Shown piece after piece: positions 1 through 52,190 of a stretch of 52,190 nt of DNA. Origin of the DNA: Lachnospiraceae bacterium (lineage in GTDB: Bacteria; Bacillota; Clostridia; Lachnospirales; Lachnospiraceae); contig JAILEM010000112.1 in NCBI GenBank assembly GCA_024687745.1, positions 1-52,190 of the forward strand. The letters are read 5' to 3'. The position numbers and the translations under genes are program-made. The notes below the pieces were generated by a model. That model saw only the letters and a program-made list of their open reading frames with translations. It was not told where the DNA came from and did no database searches. Every line of letters begins with the position of its first letter. Positions within the stretch are counted from its first letter, which is position 1.

Positions 1-128
1 AACTGATACTTGAATTGATACGAACAGGGTCTCATAGTGACCTGTTTTGAATTATGACAAATTATGACTTTGACGAAACAGCACTCTCTCAAACCATTGA
101 TTTTACCGCATTCTTAAAACTGTAAAGG

Positions 129-345
129 GTGGGAATCCCTCCGTCTGCGTACACGAAAACAGGGTACCGAAAGGTATCCTGTTTTTGGGTACATATAGGG
201 ATTCGAACGCGAGGCAAGCTGTGAAACAGCTTAGAAAGCTCCGGTGGAGCTTTCGTGCCGAAGCCGGCCTGAAAGGCGGCAAAGCCGCCGGTGGGAATCC
301 CTCCGTCTGCGTACACAAAAACACCATAGCCTGTTTTGGCCACCT
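129..345. repeat. Hairpin-rich intergenic repeat with 26-bp direct repeats
   Basis: Two identical 26-bp copies sit at 129-154 and 291-316, and the match continues to 161 and 323 with one mismatch. Between them are four hairpins: 156-168 with 173-185 (13 bp, one G-T, GAAA loop), 216-221 with 227-232, 234-242 with 246-254 (perfect 9 bp), and 275-280 with 284-289. The motif CCTGTTTT recurs at about 41, 178 and 330. Short frames cross it in several directions, which suits a structured non-coding repeat better than a gene. A minus-strand TTCGAATCCC at about 198-207 recalls a tRNA T-arm, but no cloverleaf forms. Family and copy number cannot be judged from one window. Confidence 0.7.
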
Positions 346-890
346 GAGCGATACATTTTGATAAAGGAGATTATCATATCTGCAAAGCAGGCAGTTAACA
401 GTAATTTTATGATGAACGAAAGCATTGGGGTGTATATCTGATGTGCCCATGCTAATACAGGCGTAAATATCCTGTCCATAAACAGAGTGATGATAGCACC
501 AAATCCCAAAGAGGTCGGTACAGAAGTATATTTTGTGATATGAAGAGGGATCCAACTGTAGTTCCAATACTCAAATCCAAAGCTTTTTTCTACCAGAGTT
601 CCCAGGGCTATTTCTCCGATACTTACGATAATTACAGCTAACAGATAATACATTTGTCTGTCATTTCCCTTGTATGGGATTTTACCAAAAAAAACAATAT
701 CATCAGGTGTTCCCATGATCAGATACATACCAACTACAAGTAATCCGTAACCTAACAGAAATGGCAGGTACATATTCCTGTTGTCGCAATAACCCTTAGT
801 GGCGGCAAGCCAGATATTTTCCAATATATATCCCAGTAAAGAGATCAAAAGGACCAATATTCCAAATGATGTGTATTCAGCCTCCATCAT
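231..890 (-). CDS. PF06541-family membrane protein, C-terminus encoded by repeat DNA
   Basis: A multi-pass membrane protein of about 219 aa resembling the family called putative ABC-transporter type IV (PF06541). Its function is not established. About five hydrophobic segments occur before residue 185, with the family-like pattern FGFEYWNYSWIPLHI followed by PTSLGFG. The start is one of two adjacent ATGs (888-890 or 885-887) behind AGGAGA at 895-900. An ATG at 914 lies upstream of that site and is unlikely. From about position 345 down to the stop at 231 the frame reads through the hairpin repeat, giving a basic Arg/Ser-rich tail with no family resemblance. The original end was probably replaced by the repeat. 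It is divergent from the TetR gene and a distant paralogue of the gene at 1657. Confidence 0.75.
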   Translation of the reverse strand: MMEAEYTSFGILVLLISLLGYILENIWLAATKGYCDNRNMYLPFLLGYGLLVVGMYLIMGTPDDIVFFGKIPYKGNDRQMYYLLAVIIVSIGEIALGTLVEKSFGFEYWNYSWIPLHITKYTSVPTSLGFGAIITLFMDRIFTPVLAWAHQIYTPMLSFIIKLLLTACFADMIISFIKMYRSGGQNRLWCFCVRRRRDSHRRLCRLSGRLRHESSTGAF

Positions 891-926
891 AAAATCTCCT
901 ATAATCTGTATCATTTAACAAAAATA

Positions 927-955
927 TTGACATGGTGGTGATACAGTTGTATCAT
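927..955 (+). promoter_or_regulatory. Promoter of the TetR-family gene
   Basis: TTGACA at 927-932 and TATCAT at 950-955 are separated by exactly 17 nt. The -10 and most of the spacer lie inside the first palindromic operator, so a bound repressor would block polymerase. Transcription should start near 962, leaving a leader of about 110 nt before the preferred ATG at 1071. Confidence 0.7.
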
Positions 956-981
956 CAAATCGATGATACAACTGTATCACC
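937..981. promoter_or_regulatory. Paired palindromic operators (probable TetR-family sites)
   Basis: A perfect 19-bp inverted repeat, 937-955 and 963-981, surrounds a 7-bp centre. Each arm is itself a palindrome of form GATACANNTGTATC (940-953 and 965-978). Two adjacent dyad sites allow two repressor dimers, or one arm folding onto the other. An extra half-site CTGTATCA lies at 906-913 next to the ribosome site of the divergent gene. The regulator at 1071 is the obvious candidate ligand; this is inference from position and symmetry. Confidence 0.75.
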
Positions 982-1070
982 TAAACCTATACCAGTCAAT
1001 GGATATGGCGATGACTGTTACATATTGTTATTGTTTTGTCTCACCGAAAGACAATGAAAGAGTGAACGGT

Positions 1071-1637
1071 ATGAGTGAAGAAAAGAATCAGAAGATAAAA
1101 CATATGTCAAATAATGAGGCAAACAAGGTAACAAAGGAGTCAATTTGCATAGCTCTCATAAATATCATGGAGAAAAAAAATTTTGAAGAGATCACTATAT
1201 CTGAAATTGTCAGAAAAGCCGGGGTTTCAAGACAGTCTTTTTACAGGAATTATGACAGGAAGGAAGACATAATCGTAGAAGTTGAAGATGCTATTCTTTC
1301 GTCCTTTGTCGAATCACTCAATAAACCTTTATTTAAGAAGAATCCCAGGCTTTGGCTTCAGGAGGTTTTTTCTTTTTCGGCAAATAACCGTTCTCTTATA
1401 GAAACCCTTCATAAGGCAAATCTTATGGATGTTCTGTTTGAAAAGCTGCCCTTTATAGTTGAGGATAAGGTTAAAGAGCATTCCACCATAATGCATTACA
1501 GGATAGTTGGAAATATAGGGGCTCTAAAGGCTACTATTCTTGAATGGGTAGCAACGGGAATGAAGGAAAGCAGCAGTGAAATGGCAGATATATGTATCAA
1601 CTGTGGTCTTGGAAATGATATAAATATTTTTGGATAA
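1071..1637 (+). CDS. TetR/AcrR-family transcriptional regulator
   Basis: A regulator of about 188 aa. The N-terminal helix-turn-helix includes EITISEIVRKAGVSRQSFY followed by RNYDRKEDII, a typical TetR recognition-helix region. The remainder is an unassigned helical ligand-binding domain. The ATG at 1071 is chosen because GAAAGAG lies about 8 nt upstream; the frame is open back to 963, but that would start inside the operator. Two palindromic operators overlap its promoter, so autorepression and co-control of the divergent PF06541 gene are likely. The next gene starts 19 nt after its stop, probably in the same transcript. The ligand is unknown. Confidence 0.88.
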   Translation: MSEEKNQKIKHMSNNEANKVTKESICIALINIMEKKNFEEITISEIVRKAGVSRQSFYRNYDRKEDIIVEVEDAILSSFVESLNKPLFKKNPRLWLQEVFSFSANNRSLIETLHKANLMDVLFEKLPFIVEDKVKEHSTIMHYRIVGNIGALKATILEWVATGMKESSSEMADICINCGLGNDINIFG

Positions 1638-1656
1638 TAAAATAAGGAGTAGAGAG

Positions 1657-2454
1657 GTGGATCTGGCACAATATTTTACTGAATTTATCATTTACAGCTT
1701 CCTTGGGTGGATATGGGAGTCTATATACTGTACAATAAAGGAGAAGCGCTGGCAGGATCGGGGTTTTCTGTTTGGTCCGATATGCCCGATATATGGATCG
1801 GTTGTTGTGATCACCTCGATCGTTTTCAAGGAATTTCCCGTACTTACAGATCCGGATTTTCCGATCTGGGCTGTCTTTTTGATCTGTATGCTGGGAAGTG
1901 CTGTTGCGGAATATGCTACATCCTGGTTTTTGGAAAAAAGATTTCACGCAAGATGGTGGGATTACAGTAATATTCCCCTAAATATTAACGGTCGTATCTG
2001 TATTCCTGCGAGTTTAGGATTCGGACTGGCCGGTATACTTATCGTAAAATATCTAATACCCGCAGTTTCAGATATGCATTCTTTGATCAGTCCCCTTTTT
2101 TATGAATTTTCATCTTTGATCTTTGCCATAATGCTGGGTGCTGATCTGGCATTGACCGAATCCAGTTTGTCTGCTCTGCTTAAGCAGGTAGAAGATATGC
2201 ATAATGAATTCAATGAAAAAGCGCAGGAAAATTATGAAAAAATGGCTGAAGCCCCAAGAATATTCGGAAAGAGAATAAAAGAAATGACATCTTATGTAAG
2301 GATGCTTGGCCAGGGACAGAGGAGTATTCTTAAAAAAATAAAGCTCATGCCGGATACAAAGCATACAGATATACAGAATATCAGTAGAATAGCCTTTTGG
2401 CAGAGCCTTAAGGATGCTGCCCATACAATATCCAAAGGAAGAGATCTACGCTGA
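1657..2454 (+). CDS. PF06541-family membrane protein with cytoplasmic tail
   Basis: A protein of about 265 aa of the putative ABC-transporter type IV family (PF06541). Family-like stretches are YSFLGWIWESIYCTI, GPICPIYG and WWDYSNIPLNINGRI, with roughly five membrane segments to residue 175. A charged helical tail of about 90 residues follows, which could form a coiled coil. The start is GTG at 1657, with AAGGAG at 1644-1649 and 7 nt spacing. An upstream TTG at 1630 overlaps the TetR stop and lacks a ribosome site. It is probably co-transcribed with the TetR gene and is paralogous to the gene at 231-890. Transport activity is only a family label. Confidence 0.82.
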   Translation: MDLAQYFTEFIIYSFLGWIWESIYCTIKEKRWQDRGFLFGPICPIYGSVVVITSIVFKEFPVLTDPDFPIWAVFLICMLGSAVAEYATSWFLEKRFHARWWDYSNIPLNINGRICIPASLGFGLAGILIVKYLIPAVSDMHSLISPLFYEFSSLIFAIMLGADLALTESSLSALLKQVEDMHNEFNEKAQENYEKMAEAPRIFGKRIKEMTSYVRMLGQGQRSILKKIKLMPDTKHTDIQNISRIAFWQSLKDAAHTISKGRDLR

Positions 2455-2521
2455 AAGAAAGGATGATCAGGATATCCTGTATTATAAATATATTATTTTT
2501 ATCACATTAAAGAGGTTTCCC

Positions 2522-3004
2522 ATGGAAAGATATGATTACCTTTTAAAAGATGAGAGATACCTCTCTCATGTCGAGAAAATTAATAAATATGAAAAGGATC
2601 GAATATTCTGCCATCATGATATGAGTCATTTTCTTGATGTTGCAAGGATAGCCATGATAATAAATCTTTCAGAGAACTATGATATACCAAAGGATATCAT
2701 ATATGCCGCTGCCCTTCTTCATGATATAGGAAGAGATGAGCAATACGAAAACGGCACTCCTCATGAGCTTGCATCGGCTGATATCGCCCTTAAGATCCTC
2801 TCTGATTCCTCTTATTCCGGAGAGGAAGTTCAATTGATCATAAAAGCGATAAGAGATCACAGAAAAGATCCGGAATGTGATAACAGGGATCTTTCGGATC
2901 TTATTTACAGAGCGGATAAGCTAAGTCGTCCCTGCTTCTTCTGTCCTGCTAAAGAAGAATGTAACTGGCCGGATAATAAAATGAATCATATCCTGAAGTA
3001 TTAA
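2522..3004 (+). CDS. HD-domain phosphohydrolase-like protein with C-terminal Cys cluster
   Basis: A protein of 160 aa with the metal-binding layout of the HD superfamily: H31/H32, the LLHDIGRDE motif (H67, D68), RDHR near 112 and D132 in RADKLSR. HD enzymes hydrolyse nucleotide or other phosphate esters; the substrate here cannot be told. After the HD core comes CFFCPAKEECNW, with Cys 138, 141 and 147, which may bind zinc or an iron-sulfur cluster. The ATG at 2522 has AGAGG about 6-7 nt upstream; the open frame back to 2414 overlaps the preceding gene. It lies 67 nt behind the PF06541 gene, possibly in its operon. Confidence 0.82.
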   Translation: MERYDYLLKDERYLSHVEKINKYEKDRIFCHHDMSHFLDVARIAMIINLSENYDIPKDIIYAAALLHDIGRDEQYENGTPHELASADIALKILSDSSYSGEEVQLIIKAIRDHRKDPECDNRDLSDLIYRADKLSRPCFFCPAKEECNWPDNKMNHILKY

Positions 3005-3023
3005 TATCATTTTACCTCTGATG

Positions 3024-3032
3024 TGATATAAT
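3024..3032 (+). promoter_or_regulatory. Extended -10 promoter of the AIM24-family gene
   Basis: TGATATAAT is a perfect TGn extended -10. No good -35 is seen 17 nt upstream. It lies about 48 nt before the ATG at 3080, so the AIM24 gene probably has its own transcript. Confidence 0.6.
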
Positions 3033-3079
3033 ATATATTAGGTTTTTAAGTTTTAAAAGTTTACAAAGGGAGGTAAATT

Positions 3080-3784
3080 ATGAATTACAAAGTTATCAAT
3101 GAACCGCTTCCGGCACTTATATGCCAGTTAGAAGCCGGTGAATCCATCGAATGTGAAAAGGGCTCTATGTCATGGATGACTACTTCAATTTCAATGAGTA
3201 CAGGAGTAGGCGGAAAGAAAGGCAGCGGCTTAATGGGGGCTCTTGGAAAAATGGCTAAATCCGCGATCACGGGAGAATCTTTTTTCAGAAATACCTATAC
3301 AGCTAACTCAGGTCCCGGAGAGATAGCTTTTGCTTCTTCCTTCCCCGGAGACATCCTCTGCTTTAATGTTACCAATGCTCCTATCGTGGCTCAGAAGAGC
3401 TCATACCTTGCCAATACACCGGGTGTTGATATGGATATTTTTTTCCAGAAGAAGATCGGAACCGGATTCTTTGGCGGAGAGGGCTTTATCATGCAGAGAT
3501 TTAGGGGACAGGGTATGGTATTCCTTGAAATAAACGGATCAACCTACAATTATGATCTTGCTCCCGGCGAATCTATCCTTATAGATACAGGATATCTTGC
3601 TGCTATGGAGGAAACCTGTACCATGGATATAGAAAAAATAAGCGGTGCCGGAAATGTCATCCTTGGCGGAGAAGGCCTCTTTAATACCAAGGTTACAGGC
3701 CCCGGTAAAGTATGGCTGCAGACAATGCCTGCGATAACACTTGCCAATGCACTCTTACCCTTTCTACCTGTAGGAAACAATTGA
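3080..3784 (+). CDS. AIM24 family protein (PF01987)
   Basis: A protein of 234 aa matching the bacterial AIM24 family, named after a yeast mitochondrial protein; the bacterial role is unknown. Recognisable parts are the N-terminal ALICQLEAGESIECEKGSM, a Gly-rich middle (TGVGGKKGSGLMGALGK), FFGGEGFIMQRFRGQG and, near the end, ILGGEGLFNTKVTGPGKV. The fold is expected to be a beta-barrel like that of tryptophan-RNA-binding attenuation proteins. No signal peptide or membrane segment is present, so it is cytoplasmic. GGGAGG lies 8 nt before the ATG. A 7-bp hairpin follows the stop at 3794-3812 without a proper T run. Confidence 0.9.
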   Translation: MNYKVINEPLPALICQLEAGESIECEKGSMSWMTTSISMSTGVGGKKGSGLMGALGKMAKSAITGESFFRNTYTANSGPGEIAFASSFPGDILCFNVTNAPIVAQKSSYLANTPGVDMDIFFQKKIGTGFFGGEGFIMQRFRGQGMVFLEINGSTYNYDLAPGESILIDTGYLAAMEETCTMDIEKISGAGNVILGGEGLFNTKVTGPGKVWLQTMPAITLANALLPFLPVGNN

Positions 3785-3817
3785 TCAGATGACCTTTTGC
3801 ACAAAGCAAAAGCCTAT

Positions 3818-3846
3818 TTGCATAAAATATACAATAATAGTATAAT
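3818..3846 (+). promoter_or_regulatory. Promoter of the SRP RNA gene
   Basis: TTGCAT at 3818-3823, 17-nt spacer and consensus TATAAT at 3841-3846. The predicted start, about 3853, coincides with the 5' end of the SRP RNA homology. Confidence 0.82.
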
Positions 3847-3852
3847 TACTAA

Positions 3853-4118
3853 GTCATGCAGCCGGGGAGTTAGCGGCTCTCTGTACCTGAAATCCGCTAT
3901 AGCAGGGGTGATATCCTGCTGAGGGGATACTGCTCCTGTAGCTGCCCTGTATAAGTGGCGTTGATATCCGGGTCTTACGCAATGGGAATCTGTGAACCGT
4001 GTCAGGTCAGGAATGAAGCAGCACTAAGCGGAATCTTCCATGTGCCGTGAGGGTGCCTGGGTTGAGTTAACTGTACAGGTAACGTGCAGGAAATGTTCTT
4101 CGAAGCAGGATGCATGAT
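3853..4118 (+). ncRNA. ffs: Signal recognition particle RNA, large bacterial type
   Basis: About 265 nt, clearly like the B. subtilis small cytoplasmic RNA. It shares GCGGCTCTCTGTACCTGAAA in the Alu region at 3873-3892. The domain IV helix that binds Ffh contains GTCAGGTCAGGAATGAAGCA, followed by CACTAAG, at about 4002-4027, then GTGCCGTGAGGGTGCCTGGG. The ends CATGCA (3855-3860) and TGCATG (4111-4116) can pair, closing the long helix. The RNA forms the SRP core with Ffh and targets membrane proteins to the translocon. No strong terminator follows: only a weak hairpin at about 4124-4140 and a T-rich stretch at 4151-4162 precede the MBOAT gene. Exact ends are estimated. Confidence 0.95.
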
Positions 4119-4185
4119 TTTGATCAGTTGAGAGCTGATGATAACCTGGATTTTTCTTTTACAATAAAGATCAAGAGCTGTATTT

Positions 4186-5613
4186 ATGAGCCTTATATCT
4201 ATTCCGTTTCTTATATTTGTAATTATATTACTGATAATATATTACAAGATCCCAAAGGAGCATCAATGGAAGGTGCTTCTTATTTTTAGTCTTGTTTTTT
4301 ATATGTGGGTAAGACCTTTATATGTCGTGTTTATCCTGACATCCATTATAAGCACCTGGTTTCTGATGAAGAATCCCGTAAAATCGCACTTTATACTGAC
4401 AATTATCATAAATCTCGGAATACTCATAGTTTTCAGATACAGTATATACTTTGATATCCATGATCTGATCGTACCTTTCGGAATATCTTTTTATACCTTT
4501 ATGACCTTAGGTTATGCTCATGACTGTTACGACAAAAAGATCGAACCAAGTGATAACTTTTTTCACTATGCTTTATTCATCCTTTATTTTCCGCAGATAA
4601 CGGAAGGACCTATAGGTACTTATCAGCACATGAAGGATCAGCTCATTTCTTATCACGGATTCGAACTTTCCAACATCAAAGAGGGCGGATACAGGATAAT
4701 AAAGGGACTGTTTAAAAAACTCGTAATAGCAGGCAGATTAAACTATTATGTAAATACGGTCTTCTCTACCCCCAATATGTATGGAGGGCTTACACTCATC
4801 ATCGCAGTTTTTTTCTATGCTATTGAATTATATGCGGATTTTTCAGGATATATGGATATAGCCTGTGGTATTTCCAAAATGTTGGGTATAAATCTTGCTG
4901 AGAACTTCAGACGTCCCTATTTTTCAAGAAACATACAGGAATACTGGAGGAGATGGCATATATCCCTGAACGAATGGTTTAAAAACCACCTGATGCTTCC
5001 CGCCGTTACTTCAAAATGGAATAAGAAGATATCGAAGGTGATGTATAAGATCTTTCCAAAGGCAAAGAAAGGAAATATCAGAACAGTCTTTCCTCTGATC
5101 CTTGTTTGGATAGTAACAGGTATCTGGCACGGAGCAGAAGTTGTGTATATAGGATGGGGTGTCTATTTTGCGATAATAATGCTCTTTTCTGTCTGTACCG
5201 CTTCATATATCAAAAAACTGAGAGAAAAGCTTCACTGGAATGATGATAATACTTTTATTAAAATATTCCAGACACTCAGAACCTTCCTTATAGTCTGCAT
5301 CGGTGAAGTCATGTTCAGGGCTGAATCCATGAAGGATGCCCTGTTCATATATAAAACGATCTTTACTAAAACAAGGATCAGTATACAGACAATCTTAGCT
5401 GCGCTCACACCCTTTGGAAACGGTAATCAGGCTGTAGCCTCGGTCATAATTGTAATCCTGCTCATAGCCGGTTTATTTATTATAGAGCTTCTGCAGGAAA
5501 AGGGATCTGCTCTGTTTACCGGGCACAGATATGTATACGGATGTATTCTGCTGATAATAACTGCTCTGTTTGGCGTTATGGGACAATCGGGCTTTATGTA
5601 TCAGGCCTTCTGA
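4186..5613 (+). CDS. MBOAT-family O-acyltransferase (DltB/AlgI-like)
   Basis: An integral membrane acyltransferase of 475 aa with about ten or more hydrophobic segments. Family signatures are FPQITEGPIG, the amphipathic RPYFSRNIQEYWRRWHISLN, and VTGIWHGAE carrying the presumed catalytic His. Such proteins move acyl or aminoacyl groups across the membrane onto wall polymers (DltB) or exopolysaccharides (AlgI). The ribosome site is weak (AAGAG about 10 nt upstream). The next gene, an SGNH-like protein, starts 8 nt after the stop, as DltD- or AlgJ-like partners usually do. An adenylation enzyme and a decarboxylase lie convergently downstream and probably make the donor. The acceptor is unknown. 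Confidence 0.88.
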   Translation: MSLISIPFLIFVIILLIIYYKIPKEHQWKVLLIFSLVFYMWVRPLYVVFILTSIISTWFLMKNPVKSHFILTIIINLGILIVFRYSIYFDIHDLIVPFGISFYTFMTLGYAHDCYDKKIEPSDNFFHYALFILYFPQITEGPIGTYQHMKDQLISYHGFELSNIKEGGYRIIKGLFKKLVIAGRLNYYVNTVFSTPNMYGGLTLIIAVFFYAIELYADFSGYMDIACGISKMLGINLAENFRRPYFSRNIQEYWRRWHISLNEWFKNHLMLPAVTSKWNKKISKVMYKIFPKAKKGNIRTVFPLILVWIVTGIWHGAEVVYIGWGVYFAIIMLFSVCTASYIKKLREKLHWNDDNTFIKIFQTLRTFLIVCIGEVMFRAESMKDALFIYKTIFTKTRISIQTILAALTPFGNGNQAVASVIIVILLIAGLFIIELLQEKGSALFTGHRYVYGCILLIITALFGVMGQSGFMYQAF

Positions 5614-5621
5614 GGATTGTT

Positions 5622-6530
5622 ATGAAAAAAATAGTGAAAACACTGCTGATAGCCTTTTTGGTGATAATGGCTGCAGTAATCTTTAAAAATCTATATTCTT
5701 CAAAGATCCCTATCGGTAACAGGGGCATAAAAGCCGCTGTAGATGCCGGTGATCTTAAGGTTTTACTGATAGGATCCTCCACCTTCAGGAGTAACGTAGA
5801 TATGCCCATGATGGATGATGCTTTTGATGGGAAGGTATTTGACATATCCTATGGAGGAAACCAGTGCGTTGCTGTGGATATACAATATGATGAGATCAGG
5901 AAAAGATCGGATAATACCTATGATCTCATGCTTTTTGAGCTTGGACCCCTTATGCTGACAGAGGAAGTGATGCTGTCTGATTCGAGGATAATATGGGATA
6001 TGTCATGGGACGGAAAGAAAAGACTATGGTCTAAGATGTATGAGAGCGGAAATACCGATCTTCCCATGATGTATGAATATTTTGTCACCTCCGGGTTCGA
6101 TGATCTTATCACCTATCCTGTAACGGAACCCATTTATGCCACAAGATATTATAAAGGGGCAAAAACAGATGAGACAGTATCTCCCGGCAGGGAATATCTT
6201 GAAAATGAAGAATTTGATATAAGTGATCTGGAAGAGTCAGATGCCCAGACTGCAGCCGTTAAGGAGCTGATAGATAAGTGTATAAAGGATGGGCAGGACT
6301 TTATTTTTATAGAAACTCCTCCCTATTACAGGCTCTATAACGATCCTGTATATCAGAAATATCTTTCGGTATTTATCGATCTTTTAGAGGAAAGGAACGT
6401 TAAATACATCCTTGCTTCCGATGTGGATTTTGATAACACAGATCCGGAAAATTATGAAGACATGAATCACATGTCTTATAAAGGGAGGACACTTTATACA
6501 AAAGAGCTGATCAAAATGCTTTCAAAATGA
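5622..6530 (+). CDS. Membrane-anchored SGNH/DltD-like protein
   Basis: About 302 aa with an N-terminal hydrophobic anchor (residues 4-22) and an extracellular domain. A possible SGNH block I is LLIGSSTFRSN (residues 49-58). A C-terminal DMNHMSYKGR around 282-291 supplies an Asp/His pair in the right place for block V. Proteins of this type act with MBOAT acyltransferases as esterases or transferases on the outer face. Identity with true DltD is weak by eye. The ATG at 5622 has GAGG about 6 nt upstream. Its stop lies only 5 nt from the stop of the convergent decarboxylase gene. Confidence 0.75.
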   Translation: MKKIVKTLLIAFLVIMAAVIFKNLYSSKIPIGNRGIKAAVDAGDLKVLLIGSSTFRSNVDMPMMDDAFDGKVFDISYGGNQCVAVDIQYDEIRKRSDNTYDLMLFELGPLMLTEEVMLSDSRIIWDMSWDGKKRLWSKMYESGNTDLPMMYEYFVTSGFDDLITYPVTEPIYATRYYKGAKTDETVSPGREYLENEEFDISDLEESDAQTAAVKELIDKCIKDGQDFIFIETPPYYRLYNDPVYQKYLSVFIDLLEERNVKYILASDVDFDNTDPENYEDMNHMSYKGRTLYTKELIKMLSK

Positions 6531-6535
6531 TATCC

Positions 6536-7723
6536 TCAGATGTTTATCTTCCATGTATCCATAAAATCTCTTGCAAGATATGTATCACCGCTTTTATATA
6601 TAACTATCCCCGGAAGCGTACGACTTAGGAAAAGTCCCATTGCCTCCGTTACAGAATATGCACCCGTGTTGCAAAAAACCATAAGATCGTTAAGCAGAGG
6701 CTCCTTCATGCTGTATTCCCTGACAAGGATATCATTCGTGGTACACAGGGATCCGCATATTGCCCACTCACTCTTTTCCCTACTGTCCGTATCCTCCTGA
6801 GAATATAGCTTTATTACCGGTATCTTCATGCCCATCATCTGTCCTAAATAGTTCAGATGATGTATGCCGCCGTCAACGATACACCAGTTTCTGCCATGAG
6901 AAGATTTTTTATCAACAACCTTCGTAAGATAGTATCCACAGCTGCTGGCAAGGAATCTTCCCATTTCAACAGTAAGCTCGCATATCTCAGATATCTCCTT
7001 AAGGCAGGGAGTAAGCTCTTTTAAAGGAGCAAGTGTATCTGAATGGTCATCGTTTTCAAAATACGGATATGGCAATCCGGGCCCATACTCAAGATATGGA
7101 AGCTTAAGATCAGATTCTTTCCTCAGTTCACCTATCACCTCTTTAAGCATTGTAAGCTCTTCGACCTGATGTCTTATCTTAGTTCTCTGGGTACCCGTAA
7201 AGTAATGGATTCCTGCTATTTCGATATTTTCATTATCCCTGTTCAACCTTATCACTTCTTTAAGATCATCAAGTGACATCCCAAACTGACTCTTAGCAGA
7301 CAATCTTAAGATTAGCTTTGCCTTTTTTTTCATTCCTTTGAGAACCTTATCAAGCAGCTCATAATGTCTTACAGACTCTGCCGTGATAATCCCTGCACCG
7401 TATTCTACGGCTTCCCTGATATCCTCTTCCTCCTTATGTACTCCGGAATAGATTATCATATCCCCTTCTATCTTATGATATTTACAGATACTTAACTCTC
7501 CCGGACTGCATACTTCGAATTTATCAGCCACATCCTTAAGAACAGGTACCAAAAAAGGATTTGCCTTTATCGAATAACAAAGACCTGTCTTTTTTTCGCT
7601 GTGTGAAGAATTTAAGAGTTCTTTTGCCGCAATTACCCTTTCGATGGCCTCATCTGCATCAAAGACATAGACAGGAGTTTTATATTTTTCGGATATTCTT
7701 CTGAATTCGCCCTCATTTAACAT
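6536..7723 (-). CDS. PLP-dependent amino-acid decarboxylase, LysA-like (fold III)
   Basis: A protein of 395 aa of the diaminopimelate/ornithine decarboxylase family. YSIKANPF holds the PLP lysine (K53), EYGPGLPYPYF is the phosphate-binding-type glycine stretch, EMGRF follows, and CGSLCTTNDIL and NTGAYSVTEAM near the C-terminus are the dimer-interface active-site motifs. Its start overlaps the stop of the adenylation gene in TAATG, so the two are translationally coupled. This pairing resembles BtrK of butirosin biosynthesis, which decarboxylates a glutamyl group held on a carrier protein. Ordinary lysine synthesis is less likely in this context. The substrate cannot be read from sequence. Confidence 0.82.
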   Translation of the reverse strand: MLNEGEFRRISEKYKTPVYVFDADEAIERVIAAKELLNSSHSEKKTGLCYSIKANPFLVPVLKDVADKFEVCSPGELSICKYHKIEGDMIIYSGVHKEEEDIREAVEYGAGIITAESVRHYELLDKVLKGMKKKAKLILRLSAKSQFGMSLDDLKEVIRLNRDNENIEIAGIHYFTGTQRTKIRHQVEELTMLKEVIGELRKESDLKLPYLEYGPGLPYPYFENDDHSDTLAPLKELTPCLKEISEICELTVEMGRFLASSCGYYLTKVVDKKSSHGRNWCIVDGGIHHLNYLGQMMGMKIPVIKLYSQEDTDSREKSEWAICGSLCTTNDILVREYSMKEPLLNDLMVFCNTGAYSVTEAMGLFLSRTLPGIVIYKSGDTYLARDFMDTWKINI

Positions 7724-9261
7724 TATAAATATTCCTCCAGAGCCTTTCTGTCGATCTTTCCGTTCTTGTTCAACGGAAATTCATCGATCTTCACTGTTTT
7801 ACCAGGAATCATATAAGGCGGGAGCTTGGTATGTAAATTCCCGTTCAGGACAGCCTTCTCCATATCTCCCGTATATATGAGTACTATCCTCTTTTTCTTC
7901 ATATCATAAAGGCAGCAGGCTCTTGATACCTCCTCCTCAGACATGGCTGCCACTTCTATTTCACCTAACTCTATACGCTGACCCATATGCTTGATCTGGA
8001 AATCTTTTCTTGAGGTGTAAATAAGCCTGCCCTCTTCATCGTATTTTCCTATATCACCCGTACGATAGATCCTTTCATAAAAACACTTATTTAGAGGATT
8101 CTGAACAAAGCTTAATGCGGTTTTTTCTTCATCCTTATAATAACCCAGTGCAAGACAGGTACCTCCGACACAGATCTCTCCCTCTGTATCCGTCTCTTTT
8201 ATCTCATTATTGTCCTCATCTAACAGAAAGACCTTTTCATTTTTAAAGGGAATACCCACAGGTATTATTTCGTTATTTTCATATTCCCTGTCAATAATAT
8301 GATAAGTACAGTTACAGGTTATCTCCGTAGGCCCGTAGAGATTAACATACAAAGCGTTTGGTATAAATTTTTTCCATTTATTGAGGTGTTTTACAGGCAT
8401 TAGTTCGCCGCTGAACATGATCTTGTTTATCTTGTTGGGTATACGATATTCCAGCCCGTTCATTATGGATACAAAGCACATGGCAGATACGGCCCAGATC
8501 AGAGTTGTCACTTCATTATCTCCCAGATAATCCATAAGAACGGTGGGATTGGAAAAGTATTCTCTGGGGATGAGCACTACCCTTGCACCTTTGTAGAGAC
8601 CGCTGTATATATCTTTAACAGATACATCAAAATCAAAGGGTGCCTGATTTGCTATTATATCCTTATCGTTTATGTCAAATACCTCGGTAAATTCACTGAT
8701 AAAGTCTATGACCGATCTGTGGGATACGGCAACACCCTTTGGTGCTCCGGTACTCCCGCTTGTAAAATTTACATACAGGGGCTTCAGATCATAATGCTCC
8801 ACGGAAACCCTTTCGATCAGTTCTTCCTTTACCGAAAAAGAACTGACCCTGCTTATAAGTTCCTTTATCTCAAATACAGGTATCCTTAACTTATCCTTCA
8901 ATATTTCGTTTAGTGGATCCATATTCTTTTGGTCTGTGATTATAACAGAAGGCTCTAATACGGATAAAACCTTAAGTGCTCTGTCCGCAGGCTGTCTTAC
9001 ATCAATGAAGCTGTATAAGGCTCCTGCGTATACAGCCCCGAAGATGACCTGCATCGCTTCACAGCTTTTTTCCATATAAAAAGCTACGGCATTCTGTTTT
9101 TCCCGGGGTTTTATAATTTCTTCGGATAAAAAAAAGGATGCTGTCTTTTTCGATCCTTCCAAAAGCTCACCGTATGTGACAGAGCTTTCAGGATCTGTAT
9201 AGGCTATCCCATCAGGATTTGTTTTTTCGGTTTTTTCAAGCATTTCTGTAATATTGATCAT
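7723..9261 (-). CDS. Amino-acid adenylation enzyme, DltA-like
   Basis: A stand-alone adenylation enzyme of 512 aa (ANL superfamily). Core motifs are FTSGSTGAPKGVAVSHRS (ATP loop), NLYGPTEITCNCTY, YRTGDIGKY, FQIKHMGQRIELGEIE and a C-terminal NKNGKIDRKAL with the catalytic lysine. It should form an aminoacyl-AMP and load a 4'-phosphopantetheine carrier protein, as DltA loads D-Ala onto DltC. No carrier gene or domain is present here. It is coupled to the decarboxylase by a 1-nt overlap and converges on the MBOAT/SGNH genes. Substrate choice, including side-chain versus alpha carboxyl, is undetermined. Confidence 0.85.
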   Translation of the reverse strand: MINITEMLEKTEKTNPDGIAYTDPESSVTYGELLEGSKKTASFFLSEEIIKPREKQNAVAFYMEKSCEAMQVIFGAVYAGALYSFIDVRQPADRALKVLSVLEPSVIITDQKNMDPLNEILKDKLRIPVFEIKELISRVSSFSVKEELIERVSVEHYDLKPLYVNFTSGSTGAPKGVAVSHRSVIDFISEFTEVFDINDKDIIANQAPFDFDVSVKDIYSGLYKGARVVLIPREYFSNPTVLMDYLGDNEVTTLIWAVSAMCFVSIMNGLEYRIPNKINKIMFSGELMPVKHLNKWKKFIPNALYVNLYGPTEITCNCTYHIIDREYENNEIIPVGIPFKNEKVFLLDEDNNEIKETDTEGEICVGGTCLALGYYKDEEKTALSFVQNPLNKCFYERIYRTGDIGKYDEEGRLIYTSRKDFQIKHMGQRIELGEIEVAAMSEEEVSRACCLYDMKKKRIVLIYTGDMEKAVLNGNLHTKLPPYMIPGKTVKIDEFPLNKNGKIDRKALEEYL

Positions 9262-9306
9262 AGCTTCACCATTTTATATTATTTAAATACTGTTTACAAG
9301 GACTCT

Positions 9307-9786
9307 TTAATCGGCATCCTTCTCTGTTTTAAGTTTTTCCCTCAGTTTAATAAAGAAATCAGAAAGGATACCGCTGCATTCTTTTTCAAGAACTCCCTTT
9401 ATTATCTCGACCTTATGATTAAATTCCTCCATATTAAGGAGATTGATGATAGAACCTGCACATCCCGATTTAGGACTCATACATCCTATAACGCACCTGT
9501 CTATCCTTGCCTGGACTATTGCTCCCGCACACATCTGACACGGTTCAAGCGTCACATACATCGTACAACCCTCAAGTCTCCAGTCTCCAAGCTTTTTACT
9601 TGCTTTTCTTATAGCAATAAGCTCTGCATGGGACAGTGTGTTTTTATCTGTTTTTCTCCTGTTATAACCCCTTGCGATTATCTTATCTTCATATACTATC
9701 ACACAGCCAATCGGAACTTCGTTTATGGCTTCCGCTTTTCTTGCCTGTTTGATAGCTTCCTTCATATATTTTTCGTGAATATCCAT
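9307..9786 (-). CDS. tadA: tRNA-specific adenosine deaminase TadA
   Basis: A protein of 159 aa that converts A34 to inosine in the anticodon of tRNA-Arg(ACG). The zinc-deaminase motifs are complete: HAELIAIRKA (His ligand and catalytic Glu) and LEPCQMCAGAI (two Cys ligands). The N-terminal pattern YMKEAIKQARKAEAINEVPIG is typical. Length and motifs match family members, so it is probably essential and functional. A possible -10, TATAAT, lies on the minus strand at about 9811-9816, near the divergent radical-SAM gene. Confidence 0.96.
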   Translation of the reverse strand: MDIHEKYMKEAIKQARKAEAINEVPIGCVIVYEDKIIARGYNRRKTDKNTLSHAELIAIRKASKKLGDWRLEGCTMYVTLEPCQMCAGAIVQARIDRCVIGCMSPKSGCAGSIINLLNMEEFNHKVEIIKGVLEKECSGILSDFFIKLREKLKTEKDAD

Positions 9787-9899
9787 ATTCCTGCACCTGA
9801 AAATATGTTATTATACTCATTGCCTAAGGAAATCATCACTTAACCGGTATACCCGGTATATGATCCTTTCTTTAAAAATATATCATGGAGAGTGTACAG

Positions 9900-10592
9900 G
9901 TGCAAATATTCGGTGTACAGAAAACAACATTATTGGATTATCCCGGAAAGGTGGCGGCAACTGTCTTTACTCCCGGATGTAATTTCCGCTGTCCTTATTG
10001 CTATAACATGGAGCTTGCAAAGGCAGATGTAAATATGGGATATATCTCAGAAAATGAGGTATTGTCCTTTCTTGAACACAGAACAGGCATACTTGACGGA
10101 ATCTGTATTTCCGGTGGTGAACCAACCCTTCAGAAGGACCTTGAAGATTTTCTAAAAAAGGTAAAAAAGCTGGGCTTCAGTATAAAGCTTGATACAAACG
10201 GAACTTCACCAGAAACGATAGAAAAGCTTATAAATAATGGACTGCTTGATTATACAGCCATGGATATAAAGTCATCCCTTGCAGGCTATACAAAGGTTTG
10301 CGGAGTCAGTCAGATAAACGATGAAGCAATAAAACGAAGTATTTCCGTTCTAAAAAACAGTCCCATCCCCTTTGAATTTCGTACAACTGTTATAAAGGAA
10401 TATCATAACAGGGAGGTTTTTGATGAGATAGGAAAACTCATAAGCGGTGCTAAGGATTACTATCTTCAGCCGTTTACGGATTCTGAAAACGTAACTGATC
10501 ATTCACTTTCATCCTATACAAAAGAAGAGCTGCTTGAGTTTGTCAAACAGCTCGAAAAATACAATATAAAGACATCTCTTAGAGGAATATAG
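9900..10592 (+). CDS. nrdG: Anaerobic ribonucleotide reductase activating protein-like radical SAM enzyme
   Basis: About 230 aa. CNFRCPYC (C27, C31, C34) binds the radical-SAM 4Fe-4S cluster, and SGGEPTLQ and KLDTNG bind S-adenosylmethionine. The opening FGVQKTTLLDYPGKVAATVF is characteristic of the NrdG2 subfamily, annotated as glycyl-radical activases of the class III reductase, though some members may serve other partners. GTG at 9900 is preferred: GGAG lies 9 nt upstream and family members begin here. The in-frame ATG at 9885 has no ribosome site. No nrdD gene is nearby, so the partner is not shown. Confidence 0.85.
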   Translation: MQIFGVQKTTLLDYPGKVAATVFTPGCNFRCPYCYNMELAKADVNMGYISENEVLSFLEHRTGILDGICISGGEPTLQKDLEDFLKKVKKLGFSIKLDTNGTSPETIEKLINNGLLDYTAMDIKSSLAGYTKVCGVSQINDEAIKRSISVLKNSPIPFEFRTTVIKEYHNREVFDEIGKLISGAKDYYLQPFTDSENVTDHSLSSYTKEELLEFVKQLEKYNIKTSLRGI

Positions 10593-10597
10593 GATAT

Positions 10598-11680
10598 TTA
10601 TGAATTCCTCTCCATATATTTAATATAATTGTCGACCATCGTAGCTATCTTTAATGTGAGGGCATCATCAAATACTCTCACATCAAGCCCCGTTGCCTTT
10701 TGAAGCTTTTCTATCCTGTAGACAAGTGTATTTCTGTGAATATACAACTGTCTGGATGTCTCAGATACATTTAAACTGTTTTCGAAGAATTTGCTTACTG
10801 TAGTCAGTATCTCATCATCTATCTCATCCAGTTTATGCTCTCCAAGAACCTCATTTATAAATATCTGACAAAGGTTCACCGGAAGCTGGTATATAAGTCT
10901 GCCTATACCGAGAGTACTGTAGGCGATTATACTTTTTCCGGCATAGAAGATCTTTCCTACATCCAATGCCATCATCGCTTCTTTATATGATTTTGAAACT
11001 CCTTTTATCTCATTTACAACCGTACCATAAGCTACCCTGACACTTACCATGGCTTCAGAGTTAAGCATATCAACAAACATCTTTGCAGTATCGTCATTCT
11101 CTTCCTCTGCTTCTTCCTCCGATAAGCATTTTATTACTATTATGTGTGTCTCATCCACACTCGTAACATGGTCTCCGGCCTGCACATTTACCAGCTCCTT
11201 TATCATCTCGGTAGCATTATGGATCTTATCGGCAGTGATCTCTATTACATAAACGATACGGGGCATTACAGCCTCTATATGAAGCTTTTGTGCCCTGTTA
11301 TAGATATCTACAAGCAAAAGATTATCAAGAATAAGATTCTGGTAGAAGCTGTTCTTATCTATTCTGTCTCTGTATGCTATTATGAGATTCTGTATCTGGC
11401 ATACAGTCATTTTTCCTATTAGAAAAGCATCCCCCTCAGAATCAACTACAAGTATGTAGCTTGGTTCCGAGTCCTCGCTTACCTTAAATAAAAGTCTTCC
11501 CTTAAGCTCCTGTACCTGAGCCGGTGAACTCATAAAACCAAGTATGGACGGTTTATCTATGTCCTCTGCTTTTTCCGTTCTGGCAACTATATTTCCAAGA
11601 GAATCCGATACAAGAAATTCAGCCTTTGATATTTGACTTAATTCATTAATACAGTTCTGTATAATGTGATTGGATATCAT
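10598..11680 (-). CDS. CdaR/PucR-family transcriptional regulator
   Basis: A protein of 360 aa whose C-terminus, SETSRQLYIHRNTLVYRIEKL, is the PucR-type helix-turn-helix (PF13556) seen in CdaR sugar-diacid regulators. The middle (about 140-260) fits the GGDEF-like region of the family, and the first 130 residues are a probable ligand sensor. It follows the sugar-ABC ATPase gene, separated by that gene's terminator, which ends directly at this gene's GGGAGG ribosome site. It may therefore be expressed by read-through and could govern carbohydrate uptake. The effector is unknown. Confidence 0.85.
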   Translation of the reverse strand: MISNHIIQNCINELSQISKAEFLVSDSLGNIVARTEKAEDIDKPSILGFMSSPAQVQELKGRLLFKVSEDSEPSYILVVDSEGDAFLIGKMTVCQIQNLIIAYRDRIDKNSFYQNLILDNLLLVDIYNRAQKLHIEAVMPRIVYVIEITADKIHNATEMIKELVNVQAGDHVTSVDETHIIVIKCLSEEEAEEENDDTAKMFVDMLNSEAMVSVRVAYGTVVNEIKGVSKSYKEAMMALDVGKIFYAGKSIIAYSTLGIGRLIYQLPVNLCQIFINEVLGEHKLDEIDDEILTTVSKFFENSLNVSETSRQLYIHRNTLVYRIEKLQKATGLDVRVFDDALTLKIATMVDNYIKYMERNS

Positions 11681-11691
11681 TTATACCTCCC

Positions 11692-11728
11692 AAAAAAAGA
11701 GGGGAGAGACGCTTTATCTCTCCCCTTT
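11692..11728 (-). terminator. Rho-independent terminator after msmK, abutting the next ribosome site
   Basis: A 10-bp perfect GC-rich stem, 700-709 with 717-726 (numbers within 11 kb), extended by a wobble pair, with a 7-nt loop and seven U on the minus strand (11692-11698). GGGAGG of the downstream regulator occupies 11686-11691, immediately after the U run. Confidence 0.88.
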
Positions 11729-11744
11729 GATTTGTAAATTATCA

Positions 11745-12857
11745 CTAATTTGTAATTGTCATCTCTGTCTCTTTGTCAAATACATGAATCTTCTCTGTAT
11801 CAAGGGCAAACTTGATCGTATCGCCGGGTCTTGCTGTTGTACGGGGATCAACTCTTGCTGTGATAGGGAACTCATCCAGGTCAAAGTATAAGAACACTTC
11901 AGCACCAAGGAGCTCATAAACCTTAACAGTTGACTCAAATACACTGTGAGGTGATGTTTCAATAAACATCTCTGAATCATATACATCCTCGGGACGAATA
12001 CCAAATGTAACTGTCTTTCCGCTGTATCCACCTTCAATAAGCTTCTTTGACTTTGAAGGAGGAAGAGGTATGGACTTTCCTGCAACCTTAAGATTTGCCG
12101 TCTCGCCTTCAACCTCAACAACCGCATCTAAGAAGTTCATCTGAGGAGATCCCATAAATCCTGCTACAAACAGATTAGCGGGCTTCTCATAGAGATTCTG
12201 AGGAGTATCAACCTGCTGGATAACACCATCCTTCATAACAACGATCCTGGTTCCGAGTGTCATAGCCTCTGTCTGGTCATGTGTAACATAGATGATCGTG
12301 GTTCCAAGTCTCTGATGAAGCTTTGCGATCTCTATACGCATCTGTACACGAAGCTTTGCATCCAGGTTTGATAAAGGCTCATCCATAAGGAAAACCTTGG
12401 GATTACGAACGATGGCACGTCCCATAGCCACACGCTGTCTCTGACCACCTGATAAAGCCTTGGGCTTACGATCAAGAAGAGCTGTAAGATCGAGGATCTT
12501 AGCTGCTTCCTTAACCATCTTATCTATCTCATCCTTGGGAACCTTACGAAGCTTAAGTCCGAAAGCCATATTATCATATACAGTCATATGAGGATAAAGA
12601 GCATAGTTCTGGAATACCATTGCTATATCTCTGTCCTTGGGCTCTACGTCATTGACAACCCTGTCTCCTATCTTCAATTCACCGGATGAAATCTCTTCCA
12701 ATCCTGCTATCATACGAAGTGTAGTGGACTTACCACATCCTGAAGGTCCTACGAAAATAATAAATTCCTGATCTGATATCTCAAGATTAAAATCCTTAAC
12801 TGCCTCAAAACCATTAGGATATACCTTGCAGATATTCTTTAATGACAAACTAGACAT
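11745..12857 (-). CDS. msmK: Sugar ABC transporter ATPase, MsmK/UgpC/MalK family
   Basis: A protein of 370 aa. It has Walker A GPSGCGKST, Q-loop FQNYALYPHM, signature LSGGQRQRVAMGRA, Walker B VFLMDEPLSNLDAKL and the H-loop in THDQTEAMTLG. The last 130 residues form the regulatory OB-like domain of MalK-type ATPases. No permease or binding-protein gene is adjacent, so it is probably a shared ATPase for several sugar importers, as described for MsmK/MsmX in Firmicutes. It has its own promoter (extended -10 at 12912-12920) and AGGAGG ribosome site. Confidence 0.95.
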   Translation of the reverse strand: MSSLSLKNICKVYPNGFEAVKDFNLEISDQEFIIFVGPSGCGKSTTLRMIAGLEEISSGELKIGDRVVNDVEPKDRDIAMVFQNYALYPHMTVYDNMAFGLKLRKVPKDEIDKMVKEAAKILDLTALLDRKPKALSGGQRQRVAMGRAIVRNPKVFLMDEPLSNLDAKLRVQMRIEIAKLHQRLGTTIIYVTHDQTEAMTLGTRIVVMKDGVIQQVDTPQNLYEKPANLFVAGFMGSPQMNFLDAVVEVEGETANLKVAGKSIPLPPSKSKKLIEGGYSGKTVTFGIRPEDVYDSEMFIETSPHSVFESTVKVYELLGAEVFLYFDLDEFPITARVDPRTTARPGDTIKFALDTEKIHVFDKETEMTITN

Positions 12858-12911
12858 TTACAATTCCTCCTAAAAAAATATAATGTATGCTTCCGCATCA
12901 CTCCGAAAAAA

Positions 12912-12920
12912 ATTATAACA
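12912..12920 (-). promoter_or_regulatory. Extended -10 promoter of msmK
   Basis: Minus strand TGTTATAAT, about 55 nt before the msmK ATG. The surrounding DNA is very AT-rich, and no convincing -35 is visible. Confidence 0.6.
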
Positions 12921-13019
12921 AAACATATAATTTTTTAAAATGCCACTATTTCACAAATATTTTTTTAATTCATATGCATTTTGCCTAAGACATCGGAAAA
13001 AACCTTTGTTCAATTTCTA

Positions 13020-14534
13020 CTATTCTTCCCCTTCTTTTTTATCACTGTCCGGACTGTTATAATATGTAAGCTGGTTCTTTCCGTTATTCTTGGATCTGTA
13101 TAAAGCCTCATCCGCCCTCTTATACAGGGTCTCAAAATCCTGTCCGTCTTTTGGAAAAACAGTGACGCCTATACTTGCCGTAGGTTTATATCTGGTATAG
13201 GTTCCTACCTGAAAATCCTTAAACAAAAGATCCAGCTTTTTGGATTCCTTCATCATTGTTTCATTATCAGGCATATTTTTAAGAAATACGACAAATTCAT
13301 CGCCTCCGAGCCTTCCTACTATATCAGATGCCCTGAATTGCGCCTTAAGTGCCTGGCCAACACTCTTTATGACCTCATCCCCAAAGGCATGTCCCATTGT
13401 ATCGTTTATCTTTTTAAAATTATCGATATCGATAAGAAACATCATCGCCTTGTTATCTTCAGATTCCGAAATATATTCCTTTATCTTATTCTCTGTCGTT
13501 ATCTTATTATAAAGCCCGGAAAGAAGATCGGTCTCCGCACGGTTTGTAAGGGTTCTGCTCTTATTTTTAAGCTTTAACACTCCCTGAATGAGTATTACGA
13601 TACTGTAACCTATCAGGATAATAAATAAGGCTATAAGCTCCCAGAGATAAATTGCCGTATAGCGGTTCTCCTCCTTGACACGTGCCTTCATCTGCTTTTC
13701 GGTGATCATCAGCATTATAAGGCAGTCGTCCTCGCTGACCGGAGTATAGACTATATAGCTTGATCCACCGTCTTTTTTTACCTCTGCATTGCCTGAAACG
13801 CCGGTCTCTATGTTATTTAAAAAGGTATTTCTGGTTATATTGACAAATTCCAGGTTATCTATATCCAGAGCCTCAAATACATTACTTCCGACCTTATAGA
13901 TATTTGTACCGTATCCTGCATTATCAAGGATGGTACCGTCCTTTGACAGAAGAAAATATGCTATATTTCTTGCATAGACAGCACCTTCTGCAACATCTGA
14001 TATACTTGAAAGCTTCTCATTTGAAAAAACAAGTACGACGGCACCCTCATTTAAATTCCCTATAGGCTGAAGGATATAATGTATAAGCTTCCCGTCTGAG
14101 GTTACCGTATTGACTTTATCTATCTTATCTTCCGAAAATTCAACAAAGGGAATAATATCCTTTGCTGAGGGATAGACATTGTTTTCTGAATCGATCACGG
14201 ACTTTGTCTGATCTATTATATATCCGTTATCCAGATTCAGTTTATCCTTTGCTGTTGCAAGAAGAGAGGTATTTGTACTGTTTTGGTGATCTTCGGAATT
14301 ACTGCAGTATCCTGCGATCATTTTTGCAGTTGTATTTATGGCTGAAAATTTCTCGGCATATTGTCTGGAAGCATCCTGGGCTATCTGCATATACCTGTTT
14401 ATGACAACATTTTCAGCTTTTTTGTGCATCTTATTTGTATAATTGATCGTAATTAAAATGAAAACAACCAATATAATAATAACATGCCATATCTTCTTCA
14501 GGGTTGATTCTTCATTTTTTGCACTGCTACCCAT
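13020..14534 (-). CDS. Membrane diguanylate cyclase (sensor-GGDEF)
   Basis: A protein of 504 aa making cyclic di-GMP from two GTP. An N-terminal membrane segment (about 15-32), an extracellular sensor of about 260 residues with a Cache/PAS-like character, a second membrane segment (about 298-320) and a C-terminal GGDEF domain are visible. The active-site motif GGDEF is intact, and RASD five residues before it is the product-inhibition I-site. The external signal is unknown. There is no EAL or HD-GYP domain. It follows the YesL-like gene by 23 nt and may share its transcript. Confidence 0.92.
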   Translation of the reverse strand: MGSSAKNEESTLKKIWHVIIILVVFILITINYTNKMHKKAENVVINRYMQIAQDASRQYAEKFSAINTTAKMIAGYCSNSEDHQNSTNTSLLATAKDKLNLDNGYIIDQTKSVIDSENNVYPSAKDIIPFVEFSEDKIDKVNTVTSDGKLIHYILQPIGNLNEGAVVLVFSNEKLSSISDVAEGAVYARNIAYFLLSKDGTILDNAGYGTNIYKVGSNVFEALDIDNLEFVNITRNTFLNNIETGVSGNAEVKKDGGSSYIVYTPVSEDDCLIMLMITEKQMKARVKEENRYTAIYLWELIALFIILIGYSIVILIQGVLKLKNKSRTLTNRAETDLLSGLYNKITTENKIKEYISESEDNKAMMFLIDIDNFKKINDTMGHAFGDEVIKSVGQALKAQFRASDIVGRLGGDEFVVFLKNMPDNETMMKESKKLDLLFKDFQVGTYTRYKPTASIGVTVFPKDGQDFETLYKRADEALYRSKNNGKNQLTYYNSPDSDKKEGEE

Positions 14535-14557
14535 AGTTTACCTTTTGTCAGATAAGT

Positions 14558-15295
14558 TTATGACTCACTTTTAACCGTATCCGATTCCTGACTGTTCTCC
14601 TCATTTTCTTTATTGACATGCCAATCCATATCATCTATTCCCGTTGTATTTTCCATATCCTCCGTAGATATGTACTTATCAAAATTCTTCACAAATAGCA
14701 TAGATGTGATATAGGCGATCACAGAAAACAACAGTATGACCGCAAAGATCAAAAGCTGCGGCATCACTGCCAGCAGGAAAAGACATACTCCCCAAAGTAT
14801 TATGGTTACGATGGTTGTAGGGAAATGTCTTATACTCATGATAAATGAATTTTTATAGGTATTCTTTATAGTATTGTCAAACTTCGATAATACCGGAAAA
14901 GAGAAGGTAAATGTAAAAAGTATCAGTATCGCCGCAGACAAAAGCAGTACCTTCATTATCGTTGAGAAAGTTGTTGAAGGAAATTCAACTCCTCCCACCT
15001 TTCCGGTTATTACCGCAAAATCCGCCATGAATATACCAAGTATGATAAGATCTATGATCCACATTACAGTGGCCTGTTTGAAATTCTGTTTAAAGGACTT
15101 AAAAAATCCCTTAACTATATAGGATTCTTCATTTCTTACCATTTTCAGTGTCACATAATAAAGAGCTGTCGTTGTTGCCCCTATCGTTATAATGGGAAGT
15201 GAACAGAAAAAATAAAGAAGATTTAAGATCATCAGATCAGCTACTTTATTCAAAAATGACATTACCGGACTATCCAGACTGAAAAATTTACCCAT
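14558..15295 (-). CDS. YesL-like membrane protein (DUF624)
   Basis: A protein of 245 aa with five or six hydrophobic segments. The opening FFSLDSPVMSFLNKVADLM, followed by FFCSLPIITIGATTTALYYV and a K-rich loop with YIVKGFFKSFKQNFKQ, matches YesL/DUF624 proteins. These often neighbour carbohydrate ABC transporters in Firmicutes, but their role is not known. The last 40 residues are acidic and hydrophilic. The sugar ATPase nearby (11745) fits the usual company, although a cyclase gene lies between. Confidence 0.85.
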   Translation of the reverse strand: MGKFFSLDSPVMSFLNKVADLMILNLLYFFCSLPIITIGATTTALYYVTLKMVRNEESYIVKGFFKSFKQNFKQATVMWIIDLIILGIFMADFAVITGKVGGVEFPSTTFSTIMKVLLLSAAILILFTFTFSFPVLSKFDNTIKNTYKNSFIMSIRHFPTTIVTIILWGVCLFLLAVMPQLLIFAVILLFSVIAYITSMLFVKNFDKYISTEDMENTTGIDDMDWHVNKENEENSQESDTVKSES

Positions 15296-15331
15296 TTATT
15301 CTTCCACCTTTATTTATAAAATCTTTCCTGT

Positions 15332-15802
15332 TTATATCGTCAGTTTCATCGGTGTGTATCTTATACCGTCACTGACGATCTCTTCAGAAGTATCCACAAA
15401 CCCTATCCTGTGATAGAAACCCACTGCATAGGGAGACGAATTTACCGTTACCGTTTTTATATCATGTTCCTTAAGCTTTGAAACACAATGTCTGACAAGG
15501 GCTGTTGCTATCCCCCTGTGATGCTGTCCTGTTTCCACAAACAGCAGGGAAATATGACTGGTATTTCTTATTCCTATTATCCCTGCTATCTGCTCGTTTA
15601 TAAAGGCTCCGTAGGCAATATATTCACCCATTATAAACATTCTTTTTAGTATAGGATCCCTTATAAAATTCCTGAAGCTGTTAATTCCTTCCCTGCTGTA
15701 TTCCGGAGCCTCATAGATCAGAAAAGTATCCCAGGCAAGCTGCATCGCATCTTCCCACTCATTTCTTTGTATCGGCCGGACCAGATATGACATACTTTTC
15801 AT
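15332..15802 (-). CDS. GNAT-family N-acetyltransferase
   Basis: A protein of 156 aa with the GNAT acetyl-CoA loop HHRGIATALVRHCV and the preceding strand HISLLFVETGQ. The C-terminal NSSPYAVGFYHRIGFVDTSEE is also typical. It should move an acetyl group from acetyl-CoA to an amine; the acceptor cannot be predicted. The ATG has AGGGGAT about 8 nt upstream. It lies 17 nt downstream of the DUF1002 gene on the same strand. Confidence 0.88.
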   Translation of the reverse strand: MKSMSYLVRPIQRNEWEDAMQLAWDTFLIYEAPEYSREGINSFRNFIRDPILKRMFIMGEYIAYGAFINEQIAGIIGIRNTSHISLLFVETGQHHRGIATALVRHCVSKLKEHDIKTVTVNSSPYAVGFYHRIGFVDTSEEIVSDGIRYTPMKLTI

Positions 15803-15819
15803 TTTAAATTATCCCCTGT

Positions 15820-17049
15820 CTATTTTTTAAAAGAAAAAATATTGGAGAAAAATCCCTTAACCGACTCTGTAACTGATTTAAAAAATTCACCTGCGGCATT
15901 TGATATCAGCTTACCAAGTCCCAGATCTTCAAGCTTAACATCATCGATCGTAAATGTTCCGGCATCGATCTGATCCTTATATTTTGCATATATATCATCT
16001 GCCTGATCGGCCAATACATTGAAATCTATTCCCATTTCCTTGATCTTCATCATAAGGTCTACCGTCTTATCTATATCCTCATCCGTAAGAGTTACATTGA
16101 GATCCACCATACCTTTTCTTATGGCTGCATCCATCTCATCTCTGGTATTAAGATCATTTGCGGCTACCTGAGCCTTTATATAAGATATAAGCTCCTCTGC
16201 TTCTGTTGATGATCCTACGGTATCCGATATCTCTCCTGTGGTTACCAGCTCATTAAGTGCAGTATCGATAGCTGCATTGGACACCTTTTCACCGGACATA
16301 TTCTCATAAGCCTTAAGTGCACCAATAAGTGCTGCAGTTCCTGATATCTGAGTCGGTGCAACGACCATTATATCCGCATTTTCTACCCCGGCTGTTATAA
16401 GGGCATTCCTGTACATATTGGTAGTGCAGTAACTGATATTTTTAGTAGTTACCACTACTCCGTATCCTTCTGCCGCAGGTCTTACAAGCACCGATGAGAG
16501 AGCTTTTGTCCCTATAAGAGAAGGATCGATATAAGTATCAAGATTAGCATGTTCATCGGCATTAGTTACATAAACAACATTATATTTATCAAGATCCGAT
16601 GCAGGTATACCCATTAAAGAAAGTACGGTATTTAACTGATCAGGGGTAAGATCCTGACCAAGAGCTATATATGCCTTGTCAAAGGTTATCGTCTGCGATG
16701 CTGCCGCTGTAGCGGTAGGAGTCGGTGTTGCCGTCTCAGCCGCCGCTGTTGCTGTAGGTGTCGGTGTTGCCGTCTCAACCGCCGCTGCTGCTGTAGGCGT
16801 CGGTGTTGCCGTCTCAGCCGCCGCTGTTGCTGTAGGTGTCGGTGTTGCCGTCTCAGCCGCCGCTGCTGCTGTAGGTGTCGGTGTTGCCGTCTCAGCCGCC
16901 TCTGTTGGCGCTGCAGTAGGTGTCGCTGTCACCTCAGAAGTCTCCGGAGCGTTTCCGGATGTATCTGCCTCTGTAGCAAATACCGTAACACACATTGACA
17001 TAGTCAATATTACTGATAATAACAGACTCTTACTTTTTTTGATCATCAT
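15820..17049 (-). CDS. Secreted DUF1002 protein with Thr-Pro-Ala repeat linker
   Basis: A protein of 409 aa. The signal peptide (residues 3-25, KKSKSLLLSVILTMSMCVT) probably ends at VFA. Next comes a low-complexity linker with five 13-residue units of type ETATPTPTAxAAA, followed by a DUF1002 domain from about residue 120 (FDKAYIALGQDLTPDQ onward), related to B. subtilis YpuA. The function of DUF1002 is unknown. The linker resembles wall-spanning Pro/Thr spacers and may carry O-glycans. No sortase motif or C-terminal membrane anchor is seen. AAGGAGGG precedes the ATG by 7 nt. Confidence 0.87.
   Translation of the reverse strand: MMIKKSKSLLLSVILTMSMCVTVFATEADTSGNAPETSEVTATPTAAPTEAAETATPTPTAAAAAETATPTPTATAAAETATPTPTAAAAVETATPTPTATAAAETATPTPTATAAASQTITFDKAYIALGQDLTPDQLNTVLSLMGIPASDLDKYNVVYVTNADEHANLDTYIDPSLIGTKALSSVLVRPAAEGYGVVVTTKNISYCTTNMYRNALITAGVENADIMVVAPTQISGTAALIGALKAYENMSGEKVSNAAIDTALNELVTTGEISDTVGSSTEAEELISYIKAQVAANDLNTRDEMDAAIRKGMVDLNVTLTDEDIDKTVDLMMKIKEMGIDFNVLADQADDIYAKYKDQIDAGTFTIDDVKLEDLGLGKLISNAAGEFFKSVTESVKGFFSNIFSFKK
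16700..16905 (-). repeat. Five tandem 39-bp repeats inside the DUF1002 gene
   Basis: The anchor GTCGGTGTTGCCGTCTCA (plus strand) starts at 16721, 16760, 16799, 16838 and 16877, exactly 39 bp apart. Units alternate between two slightly different versions, which suggests amplification of a 78-bp pair. Each unit adds 13 residues without shifting the frame, so unit number may vary between strains. Confidence 0.95.
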
Positions 17050-17104
17050 AATTATCCCTCCTTATTAATCAATTTCCTCCCAACTGACTGTAAGCTCCCC
17101 TGAA

Positions 17105-17113
17105 ATTATATCA
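17105..17113 (-). promoter_or_regulatory. Extended -10 promoter of the DUF1002 gene
   Basis: Minus strand TGATATAAT, about 55 nt before the DUF1002 ATG at 17049 and just past the metG stop. Confidence 0.55.
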
Positions 17114-17146
17114 TACCGGACATCTGTCTGCGTTAACGACCTGCCC

Positions 17147-19135
17147 TTAGCAGATCTCAGCTCCTGAAGGCATATCACTTTCAGGACTTACAAGGCTTAA
17201 CCTTCCGTCTGCCCCTTCAGCACATAACAGCATACCTTCAGACACCACCCCGGCAAGTGTTGCAGGCTTTAGATTCACAAGAACCATAACCTTCTTACCT
17301 ACCATCTCTTCCGGCTTATAATAGGCCTTTATCCCTGATACTATCTGTTTTACCTGACTTCCTATCTTTACCTTTGAACACAGAAGCTTCTTTGATTTCG
17401 GAACCTCATTACACTCTATTATCTCACCGACCCTAAACTGAAGCTTTGAGAAATCATCATAGGTTATCTCCGGTTTAGCCTCTATGTCTATAATCTCTTC
17501 CGATTCCTTCTCCTTTTCTGTACCGATCCCATTTTCTGCTTCATACTCGGCCTTCTGCTTAGCTCTTATCTCTTCTACCTTAGCCATGATCTCTTTAATA
17601 TCAAGTCTTGCAAAGAGTATCTTTGGCTCTTCTGTCACCCTGGTTCCCGATTCATAAATACCATATTCATTCAGAAGATCATAATCTCTTTTTGTTCCTC
17701 TTAGCTGAAGCAGTATATTCTCCGACGTCTCAGGCATAAAAGGTTCTAAAAGGTTGGCTCCTATACAGATCGATTCGGTAAGATTATATAAAACCTCCGA
17801 AAGCCTGTCTCTTTTTGCCTCATCCCTTGCCAAAACCCAGGGTTCGGTCTCATCTATATACTTATTGCATCTTCTGAATATTGAGAACACCTCTGAAATG
17901 GCATCTGCAACCCTTAATTCATTCATCTTTCCGGCTATTATATCCCTGGCCTTTGTAACAACCTCCTTAAGATCTTCATCTACACTTTCCTTTGCATCTG
18001 TGCTTCTGACATAGCCGTCAAAGTATTTATTTGACATGGAAACAGTACGGTTTAAAAGATTTCCCAAAACATTGGCAAGATCAGAATTGTATCTTTCAAC
18101 CACAAGCTCCCATGTTATTATACCGTCATTTTCATAGGGCATTTCATGCAGTACAAAGTATCTTACCGCGTCCACACCAAAAAGATCCGTAAGATCATCG
18201 GCATAGATAACATTACCCCTGGATTTACTCATCTTTTCGCCACCCTGTAAAAGCCATGGGTGTCCGAAAACCTGCTTCGGAAGCGGAACATCCAAGGCCA
18301 TCAGTATTATAGGCCAGTAAATTGTATGGAACCTGACAATATCCTTACCTATAAGGTGAAGATCGGCAGGCCAGTATTTGTTATAATCATCACTGTTATT
18401 ACCATCAGTATCATAGCCTATACCGGTGATGTAGTTCGAAAGCGCATCGATCCATACATAAATGACATGCTTATCATCAAAGTCAACGGGTATTCCCCAT
18501 TTAAAGGAGGATCTTGATACACACAGATCCTGAAGTCCCGGTAAAAGGAAATTATTCATCATCTCATTTTTTCTTGAGACAGGCTGTATAAACTCAGGAT
18601 GAGTGTTTATATGGTCGATCAGCTTATCGGCATATTTACTGAGTTTTAAAAAGTAGGCCTCTTCCTTTGCCTTCGTTACCTCTCTTCCGCAATCGGGACA
18701 TTTGCCGTCCACAAGCTGGGATTCTGTCCAGAAGGATTCACAGGGCGTACAGTACAGTCCTTCATATGTGCTTTTATATATATCACCCTTTTCATATAAT
18801 TTTTTAAATATTTTCTGAACCTGGGTCTCGTGATCCTTATCGGTGGTACGTATAAATCTGTCATATGAAGTACCCATAAGATCCCAGAGTCTCTTAACCT
18901 CTCCGGATACCTTATCAACAAAATCCTTAGGCGTTATACCCTCTGCTTCAGCTTTTAATTCTATCTTCTGACCATGTTCATCGGTGCCGGTCTGGAAATG
19001 GACATCATAACCCTGCTGCCTCTTATACCTTGCGATACTGTCTGCAAGTACAGCCTCATATGTATTTCCTATATGGGGCTTTCCCGATGTATATGCGATA
19101 GCCGTAGTGATATAATAGCTTCCCTTATTTTCCAT
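17147..19135 (-). CDS. metG: Methionyl-tRNA synthetase
   Basis: About 662 aa. A class I HIGH-type motif (KPHIGNTYEA), the zinc knuckle CTPCES with CPDCGRE, and the catalytic loop GGEKMSKSRGNV are present. A linker rich in Glu and Lys leads to a C-terminal tRNA-binding OB domain (FSKLQFRVGEIIECNEVPKS onward). It attaches methionine to elongator and initiator tRNA. ATG at 19135 is chosen because family proteins start here. AAAGGAG lies about 12 nt upstream, a long spacing; the frame is open to 19189, which would overlap rsmI. Last gene of the housekeeping run. Confidence 0.97.
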   Translation of the reverse strand: MENKGSYYITTAIAYTSGKPHIGNTYEAVLADSIARYKRQQGYDVHFQTGTDEHGQKIELKAEAEGITPKDFVDKVSGEVKRLWDLMGTSYDRFIRTTDKDHETQVQKIFKKLYEKGDIYKSTYEGLYCTPCESFWTESQLVDGKCPDCGREVTKAKEEAYFLKLSKYADKLIDHINTHPEFIQPVSRKNEMMNNFLLPGLQDLCVSRSSFKWGIPVDFDDKHVIYVWIDALSNYITGIGYDTDGNNSDDYNKYWPADLHLIGKDIVRFHTIYWPIILMALDVPLPKQVFGHPWLLQGGEKMSKSRGNVIYADDLTDLFGVDAVRYFVLHEMPYENDGIITWELVVERYNSDLANVLGNLLNRTVSMSNKYFDGYVRSTDAKESVDEDLKEVVTKARDIIAGKMNELRVADAISEVFSIFRRCNKYIDETEPWVLARDEAKRDRLSEVLYNLTESICIGANLLEPFMPETSENILLQLRGTKRDYDLLNEYGIYESGTRVTEEPKILFARLDIKEIMAKVEEIRAKQKAEYEAENGIGTEKEKESEEIIDIEAKPEITYDDFSKLQFRVGEIIECNEVPKSKKLLCSKVKIGSQVKQIVSGIKAYYKPEEMVGKKVMVLVNLKPATLAGVVSEGMLLCAEGADGRLSLVSPESDMPSGAEIC

Positions 19136-19163
19136 AATATAATCTTTCTCCTTTATTACGTTA

Positions 19164-20021
19164 TTATTTGCCTGTCTGTAACAATGCATTATATACGTCT
19201 CTTTTACTTATTCCCCTGTCCCTTGCGACAAGCTTCATACTTTCCTTTTTATCATAACCCTGTTCAAGATAAATTTCCATATGTTCGCCAAGAGACATAT
19301 CTTTAAATATTTCTTCTTTTTCAGATCTGAGTATCTTCCTGTCCTTCCCTTCTATAACAAGAACATATTCTCCTCTGGGTTCATTATTGTCATAAAAAGC
19401 AACTGCCTCCGACAGAGAAGTTCTCTTTACTTCCTCAAATTTTTTTGTCAGCTCCCTTAACAAACTTATCTGTCTGTCTCCCAGTGCTTCCAGGATATCC
19501 TTCAGTGTCTTCTTAAGATGATGCGGAGCCTCATATATGATCATGGTTCTTGTCTCATCCTTAAGTTCCTTAAGTATTTCTGCCCTTTCCTTTTTTTCCG
19601 GGGGAAGAAAGGCCTCAAAGACAAATCTCCCCGTCTTTTGCCCTGACATTGTAAGCGCAGTGATCAGGGCACAGGGCCCGGGCAGAGAAGTAACTCTTAT
19701 TCCCTCATCTAAGCACTCTTTTACAATGACCTCTCCGGGATCGGATATCCCCGGTGTTCCGGCATCAGTTACTATGGCAATATCATTTCCCTGCTTAAGC
19801 TTAAATATCAGCTCCTTTGCCTTATCATATTTATTATGTTCGTGATAGCTGGTAAGAGGCTTACTTATACCGTAATGATTAAACAGCTTCAGACTGTTTC
19901 TCGTATCCTCACAGGCTATGATATCCACTTCTCTTAATGTATCTAAGATACGCTCACTTATATCCTTAAGGTTTCCTATGGGAGTGGGACAAAGATAGAG
20001 CATTCCCCATTCTTCAGCCAT
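19164..20021 (-). CDS. rsmI: 16S rRNA 2'-O-ribose methyltransferase RsmI (C1402)
   Basis: About 285 aa. GMLYLCPTPIGNLKDISER, IACEDTRNS, TDAGTPGISDPGE and LPGPCALITALTMSG are the conserved blocks of this tetrapyrrole-methylase-like family. It methylates the ribose of C1402 in the ribosomal P-site. The ATG at 20021 overlaps the trmN6 stop by 8 nt, as in a coupled operon; longer in-frame starts reach further into trmN6 and are less likely. The order trmN6-rsmI-metG matches B. subtilis yabB-yabC-metS apart from missing small genes. Confidence 0.95.
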   Translation of the reverse strand: MAEEWGMLYLCPTPIGNLKDISERILDTLREVDIIACEDTRNSLKLFNHYGISKPLTSYHEHNKYDKAKELIFKLKQGNDIAIVTDAGTPGISDPGEVIVKECLDEGIRVTSLPGPCALITALTMSGQKTGRFVFEAFLPPEKKERAEILKELKDETRTMIIYEAPHHLKKTLKDILEALGDRQISLLRELTKKFEEVKRTSLSEAVAFYDNNEPRGEYVLVIEGKDRKILRSEKEEIFKDMSLGEHMEIYLEQGYDKKESMKLVARDRGISKRDVYNALLQTGK

Positions 20022-20772
20022 TCTCCGATCCCCTGTCCTTTCCGTATATTTCATAGATCTCATCCGTATATTCATCCGGACTCTTATGAACTACCAAAGG
20101 CTTCATGACCTCTAATCTTGATGCTCCTCCCTTTAGTGCTTCAATAAGTACCATATTAGGCTCTTTATCGCAAAAAGGATAAACAAGTCTCATCTTTTTA
20201 GGTTCAAGCTTATATTTTGTCAGAGTCGCAAAGAGCTCAACAAGCCTGAAGGGTCTGTGGATCATATAAAACCTTCCTTTGTTCTTAAGCATTTTGGAGC
20301 TTTCCCTTGCTATATCCTCAAAGGTACAGTATATCTCATGTCTTGAGATAGCCTTCTCCATATTCTCACCGCTTGCACCGTGGTCTCCGATCATATAAGG
20401 TGGATTGGTGGTTATCACATCAAAATATCTGTCCTTAAAGATCTCTCCCGCGTTATTTATATCTCCGCAGACCATATCTATCTTAGATGACAGGTTATTA
20501 AGCAACACACTTCTTCCTGCCATATCTATGCAATCCTTTTGTATATCAAGTCCCGTAAAGTGTTCTCCCTCTGTTTTTGCCTCTAACAAAAGGGGGATTA
20601 TCCCTGTTCCGGTTCCGATATCAAGAACTCTGTCACCTTTTAAAACCCTTGCAAAATCACTTAAAAGAACAGCATCCACACCAAAGCAGAACTTATTGAC
20701 ATTCTGTATGATCTTATATCCCTTTCTCTGGATATCATCTATTCTTTCATCTTCCTTAAGATCAATCATCAT
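20014..20772 (-). CDS. trmN6: tRNA1(Val) (adenine37-N6)-methyltransferase-like (YabB/TrmN6)
   Basis: A protein of 252 aa with an S-adenosylmethionine fold: VLDIGTGTGIIPLLL (motif I), DIQKD, and NPPYM, the catalytic motif for N6-adenine methylation. The opening QRKGYKIIQNVNKFCFGVDAV is typical of the YfiC/YabB group. It begins inside the ricT end (11-nt overlap) and overlaps rsmI. The B. subtilis counterpart yabB sits in the same place. The exact tRNA target in this organism is inferred. Confidence 0.9.
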   Translation of the reverse strand: MMIDLKEDERIDDIQRKGYKIIQNVNKFCFGVDAVLLSDFARVLKGDRVLDIGTGTGIIPLLLEAKTEGEHFTGLDIQKDCIDMAGRSVLLNNLSSKIDMVCGDINNAGEIFKDRYFDVITTNPPYMIGDHGASGENMEKAISRHEIYCTFEDIARESSKMLKNKGRFYMIHRPFRLVELFATLTKYKLEPKKMRLVYPFCDKEPNMVLIEALKGGASRLEVMKPLVVHKSPDEYTDEIYEIYGKDRGSENG

Positions 20773-21673
20773 CCAGCTTTGATTTACCGTCCTTCTTTTC
20801 TAAAAGCTCAAGTTGTTTAAGCTCAGCGTCATTTTCATCACTGACCTTTTCTTTTTTATGACGGAGCTTAAATTTAAGATCCTTTACCTTATACTCCCTT
20901 ACTTCCTTATCATCACCCGCATCTACTACAACCCTTACTAACTGTCTTAATACATTTACCCCCGATACCTCTCCCTTAAGGCCGTCATTTGTCGATACTC
21001 TGTCTCCTATTGAAGGAAGCTTGCTGTTTAAATATTCATAAGTCTCCTCTTCATTTTTAAGACAACACATCAGACGTCCGCAGATACCCGATATCTTTGA
21101 CGGATTCAGTGAAAGGTTCTGTTCCTTTGCCATTTTAATGGAAACAGGAACAAAATCGGAAAGATATGTGTGACAGCACAAAGGCCTTCCGCAAAATCCG
21201 ATACCTCCAAGTATCTTTGTCTCATCCCTTACTCCTATCTGTCTTAACTCTATCCTTGTCTTAAAAACAGATGCAAGATCCTTGACAAGCTCCCTGAAAT
21301 CTATTCTTCCGTCAGCCGTAAAATAAAAGAGTACCTTATTATTATCGAATGTATATTCCGCATCGATAAGCTTCATCTCAAGACCGTGCTTGTGGATCTT
21401 TTCAAGACAGATCTTATATGCATCCTTTTCCTTGAGCCGGTTATTTGCCTCAGTATCATCATCCTTCGGGGTAGCCTTTCTTATCACCTTTTTAAGGGGC
21501 TGTATGATCTTTTCATCCTCCACATCCGTAGGTGGCAGAACAACTGTCCCATACTCTATTCCTCTGGCTGTTTCCACTATCACATGATCGTTACGCTTTA
21601 ATTCAATCCCATGCGGATCAAAATAATAAACCTTACCCGCAGTGCGGAATCTTACTCCTATTACATTTTGCAT
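20762..21673 (-). CDS. ricT: RicT (YaaT), PSP1-domain protein
   Basis: A protein of 303 aa. The PSP1 core includes IGVRFRTAGKVYYFDP, GFCGRPLCCHTYL and ICGRLMCCLKNEEETY. The two Cys clusters are the iron-sulfur-binding residues of RicT in the B. subtilis RicA-RicF-RicT complex, which promotes RNase Y mRNA processing and affects sporulation and biofilm. A Lys/Glu-rich tail follows. AAAGGAG lies 7 nt before the ATG; the gene is 1 nt behind holB. Confidence 0.95.
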   Translation of the reverse strand: MQNVIGVRFRTAGKVYYFDPHGIELKRNDHVIVETARGIEYGTVVLPPTDVEDEKIIQPLKKVIRKATPKDDDTEANNRLKEKDAYKICLEKIHKHGLEMKLIDAEYTFDNNKVLFYFTADGRIDFRELVKDLASVFKTRIELRQIGVRDETKILGGIGFCGRPLCCHTYLSDFVPVSIKMAKEQNLSLNPSKISGICGRLMCCLKNEEETYEYLNSKLPSIGDRVSTNDGLKGEVSGVNVLRQLVRVVVDAGDDKEVREYKVKDLKFKLRHKKEKVSDENDAELKQLELLEKKDGKSKLDDD

Positions 21674-21674
21674 T

Positions 21675-22670
21675 CTAATTCTCCTTTATAGTTAAAAGCA
21701 AAAGCTCGATGGCAAGCGCAAATTTGACATTTGCCTTAAGTCTCTCCTTTGTTATATCAAGCTTTTCCATTACCCTTTCGATCCCTTCATAAGACGATCT
21801 TTCTGCCGCCTTCCTGATACTTTTCTCTTCCTCCTTAAAGACTATCGCATCCTTATCACCTGTTGCCTTATACATAAGTACATCTCTGTACCATATGGTT
21901 ATGATATCGAAGAATTCGTTTACAGCTTCTCTTCTTTTCTGAATTATCTTCTCCTGACCGATCAGGGTTTCCATATCCATATCCTTAATGTCCTTAAGGA
22001 TCCTGACCGTATCCTCCCTGATGATCCCAAAGCTGTCATTTAATGCTAAGCTTCTTGCCCTTCCTATGTTTCCTCTTGCAAAGGCCGAACATATACCTGC
22101 CTGATATTCAGATATATGAAGTTCATCCATAAGATAATCCCGGACGGCAGAATCCTTAAGCGGTTTCATTGACAAAACAACACATCTTGAGATTATGGTT
22201 GGAATAATGGAGGATATATTATCAGTGATAAGGATAAGGACCGTATATGAGGGAGGCTCCTCCAATGTTTTTAATAAAACATTCTGGGCAGCTAATGTCA
22301 TCTTATCGGCATCCTTCATGATATAAACCTTATATCTGCTGCTGTAGGGCTTTATATATACATCATCCACTATCTGTTTCCTTACAGGCCTTACACCGAT
22401 GGACTTTTCCTTTTCCGGGAGAAAATATTTTATATCCGGATGATTATTACCTAAAGCAAGCCTGCAGGATCTGCACTCCATACAGGGTCTGTTACCCTTC
22501 TTCCCTCCCTCACACTGTATTGCCATGGAAAAGAGCTTTGCCATATGTTTCTTGCCCAGACCCTTTTCACCTGAAAATATATATGCATGTGAGATCGTAT
22601 CATTATCCACAGAACCGCCCAGTTGTTCCTTAATATGCTCCTGTCCGATAATTGCAGAAAAATCAGCCAA
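21675..22670 (-). CDS. holB: DNA polymerase III delta' subunit
   Basis: A protein of 331 aa, part of the clamp loader. AIIGQEHIKEQL, SHAYIFSGEKGLGKK and the four-Cys zinc module (C53, then CMECRSC) are followed by LLKTLEEPPSYTVLIL and SRC. The P-loop has K-H in place of K-T/S, as expected for the non-hydrolysing delta' subunit. It starts with TTG at 22668-22670, with GAGG about 7 nt upstream. It lies between yaaR and ricT as in Bacillus. Confidence 0.94.
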   Translation of the reverse strand: MADFSAIIGQEHIKEQLGGSVDNDTISHAYIFSGEKGLGKKHMAKLFSMAIQCEGGKKGNRPCMECRSCRLALGNNHPDIKYFLPEKEKSIGVRPVRKQIVDDVYIKPYSSRYKVYIMKDADKMTLAAQNVLLKTLEEPPSYTVLILITDNISSIIPTIISRCVVLSMKPLKDSAVRDYLMDELHISEYQAGICSAFARGNIGRARSLALNDSFGIIREDTVRILKDIKDMDMETLIGQEKIIQKRREAVNEFFDIITIWYRDVLMYKATGDKDAIVFKEEEKSIRKAAERSSYEGIERVMEKLDITKERLKANVKFALAIELLLLTIKEN

Positions 22671-22681
22671 AATACCACCTC

Positions 22682-23125
22682 TTAAGTAAAGATATCCAAC
22701 AACATCCCTCTTATCTCATCTACCTTCTGAAGTATTGTAAGATTATCCTTCTCTTCCTTCATAAGTTCCTCTGCCAGCTCATCAAGGTTTTCATCTATGA
22801 GCCTGATGATACCGTATACCCTGTGACGTCCTTTTCTGTCGAGAAAATTCTCTCGCGAAAACTTATGTGATCTGTTAACAACCTCATTTAGAAATTCCTT
22901 GATAAGGGTACGGTATTTTTTCATATCCTTGACATCCACATGCTTGGATATCTTTTTTCCCTGCATGGTAATCTCGTTGAACATCGTATTGAGCCTTTCC
23001 TGCAGCCCCTCATCCTCAATCTGGCTCATAAGGGTGAATCTGAAGGAATCATCTGTAGGAACCGGCTTTTGCGTCTGTTCTGTCGCGGCATTGATCGGTG
23101 TATTCTGATTTACTTTAATATCCAT
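22682..23125 (-). CDS. yaaR: YaaR family protein (DUF327)
   Basis: A protein of 147 aa, mostly helical and charged, matching YaaR by [20 protein letters not shown] and [20 protein letters not shown]. Its function is unknown, but it nearly always sits next to holB in Firmicutes, as here (11 nt apart). No membrane segment or signal peptide. AGAGG precedes the ATG. Confidence 0.93.
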
Positions 23126-23142
23126 AGCTTATGCCTCTTAAA

Positions 23143-23742
23143 TCATTTATCAGACCCTTCTTCAGACCTGATAAGCTCTTTTATCTCATTTATACATTCT
23201 TCAAGATCGTTATTTATATATCTTTTATCTATCCCTGCTGCCTTAAGCTTATCCTCGGAAAAATCCTCCGTATCGGAAAGATATCTTCTGCACATTTCGG
23301 AAAACTTCCTGTTTTCAGGCTTTAACTCTCTCTCAAGGGCTCTTTTGAGCCTGATACCGTCGTCCACCTCTATATATATCGGAATTACCACTTCTTTTCC
23401 GAAATAGTCTCTTGTGGAGATAAAAGACTCAAGCACTCCGGTTATCAGATAATTATTCTTTTCAGGATCGATATCCTCATCCTTTACGGTAAAATATCTC
23501 CACAAACCATGCATCGTATCATATGCTCTTGACTCAATTATCTTACCCTCCAGGAGAAGTCTGTTATACCCTGACTCATCGGTAAAATGATAGGTTTCCC
23601 CATCCTTTTCCCCATCTCTTTTAGGTCGTGTCGTATAAAGAATGACACTTTTGAGTAAAAGCTCCTTATCGCTTAAGAGTCTGTTATAAATAGTATCCTT
23701 TCCGGAGGAACTCTTTCCGAAAATATAAAATATCTTTCCCAT
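23143..23742 (-). CDS. gmk: Guanylate kinase-like protein
   Basis: A protein of 199 aa with P-loop FGKSSSGKDT and the GMP-binding TTRPKRDGEKDGETYHF, then a lid region rich in Arg (RLKRALERELKPENRK). It should convert GMP to GDP with ATP. The segment IIESRAYDTMHGLWRYF departs from the usual EWxxVHGNxYGT, so it is a divergent member, and a canonical gmk may exist elsewhere. It heads the housekeeping run where B. subtilis has thymidylate kinase. Confidence 0.82.
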   Translation of the reverse strand: MGKIFYIFGKSSSGKDTIYNRLLSDKELLLKSVILYTTRPKRDGEKDGETYHFTDESGYNRLLLEGKIIESRAYDTMHGLWRYFTVKDEDIDPEKNNYLITGVLESFISTRDYFGKEVVIPIYIEVDDGIRLKRALERELKPENRKFSEMCRRYLSDTEDFSEDKLKAAGIDKRYINNDLEECINEIKELIRSEEGSDK

Positions 23743-23781
23743 ATATCCTTACACTTTTAGTAATTTAATAGTTTTTCCTCA

Positions 23782-24600
23782 TCAGGATAAAAATGTCTTC
23801 TTTTCTCTCAATGTATCCGGTGTATCCTCATCCGGATCATCCTTATCTGCATCTTCTTTTGTAAAAGCTTTGGTATCCGGCTGATCATCGTCTGTATCAC
23901 TATCATCAGCTTCATCTGTGGCGGTTTCTTCCTCTTTAATATCATCAGTATCAGCTGATACTATCTCAATGTCTTCTGCTTCTTTATTTATATCCTCTGT
24001 AATATCAGCATCTGAAACACTTATCCCTTCCGTAGCCGTAGAATCCACTATATCATCCTCACCCAAGTATTCACTTACCTGTTTTTTCATGACTATAAGA
24101 GTCATAACATCAGTAATACCGCTGAAGATAAGGCTTATTCCGATGATGATTATAACCGCCTTTGCTATGAAGTCAGGCTGAAACATCACAAATATTCCTA
24201 CACAGATAGATAAAAGGGCAAATAAGAGTACAAACACCCATCCGGAATATCCGATACGCTTAAGATCAAGAACTCTCTGAAGCTTCATCACACCGTTAGC
24301 AAAGATAATGATACCCATAACAAGGGGAATGATGTTTATGAACATCTGACTCTTCCATATCATGACTATAGCTATGAGTATACAGATAGCTCCGCCTGCA
24401 AAATCATGTCTGTAAAGGGAATTTTTCACATCCTTTGAAAAATACATGATAATATTGAATATTCCAAGAACTGCCAGAACTGCCGCGAACAGATAACATA
24501 TCATTTCAAGGGTAAACTGCGGAAATATCACCATCCATATTCCCATTATTATATAAGCGGCCGCAAATAAATACATTTCCTTCTGAAATTTCTTCTCCAT
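23782..24600 (-). CDS. HdeD-like membrane protein (DUF308) with acidic tail
   Basis: A protein of 272 aa with six hydrophobic segments arranged as three hairpins up to about residue 175, matching DUF308/HdeD (repeated GIxxIxxGI patterns). A tail of about 95 residues rich in Asp, Glu and Thr follows, predicted disordered and cytoplasmic. HdeD is linked to acid resistance in E. coli; the role in Clostridia is unknown. AGGAGG precedes the ATG. It lies 21 nt after the GT-C gene and 39 nt before gmk. Confidence 0.85.
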   Translation of the reverse strand: MEKKFQKEMYLFAAAYIIMGIWMVIFPQFTLEMICYLFAAVLAVLGIFNIIMYFSKDVKNSLYRHDFAGGAICILIAIVMIWKSQMFINIIPLVMGIIIFANGVMKLQRVLDLKRIGYSGWVFVLLFALLSICVGIFVMFQPDFIAKAVIIIIGISLIFSGITDVMTLIVMKKQVSEYLGEDDIVDSTATEGISVSDADITEDINKEAEDIEIVSADTDDIKEEETATDEADDSDTDDDQPDTKAFTKEDADKDDPDEDTPDTLREKKTFLS

Positions 24601-24621
24601 ATAACCTTCCTCCTTTATCTT

Positions 24622-26250
24622 TTATTTCTGCCTGTTGTTTTCATCAAGCGTTTCCTTATATTCCTCGATCAGATGATCATATTTTCCCGTATTTATATCT
24701 ATGACAGCTTTTATCCTGTCCTTATCGAAAAGATCTCCCCTGGTTATCAAAAGTATGACGTCATAATACTGTTTAAGGCTTTCATTTTCTAACCTGTTTC
24801 CACCATATATTATACTCTCCCCGTATCCTTCAGGTTCCTCCCTCCACATATGACCTATTCTCCAGTTATCCTCCCTGACTGCCGGAAGCTTTGAAAGAAA
24901 AGGATCTCCCAGGGCATATAGGTCGCTAAGATACATATCGGCATTATAATAGACCGATATCCCGGGTATGGATCTTAATAAACCGGATGTTATTCCCTTA
25001 CTCCTGTAATCATCTATCCCTTCTTCATTCCATGCATCCCTTATACACATCTCTCCTGTTTTTACATAAGAAACAGCATTGTTAAACAGACTGGTATACT
25101 TAAAATATCCCGCTCTTTCGTCTGCAATATTGGATCCGTACCTGTTGCCGTAAAGGAACTGGTCTGTTATCACATGTGTGGTGCATGAAAAAAGAACGGT
25201 CAAAAATACGGCTATCATATATATTTTCTCATATTTTTTTCTTTTTATCTCATTTATCGATCTGTTATCAAATATGTCCAGCAAAAGGATGACTGACATA
25301 AAGAACATGACCGTAAAATGACGGCCGAGCATAAAGTCTCCGCCGATATAGATTATATAGACAAAATACAACAGTATTCCTGCACCGACAGAAATATATC
25401 TTATATCCTTCACTGCTATTATTAAAATGAGGGCAAAGCAGGGAACCATTATAACGGGAAGGTCACAGATCGTAGTTATGAACAGATACTGAAACCCTCT
25501 GTATAAATACTCAGGCAGAGGTATGTCCGTTCCAAGCTTGACATAGGCGGTATTCGGAAAAGGAAAACCATAATAAAACACTGAAAAAACCTCCCAGAGA
25601 ATAAACGGCAGAAGGCTCAGAAATCCAATAAGTACGGCCTTTGGAAAGCTTACTCTCTCTCTTTTAAAAAGATATATATACAAAATAGCCGGAACAAACA
25701 TGAGCACCGCATCCATCCTTGTCATGGCTATAAGAGATATCAGTATACCCATTATAAAGAGCTTTTTCCGATCATATACCTCATTGTTGAGAAGAAGCTT
25801 TAGAAAGAGTACCGCAAGCAGAAATAAAAGACAGTTTTCAAGTCCTGATGTGGTATAGCTTATAAAACTGACTGAGCTGACAAATACGATAAAGGTAATG
25901 ATCACCTGCTTTACTGTATGACAGAAAGTATTTACGACTATGCTGTAGGCTGTGGTTGAAAAGATCACACAGATAAGAAGGGATACAAGAAACATATTCC
26001 TTATGATAAGATATCCGAAAGCAACTATAAGGGTAAACAAAGGACAGGATGAGGCAGACGCCCTCTCTCCGACATTATATACAAAGCCGTTGCCATCCAC
26101 CAGATTTTTGGCCATTATATATGCATGATAAGCATCATCGCTCTGCCAGGCAAGCAAAACTATAACAGCTGTAAATACAACTATCGAAATGAATTTTATC
26201 CTGTTTTCTTCTATCGCAAAATAATCAGATATCTTTTCTCTAAAGCTCAT
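24622..26250 (-). CDS. GT-C-like polytopic membrane glycosyltransferase
   Basis: About 542 aa with ten or more membrane segments and a soluble C-terminal part of about 170 residues. The first loop, SDDAYHAYIMAKNLVDGNG followed by FVYNVGERASASSCPLF, matches the DDA...GxGxVYN pattern of ArnT- and AftB-like GT-C enzymes, which take sugars from polyprenol-phosphate donors. The two Asp are probable catalytic or metal ligands. ATG at 26250 is preferred because it overlaps the upstream GT2 stop as ATGA and has AAGGA 9 nt upstream. It is coupled to that GT2, a likely donor maker. The acceptor is unknown. Confidence 0.8.
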   Translation of the reverse strand: MSFREKISDYFAIEENRIKFISIVVFTAVIVLLAWQSDDAYHAYIMAKNLVDGNGFVYNVGERASASSCPLFTLIVAFGYLIIRNMFLVSLLICVIFSTTAYSIVVNTFCHTVKQVIITFIVFVSSVSFISYTTSGLENCLLFLLAVLFLKLLLNNEVYDRKKLFIMGILISLIAMTRMDAVLMFVPAILYIYLFKRERVSFPKAVLIGFLSLLPFILWEVFSVFYYGFPFPNTAYVKLGTDIPLPEYLYRGFQYLFITTICDLPVIMVPCFALILIIAVKDIRYISVGAGILLYFVYIIYIGGDFMLGRHFTVMFFMSVILLLDIFDNRSINEIKRKKYEKIYMIAVFLTVLFSCTTHVITDQFLYGNRYGSNIADERAGYFKYTSLFNNAVSYVKTGEMCIRDAWNEEGIDDYRSKGITSGLLRSIPGISVYYNADMYLSDLYALGDPFLSKLPAVREDNWRIGHMWREEPEGYGESIIYGGNRLENESLKQYYDVILLITRGDLFDKDRIKAVIDINTGKYDHLIEEYKETLDENNRQK

Positions 26251-26972
26251 CCTTTTAGTTCCTTTTTCCATATGTTCTTTTCATTCTTCTTCAGTTTAAA
26301 CAAAAGACTCAAAGCCTCTGTTACAGACTTAAGCTTAATACTTGATTTAGAACCGACATATGTTATGGGAACCTCTACAGTATTTAATTTTCTGCAATAG
26401 AAACGCATTTCCGTCTGGTACATATGTCCCCGTGACAAAAATGCATCAAGATCCATGCTTTCCAGAATATTTCTCTGAAAAGCCTCAAAACCGGACGTCA
26501 TATCCTTAAGCCTGGTTCCCAGCACCACGTTTGAAAGAATGGTTCCTCCCGAGCTCAGTATCCTTCTGTAAAGAGGGTGATCCATAATATCTCCGCCCTC
26601 CATAAATCTTGAGCCCCATACACAGTCATAGCCCATATCAAGCTTTTCGATAAACAACGGGATATCCTTGGGTCTGTGACTGCCTCCTCCATCCATTTCG
26701 ATTATCCTTACCGCACCATCCTGTAATGCCATCTTAAAACCATAAAGATAGCAGGTGATAACACCTCTTGACGCCTTATGAAATATAAGCCTGATCCTGT
26801 CATATTTTTTTTCCATGTCTCTTATGATCTCTTCGGTACGATCTTTCGAATAGGAATCAATAACAGGATAAACATACAGATTGTCGTAAGGAAGCTCCAT
26901 GATCTCCTTAAGAACACCCTCCATAGTGCTCTCTTCATTAGCAACCGGCATAACGATAACCGTTTTTTCCAA
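26247..26972 (-). CDS. Family 2 glycosyltransferase (polyprenol-phosphate sugar synthase-like)
   Basis: About 241 aa: VIVMPVANEESTMEGVLKE, a GT-A fold start, then IIEMDGGGSHRPKDIP at the usual DxD site and WGSRFMEGGD. The layout resembles soluble dolichol-phosphate mannose synthases. The metal motif reads D-G-G rather than D-A-D, so the second Asp is missing. TTG at 26972 is the probable start because GGAGG lies 8 nt upstream; the in-frame ATG at 26987 contains that site. Stop and next start overlap as ATGA with the GT-C gene. Confidence 0.82.
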   Translation of the reverse strand: MEKTVIVMPVANEESTMEGVLKEIMELPYDNLYVYPVIDSYSKDRTEEIIRDMEKKYDRIRLIFHKASRGVITCYLYGFKMALQDGAVRIIEMDGGGSHRPKDIPLFIEKLDMGYDCVWGSRFMEGGDIMDHPLYRRILSSGGTILSNVVLGTRLKDMTSGFEAFQRNILESMDLDAFLSRGHMYQTEMRFYCRKLNTVEVPITYVGSKSSIKLKSVTEALSLLFKLKKNEKNIWKKELKG

Positions 26973-27047
26973 ATCTATAACCTCCATCTATAAACCGCAA
27001 AAAAACTTTTACTGATCCAAATATTCTGAATCCATAATATTTTTTAT

Positions 27048-27076
27048 ATTATCATACAAATCTTACAAACAATCAA
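27048..27076 (-). promoter_or_regulatory. Promoter of the GT2/GT-C operon
   Basis: Minus strand TTGATT (27071-27076), 17-nt spacer, GATAAT (27048-27053), about 75 nt before the GT2 start. Confidence 0.5.
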
Positions 27077-27083
27077 GGTTTCC

Positions 27084-28040
27084 TTAGTTTACTACATTGA
27101 GCTTTTCACCCTTTAAAAAGGCATCAATATTGTCACAGACTATATCTACAAGCCTGCTCCTTGCTTCCACACTGCCCCATGCCATATGCGGAGTGATTAT
27201 AAGCTTTTCACTGTCCTTTATCCTTGCAAGAGGATTATCCTCACTTATGGGTTCTGTATCCAGAACATCCAGTCCCGCTGCCATTATCTCTCCGTTTATA
27301 AGGGCATCATAGAGTGCATCCTTATCAACTACGGCTCCTCTTGCAACATTTATGAGTATAGCCGATCTCTTCATCTTTTTAAGGGCAGCCTCATCTATTA
27401 TGTGATGAGTCAGTTCGGAAAGCGGACAATGAAGTGATAATATATCCGATCTTTCAAGCAGTTCATCAAAGGATACCTGCTCATAATCCTTATTATTATT
27501 CTTACCTGTTACCGAATGATATATGACCTTACAGCCAAAAGCCTTAGCGATACCTGCTACCTCTTTTCCAATATTACCCATTCCGATAATACCCCATGTC
27601 AGGCTCTTTAGCTCATAAAATAAATGTCCGTAATAGGAAAAGCTGTTATGTTTTGCATATTTTCCCGATTTAACAAAATCATCGTAATAGGATATGTGCT
27701 CAAGAAGATTAAGAGCCAGAGCAAAGGTATGCTGTACAACGGCAGGTGTTGAATAATTGCTTACATTTGTGACTGTGATCCCCCTCTCCCTGCAGTACTT
27801 TATATCCACGTTATCAAATCCTGTGGCAAATTCACAGATAAGCTTAACCTTTTCTGCTCCCTTAAGAGTTTCCTCATTAAGCTTTGATTTATTTGCAATA
27901 ATTATATCCGCATCCTTAATCCTTTCGGGGATCTCTTCATATGCTGTGTTCTTATAACATATAAGCTCTCCGAATTCCTTAAGCTTATCAACACTTATAT
28001 CCTCACCTACACTGTTTCTTTCAAGAACTACTATCTTCAT
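27084..28040 (-). CDS. D-2-hydroxyacid dehydrogenase, NAD-dependent
   Basis: A protein of 318 aa of the D-isomer-specific family. NAD fold WGIIGMGNIGKEVAGIAKAF, substrate Arg in INVARGAVVDKDAL, Glu in LDTEPISEDNPL and the catalytic His in ITPHMAWGSVEARSRL are all present. It could reduce a 2-oxoacid such as hydroxypyruvate or glyoxylate; the W-G-S after the His resembles glycerate dehydrogenases, but the substrate is not certain. AAAGGAG precedes the ATG. It stands alone between a GT operon and the divergent dacF gene. Confidence 0.9.
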   Translation of the reverse strand: MKIVVLERNSVGEDISVDKLKEFGELICYKNTAYEEIPERIKDADIIIANKSKLNEETLKGAEKVKLICEFATGFDNVDIKYCRERGITVTNVSNYSTPAVVQHTFALALNLLEHISYYDDFVKSGKYAKHNSFSYYGHLFYELKSLTWGIIGMGNIGKEVAGIAKAFGCKVIYHSVTGKNNNKDYEQVSFDELLERSDILSLHCPLSELTHHIIDEAALKKMKRSAILINVARGAVVDKDALYDALINGEIMAAGLDVLDTEPISEDNPLARIKDSEKLIITPHMAWGSVEARSRLVDIVCDNIDAFLKGEKLNVVN

Positions 28041-28178
28041 TCACATATCTCCTTTTATGCCTGTTTGGATCAAATTATCCCAAGGCTGTATCCGCTATGG
28101 TTACAGACTATTCAGATAAGTATAACAAAAGACCTGACTGTTATGCAAGATAAACAGCCGGGTACCTTTCCCGCTTCA

Positions 28179-28208
28179 TTGCATTATCCTCTGTACTTTT
28201 GTTATAAT
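28179..28208 (+). promoter_or_regulatory. Promoter of dacF
   Basis: TTGCAT (28179-28184), 18-nt spacer and TATAAT (28203-28208), preceded by TGT to make an extended -10. The dacF ATG follows about 34 nt later. Confidence 0.65.
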
Positions 28209-28242
28209 AGATACATATAATATTAAACCGATGGTATTTTAA

Positions 28243-29688
28243 ATGAAAAAATCAGTTCTGATAATTTTGACAATTATATTTATACTTTCTTTTCCCATGG
28301 ATATTTATGCCGTGAATACAGCTCCGACTGCTGAACAGCTCGAATGGGCAGAGCAAAGAAAGCTTATTACCGTAGAATCCAATCTTATTAACGGATGGCC
28401 GGAAGGCCCGATCATAGGCGCAGAATCTGCGATATTGGTAGATGCGGATACAGGTATAGTCCTTTATGAAAAAAATGTTAATGAGCGTCTCTATCCTGCC
28501 AGCACAACCAAACTGATGACTGCTCTTCTTACTATAGAAAACACTGCCATGAACGATGTTGTTACATTTTCCCATGACGCTATCCATAATGTCGAAAGCG
28601 GATCTTCAAGAATTGGGATAGATGAAGGGGAGCAGCTGACTATAGAACAATGTCTCTACGGGCTTTTACTCGGATCCGGCAATGAGGTCGCCTATGCTCT
28701 TGCGGAGCACGTAGGCGGTGATGTCGACAGCTTTGTACAGATGATGAACGACAGGGCAACAGAGCTTGGCTGTACAAATACTCATTTTGTAAATCCAAAC
28801 GGTCTTCCCGATCCCGAACACTATGTAAGTGCACTCGACCTCTCCATAATAGCAAGGGCCTGCTTTAAAAACGAATCCCTTGTTACTATTTCCGGTACCA
28901 CCAAATATACCATTCCTCCGACAAATATACAGCCTGAGGAAAGACCTCTTGAAAATCACCACCTTATGGTAGACGGATTAAAATATTCTTATGAGGGTTT
29001 TATAGGAGGAAAAACAGGATACACAAAGGATGCAAGACAGACACTTGTAAGCTGTGCCGAAAGAGACGGTATGAGACTTATCTGTGTTATTATGAAGGAG
29101 GAAAGCCCCAATCAGTTTCTTGACACTGTCTCCTTATTTGATTACGGCTTTGACAGCTTTCAGAAATTAAATATAGCAGACAGTGAAACAAGATACTCAC
29201 TGGATTTTGCTACATTTTTTAAAACAAACCTGGACCTTATAGGGAGTTCAAAACCTTTACTGTCAATAGACCGGACCGATTATGTGATTATACCTAAAAC
29301 AGTCGACTTTACAATGCTTGACGTTGCCGTAGGATATGAAGATCTGCCCCCCAATTCGGTCTGCTTACTCTCCTATACCTTCAATTCGCACCCTGTGGGG
29401 ATTGCTACTCTTGACTATACCGACCTTGAAAAAAAAGAATTTGAATTTTCCAATGTCATAAAATATGCCTCGATGAACGATATGCCGGAATCAGTAAAAC
29501 CCACAAAAAACAGGATCTTTATAAACATTGAAAAACTTATTATCATCATAGCCATCATAATAGTCTGCATACTTCTGGCATTCTTCATCAAAAGCCTTGT
29601 TACCGGCTATATTTATTCCTCAAAAAAGCAGCAGACCGTAATAAAGAAAAGATATAAAAAACGTAAAAAGGGACCCTATAACCGTTAA
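28243..29688 (+). CDS. dacF: D-alanyl-D-alanine carboxypeptidase (DacF-like penicillin-binding protein)
   Basis: A protein of 481 aa that trims the terminal D-Ala of peptidoglycan stem peptides. The signal peptide (residues 2-24) is followed by the serine-transpeptidase motifs: PASTTKLMTA (STTK), GSGNEV (SGN) and GGKTGYT (KTG). A beta-rich C-terminal region, a hydrophobic segment near residues 430-452 and a strongly basic tail follow, so it is probably anchored at both ends. No clear ribosome site precedes the ATG. The stop overlaps that of the convergent exonuclease gene. Confidence 0.93.
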   Translation: MKKSVLIILTIIFILSFPMDIYAVNTAPTAEQLEWAEQRKLITVESNLINGWPEGPIIGAESAILVDADTGIVLYEKNVNERLYPASTTKLMTALLTIENTAMNDVVTFSHDAIHNVESGSSRIGIDEGEQLTIEQCLYGLLLGSGNEVAYALAEHVGGDVDSFVQMMNDRATELGCTNTHFVNPNGLPDPEHYVSALDLSIIARACFKNESLVTISGTTKYTIPPTNIQPEERPLENHHLMVDGLKYSYEGFIGGKTGYTKDARQTLVSCAERDGMRLICVIMKEESPNQFLDTVSLFDYGFDSFQKLNIADSETRYSLDFATFFKTNLDLIGSSKPLLSIDRTDYVIIPKTVDFTMLDVAVGYEDLPPNSVCLLSYTFNSHPVGIATLDYTDLEKKEFEFSNVIKYASMNDMPESVKPTKNRIFINIEKLIIIIAIIIVCILLAFFIKSLVTGYIYSSKKQQTVIKKRYKKRKKGPYNR

Positions 29689-30650
29689 GCCTTATCTCTT
29701 TTTGCCTTTCTTTTTTCCATGCGCTGAAGTCTAAGCTTTTCCTGTTTATCGGCTATCTCCATTGCAGTTTCCTTTGGTACAAGCTTTAAGGTCTTGACTA
29801 CATATACACTGTCTGAATCGGTTTTTTTCATCCTGATCTTTCCCTTAAGGTACCCGTGTTTTTTGCAATAGGCTATACAGTAATAATGCTTTCCGTTGAC
29901 CGAAAACCACTTGATCTGCTGCTGTGCCGATCTTCCGCAAAGATAGCACTTTGTCGAGCAGACATCCTTATCCTCTATGGCTTTATTCTTATCGGGAAAT
30001 TCTCTTGAAATATATTTTGAGTAGGTTTTAAAATTTACATTGATCTCATCCTTTTTGGTAGGAGGAGTTATGAATATATCATAAGATACATATTTCTTGA
30101 TACGGGGCTTAAATGAGTTTATCTTTTTAAACACCTTTGCCGTATAATATGCATCATCATATGCTCTGTGAAACGGTATATCCTTTTCTATATCAAGATA
30201 ATCAACCGCATATTCCAAAGCCCTTCGTATCTTTCCGTCCTCATATGAAAGAGAAAAGAATTTCTGTATGTCATAATACAAAAGAGGCCCCTGAGAGAGC
30301 ATATCCATTCCATAATACATCATGTTTCTCTGAAGCTCTGTAATATCGGAATTACCCCATATGCAAAATACATAATCCTTCCCGCACCACTCAAGAAACT
30401 CCTCCATGGCCTCGGGAAAAGGCTTGCCGTTTTCAAGATCTTCCATAGTCAGATTTACTATCTTGTTGGTCATAAAATGGATATAGTGATATATCTGAGG
30501 CTTGATGACCACCTCATATTTATCAACCTCCTTAAACCATCTGTTAAGCTTGACCGCTCCGATCTCTATTATTTCAAAGGGTAATCCGTATTCTTTATTA
30601 TATCTTTCACTTGACTGGTTCCATTCAAGATCAAAAACTATATAATTCAC
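29685..30650 (-). CDS. DEDDh 3'-5' exonuclease with C-terminal Cys-rich module
   Basis: A protein of 321 aa. VFDLEWNQ (D7, E9), EIIEIGAVKL, the WGNSDITEL block and HRAYDDAYYTAKVF (His and Asp) give the four acidic residues and His of DEDDh exonucleases such as RNase T, KapD or ERI1. After residue 225 it has CSTKCYLCGRS, later CIAYCKKHG, a probable zinc ribbon that could bind RNA, followed by a basic tail. The start is GTG at 30650, overlapping the acyltransferase stop as GTGA. Substrate unknown. Confidence 0.85.
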   Translation of the reverse strand: MNYIVFDLEWNQSSERYNKEYGLPFEIIEIGAVKLNRWFKEVDKYEVVIKPQIYHYIHFMTNKIVNLTMEDLENGKPFPEAMEEFLEWCGKDYVFCIWGNSDITELQRNMMYYGMDMLSQGPLLYYDIQKFFSLSYEDGKIRRALEYAVDYLDIEKDIPFHRAYDDAYYTAKVFKKINSFKPRIKKYVSYDIFITPPTKKDEINVNFKTYSKYISREFPDKNKAIEDKDVCSTKCYLCGRSAQQQIKWFSVNGKHYYCIAYCKKHGYLKGKIRMKKTDSDSVYVVKTLKLVPKETAMEIADKQEKLRLQRMEKRKAKRDKA

Positions 30651-31768
30651 GCCTTAATACCTGTCCGAACTTTCTTCTTTCCTGACATAAAAGGAAAAAA
30701 ACGATTGATTAAAAGGATCATAATTGTAGTATATATAAGCATTATAAGTATCACTATCAGATAACAGATATATCCCCTTGCCCTTGTTAAAAACTGATTT
30801 ACAAACATTGCAGCCTTAAGTGCGAGAGTGAGGACGGCCGAATTATTGTGAACACCCATAAATACAAGCGAATTGGTTCCGTAAAAGATCAACAGCTTAA
30901 ATTTTCCCTTTTCGGATAAGAGTCTGGAAATAAGTATAAGCCATGCGGAACCGCTTATTCCTGCTATATAATATACAATTATATTATTTTGTACCAGGGA
31001 TCTGAAGTCCCCTATATTATTATAGTGAAGCAGCTTCATGCTCACTATTATTGAAGCTATATTAACGATAAGACACAGCTGGGATACAATAAGCACTGTG
31101 ATCCTGCTCTTTTTTTCCGACATTCCCTTACCTGTTCTGTCAATTATATCATATCCGTAATAACCTGCTGCGGTAAATGAACATACAAAAACCGGTCTTA
31201 AAAGAGTGATACATAATTCATGTACCCTGTTCTTAAACTCTGTATCATAATTAAGCTGCTGTAGGTATACATTTATGACATATGCCGCTACGGTAAGGAT
31301 AATGATCACTGATACGGCGCTGTTCGATTTACATTTTTTTATTATAAACAGAAATAACACCTCTCCCAGGAACATGGCAGGAAGGAACCAGAGCACATTC
31401 ATCCCGTAAAGGCCTATAACATACCATATATTTACAAACAATGTACTTGGCGGAACTACCTTTGTTATAAAAAGTGAATACAGAACGATAAAGATATAAA
31501 CGATGCTGAAAAGATAATAGGGGATCATTATACCCTTAAATCTCCTGGTTATCAGACTATTAAGATCCCTGTCCCTGTCATTTTTATATTTTATCAGCAT
31601 ACCGCTTACAATAAAAAAGAAGGGCATATGAAATGAAAATATCCATATGCACAGATACACGATATAGGGAGAATAAAGTAATATCTCTCCCTGAAGATGA
31701 CCTATCAATACCAGTATGATGGCAATACCTTTTGCTATGTCAAAATAAGTCAGTCGTTTATTATCCAT
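30647..31768 (-). CDS. Acyltransferase family 3 membrane protein
   Basis: About 373 aa with roughly ten membrane segments. YFDIAKGIAIILVLIGHL near the start (conserved His) and FHMPFFFIVSGMLI match acyltransferase-3/fucose 4-O-acetylase-like proteins, which O-acetylate surface sugars. The ATG at 31768 is chosen because the family begins with this segment; no ribosome site is seen there, and a GTG at 31813 is an alternative. The next gene (exonuclease) overlaps by 4 nt. Confidence 0.82.
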   Translation of the reverse strand: MDNKRLTYFDIAKGIAIILVLIGHLQGEILLYSPYIVYLCIWIFSFHMPFFFIVSGMLIKYKNDRDRDLNSLITRRFKGIMIPYYLFSIVYIFIVLYSLFITKVVPPSTLFVNIWYVIGLYGMNVLWFLPAMFLGEVLFLFIIKKCKSNSAVSVIIILTVAAYVINVYLQQLNYDTEFKNRVHELCITLLRPVFVCSFTAAGYYGYDIIDRTGKGMSEKKSRITVLIVSQLCLIVNIASIIVSMKLLHYNNIGDFRSLVQNNIIVYYIAGISGSAWLILISRLLSEKGKFKLLIFYGTNSLVFMGVHNNSAVLTLALKAAMFVNQFLTRARGYICYLIVILIMLIYTTIMILLINRFFPFMSGKKKVRTGIKA

Positions 31769-31834
31769 AGACTGTATTTTAACATAACCATACGTCTGCC
31801 CGCAATCCGTCACATACTTATTCGATACTTATTA

Positions 31835-33454
31835 TTATTTATATTTTTTTGTCTCTCTGGATCTGATGACAGCAGCTTTTACCAATTCCCTGAAAAGCGG
31901 GTGAGCCTTATCAGGTCTTGATTTGAATTCAGGATGGAACTGCACACCGACATGAAAAAGATTATCCTTTGCCTCTACCGCCTCTACAAGCATTTCATCC
32001 GGAGATGTACCGCAGACAATAAGACCTGAAGCCGTAAACCTTTCGCGATAGAGATTATTGTACTCAAAACGATGCCTGTGTCTCTCTGATATCTCATTAT
32101 TTCCATATGCTCTCTCAAGTACAGTTCCCTTAAATATCTTACAGGGATATGAACCAAGGCGCATGGTTCCGCCCTTTCTTAAAACTGCCATCTGTTCTTC
32201 CATAAGATCGATAACGCAGTTCTTACCTACTTCATCAAATTCCCTGCTGTTCGCATCCTCTATGCCTAAAACATTTCTTGCATATTCTATAACGGATATC
32301 TGCATTCCAAGACATATACCAAGGTAGGGTATATCATGTTCCCTTGCATATCTGCATGCAAGTATCATTCCTTCCGTTCCACGGTCTCCAAAGCCTCCGG
32401 GTACCAGTATTCCCTGTGCTTGTCTAAGTTCGGTGGCTATATTTTCCCCTGTAAGTTTTTCCGAGTCGATCCAGAGTACTTCTACCTCTGTATCATTCTC
32501 ATATCCTCCGTGATAGAGAGCTTCCCTTACGGAAAGATAGGAATCATGGAGTCCGACATACTTTCCTACTATGGCTATCTTTATATGTCCGGAAAGGTTT
32601 TGGATACGGTCAACCATTTCCTGCCACTCACTAAGGCCTGAAAGCTCTCCCTGTAACGAAAGCTCTCTGCAGACAACCTTATCAAGTCCGTGTCTGTTAA
32701 GCATCAATGGTGCCTCATAAAGACAATCCATAGTGTCGTTTTCTATCACGCAGTCCTTTTTTACATTACAGAAAAGAGCTATCTTATCCTTTATACTCTT
32801 TTCAAGGGGGTGATCCACCCTTGTCACTATGATATCGGGATGTATCCCAAGTGCCTGAAGCTCCTTTACCGAATGCTGGGTAGGCTTGGATTTATGCTCA
32901 TTGGATCCACTCAGATACGGAACGAGCGTAACATGAATAAAGAGGCAGTTTTCCTTGCCCTGTTCTAAGGATATCTGTCTTATGGCTTCAATAAAAGGCT
33001 GTCCTTCAATATCCCCGATGGTTCCTCCGATCTCTGCTATCAGAACATCTGCATCGGAATTTTTTGCACCCTGATATATGAACTGTTTGATCTCATCTGT
33101 TATATGAGGTATTACCTGCACGGTCTCTCCAAGATATTCTCCCTTTCTTTCGCGGTTCAGGACATTCCAATATACCTTTCCGCTTGTAAGGTTCGAATAC
33201 TTTGTCATATTTTCATCAGTAAATCTTTCATAATGTCCTAGATCAAGATCAGTCTCTGCTCCGTCATCGGTCACAAAGACCTCCCCATGCTGAAACGGAC
33301 TCATAGTTCCCGGATCAACGTTCATATACGGATCAAGCTTCTGAGATACTACCCTTATACCCCTCATCTTAAGAAGCCTTCCCAATGATGCAGCAGTAAT
33401 CCCTTTTCCCAGACCGGATACCACACCTCCGGTAACAAATATAAATTTTGACAT
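31835..33454 (-). CDS. pyrG: CTP synthase
   Basis: A protein of 539 aa, normal length. The synthase domain has [20 protein letters not shown] and [19 protein letters not shown]. The glutaminase domain has GGFGDRG, the nucleophile in YLGICLGMQ and the catalytic [11 protein letters not shown]. It aminates UTP to CTP with glutamine, which fits the nitrogen-rich neighbourhood. AAGGGGA lies about 11 nt upstream of the ATG. It is 19 nt behind dapL, probably in the same operon. Confidence 0.98.
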
Positions 33455-33473
33455 TTTCAGAACAATCCCCTTA

Positions 33474-34688
33474 TCATGAATTCTTTGCTACACGTTCCAT
33501 CGCTTTTAAACAGTTTTCATGGCTTCCGAAAGCCGTCAGTCTGAAATATCCTTCTCCGCTTGGACCAAATCCGCCACCCGGAGTTCCTACTATATTCATT
33601 TTATCAAGCATCATGTCAAAGAAATCCCATGAACTCATACCGGGAGTCTTAAGCCAGATATACGGGGAATCTACTCCTCCATAAACCGTATAGCCTGCAT
33701 TTTTAAGACCCTCTCTTATAACCTTTGCATTTTCTTTATAACCCTTTATCTGCTCTTTTATCTGATCCTTACCCTCTTTCGAGTAAACTGCCTCGCCGGC
33801 ACGCTGAACTATGTATGGAGCTCCGTTAAACTTGGTCCCGTGACGTCTTGCCCACATATCATGCAGAGAATTTCCCATACGGTTAAGCTCCTTTGGAACT
33901 ACGCTGTATCCCAGCCTTAACCCTGTAAATCCGGCATTTTTGGAAAAACTCCTTAATTCTATCGCACAGGTTTTTGCTCCGTCACATTCATATATGGAAT
34001 GAGGAACTCCTTCCTGAGTTATATAGGCCTCATATGCCGCATCAAAAATTATGACTGCACCTGTCTTATTTGCATGATCCACAAATACCTGAAGCTCTTC
34101 TTTTTTAAGAGCCATTCCGGTTGGATTATTAGGAAAGCAGAGATATATGATATCCGCTTCCTCCTTTGGAAGAGAAGGAACAAAGCCATTGTCTTCGATA
34201 CAGGGCATATAGATCACCCTGTCCCATTTCCCTGACTCTTTATCATATTCACCGCATCTTCCGGCCATAACATTTGAATCCAGATATACAGGATAAACAG
34301 GATCACATACGGCGATCCTTGCATCCAAACCAAACAGTTCCTGAATATCTGCCGAATCGCTCTTTGCACCGTCAGATACAAATATCTCATCTGAAGAGAT
34401 ATCACAGCCTCTCATCCTGAAATCATTTTCCGCTATCGCTTCACGCAGAAATGAATAACCGAGATCCGGAGCATATCCCCTGAAGGTTTCCTCCTTTCCC
34501 ATCTCATCTACCGCCAGATGAAGGGCATTCGTTACGGCAGGTACTAACGGTTTTGTGACATCTCCTATCCCGAGACGGATGATATCCGCATCGGGATTTG
34601 ATTCCTTATATGAAGCGACCTTTTTTGCTATCGTTGAAAAAAGATAGCTGCCCGGAAGCTTTGAAAAATTCTCATTTATAACAGCCAT
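33474..34688 (-). CDS. dapL: LL-diaminopimelate aminotransferase
   Basis: A protein of 404 aa. The opening [20 protein letters not shown] and [12 protein letters not shown] are diagnostic of Dap[23 protein letters not shown] and [15 protein letters not shown] (PLP lysine) follow. It converts tetrahydrodipicolinate directly to LL-DAP with glutamate as amino donor, supplying lysine and peptidoglycan precursors. GGGAGAG precedes the ATG. The clustering with glutamine enzymes suggests shared nitrogen control. Confidence 0.97.
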
Positions 34689-34745
34689 TATCTCTCCCTG
34701 TACTTTCTTATTTATTTCAGAAATAAAGCTTCTGATCCTGCTTAA

Positions 34746-36332
34746 TCAATATCCGCTTGCACCGTAGTTTTTAAGTACCCGGGCAGAGGGATCATTTACA
34801 TTGCAGCCTTCCCATTCTTTATTGGGCATCCAGAAATCCTTTACCATGTGAGACTGTCCCGGATAAAATCCTTCAAAAATATCTCTGTAAAGAAGAGATT
34901 CCTTTGTAAAAGGACGGGCATGGGTATACTTTGAGCATCCCTTTTCAAAATCCTCATCGCTGTATTTCTTTTCAGCATAATCCTTAAGATTATCTACGAG
35001 AGAATGTCCTACAGCATCGGAAAAAGCTGCTTTTTCACGGAACAATATCTCGTCGGGAAGATAATTTCCACCCTCAAACGCATGTCTTAACAGATACTTC
35101 CCCTTATTGTAACGGTTCATCTTCATCTCGGGATCCAATGCCACACAGTATCTGACAAAATCCAGGTCTCCGAAGGGAACCCTTGCCTCGAGGGAATTTA
35201 CGGAGATACATCTGTCCGCTCTTAACACATCGTACATGTGAAGCTCCCTTATCCTCTTCTCCTCTTCCTCCTGAAAAGCCACGGCAGAAGGAGCAAAATC
35301 TGTGTATTTGTATCCGAAGATCTCGTCGGAAACTTCACCTGTAAGTATCACCCTTACATCGGTTTTTTCATGTATCGCCTTACACAAAAGATACATTCCT
35401 ATACTGGCCCTTATAGTTGTTATGTCATAGGTTCCCAAAAGATATATGACATCGGGCAGTGCGTTTATGACATCATCTCTCGAAATATGGACCTCCATAT
35501 GATCCGTACCTAAGAACTCCGCGGTCTGTGCCGCATATTTAAGATCTATCGGATCCTCTTCCATACCAATGGCAAAGGTTCTTATGGGTTTATCACTCTT
35601 CCTCTGGGCTATACTGCAGACAAGAGAAGAATCAAGACCTCCCGAAAGAAGAAAACCGACCTTTGCATCGGAAACAAGCCTTTTTTCAACTGCACTTATA
35701 AGCTTTTCACCTATTTTTCCACACGCCGTTTCAAGATCCTCTTTTATCAGTTCTTCAGGCTTTGATATGTCACAGAACCGTATAAACTCTCCATCCTTAT
35801 AATAACAACCGGGAGGAAAGGGATATATTTTATCTTTACATAAACCTGTAAGATTCTTGGGCTCACTGGCAAAGATCATATTATCGTCCTTATCATATGC
35901 ATAATACAGGGGTCTTATACCTATAGGATCCCTGGCTGCGATAAAGGAATCATTGCTGCTGTCATAAATTATGCAGGCAAATTCGGCATCAAGCATTGCA
36001 AAACAGTCAACTCCGTATTCAAAATACAGGGGCAGCAATATCTCGCAGTCACTGTCGCTTTTAAATGAATATCCCTTTTTAATAAGATCATCTCTTAATT
36101 CTTTGAATCCGTATATCTCTCCGTTACATACAACTCCGCATTTATTAAGAATAAAAGGCTGCATTCCCTCAGAAGTAAGACCCATAATAGAGAGCCGCCT
36201 GAAACCAAGCAGCCCTCCTTCGGTTCTTATTATCCTGCTGTCATCGGGTCCTCTTGATTCTGTTTTATCAAGTGCCGCCTCAAAAGTGCTTTCATCAGCG
36301 CTTTTACTGCACCAGGCCATTATTGAACACAT
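34746..36332 (-). CDS. asnB: Asparagine synthetase B, glutamine-hydrolysing
   Basis: A protein of 528 aa. The glutaminase domain begins with Cys2 (MCSIMAW) and contains ESRGPDDS, GFRRLSIMGL and NGEIYGFKELR. The synthetase domain carries the ATP pyrophosphatase loop LLSGGLDSSLV and LTGEVSDEIFGYKY. It transfers glutamine nitrogen to aspartate. GGAGG lies 9 nt before the ATG. Only 22 nt separate it from glnN, so the glutamine supplier and user are probably co-transcribed. Confidence 0.96.
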   Translation of the reverse strand: MCSIMAWCSKSADESTFEAALDKTESRGPDDSRIIRTEGGLLGFRRLSIMGLTSEGMQPFILNKCGVVCNGEIYGFKELRDDLIKKGYSFKSDSDCEILLPLYFEYGVDCFAMLDAEFACIIYDSSNDSFIAARDPIGIRPLYYAYDKDDNMIFASEPKNLTGLCKDKIYPFPPGCYYKDGEFIRFCDISKPEELIKEDLETACGKIGEKLISAVEKRLVSDAKVGFLLSGGLDSSLVCSIAQRKSDKPIRTFAIGMEEDPIDLKYAAQTAEFLGTDHMEVHISRDDVINALPDVIYLLGTYDITTIRASIGMYLLCKAIHEKTDVRVILTGEVSDEIFGYKYTDFAPSAVAFQEEEEKRIRELHMYDVLRADRCISVNSLEARVPFGDLDFVRYCVALDPEMKMNRYNKGKYLLRHAFEGGNYLPDEILFREKAAFSDAVGHSLVDNLKDYAEKKYSDEDFEKGCSKYTHARPFTKESLLYRDIFEGFYPGQSHMVKDFWMPNKEWEGCNVNDPSARVLKNYGASGY

Positions 36333-36354
36333 TTATTTTTTCCTCCGATATAAT

Positions 36355-38469
36355 TTATCTGACACTAAAGAGCATATCTCCGTATGAGGGGAACGGCCAG
36401 CATTCAGATGATACGATAGTCTCCGCCTCATCTGCCGAGGCTCTCAATTCTCCCATCTTTGAAAGCAATGTGTCACGGATCATAGCGCTTTCCCCTATTA
36501 TATCCTCAGCATCTGAGAGCTTGAGGATGGCCTTTTCCAGTTCCATGCTCCTGTCATATATCTGATCGGCAAGTACAGAAAGCCTTGAGATAACGGTTTT
36601 TTCATATGAACAGGCAAGACCTTCCGATATTGCAAGCTTATCTGATACTGTCTTTGAAAGCTTGTCAGCATAACACTCAATAGCAGGCAGTATCTGTCTA
36701 AGAGCCATATCTATCATGGTATTTGCTTCTATTCTCACCTGCTTGCAATAATTCTCAAGCATTATCTCACAACGGGATTCAAGCTCTGCCTTACTGAAAA
36801 CCTTATGCTTAAGTAACATTTCCACATTTTTCTCATCCAAGAGATGAGGCATACAATCAGGAGTGGTCCTGTAGTTTGATAATCCCCTGACCTCAGTGGC
36901 TTCCTTTACCCAGGCATCATCATATCCGTTTCCGTTAAACAATATCCTCTTATGATCTGAAATGGTCTGTCTGATCATCTCATGAAGAGTCTTTTCAAAG
37001 TCCTCGGCGCTTTCAAGCTTATCTGCATAATGCTCCAAAGATTCGGCAACAGCTGCATTAAGCATTATATTTGCACATGCTATGCTGTTTGATGAACCAA
37101 GACTTCTGAACTCAAATTTATTACCTGTAAACGCAAAGGGTGAAGTTCTGTTCCTGTCAGTGGTATCTCTTGGAAAGGCGGGCAGTACATCCACACCGAG
37201 CTTCATTATCTTTTTCTCTGTTCCGTTATAAGGCTTATCATGCTCTATCGCATCAAGGATCGCACTGAGTTCATCACCTAAAAATACCGAAATTATAGCA
37301 GGAGGTGCCTCATTGGCTCCGAGTCTGTGGTCATTTCCGGCAGTTGCCACAGAAAGTCTCAAAAGATCCTGGTAATCATCCACAGCCTTTATAACTGCAC
37401 ATAAGAACAGAAGAAACTGTGCATTCTCATAAGGGGTATCTCCGGGTGAAAGAAGGTTCACGCCCTTATCCGTAGACATCGACCAGTTATTATGTTTTCC
37501 GCTTCCGTTAACTCCGGCAAAAGGCTTCTCATGAAGCAGGCATACCAGACCGTGCCTTGCCGCCACCTTCTGCATTATCTCCATCGTAAGCTGGTTCTGG
37601 TCAGTTGCGATATTTGTGGTCGAATAAATGGGAGCAAGCTCATGCTGGGCGGGTGATACCTCATTATGCTCTGTTTTAACAAGGATACCCAGTTTCCATA
37701 GCTCCTCGTTAAGATCGTTCATAAACTCCTGAACCCTGGGCTTTATTACTCCAAAGTAGTGATCATCCATCTCCTGTCCCTTGGGTGACTTTGCTCCATA
37801 AAGTGTTCTTCCCGTAAAGCGAAGGTCCGGTCTTTGGTCAAACATCTCCTTTGTTATGAGGAAGTATTCCTGCTCCGGTCCTACTGAAGTCCTTACATTT
37901 TTTGCCGATGTATTTCCAAACAGGCGAAGTATGCGAAGAGCCTGTCTGTTAAGTGCTTCCATCGATCTGAGTAACGGGGTCTTTTTGTCCAGTGCTTCAC
38001 CGCCGTATGAGCAGAATGCTGTAGGTATACAGAGAACCTTATCCTTGATAAAGGCATATGATGTGGGATCCCATGCCGTATATCCCCTTGCTTCAAAAGT
38101 TGCCCTGATCCCTCCGGTAGGGAAGGAGGATGCATCCGGCTCACCCTGTATGAGCTCCTTTCCCGAAAATTCCATGATAACACTGCCATCGGGTGAAGGA
38201 GCGATAAAAGAATCATGCTTTTCTGCCGTAACTCCTGTAAGCGGCTGGAACCAGTGTGTAAAATGTGTTGCTCCCTTTTCAAGAGCCCACTCCTTCATTG
38301 CCTGTGCAACTGATTCAGCTACCATTGAATCGATCTTTTTTCCCTCATCGATAGTCTTGCGAAGAGAAGCATAGACTTTGGATGAAAGCCTTGATCTCAT
38401 CTGACGGTCGTCAAAAACCATTGATCCAAAATAATCCGGTACTGATCTTGTTTCCATAATTGTTTTCAT
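36355..38469 (-). CDS. glnN: Glutamine synthetase type III
   Basis: A protein of 704 aa, the usual GSIII length. GSIII signatures include [45 protein letters not shown], the ATP-site [10 protein letters not shown] and EFRSLGSSN. It joins ammonia to glutamate in a dodecamer. The AAGGAGG site lies 9 nt before the ATG. The leader has its own promoter and a 25-bp hairpin like the one before glnA. The order glnA, ANTAR regulator, glnN, asnB is on one strand. Having both GSI-like and GSIII enzymes side by side suggests differential use. Confidence 0.97.
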
Positions 38470-38503
38470 AATACATTTCCTCCTTAAACTTTTTGGAAAC
38501 AGA

Positions 38504-38557
38504 AAAAGACAAAGACGTCTTTTCTGTAATCTTACAAAAAAGACGCCTTTGCCTTTT
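38504..38557 (-). promoter_or_regulatory. Leader hairpin / candidate attenuator of glnN
   Basis: The minus strand RNA folds into a 25-bp stem (533-557 with 504-528 within 38 kb) with three G-U pairs and the tetraloop AGAU, followed by GUCUUUUUCUGUUU partly within the stem base. GCAAAGGCGT (38543-38552) is part of the 5' arm. The 5' arm begins only about 9 nt after the -10. It could end transcription unless opened, and leaves 34 nt to the glnN ATG. Confidence 0.75.
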
Positions 38558-38565
38558 CATGTGAT

Positions 38566-38594
38566 ACGATACTACTGCTTCAGATTAATGTCAA
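38566..38594 (-). promoter_or_regulatory. Promoter of glnN with palindrome at the -35
   Basis: Minus strand TTGACA (38589-38594), 17-nt spacer, TATCGT (38566-38571). The -35 sits inside the inverted repeat CAGATTAATGTCAATCTG (38581-38598), a possible operator. A second hairpin, TAAACAG-N6-CTGTTTA, at 38614-38633 lies just after the ANTAR gene stop. Confidence 0.65.
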
Positions 38595-38641
38595 TCTGAT
38601 TTTTTATTTATCATAAACAGATTTTTCTGTTTACATGATCA

Positions 38642-39226
38642 TTAACTATAGGTTTTCAGGATATTTTCAGCTGTTTCCTTTTTACTTATGCACATATCCA
38701 TGGCCTGCTTCTGTATATATCTGTGTGCATCCTCCTCTGTCATGTGGCAGGATTTTATAAGTGCCCACTTGGCTCTGTTCACAAGCCTTATCTCTTCCAT
38801 CTTATCCTCTAAGGAAACCGTCTTTTTCCTGATCCCCCTAAGCTTCTCCCTGACACTGCACATAGCATCGAAGAGCTGCTCCATTACCAGGTTGTCAATG
38901 GGCCTTTTTGAGACCATTACTCCGTGAGGCATCATCGAAAAGCTTATTTCATCGTACAGGTCACTCCTGACTATGAGTAATGCAACCTTATCACTGTCCT
39001 TGGATACATCCACAGCAAATTTCTTACCGAAATCATCGGGAAGAGGTGAATTGATCACGACAAGATCATAGTCCATGTCCACTATCTTTCTTTGCGCCTT
39101 GGCTACGGTATCCACTACGGTAACCGATTCAAACCTGTCTCTTGAGAATAAGGGCATGAGTTCAGTATTCACTTTTTTTGCTGCCGAAACAAGCAGCACA
39201 CTGTATATATGCCTTGACAGAGCCAT
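38642..39226 (-). CDS. ANTAR-domain regulator with degenerate receiver
   Basis: A protein of 194 aa. Residues 5-120 resemble a response-regulator receiver, but the phosphoacceptor site reads DLVVINSPLP with Asn59 where Asp is expected. Residues 130-190 form an ANTAR domain: a helical stretch, RLVNRAKWALIKSCHMTEED, then AHRYIQKQAMDMCISKKETA. ANTAR proteins bind RNA and prevent termination in leaders, as in NasR, AmiR and EutV. It lies between glnA and glnN, both with terminator-like leaders, and so is the obvious candidate regulator. A hairpin (39245-39261) precedes its own ribosome site GGAAGG. Confidence 0.9.
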   Translation of the reverse strand: MALSRHIYSVLLVSAAKKVNTELMPLFSRDRFESVTVVDTVAKAQRKIVDMDYDLVVINSPLPDDFGKKFAVDVSKDSDKVALLIVRSDLYDEISFSMMPHGVMVSKRPIDNLVMEQLFDAMCSVREKLRGIRKKTVSLEDKMEEIRLVNRAKWALIKSCHMTEEDAHRYIQKQAMDMCISKKETAENILKTYS

Positions 39227-39244
39227 TTACTTTCCTTCCTCGGT

Positions 39245-39261
39245 CAGGATAAAATATCCTG
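39245..39261 (-). promoter_or_regulatory. Small hairpin before the ANTAR gene
   Basis: Perfect 7-bp stem CAGGATA/TATCCTG with a 3-nt loop, about 20 nt upstream of the ANTAR start on the minus strand. It has no U run, so it is not a terminator; it may affect translation or be a processing site. Confidence 0.45.
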
Positions 39262-39335
39262 TAATGATCAGGTCAAAAAAATAACTTTTAACCGGTTGTA
39301 TCTCCTTACTTTTTTACTTATCCGGATGTCAATAC

Positions 39336-40550
39336 TCAGACCATGTCGGAATAAGCCTTAAGTATCTCCCCGGGAAGATATTTCTTAATAAATGCACTGT
39401 CCTTTGCAGCTTTAACAGCCTCTTTAAGGGACAAAGGAAGTTTGTCATATTCTTTAAGCTCTGACTCCTCAGCCAGGAAAAGATTCTTTTCAATGGCTTT
39501 TGGAGGATCAAGCTTTCCTTCGAGTCCGTAAAGACCTGCATAGATCAGTAACCCAAAAGCAAGATAAGGATTTGCCATTGTATCGGGGGATCTGAGTTCA
39601 CCTCTTTCGTGATTCCCGCTAAGTGCCGGTATACGTATAAGAGTTGAACGGTTTTCCTTTGCCCAGGTAATATAGCCCGGTGCCATAAAGGTTCCAAGCC
39701 TGTCATAGGATTCCTTAACAGGATTTAAAAACAGGGTCATATCTCTTGCGTTATCAAGGATTCCGGCTACTACAGGCATAAGATCCACATCCCTGTCCTT
39801 TGACCTCACGGAAAAATTGATATGCAGACCGTTCCCCGGTTTATCTTTTATCGGCTTTGGTGAAAAGTCCGCTTTCACACCGTTTCTGTTTGCTATGGCA
39901 TTTACAACGCTTCTGAAGGTCATAGCATCATCAGCAGCCTTTAATGCCTCACAGTATCTGAAGTCTATCTCATTCTGTCCGGGTCCCTCCTCATGGTGAG
40001 AGCTCTCGGGAGATATGCACATCTGTTCAAGTGTCATGCAAATTTCCCTTCTTATATTTTCTCCCCTGTCCCTTGGACCTATGTCCATATATCCTGCAGT
40101 ATCAAAGGGAATCTTTGAGCTTCCTTCTTCATCGTCATTACAGAAAAGGTAAAATTCCTGCTCTGTTCCGAAATGGAAAACATATCCTTTGCTTTTTGCA
40201 TCCTTTATCGCCTTTTGGAGAAAATATCTGGTATCGCACATAAAAGGAGTTCTGTCGGGCCATGTTATGTCACAGTACATTCTGACAACTCTTCCATGCT
40301 CCGGTCTCCAGGGCAGAACAGCCAGAGTAGACGGATCCGGATGAAGAATAATATCCGACCTGTCAAAAATATCAAACCCGGAAACTGCCCAGGCATCGAT
40401 GGCGATACCCTCATCAAAAGCCCTGTCCAGTTCGGATGACATGATCGATATGTTTTTCTGATTTCCAAATACATCACAAAATGCAAGACGTATAAATTTT
40501 ACATCTTCCTCTTCCACAAACTGTTTAACTTCCTGCTCTGTGTAGTTCAT
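39336..40550 (-). CDS. glnA: Glutamine synthetase type I-like, short form
   Basis: A protein of 404 aa. N-terminal beta-grasp (DVKFIRLAFCDVFGNQKNIS) and catalytic blocks GTEQEFYLF, ESSHHEEGPGQNEIDFRY, NGLHINFS and ENRSTLIRIPA are present. It is about 40 residues shorter than B. subtilis GlnA, lacking the C-terminal tail. The residue aligned with Arg62, needed for glutamine feedback inhibition in B. subtilis, is Ile61 (GFDIFDRSD), and the GSS loop is altered. It is likely a true synthetase with different feedback, but a gamma-glutamylamide synthetase cannot be excluded. GGGAGG precedes the ATG, right after its leader terminator. Confidence 0.92.
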   Translation of the reverse strand: MNYTEQEVKQFVEEEDVKFIRLAFCDVFGNQKNISIMSSELDRAFDEGIAIDAWAVSGFDIFDRSDIILHPDPSTLAVLPWRPEHGRVVRMYCDITWPDRTPFMCDTRYFLQKAIKDAKSKGYVFHFGTEQEFYLFCNDDEEGSSKIPFDTAGYMDIGPRDRGENIRREICMTLEQMCISPESSHHEEGPGQNEIDFRYCEALKAADDAMTFRSVVNAIANRNGVKADFSPKPIKDKPGNGLHINFSVRSKDRDVDLMPVVAGILDNARDMTLFLNPVKESYDRLGTFMAPGYITWAKENRSTLIRIPALSGNHERGELRSPDTMANPYLAFGLLIYAGLYGLEGKLDPPKAIEKNLFLAEESELKEYDKLPLSLKEAVKAAKDSAFIKKYLPGEILKAYSDMV

Positions 40551-40565
40551 AAAACCTCCCTAAAT

Positions 40566-40616
40566 AAAAAACGTTCATTTCACCCGGCTTATGCCTTTTG
40601 AAATGAACGCCTTTGC
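40566..40616 (-). terminator. Leader terminator / candidate attenuator of glnA
   Basis: Minus strand: an 11-bp stem CGTTCATTTCA/TGAAATGAACG (599-609 with 572-582 within 40 kb), a loop with an inner GGC/GCC pair, then six U (40566-40571). The 5' arm starts in GCAAAGGCGT (40607-40616), the same decamer as before glnN. The GGGAGG ribosome site of glnA follows within about 8 nt, so the terminator is inside the glnA leader and not at the end of another gene. Confidence 0.85.
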
Positions 40617-40629
40617 TCACTTTTTGTGA

Positions 40630-40658
40630 ATTATACAATATAAAAATATTAAAGTCAA
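40630..40658 (-). promoter_or_regulatory. Promoter of glnA
   Basis: Minus strand TTGACT (40653-40658), 17-nt spacer and consensus TATAAT (40630-40635). It lies between the bioB stop and glnA. GCAAAGGCGT begins exactly 13 nt after the -10, as at glnN. Confidence 0.82.
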
Positions 40659-40687
40659 TCCGTCTTTTAAATTAATTTTTCAGCTTA

Positions 40688-41692
40688 TTATTCTTTATAG
40701 GTATGTTCATCCGTATTTATCCTTCTTCCCATATCCTTAAACATTTCCATATCGCTTTTTATCGTCGATCCTGTAGTAGTCAGCATATTCCCGGTAATAG
40801 CCGCACTTGCCCCGCTTTCAAATGCTTTTTTTCCGTTTTCTCCTATAAGTCTTCTTCCCGCTGCAAGTCTTATATCTGCTTCAGGGTTGATAAAACGGAA
40901 TATGGATACAGTCCTTAATATCTCATCCTCCGATAATAAAGGAAGATCTTCAAAGGGTGTACCGGGGATCGGGATAAGTGTATTTATAGGTATAGATCTT
41001 ATTGAAAGGTCGGAAAGATCAAATGCCATCTCGATCCTTACATCCATGCTTTCTCCCATCCCTATTATCCCTCCGGAACAGACATTGAGTCCTGCTGCCT
41101 GTGCCCGCCTGATATTAGCTGTCTTATCTTCAAAGGTATGTGTAGTACAGATATATTTAAAATAGCTTTTTGATGTCTCTATATTATTGTGATAATTTCT
41201 CACTCCTGCCTTATAAAGCCTTTTAAACTGTTCATCACTTAAAAAACCAAGAGAAGCACACAGGGATATATTCAATTCCTTATGAAGTCTCTCATATATA
41301 CCTATAAGCTTTTCAAAATCAGGGTCTGAGGGGTGGTGACCGGATATAACTATGGCAAATCTGTCTACACCCTCTTCCTCATTAGATCTTGCTTCTTTAA
41401 GGATCTTATCATACTCAAGAAGATCATAAACCTCGCACCCTGTATGATTATGGGCCGACTGTGCGCAGAATTTACAGTTTTCACCGCAGTTTCCGTTTTT
41501 TCCTGAAATTATCGTACACAGATCAACCTTTTCTTTTGAGAAATGCTTTCTTAACCTGTCCGCATGATAGTTTAAAAGCTCAAGATCGCAATCTTTTAAT
41601 ATTTCCATATCATCCGTACGTTTAAGTCTTCTTCCGTCTGTTATCTCTCCTGTAAGTAACTCAAGTTCCGTATCTCTGATCTTTTTATTCAT
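40688..41692 (-). CDS. bioB: Biotin synthase
   Basis: A protein of 334 aa, a radical-SAM enzyme inserting sulfur into dethiobiotin. CGENCKFC carries the 4Fe-4S cysteines and is followed by AQSAHNHT. YHNNIETS, CSGGIIGMGE and LIPIPGTPFED are BioB blocks, and the conserved Arg for the 2Fe-2S cluster is in IRLAAGRR. No bioA, bioD or bioF is in the window, so the precursor may be imported. It lies 57 nt after the symporter gene and probably shares its BirA-controlled promoter. Confidence 0.96.
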   Translation of the reverse strand: MNKKIRDTELELLTGEITDGRRLKRTDDMEILKDCDLELLNYHADRLRKHFSKEKVDLCTIISGKNGNCGENCKFCAQSAHNHTGCEVYDLLEYDKILKEARSNEEEGVDRFAIVISGHHPSDPDFEKLIGIYERLHKELNISLCASLGFLSDEQFKRLYKAGVRNYHNNIETSKSYFKYICTTHTFEDKTANIRRAQAAGLNVCSGGIIGMGESMDVRIEMAFDLSDLSIRSIPINTLIPIPGTPFEDLPLLSEDEILRTVSIFRFINPEADIRLAAGRRLIGENGKKAFESGASAAITGNMLTTTGSTIKSDMEMFKDMGRRINTDEHTYKE

Positions 41693-41749
41693 ATCATTTT
41701 CATCCTGACTATCTTATTTTCATACTTTTTGATTTATGAAAAATTTTTA

Positions 41750-43138
41750 TTACTCTTTTACTTCTGTCCTTTTCTCTCCCCACCTGACGGATATTACCGA
41801 TAATACAAGAGAAAGTCCCATTCCGATAAGTGTCAGATGCCTGATAATGACCGAAGGGATCCCTGAGGAAGTAAGGAAACCTCCGAAATAGGAGGAAAGG
41901 ATTCCGAACACCCCTCCGGTAATGACCGCAGAAAGCCAGATACCCTTCTTTATCTCATACCTTTTATATACAAGGATCGCGATCATAAGAGGAAAGATTA
42001 TACCCGGAGTATAGACAGAATAAGCTCCTGTAAGAAGGCTCATTATATCGCTTCTTCCAAGCAGTGCAAGGAAAAGGGCCAATCCCCCGATGACAGGCAC
42101 GGTTATCCTCATTCCCTTAACGCTCTCCTTTTTAAGTATATCCTTGATAAAAATAGCTGATGCGTTTATCAGACAGGTATCCGTTGATGAAAGGATCGCT
42201 GAAAGAAGCCCGAAGACCAGAAGAATGGAAACAGGCCCCGGAAGAAGTGTTATTGCATACATCAGGGCACTCTTCCCCTCAAGCATTCCCCCAGGAACAT
42301 TATATCTTATCCACATCCCCGTAAACGTGATCATGACAGAAAAAATCAACAGTCCTATGCCTGCTGCCAGGGCGGATCTTTTAGCCACATAAGGGTCCTT
42401 CGAAATGAAATTCCGCGATATTATGTCGGGTCCTAAAAAATAAACTCCTCCGATCACAAAAAACTGTGTAAACAGATCCGATACACCATAGTTTTCATTT
42501 AATAACTCAATATTCTGTATAACCTCAGCAGTATTTCCACCCTTTACAAAATAAAGATAACCAGAACAGACGGCAATACCGGAAATTATAATGATAAGCT
42601 GCAATCTGTCAGTCCTTACGACAGACATCTGACCCCCGGCCATAGTGTAGATTATCACTATTATCGATACTATGATGAAAACAGTTTTATTATTATTTCC
42701 AAAGGCAAAGGTTATAAGATTATTTATCGCAACAAACTGTCCTGCAATTACTCCTATCCAGGATATTACAATGATCAGGGCTATTATCTTCTCTGCCTTA
42801 TCTCCGACTATCTTCCCGGCAAGATCGGGAAGCGTATAAGCATCGATACTTCTTACCCTCTCGGAGATAAAAACAGACTGAAGGATAAGACCAAGTGCAC
42901 CAAAAGCCAGCCACCATATACCCGGAAAACCGATCTTATATACTGTATCCGTAATACCTATAGTAGTGGATGCCCCGACAACCGTTGCAAGAAGAGTCAT
43001 GACTACTGCTGTAATACCCTGGTTTTTCCCGGCTGTTGAATAGTCCTTGAAGGTTTTTATGTTCCTGAGATCAAAGACTCCTATTATCATAAATACTATC
43101 AGATATATCACAAGAGCGATAAAAAAAACATTAACCAT
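41750..43138 (-). CDS. Sodium:solute symporter family transporter, candidate biotin or dethiobiotin importer
   Basis: A protein of 462 aa with about 13 membrane segments. It shows the SSS pattern: TAGKNQGITAVVMTLLATVVGAST at the first helices (unwound-helix sodium site), AGGQMSVVRTDRLQ, and LSSTDTCLINASAI with Ser/Thr of the second sodium site. Its promoter is overlapped by a BirA-type operator, and bioB follows. The mammalian multivitamin transporter SLC5A6 is also an SSS member and carries biotin. Specificity here is inferred only from regulation and neighbours. Confidence 0.85.
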   Translation of the reverse strand: MVNVFFIALVIYLIVFMIIGVFDLRNIKTFKDYSTAGKNQGITAVVMTLLATVVGASTTIGITDTVYKIGFPGIWWLAFGALGLILQSVFISERVRSIDAYTLPDLAGKIVGDKAEKIIALIIVISWIGVIAGQFVAINNLITFAFGNNNKTVFIIVSIIVIIYTMAGGQMSVVRTDRLQLIIIISGIAVCSGYLYFVKGGNTAEVIQNIELLNENYGVSDLFTQFFVIGGVYFLGPDIISRNFISKDPYVAKRSALAAGIGLLIFSVMITFTGMWIRYNVPGGMLEGKSALMYAITLLPGPVSILLVFGLLSAILSSTDTCLINASAIFIKDILKKESVKGMRITVPVIGGLALFLALLGRSDIMSLLTGAYSVYTPGIIFPLMIAILVYKRYEIKKGIWLSAVITGGVFGILSSYFGGFLTSSGIPSVIIRHLTLIGMGLSLVLSVISVRWGEKRTEVKE

Positions 43139-43180
43139 AAATAACTCCTTTTCACTGTTATCTGACCTTCAGTTTTATTA

Positions 43181-43209
43181 TTTATATCAGAATAAAAAAA
43201 TAATGTCAA
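43181..43209 (-). promoter_or_regulatory. Promoter of the symporter-bioB operon
   Basis: Minus strand TTGACA (43204-43209), 17-nt spacer, TATAAA (43181-43186). The -35 hexamer is part of one BirA half-site. Confidence 0.8.
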
Positions 43210-43236
43210 CCTATATTAATATTAAGGTTGACATTA
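43201..43236. promoter_or_regulatory. BirA-type biotin operator
   Basis: Perfect 11-bp arms TAATGTCAACC (43201-43211) and GGTTGACATTA (43226-43236), 14 nt apart. This fits the known BirA operator pattern of TTGTNAACC-like half-sites spaced by 14-16 nt. It lies between birA and the symporter gene and covers the -35. Confidence 0.88.
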
Positions 43237-43263
43237 TCAAATGTAACTGATCTGTATATAGTT

Positions 43264-44022
43264 TCAGATCTGCTTATCCAGTTCCTTTATTATTTCTGCT
43301 ATGACTTCATTTTTTTTGATATCATAAGAGTTCTGCCTTTGAAGCAGATCCATCCTTATTCCGATCCCTATTATATAATTACTGTATATGCCGGTTTCCA
43401 GATCCGATATCCCCTCCGTAAGTATGCCGGCTATTTTGCCGTCTCCAAAATATATGGAATCGTCCTCTCTTTTTTCCGTTTTAACCTTAAATAGTCTCTC
43501 AATAACCCTGCTTACAGCTAAAGCCACAGTTTCTGTTATCCGTATATCCTTACTTTTAATCTTATCAGGCTCTAAGATCATACTCAGATATATTCCCCCA
43601 TCAGGAGAAGCAAAATCACTCCCCCTGTGACCTATTCCCGCTGTCTGCTTCTTAGCGATGATCACGGTTTTATTTATCATATGTCTGTCTGAAAAAAACA
43701 GATTTCTCTTTGCCTCTGTATTGGTAGAGTCAAGCTCCTCATAGACAAAGATCCTCTCTGTATTATCTTTTGCCGTTTCATACAACGGATCCTTTAAAAG
43801 ATACAGGATCACCCCGCTCTTTGAAATGATATCGCTTTCTTTTTCAAGCATATATCCCCTGTTATTTACAGATCGGATGGAATAGCCGTTTTTCTTAAGT
43901 TCATTGATATTTTTCCAGACAGCATTCCTTGAGACATTACATCTCTTTGCCAGTTCCTCTCCCGAGATAAATACTCCTTTATTCTTTTCAAGCTCCTGTA
44001 TTATCTTATCCCTGGTCGGCAT
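43264..44022 (-). CDS. birA: BirA-like biotin regulator with degenerate, shortened ligase domain
   Basis: A protein of 252 aa; ordinary BirA has about 320. The N-terminal winged helix is intact (ISGEELAKRCNVSRNAVWK). The ligase domain keeps ELDSTNTEAK, QTAG and GKIAGILTE (Lys196). However, the GRGRRG loop reads GIGHRG (residues 129-134), KWPND reads REDD-S (185-189), and the Asn after GIGI is Arg223. The chain stops near residue 252 without the SH3-like C-terminal domain. It may sense biotin or biotinyl-AMP without efficient ligation. AGGAGG precedes the ATG. Confidence 0.85.
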   Translation of the reverse strand: MPTRDKIIQELEKNKGVFISGEELAKRCNVSRNAVWKNINELKKNGYSIRSVNNRGYMLEKESDIISKSGVILYLLKDPLYETAKDNTERIFVYEELDSTNTEAKRNLFFSDRHMINKTVIIAKKQTAGIGHRGSDFASPDGGIYLSMILEPDKIKSKDIRITETVALAVSRVIERLFKVKTEKREDDSIYFGDGKIAGILTEGISDLETGIYSNYIIGIGIRMDLLQRQNSYDIKKNEVIAEIIKELDKQI

Positions 44023-44079
44023 AAAGCCTCCTGTTCTCTCTGAAATTTTACATTTTAAAACGTGGTCAGAACCATAACA

Positions 44080-44730
44080 TTAACATTTCAGTATTCTTAC
44101 CACTTCCATTATCCCTTTATGCTTCAGTTCTCTTGGCTCAAATTTTATCAGAGAATATACAAACTGCATAACGAGTCCTGCACCGAAAGTACTGACAAGA
44201 GTTCCTATACCTACCGGACCTCCCAAAAGATAACCTATCAGTAATACTATACCCCATAGGATTATCTCTACAAACCCTATCGGTACCTTTGTAATTCTCT
44301 TTCCTACCCCGACAAGAAGGGCGTCTCTTGGCCCGCAACACTGTTCAGCACTCATATATATCCACATTCCAAGAGCCATAAATACAAACCCTGTTATCAT
44401 TATAAATATTCCTATCCCGACATTCGTATTTTGGGGAAACGGATTCATACTGTTGAAAAACTGCACAAAATTACCCGTAAGTAAGGCATCTATAACAGTT
44501 CCGAACCCTATTTTTTCCTTAAGGATGATATCGATAACAAGAACCGATAAAGCGACAAATGTCATTGAGATTCCATAATTAAAGGGAGTATGTTTGGCTA
44601 TCCCCATCCCAAGACAATCCCATGGTGCAAGTCCGATATTGGCATATATTGTAAGATGTACCCCAAATGAAAAAACCAGCAGACCTGCTATTATCTTTAT
44701 CCACCCTGCTATTATCTTTTTTTTACTCAT
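44080..44730 (-). CDS. YczE/YitT-like membrane protein
   Basis: A protein of 216 aa with five or six membrane segments. LLVFSFGVHLTIYANIGLAP followed by WD, and CCGPRDALLVGVGKR match the YczE/YyaS group. Function unknown; B. subtilis YczE is needed for some non-ribosomal peptide synthesis by an unknown means. GGGTGA precedes the ATG. It lies 57 nt upstream of birA on the same strand and could belong to its transcript, but nothing ties it to biotin. Confidence 0.87.
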   Translation of the reverse strand: MSKKKIIAGWIKIIAGLLVFSFGVHLTIYANIGLAPWDCLGMGIAKHTPFNYGISMTFVALSVLVIDIILKEKIGFGTVIDALLTGNFVQFFNSMNPFPQNTNVGIGIFIMITGFVFMALGMWIYMSAEQCCGPRDALLVGVGKRITKVPIGFVEIILWGIVLLIGYLLGGPVGIGTLVSTFGAGLVMQFVYSLIKFEPRELKHKGIMEVVRILKC

Positions 44731-44842
44731 TTCTATATCACCCTTTAACTGTTCATTTATCAGAACACATCTATTCTATAATATATATTTATTGCAGATT
44801 TCTCAAGTAAAACACACTGCTTCAGGAATATCACATACTTGA

Positions 44843-44851
44843 TGATATAAT
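44843..44851 (+). promoter_or_regulatory. Extended -10 promoter of the 44905 gene
   Basis: TGATATAAT, 53 nt before the ATG at 44905. No clear -35. Confidence 0.6.
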
Positions 44852-44904
44852 TTAAAAATGATATATTTCTATTTATAAAATCAGACCGGTAAGGAGTTTA
44901 GTTA

Positions 44905-46944
44905 ATGGATAAAAAGAAGCTGTTTTCCAGCGATAATATAAAATATGCCCTGCTTATCATACTTGGTATTCAATTAATATTTATAATCTGTGTCAATCTT
45001 CTGAAATGTGATGACTTTATTGATCATGACGCCTCAATGCTGTACAGCCACACGATACACATGTGGGAGCAAAAAAAACTTGTAATACCGAATTATCAGG
45101 AGGAAACCTTCTTTCATCTGGATACATCCTGCATTCTGGCCCTTCCGATTTACGGTCTGACCGGCAATATTTTTCTCTCATATGCAATAAGCAATATCAT
45201 TTTCCTTCTGCTTACCCTTTTTGTAATGAATGATCTGTTGAAGCGGCTGAATGTAAAGGATGAGTACCGGTATGCAGGCTTACTGCTGTATATCATACCT
45301 TACCGTCTGGGACTGACAGAGTATTTTAACATGCTTTTCTTTGAGTGCAGCTTTTATAATGTGTGCATAATCGTAACGGTAATTGCGATCGATCTCTTTT
45401 TATATAAAAAACCGGAAGTTTCTGATAAAAAAGAGAACATCTTCTATTATTCGATGCTCATTCTATATGCAGCACTTACGATACTTACCGCCTTCTCAAG
45501 AGGCAGTTATACACTTCTTGTTGCACTGCTGCCTGCAATGCTTTGTTATGCACTGGAGGTAATCCTTTCGCCTGAGGGACTGAAACATATAGAAAGATCC
45601 AAGATCGTTTTGATCATTGTAACCTTTGTATCCTATGCTGTCGGAATGGGTTACTCAAGAATAAAAGGATTTATACCGACTAAAACGGGTTATAAGCTTA
45701 TCTATGTCAGGGATCTTGTAGACAGCTTTTTAGATGTAGTCTGGGGACATTTCAGCATCTTCATCGGCCTGACCGATCCCGATGTTTTCACTAAGGAAGG
45801 GATCTTTCAGCTGATACTTACCGCCTATGCCATTCTTTTGATAATATTATTGATCTTTAACCTGAAGCATGCATTCAGGGAAGAAAAATATTCAAATGCT
45901 CTCAGATATTTGACCATAATATATCTCTGGAACTGTGCCATACTCGGAATGACAGACAGTCACAACAGTACCTGGGGCTTTCCGGAAAGGTACATGCTCC
46001 CGGGCTTTGTCCCTCTGCTGTTATCTGCACCGGTGATGCTTACCTATATGGAGGATATTAAAAGAGACCTGCTGAAAAAATGCGCTTATTTTGTTGTATC
46101 TGTATTGACATGCCTGACACTTGCAGTGTGTAACTTCAGTGTAATGGAAGTGATCTGGCAGACATCCGTAGATCTGCAGGGAGTCAGAGAAACCCTTTCT
46201 TATGCAAGGGAAAACGATATAGATACTGTATTCTTTGTCAATGATTTCAATGCAGCACTGATTTCAAGAAGTCTGGATCCGAAACTGCACGTGGCACCGA
46301 TAGATAAGCTCGATGACGGAAGGATAATTATCAATACAAGAGAGGATTATGCCACTGCCCATGATAGGGGTGCTTACTCTGATGAAAATATACTTGCCAT
46401 GACATGGTATGAACAACCTGAAGATGTATTCAGCGATTATCAGCTGAGTTCATATGAATATGTCGGTGATGTTAAGGATTATCATCTCTACCGGTCAGAC
46501 TCCAATAAATTCGATGATATGTCAGGATTTCCCATTGATGATAATCATCTTTTTAAGACAACTGATTTCTGCTATTCACCGGGATATACTTCGACAGGTG
46601 ATATAGATCTTAATGGTTATCTTGAGGCAGATGGTGCTGATGATTACGCCCTTATCAGTCCCTTGTTTGATGCGCCTTATAAAACCTGCAATATAACACT
46701 TTCATATGAGACCAGGCACAAAACAGAAGACAGAAAAGATGATAAGGATGATACAGATTCGGAACATACTATAGGAAGACTGGTACTTATTGATGAAAAT
46801 GATCAGGAAATCAAATCTGTAGATATAAAAGGTAATACTACTAATGCAACCCTCACCGCTGATCCCTCACAACCCTGTAAAATAGCCGTTTGGCTCAACA
46901 ATGGTGAAAAAGTTACCCTTTGCCGGATCGATTTTGAAATCTGA
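44905..46944 (+). CDS. Large polytopic membrane protein, possible GT-C glycosyltransferase
   Basis: A protein of 679 aa: about ten membrane segments to residue 420, then a soluble C-terminal region of about 250 residues containing an acidic stretch near 605-620 and beta-rich segments, probably extracellular. The first loop (CDDFIDHDASMLYSHTIHM) holds paired acidic residues as in GT-C enzymes, but family assignment is by overall shape only. AAGGAG lies 8 nt before the ATG. Its end overlaps the convergent deacetylase gene by 32 bp. It may use a lipid-linked amino sugar made by those genes. Confidence 0.7.
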   Translation: MDKKKLFSSDNIKYALLIILGIQLIFIICVNLLKCDDFIDHDASMLYSHTIHMWEQKKLVIPNYQEETFFHLDTSCILALPIYGLTGNIFLSYAISNIIFLLLTLFVMNDLLKRLNVKDEYRYAGLLLYIIPYRLGLTEYFNMLFFECSFYNVCIIVTVIAIDLFLYKKPEVSDKKENIFYYSMLILYAALTILTAFSRGSYTLLVALLPAMLCYALEVILSPEGLKHIERSKIVLIIVTFVSYAVGMGYSRIKGFIPTKTGYKLIYVRDLVDSFLDVVWGHFSIFIGLTDPDVFTKEGIFQLILTAYAILLIILLIFNLKHAFREEKYSNALRYLTIIYLWNCAILGMTDSHNSTWGFPERYMLPGFVPLLLSAPVMLTYMEDIKRDLLKKCAYFVVSVLTCLTLAVCNFSVMEVIWQTSVDLQGVRETLSYARENDIDTVFFVNDFNAALISRSLDPKLHVAPIDKLDDGRIIINTREDYATAHDRGAYSDENILAMTWYEQPEDVFSDYQLSSYEYVGDVKDYHLYRSDSNKFDDMSGFPIDDNHLFKTTDFCYSPGYTSTGDIDLNGYLEADGADDYALISPLFDAPYKTCNITLSYETRHKTEDRKDDKDDTDSEHTIGRLVLIDENDQEIKSVDIKGNTTNATLTADPSQPCKIAVWLNNGEKVTLCRIDFEI

Positions 46945-47827
46945 GTACTGCATCCTTTTCAAGTGTCCTGTTGCTGCTGAGATAGAACTCTTTGGCAGCT
47001 TCAGGATTAATTTCCTTACCGATCTCATCAGAAAGGGCAATCCCCGGGTGAAAAAGGATCTCCAGATCCCGTCCGTTTGCAACTGCCTTTTTTTCCATGG
47101 ATCCTTTTAATCTGCTGACTCGTGAATGATCCATTTTACCACTCATAAGAAGTCCCCACAGATACATCTTGCGAAGTCCCTTCTCCTGACAATACCTGTC
47201 GATCTTACCGGAATACATGGCTAAGATCATATTCTTAACAGCATTTACCGGACGATAGCTTGTAAACAATCCGGTATCGGACAGAAAGACACTAAGAGGC
47301 TCCCTCGAGCAGCGTATATATTCAATATCATATTTTTCTTCTCTGACTACGGAGGTTATAGATTTCCACACTATAGGCAGATGATGTGTATGCTGGTGAC
47401 TATCCAGCCGAAGGTTTCTCTGGGAACATCTGACATTGTTTTCTGCTGCGATCTCAAGACACTTATCTATCGCAGACTTACACTTCTTTATCTGTGCAGA
47501 GATCTCTTTTCTTATCCCTGTTCGTATATTATTGCGGGGTGGCAGAATATATGAATACAGGAATAACTTTCCCCAGGAAAAGTCCATATATTTTCCAAAA
47601 CCCGAATCAGTAAGACAGAGACCTTCCACAAGATTTATATGTACACTCATACAAGGCAGAAACGGCAGGGAAGGTATGGCAGAATAAAGCATTTCCATGC
47701 ATTCATCAAAGCAGGCTGAATTTGGTACTATACTGATACTGTTAAGCTTACCCTTCTGCATACATTCGAGTATATCTGAGGATGTATTTTTTGTTAAGGC
47801 ATAATCGTCTGCGTGAATATCAATCAT
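46913..47827 (-). CDS. YdjC/ChbG-family carbohydrate deacetylase
   Basis: About 304 aa. IDIHADDYALT holds the metal Asp pair, SVHINLVEG a His, DSHQHTHHLPIV the HxH ligands, and EILFHPG the late conserved His, so the active site looks complete. Family members remove acetyl from N-acetyl sugars; Francisella NaxD acts on undecaprenyl-phosphate GalNAc. ATG at 47827 overlaps the upstream GT2 stop by 8 nt; longer starts fall inside that gene. The coupling suggests that the GT2 product is its substrate. Confidence 0.88.
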   Translation of the reverse strand: MIDIHADDYALTKNTSSDILECMQKGKLNSISIVPNSACFDECMEMLYSAIPSLPFLPCMSVHINLVEGLCLTDSGFGKYMDFSWGKLFLYSYILPPRNNIRTGIRKEISAQIKKCKSAIDKCLEIAAENNVRCSQRNLRLDSHQHTHHLPIVWKSITSVVREEKYDIEYIRCSREPLSVFLSDTGLFTSYRPVNAVKNMILAMYSGKIDRYCQEKGLRKMYLWGLLMSGKMDHSRVSRLKGSMEKKAVANGRDLEILFHPGIALSDEIGKEINPEAAKEFYLSSNRTLEKDAVLRFQNRSGKG

Positions 47828-48806
47828 CAGTCTGTGATTCCTTTTCAATCTGTATAACACAATCGATAAGATATTTAGGTCTCTTTTTGGTCTCAAGATA
47901 GATCTTACCGAGATATTCGCCTATTATTCCAAGGGAAAGCTGGATGACACCTGTCATGATCAGCGTTACAAGCAACAGAGTTGTATAACCGGGAACATTT
48001 TTTCCCTGAACCCACTCAACAAAACTGAAGATGATAAAGGCTATACCTAACAGCATTGTTATAATGCCCGTAAATGATACTATTCTGAGAGGTACTATGG
48101 TAAATGAAGTTATTCCGTCTGTGGCAAGCCTTACCATTTTGGACAGGGTATATTTGGTTTCTCCGCCGGTCCTCTCTTTTGTATCAAAATACACTATTTC
48201 CGAGGGAAAACCAAGAGAAGGGATCAGACCTCTTAAAAAAAGATTGCTCTCATCATATTTCTTAAGTGCTTCTATAACTTTACGTGATATAAGCCTGTAG
48301 TCCGCATGATTCTTCATTATCCTGCTTCCCATAAGATGCATTATCTTATAATAGGAAAGTGCAGTTAACTTCTTGAAGACCCCGTCACTCTCCCTGTTAT
48401 TCCTTATACCGTATACCACCTCGGCTCCATCCTTATAGCACTTGATAAAATCCTCCAGTGCATTGATATCCTGCTGCAGATCGGCATCGATAGTTATCAC
48501 AATATCTGCCTTTGAAGCAGTCATTATCCCTGCCCAGAGGGCATTCTGATGACCTGAATTTCCTACAAGTGAAACAACGATAAAGACAGGATCCTTATGC
48601 GCTGCATCCGATAAAAGCTTAAATGTATTATCCTTACTGCCATCATTTACAAATAATATCCTGCTGTCTTTTCCTATGGCATTCTTTGCTATAAGCTCAT
48701 TTAGCCTGGCCTTCATGATCGAAGCACTCTCAAGTATTATCGCTTCCTCATTATAGCAGGGAACAACAAGATATAAGATCGGATTTTCTCTGTTTGATCC
48801 TTCCAT
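47820..48806 (-). CDS. GtrB/ArnC-like family 2 glycosyltransferase
   Basis: A protein of 328 aa. YLVVPCYNEEAIILESA, LFVNDGSKDNT, ITIDADLQQDINALEDFI (DxD) and NHADYRLISRKV are typical. Two C-terminal membrane segments (about 230-252 and 268-292) match the polyprenol-phosphate sugar transferases GtrB and ArnC. It should link a nucleotide sugar to undecaprenyl phosphate. AGGAGG precedes the ATG. It is translationally coupled to the deacetylase. Confidence 0.92.
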   Translation of the reverse strand: MEGSNRENPILYLVVPCYNEEAIILESASIMKARLNELIAKNAIGKDSRILFVNDGSKDNTFKLLSDAAHKDPVFIVVSLVGNSGHQNALWAGIMTASKADIVITIDADLQQDINALEDFIKCYKDGAEVVYGIRNNRESDGVFKKLTALSYYKIMHLMGSRIMKNHADYRLISRKVIEALKKYDESNLFLRGLIPSLGFPSEIVYFDTKERTGGETKYTLSKMVRLATDGITSFTIVPLRIVSFTGIITMLLGIAFIIFSFVEWVQGKNVPGYTTLLLVTLIMTGVIQLSLGIIGEYLGKIYLETKKRPKYLIDCVIQIEKESQTDD

Positions 48807-48933
48807 TTATCCTCCTAAAACTTTCTGACTTTTCATTTCCGGATTAATATCACTGCTTATGTATATCAGATATTTCTTTACTTTTTCTAAATAATGTACC
48901 ACATATTATAGTGTTTAACAAACCAATTTTCTA

Positions 48934-48942
48934 TGATATAAT
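48934..48942 (+). promoter_or_regulatory. Extended -10 promoter next to the cotH start
   Basis: TGATATAAT ends only 9 nt before the ATG at 48952, so transcription would start about 2-3 nt before it. A weak TTTAAC lies 17 nt upstream of the -10 at 48914-48919. Confidence 0.55.
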
Positions 48943-48951
48943 CAAATCCGT

Positions 48952-51084
48952 ATGATTTGTTATATAAATCCTTTAAAAAAAAATAGAATGTTCATACCTG
49001 TTATAGCAGCCTTTTTTGTCATGGGACTGATAGTAGCAGGTATTGGCATGAAAACATATGTTTCTCCGGGATTGTTTATTTCAGAGGTATGTCCGCATAA
49101 TGATGATGTTATATATGATTCTGTAGGTTTTCATCATGATTTTATAAAGATCACCAACTCATCTCCCCTGCCTGTTAACCTTAAAGGCTACGGACTTTCC
49201 GAAGACAGTACTCAATTAGGCAAGTTCATATTTCCCGATCTGATACTTGAAACAGGAGAAAATATTTTAGTCTGGGCGGATGAAAAGACCGTTCTTAACG
49301 GTATCTATTCAGATGATGATGCGCTTTTTTCCGGATTCAGACTGAGTGATCATGACTTTGTATATCTTACCGATCCGGATGGAAAAGTCATTGATTCACT
49401 TCGACTTCCACAGATGAAACGAAACATATCTTACCTGAGAGATCATGCCGGAGACAGAGGAATTAAAGGAAAACCAAGTGACATGGATATAGAGGATGTT
49501 CCTGTATCTGACAGTATCAAACCACCGGTATTATCTGTTGCTTCGGGATATTACAGGGAACCGTTTTTTCTTTCCATGGATGGAGATGGAAATACCGTTT
49601 ATTATACTGTTGATGCAAGCAGTCCATATACAACCGGATTTAAATATGACTCGGCTGTTCCCATAGTCGATCTCAGCCCTCTTGATAATTTCTATTCTAA
49701 TCTTGGACCCGTATCCCTGACTGAAGATCCTTATATACCTGCAGAACCTCTCAGTAAAGCCACTGTGATAAGGGCAGTTTCTCAGGGACCTGACGGTACC
49801 TTTTCAAAAGAAACGGTGGCAGTATATTTTGTCGGCGAAGAAGTCAGAAATATCTGTAAAGGATCATACACACTTTCCATCGTATCGGATCCGCAGGGGC
49901 TCTTTTCCGGGAAAAGAGGCATCTATGTTACCGGTAACGTTTGGGATATGAATAAGGACAGTATTTCCGGTGATGATGTTGATCTTCACATGGTCCCTGC
50001 AAACTACAATATGAGGGGCAGTGACTGGCGAAGAGACGCAAGCCTTACTCTCTTTAATGAAAACGGAGAGTGCCTGTATGATGAAGACGGACTTATAAGT
50101 ATCAGAGGAGCTTATGGCAGATCGGTCATACAAAAGGGCTTCAACTTAAGATCAAAAAAGACAGGACAGAAAGTTTTCAACGGCCTCTTTGATAATACCG
50201 GTGATATCATTGCCTTACGAACCGGCAGTGAAACAGATGTATATATAACAAACTTCAGAGACTCACTTAATAATAGGATATGCGAAAATCTGAACGTGCC
50301 GGCTCAAAGGTCACACTGCTGCCAGGTATATCTGGATGGCGAATACTGGGGCTGCTATAATCTTCAGGAACACATGGATACGACTTTTGTAGAGGGAAGG
50401 TATTTAGTTCCTTCCGAAAATGTAAATCTGATCAGACTTAACGGCGAACCTGAGGCCGTTTCGGAACTTGATGAGGATCTTATCCAGTACAATGAAGTCA
50501 TCAGCTATGTAAATGATCATGATCTCAGTAACGAAGAATATTATAATGAATTCTGTGATATGGTAGACGTTGACAGTCTTACAGACTATTACTGTGTTCA
50601 GCTGTTTTTTGGAAATACTGACGGATACTTATTCAATAATGCACTTTGGAGATCGAGAAAAACAGGCTCAGGTAAGTATGAAGACGGGAAATGGCGATTT
50701 TTACTGTTCGATCTGGATAATACCGATGCCTATGGATCATCGGACGGGGCAAGGGAAGCAGCTGTCGATCCCTTTGTTGATCTTACCTGGATAAACGAAG
50801 ATCAGTTTTATCCTGCTCTTTCAAAAAACAGATCATTTCGTCAGAAACTTTTATCCCGTATGAATGAACTGTTGTCTGATGATTTTTCATATGAGACCAT
50901 AAGTCCTGTAATCGATGAATTTGAATCACGCTATACAGCTCCCATGATATTATCCGTGAAAAGATTTCATGATCCGGGATTTACCGGTGAACAATATGCG
51001 TTAAATGTTCAGGTAGTACGCGATTTCTTTAAGGAGAGAGGATATTATATATCAAAATATATGAAGCTACATTTGGAGGATTGA
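48952..51084 (+). CDS. CotH kinase family protein with lamin-tail domain
   Basis: A protein of 710 aa: N-terminal membrane anchor (about 14-34), a lamin-tail-like domain (about 43-165: LFISEVCPHNDD, FIKITNSSPLPVNLKGYGLS), a chitobiase/Fn3-associated segment (about 185-290) and a CotH domain (about 300-705). CotH motifs include SIRGAYGRSVIQKGFNLR, VYLDGEYWGCYNLQEHMD and LLFDLDNTDAYG with the metal Asp. CotH proteins phosphorylate proteins; here the domain should be extracellular. The ATG at 48952 lies just after a -10, with no ribosome site; Met at 48988 is an alternative. Next come VTC and DUF4956 genes. Confidence 0.88.
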   Translation: MICYINPLKKNRMFIPVIAAFFVMGLIVAGIGMKTYVSPGLFISEVCPHNDDVIYDSVGFHHDFIKITNSSPLPVNLKGYGLSEDSTQLGKFIFPDLILETGENILVWADEKTVLNGIYSDDDALFSGFRLSDHDFVYLTDPDGKVIDSLRLPQMKRNISYLRDHAGDRGIKGKPSDMDIEDVPVSDSIKPPVLSVASGYYREPFFLSMDGDGNTVYYTVDASSPYTTGFKYDSAVPIVDLSPLDNFYSNLGPVSLTEDPYIPAEPLSKATVIRAVSQGPDGTFSKETVAVYFVGEEVRNICKGSYTLSIVSDPQGLFSGKRGIYVTGNVWDMNKDSISGDDVDLHMVPANYNMRGSDWRRDASLTLFNENGECLYDEDGLISIRGAYGRSVIQKGFNLRSKKTGQKVFNGLFDNTGDIIALRTGSETDVYITNFRDSLNNRICENLNVPAQRSHCCQVYLDGEYWGCYNLQEHMDTTFVEGRYLVPSENVNLIRLNGEPEAVSELDEDLIQYNEVISYVNDHDLSNEEYYNEFCDMVDVDSLTDYYCVQLFFGNTDGYLFNNALWRSRKTGSGKYEDGKWRFLLFDLDNTDAYGSSDGAREAAVDPFVDLTWINEDQFYPALSKNRSFRQKLLSRMNELLSDDFSYETISPVIDEFESRYTAPMILSVKRFHDPGFTGEQYALNVQVVRDFFKERGYYISKYMKLHLED

Positions 51085-51089
51085 CCTAA

Positions 51090-51788
51090 GTGCGTCACGA
51101 GGAAAAATATATCTGCTCGGAAAGACAGCTTGTTATTATAGAAAACCGCCTGAAAGCATTCCTTCCTGCCGATATCAATCAGACAGGAAATGACTACCAT
51201 ATCAGGAGTCTGTATTTTGACACGGCGGATGACAGAATGTACCATGAAAGTCTGAGCGGAATAGGAAGAAGAAGTAAATATCGTCTCAGATTTTATAATA
51301 TGAATACAGAATTATTCCGTATGGAACGTAAGGATTCCGTGAATAACATGAAGCAGAAATACTCTGTAAAGGTTGATATTGATACGGCCCTGTCTCTTCG
51401 TGATAATGACTACCCGAAAAATACAGATGATAAGCTCCTTTTGGAATTATATGTATTACAGCAGACTGAAGGGCTCCATCCTACGGCAATAGTAGACTAT
51501 CGAAGAACTGCATTTACATATCCTGTAGGAAATGTAAGGATCACACTTGACAAAGATATCTCCTGTACCTTCAGAACAGATGAGTTTCTTGATAAAAATG
51601 CCCTGTTATATCCTCTGCTGCCACAGAATAAGCACATACTTGAGATAAAATATGACCATATTTTACCGGGCTATATTAAGGCTATAGTTGACACGGGAGA
51701 TCTTGAGAGGGTATCATTCTCTAAATATGCAAATTCCAGAAGCATTATAGCAGGAAACGGAAGAAAGGAAGACGGATATGAGTTTTAA
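51090..51788 (+). CDS. VTC-domain protein (polyphosphate polymerase-like)
   Basis: A protein of 232 aa. RHEEKYICS, RSLYFDTADD, KYRLRFYN, RMERKDS and, late, HILEIKYDHILPG give the basic and acidic residues of the triphosphate-tunnel fold of VTC domains (PF09359), which in yeast Vtc4 polymerise polyphosphate from ATP. Activity of bacterial stand-alone VTC proteins is largely untested. The start is GTG at 51090 with GGAGG about 10 nt upstream, 5 nt after the cotH stop. The next gene overlaps its end by 11 nt. Confidence 0.9.
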   Translation: MRHEEKYICSERQLVIIENRLKAFLPADINQTGNDYHIRSLYFDTADDRMYHESLSGIGRRSKYRLRFYNMNTELFRMERKDSVNNMKQKYSVKVDIDTALSLRDNDYPKNTDDKLLLELYVLQQTEGLHPTAIVDYRRTAFTYPVGNVRITLDKDISCTFRTDEFLDKNALLYPLLPQNKHILEIKYDHILPGYIKAIVDTGDLERVSFSKYANSRSIIAGNGRKEDGYEF

Positions 51789-52190
51789 AGACATGATCAA
51801 AGGCTCTGTAATGAACAATTATTTCAGTGATATAACCGTCACAAGGATCGCTTTGGTCCTTATCGCATCACTGTTACTTGGACTGTATGTATTTATTGTA
51901 TACAGAATGGCGGTAAACAACGAATTTTATTCTAAGGATTTCAACAGAACACTGGTACTTATGGCTGTTGTAACAGCTGCGATCGTATTGGCCGTACAGT
52001 CTAATCTGGTTATTTCCCTTGGTATGGTCGGTGCTCTGTCAATAGTCAGATATCGTACAGCAATAAAGAGTCCGCTGGATCTTTTCTTTCTGTTTTGGGC
52101 GATCAGTATAGGGATAATATGCGGAGCAGGTCTTTACATACTGGCGATAGCTTTATGTGTTATCGTGACTGCAGGTTTATTTATAACCGG
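51778..52190 (+). CDS. DUF4956 membrane protein, truncated by window end
   Basis: The first 137 codons of a membrane protein are visible and remain open at the window edge. Three or more hydrophobic segments are seen, and LVISLGMVGALSIVRYRTAI followed by KSPLDLFFLFWAISIGI is the DUF4956 signature. Members usually follow VTC and CotH genes, as here; function unknown, possibly a channel or partner for the VTC protein. ATG at 51778-51780 lies inside the VTC gene end, with AGGA about 10 nt upstream. Confidence 0.9.
   Translation, partial: MSFKDMIKGSVMNNYFSDITVTRIALVLIASLLLGLYVFIVYRMAVNNEFYSKDFNRTLVLMAVVTAAIVLAVQSNLVISLGMVGALSIVRYRTAIKSPLDLFFLFWAISIGIICGAGLYILAIALCVIVTAGLFIT

Follow-up and report, generated by a model that had tools for sequence, protein, structure and literature searches.

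The window, by which we mean the whole stretch of DNA analysed here (52,190 nucleotides from a Lachnospiraceae bacterium), carries two glutamine synthetase (GS) genes on its minus strand, with a gene for an ANTAR protein between them. The upstream one, glnA (39336..40550), encodes a type I GS of 404 aa (Pfam Gln-synt_C, 2e-83) that can be aligned to solved GS chains. Directly downstream of it lies the gene for the ANTAR protein, which has a pseudo-receiver (38642..39226; Pfam ANTAR, 6.7e-15), followed by glnN (36355..38469), the gene of a type III GS of 704 aa (Pfam GSIII_N, 3.8e-81). An asparagine synthase gene (34746..36332; Pfam Asn_synthase, 6.5e-74) starts 22 nt after glnN. Judging from this spacing, the two probably form one operon.

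Leaders of glnA and glnN

Both GS genes have a near-consensus promoter on the minus strand. That of glnA (40630..40658; 11/12 consensus matches) consists of TTGACT at 40658-40653, 17 nt, and TATAAT at 40635-40630. That of glnN (38566..38594; 10/12) consists of TTGACA at 38594-38589, again 17 nt, and TATCGT at 38571-38566. In each case the decamer GCAAAGGCGT follows 13 nt past the -10 element (glnA, 40616-40607; glnN, 38552-38543), so that coordinates confirm the common layout described in an earlier note on this DNA. The same note held that the leaders differ elsewhere. This is true of their sequence but not of their fold, because in both of them the decamer, GC[AAAGGC]GU, makes up a hexaloop and the pairs that close it within a hairpin of 8 bp. 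The hairpin of glnA (40601..40622, minus strand; stem 40622-40615 with 40608-40601, loop AAAGGC at 40614-40609) reads AAGUGAGC[AAAGGC]GUUCAUUU and has a predicted energy of -6.1 kcal/mol. That of glnN (38537..38558, minus strand; 8 bp stem, loop AAAGGC at 38550-38545) reads GAAAAGGC[AAAGGC]GUCUUUUU, at -5.7 kcal/mol. Both loops bear A1 and G4, the ANTAR signature, and we regard both hairpins as candidate antiterminators. They begin approximately at the predicted transcription start (about 40623 for glnA and about 38559 for glnN), and hence there is no space upstream for the P1 hexaloop of the ANTAR leaders studied so far.

The decamer also feeds a strong hairpin located just before the ribosome site, as the earlier note had noticed. 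In glnA this is an intrinsic terminator (40566..40612, minus strand) of about 10-11 bp with UUUUUU at 40571-40566 and -23.4 kcal/mol for the folded segment. Its 5' arm includes G4, G5 and C6 of the loop together with the 3' arm of the hexaloop hairpin. The terminator of glnN (38503..38558, minus strand) has a stem of about 25 bp, an AGAU loop and a U-rich 3' end (-31.9 kcal/mol for the segment). Since the 3' arm of the hexaloop hairpin doubles as the 5' arm of the terminator, the two folds are mutually exclusive.

By its frequency alone the decamer is not a significant signal: there are six copies in the 3.15 Mb genome and seven of a reversed control pattern. Three of the six belong to leaders that precede nitrogen genes (glnA, glnN and gdhA), and covariance models add the leader of gltB, which brings the sites in this genome to four. 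All four have an arm common to the hexaloop hairpin and an intrinsic terminator. We used two covariance models, R1 with the hairpin only and R2 containing the promoter. In whole-genome searches they found the glnA hairpin at E 7.6e-4 (R1) and 3.1e-7 (R2) and the glnN hairpin at 1.3e-3 and 5.2e-7, both sites being members of the training sets of both models. A plus-strand R1 match at 38503-38524 is the mirror of the glnN palindrome and was not counted as a site. When the leaders were compared with Rfam, no family reached its gathering score; the only matches, to microRNA models below threshold, reflect the long glnN palindrome.

Sites in related genomes

The leader unit recurs in relatives, where it precedes glnA, glnN, GOGAT, gdhA, asnB, pyrG, purF, purC, glnK and amtB genes. 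Across the 111 R2 sites, which come from the model that contains the promoter, the loop consensus is close to AANGGC, with A1 in 110/111 and both A2 and G4 in 111/111. The loop is better conserved than the outer arms. The arms preserve pairing: in 110 distinct rows 97.4% of cells pair compared to 78.9% in shuffles, and the covariation score is 0.578 against 0.239, a value equalled by 0/500 shuffles (0.715 against 0.281 in the seed set). The second stem pair is G-U in 107 of these 110 rows. Promoters were counted with the hairpin-only model, for which 150 out of 157 R1 matches could be aligned. A promoter of at least 10/12 stands before 105 of the 150, while 2.4% of 12,200 random positions score at least 9. 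In 98 of the 105 promoter-bearing matches the -10 element ends 13-17 nt before A1. The earlier note had let its claim depend on conservation of the decamer, its spacing and its pairing in related genomes, and this conservation holds.

The terminator is conserved as well. A first version of our test was restricted to stems that begin within the loop; at -8 kcal/mol it found a terminator at 80% of the 111 R2 sites against 24% of 471 shuffles. It missed glnN and gltB of the genome studied here, whose stems extend through the 5' arm. In the final version the permitted stem start was widened equally for leaders and controls and TTTT was required. By this rule a terminator overlaps the 3' arm of the hexaloop hairpin at 102/111 sites compared to 30% of 333 shuffled tails, and terminators of -18 kcal/mol or stronger are found at 88% of sites compared to 12% of shuffled tails; the remaining 9/111 have no terminator by the rule applied. 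The median distance from the loop to the terminator tract is about 50 nt. A control in which arms were swapped between leaders remained high (61% at -8 and 44% at -18 kcal/mol), which we put down to the existence of two main stem classes.

A nitrogen- or glutamine-linked gene, with purC and an ABC binding protein included under this heading, lies downstream of 47/49 sites in the family sample (49 of 50 places, G051:C38:6861 being left out) and of 27/29 in the order sample (29 out of 46 places). Some of these labels are derived from our own data, because the reference proteins used for naming were in part drawn from these sites; the names given by Pfam are independent of them.

A second hexaloop with a stem of at least 4 bp was found upstream at 4/111 sites (3.0% of shuffles) and downstream at 4/111 (4.2% of shuffles). 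With second hexaloops at chance level and the hairpin at about the predicted start, these leaders do not look like canonical ANTAR targets of two hairpins with a short linker. The earlier note was right that the dual hexaloop is absent, but it overlooked that the decamer itself forms a single hexaloop of ANTAR type. In the leaders of some relatives there are 28 second units, situated 56-152 nt downstream of the first. A T-run separates the two units in 26/28, and 0/28 second units are preceded by a promoter score of at least 9.

Co-occurrence with the ANTAR gene

In the family sample at E 0.01, sites occur in 62/131 ANTAR-positive and in 0/19 ANTAR-negative genomes (p 2e-5). At E 1e-3 the numbers are 34/131 and 0/19 (p 0.007), and with genomes at least 90% complete 56/114 and 0/12 (p 0.001). 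Among seven weaker family matches that were read (L106-L112, E >1e-3), L106 and L112 look false, as they are without a good hexaloop hairpin or terminator; if their genomes, with one match each, are taken out, 60/131 remain (p 3e-5). The order sample at E 1e-3 gives 33/132 ANTAR-positive and 1/64 ANTAR-negative genomes (p 1e-5), and a genus sample at E 0.01 gives 19/33 and 0/4 (p 0.046). All these p-values overstate independence, since the genomes are related and the samples partly overlap. Presence of ANTAR was scored with the Pfam model (131 genomes); a protein-only search at 1e-10 undercounted it (25/150). One genome, G268, is ANTAR-negative yet has a site, and its contig ends 0.8 kb beyond. 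In two genomes of the same genus, G317 and G355, ANTAR lies about 7 kb from the site on the side where the G268 contig ends.

No R2 match at E 0.01 was found in 69/131 ANTAR-positive family genomes, in a search whose filters lose weak matches. Among 80 named loci, 22 are without an R2 match, 20 of these being cut by a contig end. When 18 ANTAR-linked loci were rescanned at E up to 1, there were three matches in two loci, which indicates that many divergent ANTAR loci have no site near the gene. The link to ANTAR-bearing genomes, the kind of target genes and the lack of a second hexaloop are what comparing sequences reveals.

The ANTAR protein

The ANTAR domain scores 55 bits against a curated cut-off of 27.3, and the predicted structure of the protein matches EutV, Rv1626 and AmiR. 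According to the alignment to Rv1626, N59 occupies the phospho-Asp position of the receiver. Asn is found here in 27/27 relatives and in 15/16 more divergent ones, so by its predicted sequence the protein lacks the phospho-acceptor Asp of a two-component ANTAR of EutV type. Most of the RNA-contact residues known from EutV are, by alignment, present. Of the seven listed in PMC8934654, mapped on our own alignment with a deduced numbering offset of 2, K149, E160 and M172 are identical, K143 and K147 are replaced by Arg, and Y164 is replaced by His, as in AmiR. The seventh, R142, corresponds to I146, which counts against the mechanism proposed below. A type I GS gene lies directly upstream of the ANTAR gene in 75/75 testable cases among the best 80 loci.

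Proposed mechanism and alternatives

We consider it highly probable that the glnA and glnN leaders belong to a nitrogen regulon under ANTAR antitermination that acts through one 5'-terminal hexaloop. The RNA would begin with a weak hairpin, whose loop AAAGGC is the proposed ANTAR target. As long as it is unbound, the loop and the 3' arm would refold into the much stronger terminator before the ribosome site, and if this terminator forms, transcription would stop early. When active, probably under nitrogen limitation, the neighbouring ANTAR protein would bind the hexaloop and hold the first hairpin. Polymerase could then pass into glnA-ANTAR, glnN-asnB, gdhA and gltB. The architecture, the exclusion of folds, the covariation and the promoter spacing are read from sequence comparison, and we infer protein binding, the direction of control, the transcription start and the nitrogen signal. 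The suggestion that the decamer is the key to a paired switch tied to ANTAR gains good comparative support, except that it is not a matter of a pair only, given four sites in this genome and many in relatives. The earlier note supposed that the mechanism might be new; the single-loop target is unusual, but the principle is probably known ANTAR antitermination rather than something unrelated.

Several other readings can be considered. If the true start and a P1 hairpin were further upstream, or if a second loop were too degenerate to be seen, the leaders would be of the canonical dual kind, as are the ANTAR leaders studied in detail in the literature consulted, and the 28 tandem units in some relatives could be taken in the same sense. 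The near-consensus promoter immediately upstream of the hairpin and the chance-level counts of second hexaloops given above make this unlikely, and the tandem units stand 56-152 nt apart, with a T-run between 26/28, compared to a linker of 5-12 nt in the eut leaders of E. faecalis. A further suggestion is that the decamer and the inverted flanks around it act at the DNA level, as an operator just past the promoter for a transcription factor blocking polymerase, the terminator being incidental. An inverted repeat at a narrow distance from the -10 element is what one would expect of such an operator. An operator would not explain why pairing persists although the arms differ in sequence, why the loop is conserved above the outer arms, or why the 3' arm is reused by a terminator at 102/111 sites. 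The second pair, G-U in 107/110 rows, is a mismatch in a DNA palindrome and a pair in RNA, and the 28 second copies lie downstream of the first at 56-152 nt, 0/28 with a promoter score of at least 9. We therefore regard an operator as very improbable.

Least probable of all seems an attenuator read by a metabolite, a translating ribosome or another protein, with the 5' hairpin serving mainly to stabilise the mRNA. The predicted 5'-terminal position of the hairpin would suit it, but it leaves no room upstream to encode a leader peptide, the leaders match no Rfam family at gathering score, and both the ANTAR rule in the loop and the occurrence with the ANTAR gene point elsewhere.

A tentative possibility is that a nitrogen switch widespread across this family of gut Clostridia works with one 5'-terminal hexaloop, sufficient for antitermination on transcribing polymerase and without a recruitment hairpin, and that the upstream GS is the sensor: by analogy to AmiC and AmiR, glutamine-bound GS would hold the pseudo-receiver ANTAR protein and free it at low glutamine.

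Relation to known systems

In the eut leaders of Enterococcus faecalis, deletion of P1 reduces eutP induction (PMC3369931), a linker 20 nt longer abolishes antitermination in vitro (PMC8934654), and, according to the EutV work, the terminator is overcome only with both hexaloops, though each EutV dimer grips just one. The leaders described here resemble them in A1 and G4 of the hexaloop, in a C-G closing pair beside a purine-U pair and in a 3' arm common to an intrinsic terminator, and the ANTAR protein shares with EutV the predicted REC-coiled coil-ANTAR fold. They differ in having one hexaloop at the predicted RNA 5' end where eut needs two at a set linker, and the protein has Asn where EutV has a phosphorylated Asp. 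Given the effects of P1 deletion and of the longer linker, antitermination through one loop would need to operate in another way. Our leaders look like single-hexaloop sites in a situation that the EutV model leaves out, with the terminator tract some 50 nt (median) past the loop, and the variant is relevant to a point that was still unanswered in 2022. That ANTAR targets need not be dual is also seen from the extra hexaloop in EutX and from some mycobacterial RNAs (PMC8934654), EutX being an RNA that acts by sequestration and contains a dual motif as well, and the mycobacterial RNAs being described at ribosome sites and in 5' UTRs. That paper names no single-hexaloop terminator leader. We recognised no description of one in the literature searched, whose limited coverage makes this weak evidence of absence, and a term search of PMC2965389 and PMC8632094 gave no mention of ANTAR.

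AmiR, the ANTAR regulator of the Pseudomonas aeruginosa amidase operon, has a pseudo-receiver and is kept under control by a partner protein (PMC8934654). Our protein is like it in the pseudo-receiver, in the predicted fold (match at E 6.5e-7) and in His replacing the loop-stacking Tyr. AmiC is an amide receptor, whereas the adjoining gene here encodes a GS, whose sensing role is conjectural.

An ANTAR gene in a GS-GOGAT cluster, as here, is reported for NitR of Clostridium saccharobutylicum and for C. thermocellum Clo1313_2030-2036. In the passages available, a review credits NitR with the capacity for antitermination and with inducing the GS/GOGAT genes when nitrogen is limiting (PMC6316151), and expression of the C. 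thermocellum ANTAR gene mirrors that of its cluster (PMC4676874); these passages give no RNA target motif. Nitrogen ANTAR regulons were predicted in 2012, e.g. in Desulfotomaculum, with leaders before genes for P-II, ammonium transporter and glutamate/glutamine synthase. If our reading is correct, nitrogen control in many gut Clostridia would follow a simple, predictable RNA code. The 2012 regulons are similar in their targets but were found with a dual-hairpin model, and two-loop searches of this kind should miss single-loop leaders such as those of glnA and glnN.

The decamer as a hexaloop

On the minus strand of the window, glnA, encoding a type I glutamine synthetase (GS; 39336-40550), is followed in order by the ANTAR gene (38642-39226), glnN, encoding a type III GS (36355-38469), and asnB (34746-36332). 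The earlier note had claimed that glnA and glnN share a promoter-leader layout with a common decamer. This holds: a promoter with a 17-nt spacer, a 13-nt gap and the decamer GCAAAGGCGT are present at both GS genes. Elsewhere in the window, 3854-4117 on the plus strand hold the bacterial large SRP RNA (Rfam RF01854, 190.5 bits).

As RNA, the decamer, GC[AAAGGC]GU, gives a loop of six bases closed by two pairs, and its flanks lengthen the stem to 8 bp in each leader with sequences that are unlike. Both loops have A at position 1 and G at position 4; in the loops that ANTAR proteins target, these two positions are described as conserved and required, and the closing-pair sequence also matters (PMC3369931). 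In the published description of Enterococcus faecalis eutP, A-C stands before the loop and G-U after it; in the glnA and glnN leaders G-C stands before it and G-U after.

The 3' arm of the hexaloop hairpin, together with GGC of the loop, is also the 5' arm of a terminator. For glnA, the hairpin is predicted at -6.1 kcal/mol versus -23.4 for the terminator segment; for glnN the values are -5.7 and -31.9. From the shared arm and the far stronger terminator we infer that termination would be the default, relieved when a protein holds the small hexaloop hairpin. The glnN leader is strongly palindromic; its opposite strand (38503-38524, plus strand) also gives a hexaloop hairpin, with loop AAAGAC, probably a by-product of the palindrome.

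Occurrence in the source genome and in relatives

In the source genome the decamer also heads the glutamate dehydrogenase leader, and a covariance model of promoter plus hairpin (R2) added the glutamate synthase leader. With the glnA and glnN leaders these make four sites, which a hairpin-only model (R1) likewise places first; in fifth place R1 has the mirror image of the glnN palindrome, with two further matches at E 0.8 and 2.1.

The family sample comprised 150 genomes of the same family, and R2 matched 62 of them at E 0.01 or below. Among the places with E no higher than 1e-3, downstream genes were examined at 49 of 50, with Pfam names to help assign them: type III GS (15) and type I GS (10) were commonest, with glutamate synthase (GOGAT) amidotransferase-domain proteins and gltB (5 each), gdhA, pyrG and asnB (3 each), purC, purF and an ABC binding protein (1 each), and 2 genes lacking an assignment. 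Among the targets of weaker matches in the family sample are P-II genes and an ammonium transporter that carries a P-II fusion. At one locus (L107:1476-3224, minus strand) an ammonium transporter with a C-terminal P-II domain lies behind a hexaloop leader. In the order sample, 29 loci were examined among 46 places listed (4 of the 46 from the source genome), and 27 were assigned: GOGAT amidotransferase 16, amtB 5, type III GS 4, gdhA 1, purC 1. In named ANTAR-bearing loci (L113-L192, the best 80 of at least 590 candidates) R2 found 111 sites in 58 loci; a nitrogen-linked gene follows 106 of the 111, the loci having been chosen by the ANTAR gene, itself among such genes.

Sites are almost confined to ANTAR-bearing genomes: they occur in 62/131 ANTAR-positive versus 0/19 ANTAR-negative genomes of the family sample (E 0.01, p 2e-5), 33/132 versus 1/64 of the order sample (E 1e-3, p 1e-5) and 19/33 versus 0/4 of the genus sample (E 0.01, p 0.046), p-values that are just a guide because the genomes are related and some are common to the samples. 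The contrast in the family sample is weaker but still holds at E 1e-3 (34/131 versus 0/19, p 0.007) and among genomes at least 90% complete (56/114 versus 0/12, p 0.001). In the sole ANTAR-negative genome with a site (G268), that site is 0.8 kb from a contig end. With no match in 69 of the 131 ANTAR-positive genomes of the family sample, the unit is common there, not universal.

Promoter position and arrangement of units

R1, which has no promoter columns, gave 150 aligned matches, of which 105 score at least 10/12 for a promoter; 2.4% of random positions score 9 or more. The -10 sits 13-17 nt before the first loop base in 98 of these 105, and the spacer is 17 nt in 92. At 99 of the 111 R2 sites (best 80 of at least 590 loci) the -10 lies 6-11 nt from the stem base, so the RNA should start at the hairpin or within a few bases of it.

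Of the 46 sites that only R1 matched, 28 are the second unit of a tandem, lying downstream of an R2 match. None of these 28 (L113-L192) has its own promoter; they precede type III GS in 20 cases and gdhA in 5, stand 56-152 nt apart, and have a T-run between units in 26. Such tandem units look like stacked attenuators. Single leaders with tandem units also occur in L078, L082 and L092. Divergent back-to-back hexaloop leaders, with gaps of up to 350 nt, occur in 41 of the 58 site-bearing named loci (best 80 of at least 590; e.g. L132:3543-3685, L179:3324-3500); the most frequent targets in these loci are GOGAT amidotransferase-domain and type III GS genes.

Pairing, second hexaloops and terminators

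In the 111-site alignment (best 80 of at least 590 loci) 4 of 6 hairpin pairs show compensatory change, and covariation scores 0.578, compared with 0.239 for shuffles and no more than 0.167 with the 3' partner slid, in an alignment that is fitted to the model and in which two stem classes predominate. These are GAGC/GUUC and AGGC/GUCU. The seed alignment scores 0.715 versus 0.281, its stems having been chosen for pairing.

A further hexaloop on at least 4 bp occurs upstream of 4/111 sites (3.0% of shuffles) and downstream of 4/111 (4.2%), no excess over chance in either direction. A terminator employing the hexaloop 3' arm is found at 102/111 sites versus 30% of shuffled tails; exchanging arms between leaders gives a high 61%, which we attribute to the two stem classes.

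The ANTAR protein and a possible nitrogen sensor

The protein encoded at 38642-39226 contains an ANTAR domain. Its predicted model (mean pLDDT 85.6, pTM 0.63) best matches EutV, Rv1626 and AmiR, and of the RNA-contact residues that PMC8934654 lists for EutV, most are the same or similar, Arg142 excepted. In the receiver, Asn replaces the phosphorylated Asp in 27/27 relatives and in 15/16 of a wider set; hence the signal is probably something other than classical phosphorylation.

The ANTAR gene lies immediately 3' of the type I GS gene in all 75 loci with enough contig (best 80 of at least 590). Since no terminator is predicted between glnA and the ANTAR gene in the window, the glnA leader probably governs both. 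Two analogies, the AmiC-AmiR pair and the Bacillus GS, which is described as acting on TnrA (PMC6316151), suggest that the synthetase may be the nitrogen sensor.

Comparison with known systems

ANTAR control of clostridial GS and GOGAT genes is not new: it is described for NitR of Clostridium saccharobutylicum in a review (PMC6316151) and was proposed for C. thermocellum (PMC4676874). A wide prediction of 2012 that covers nitrogen-gene leaders is presented with a dual-hairpin model (PMC3369931), and a 2021 prediction in actinobacteria with the same rule (PMC8164766). Two hexaloops define that class, whereas glnA/glnN-type leaders have one. Judged by sequence, we file them under ANTAR-type antitermination as a variant outside the dual-hexaloop class, because the second loop, its defining feature, was looked for and found no more often than by chance. 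As far as literature searches show, the novelty lies in a regulon whose standard unit is one 5'-terminal hexaloop joined to a terminator. In the work of Walshe and colleagues an ANTAR dimer was found to hold one loop at a time, although eut requires both; a few loops that are not dual are named there, and the extent of single-hexaloop use is left as a question (PMC8934654). The nitrogen leaders described here offer a natural system for asking how widely single-hexaloop sites serve.
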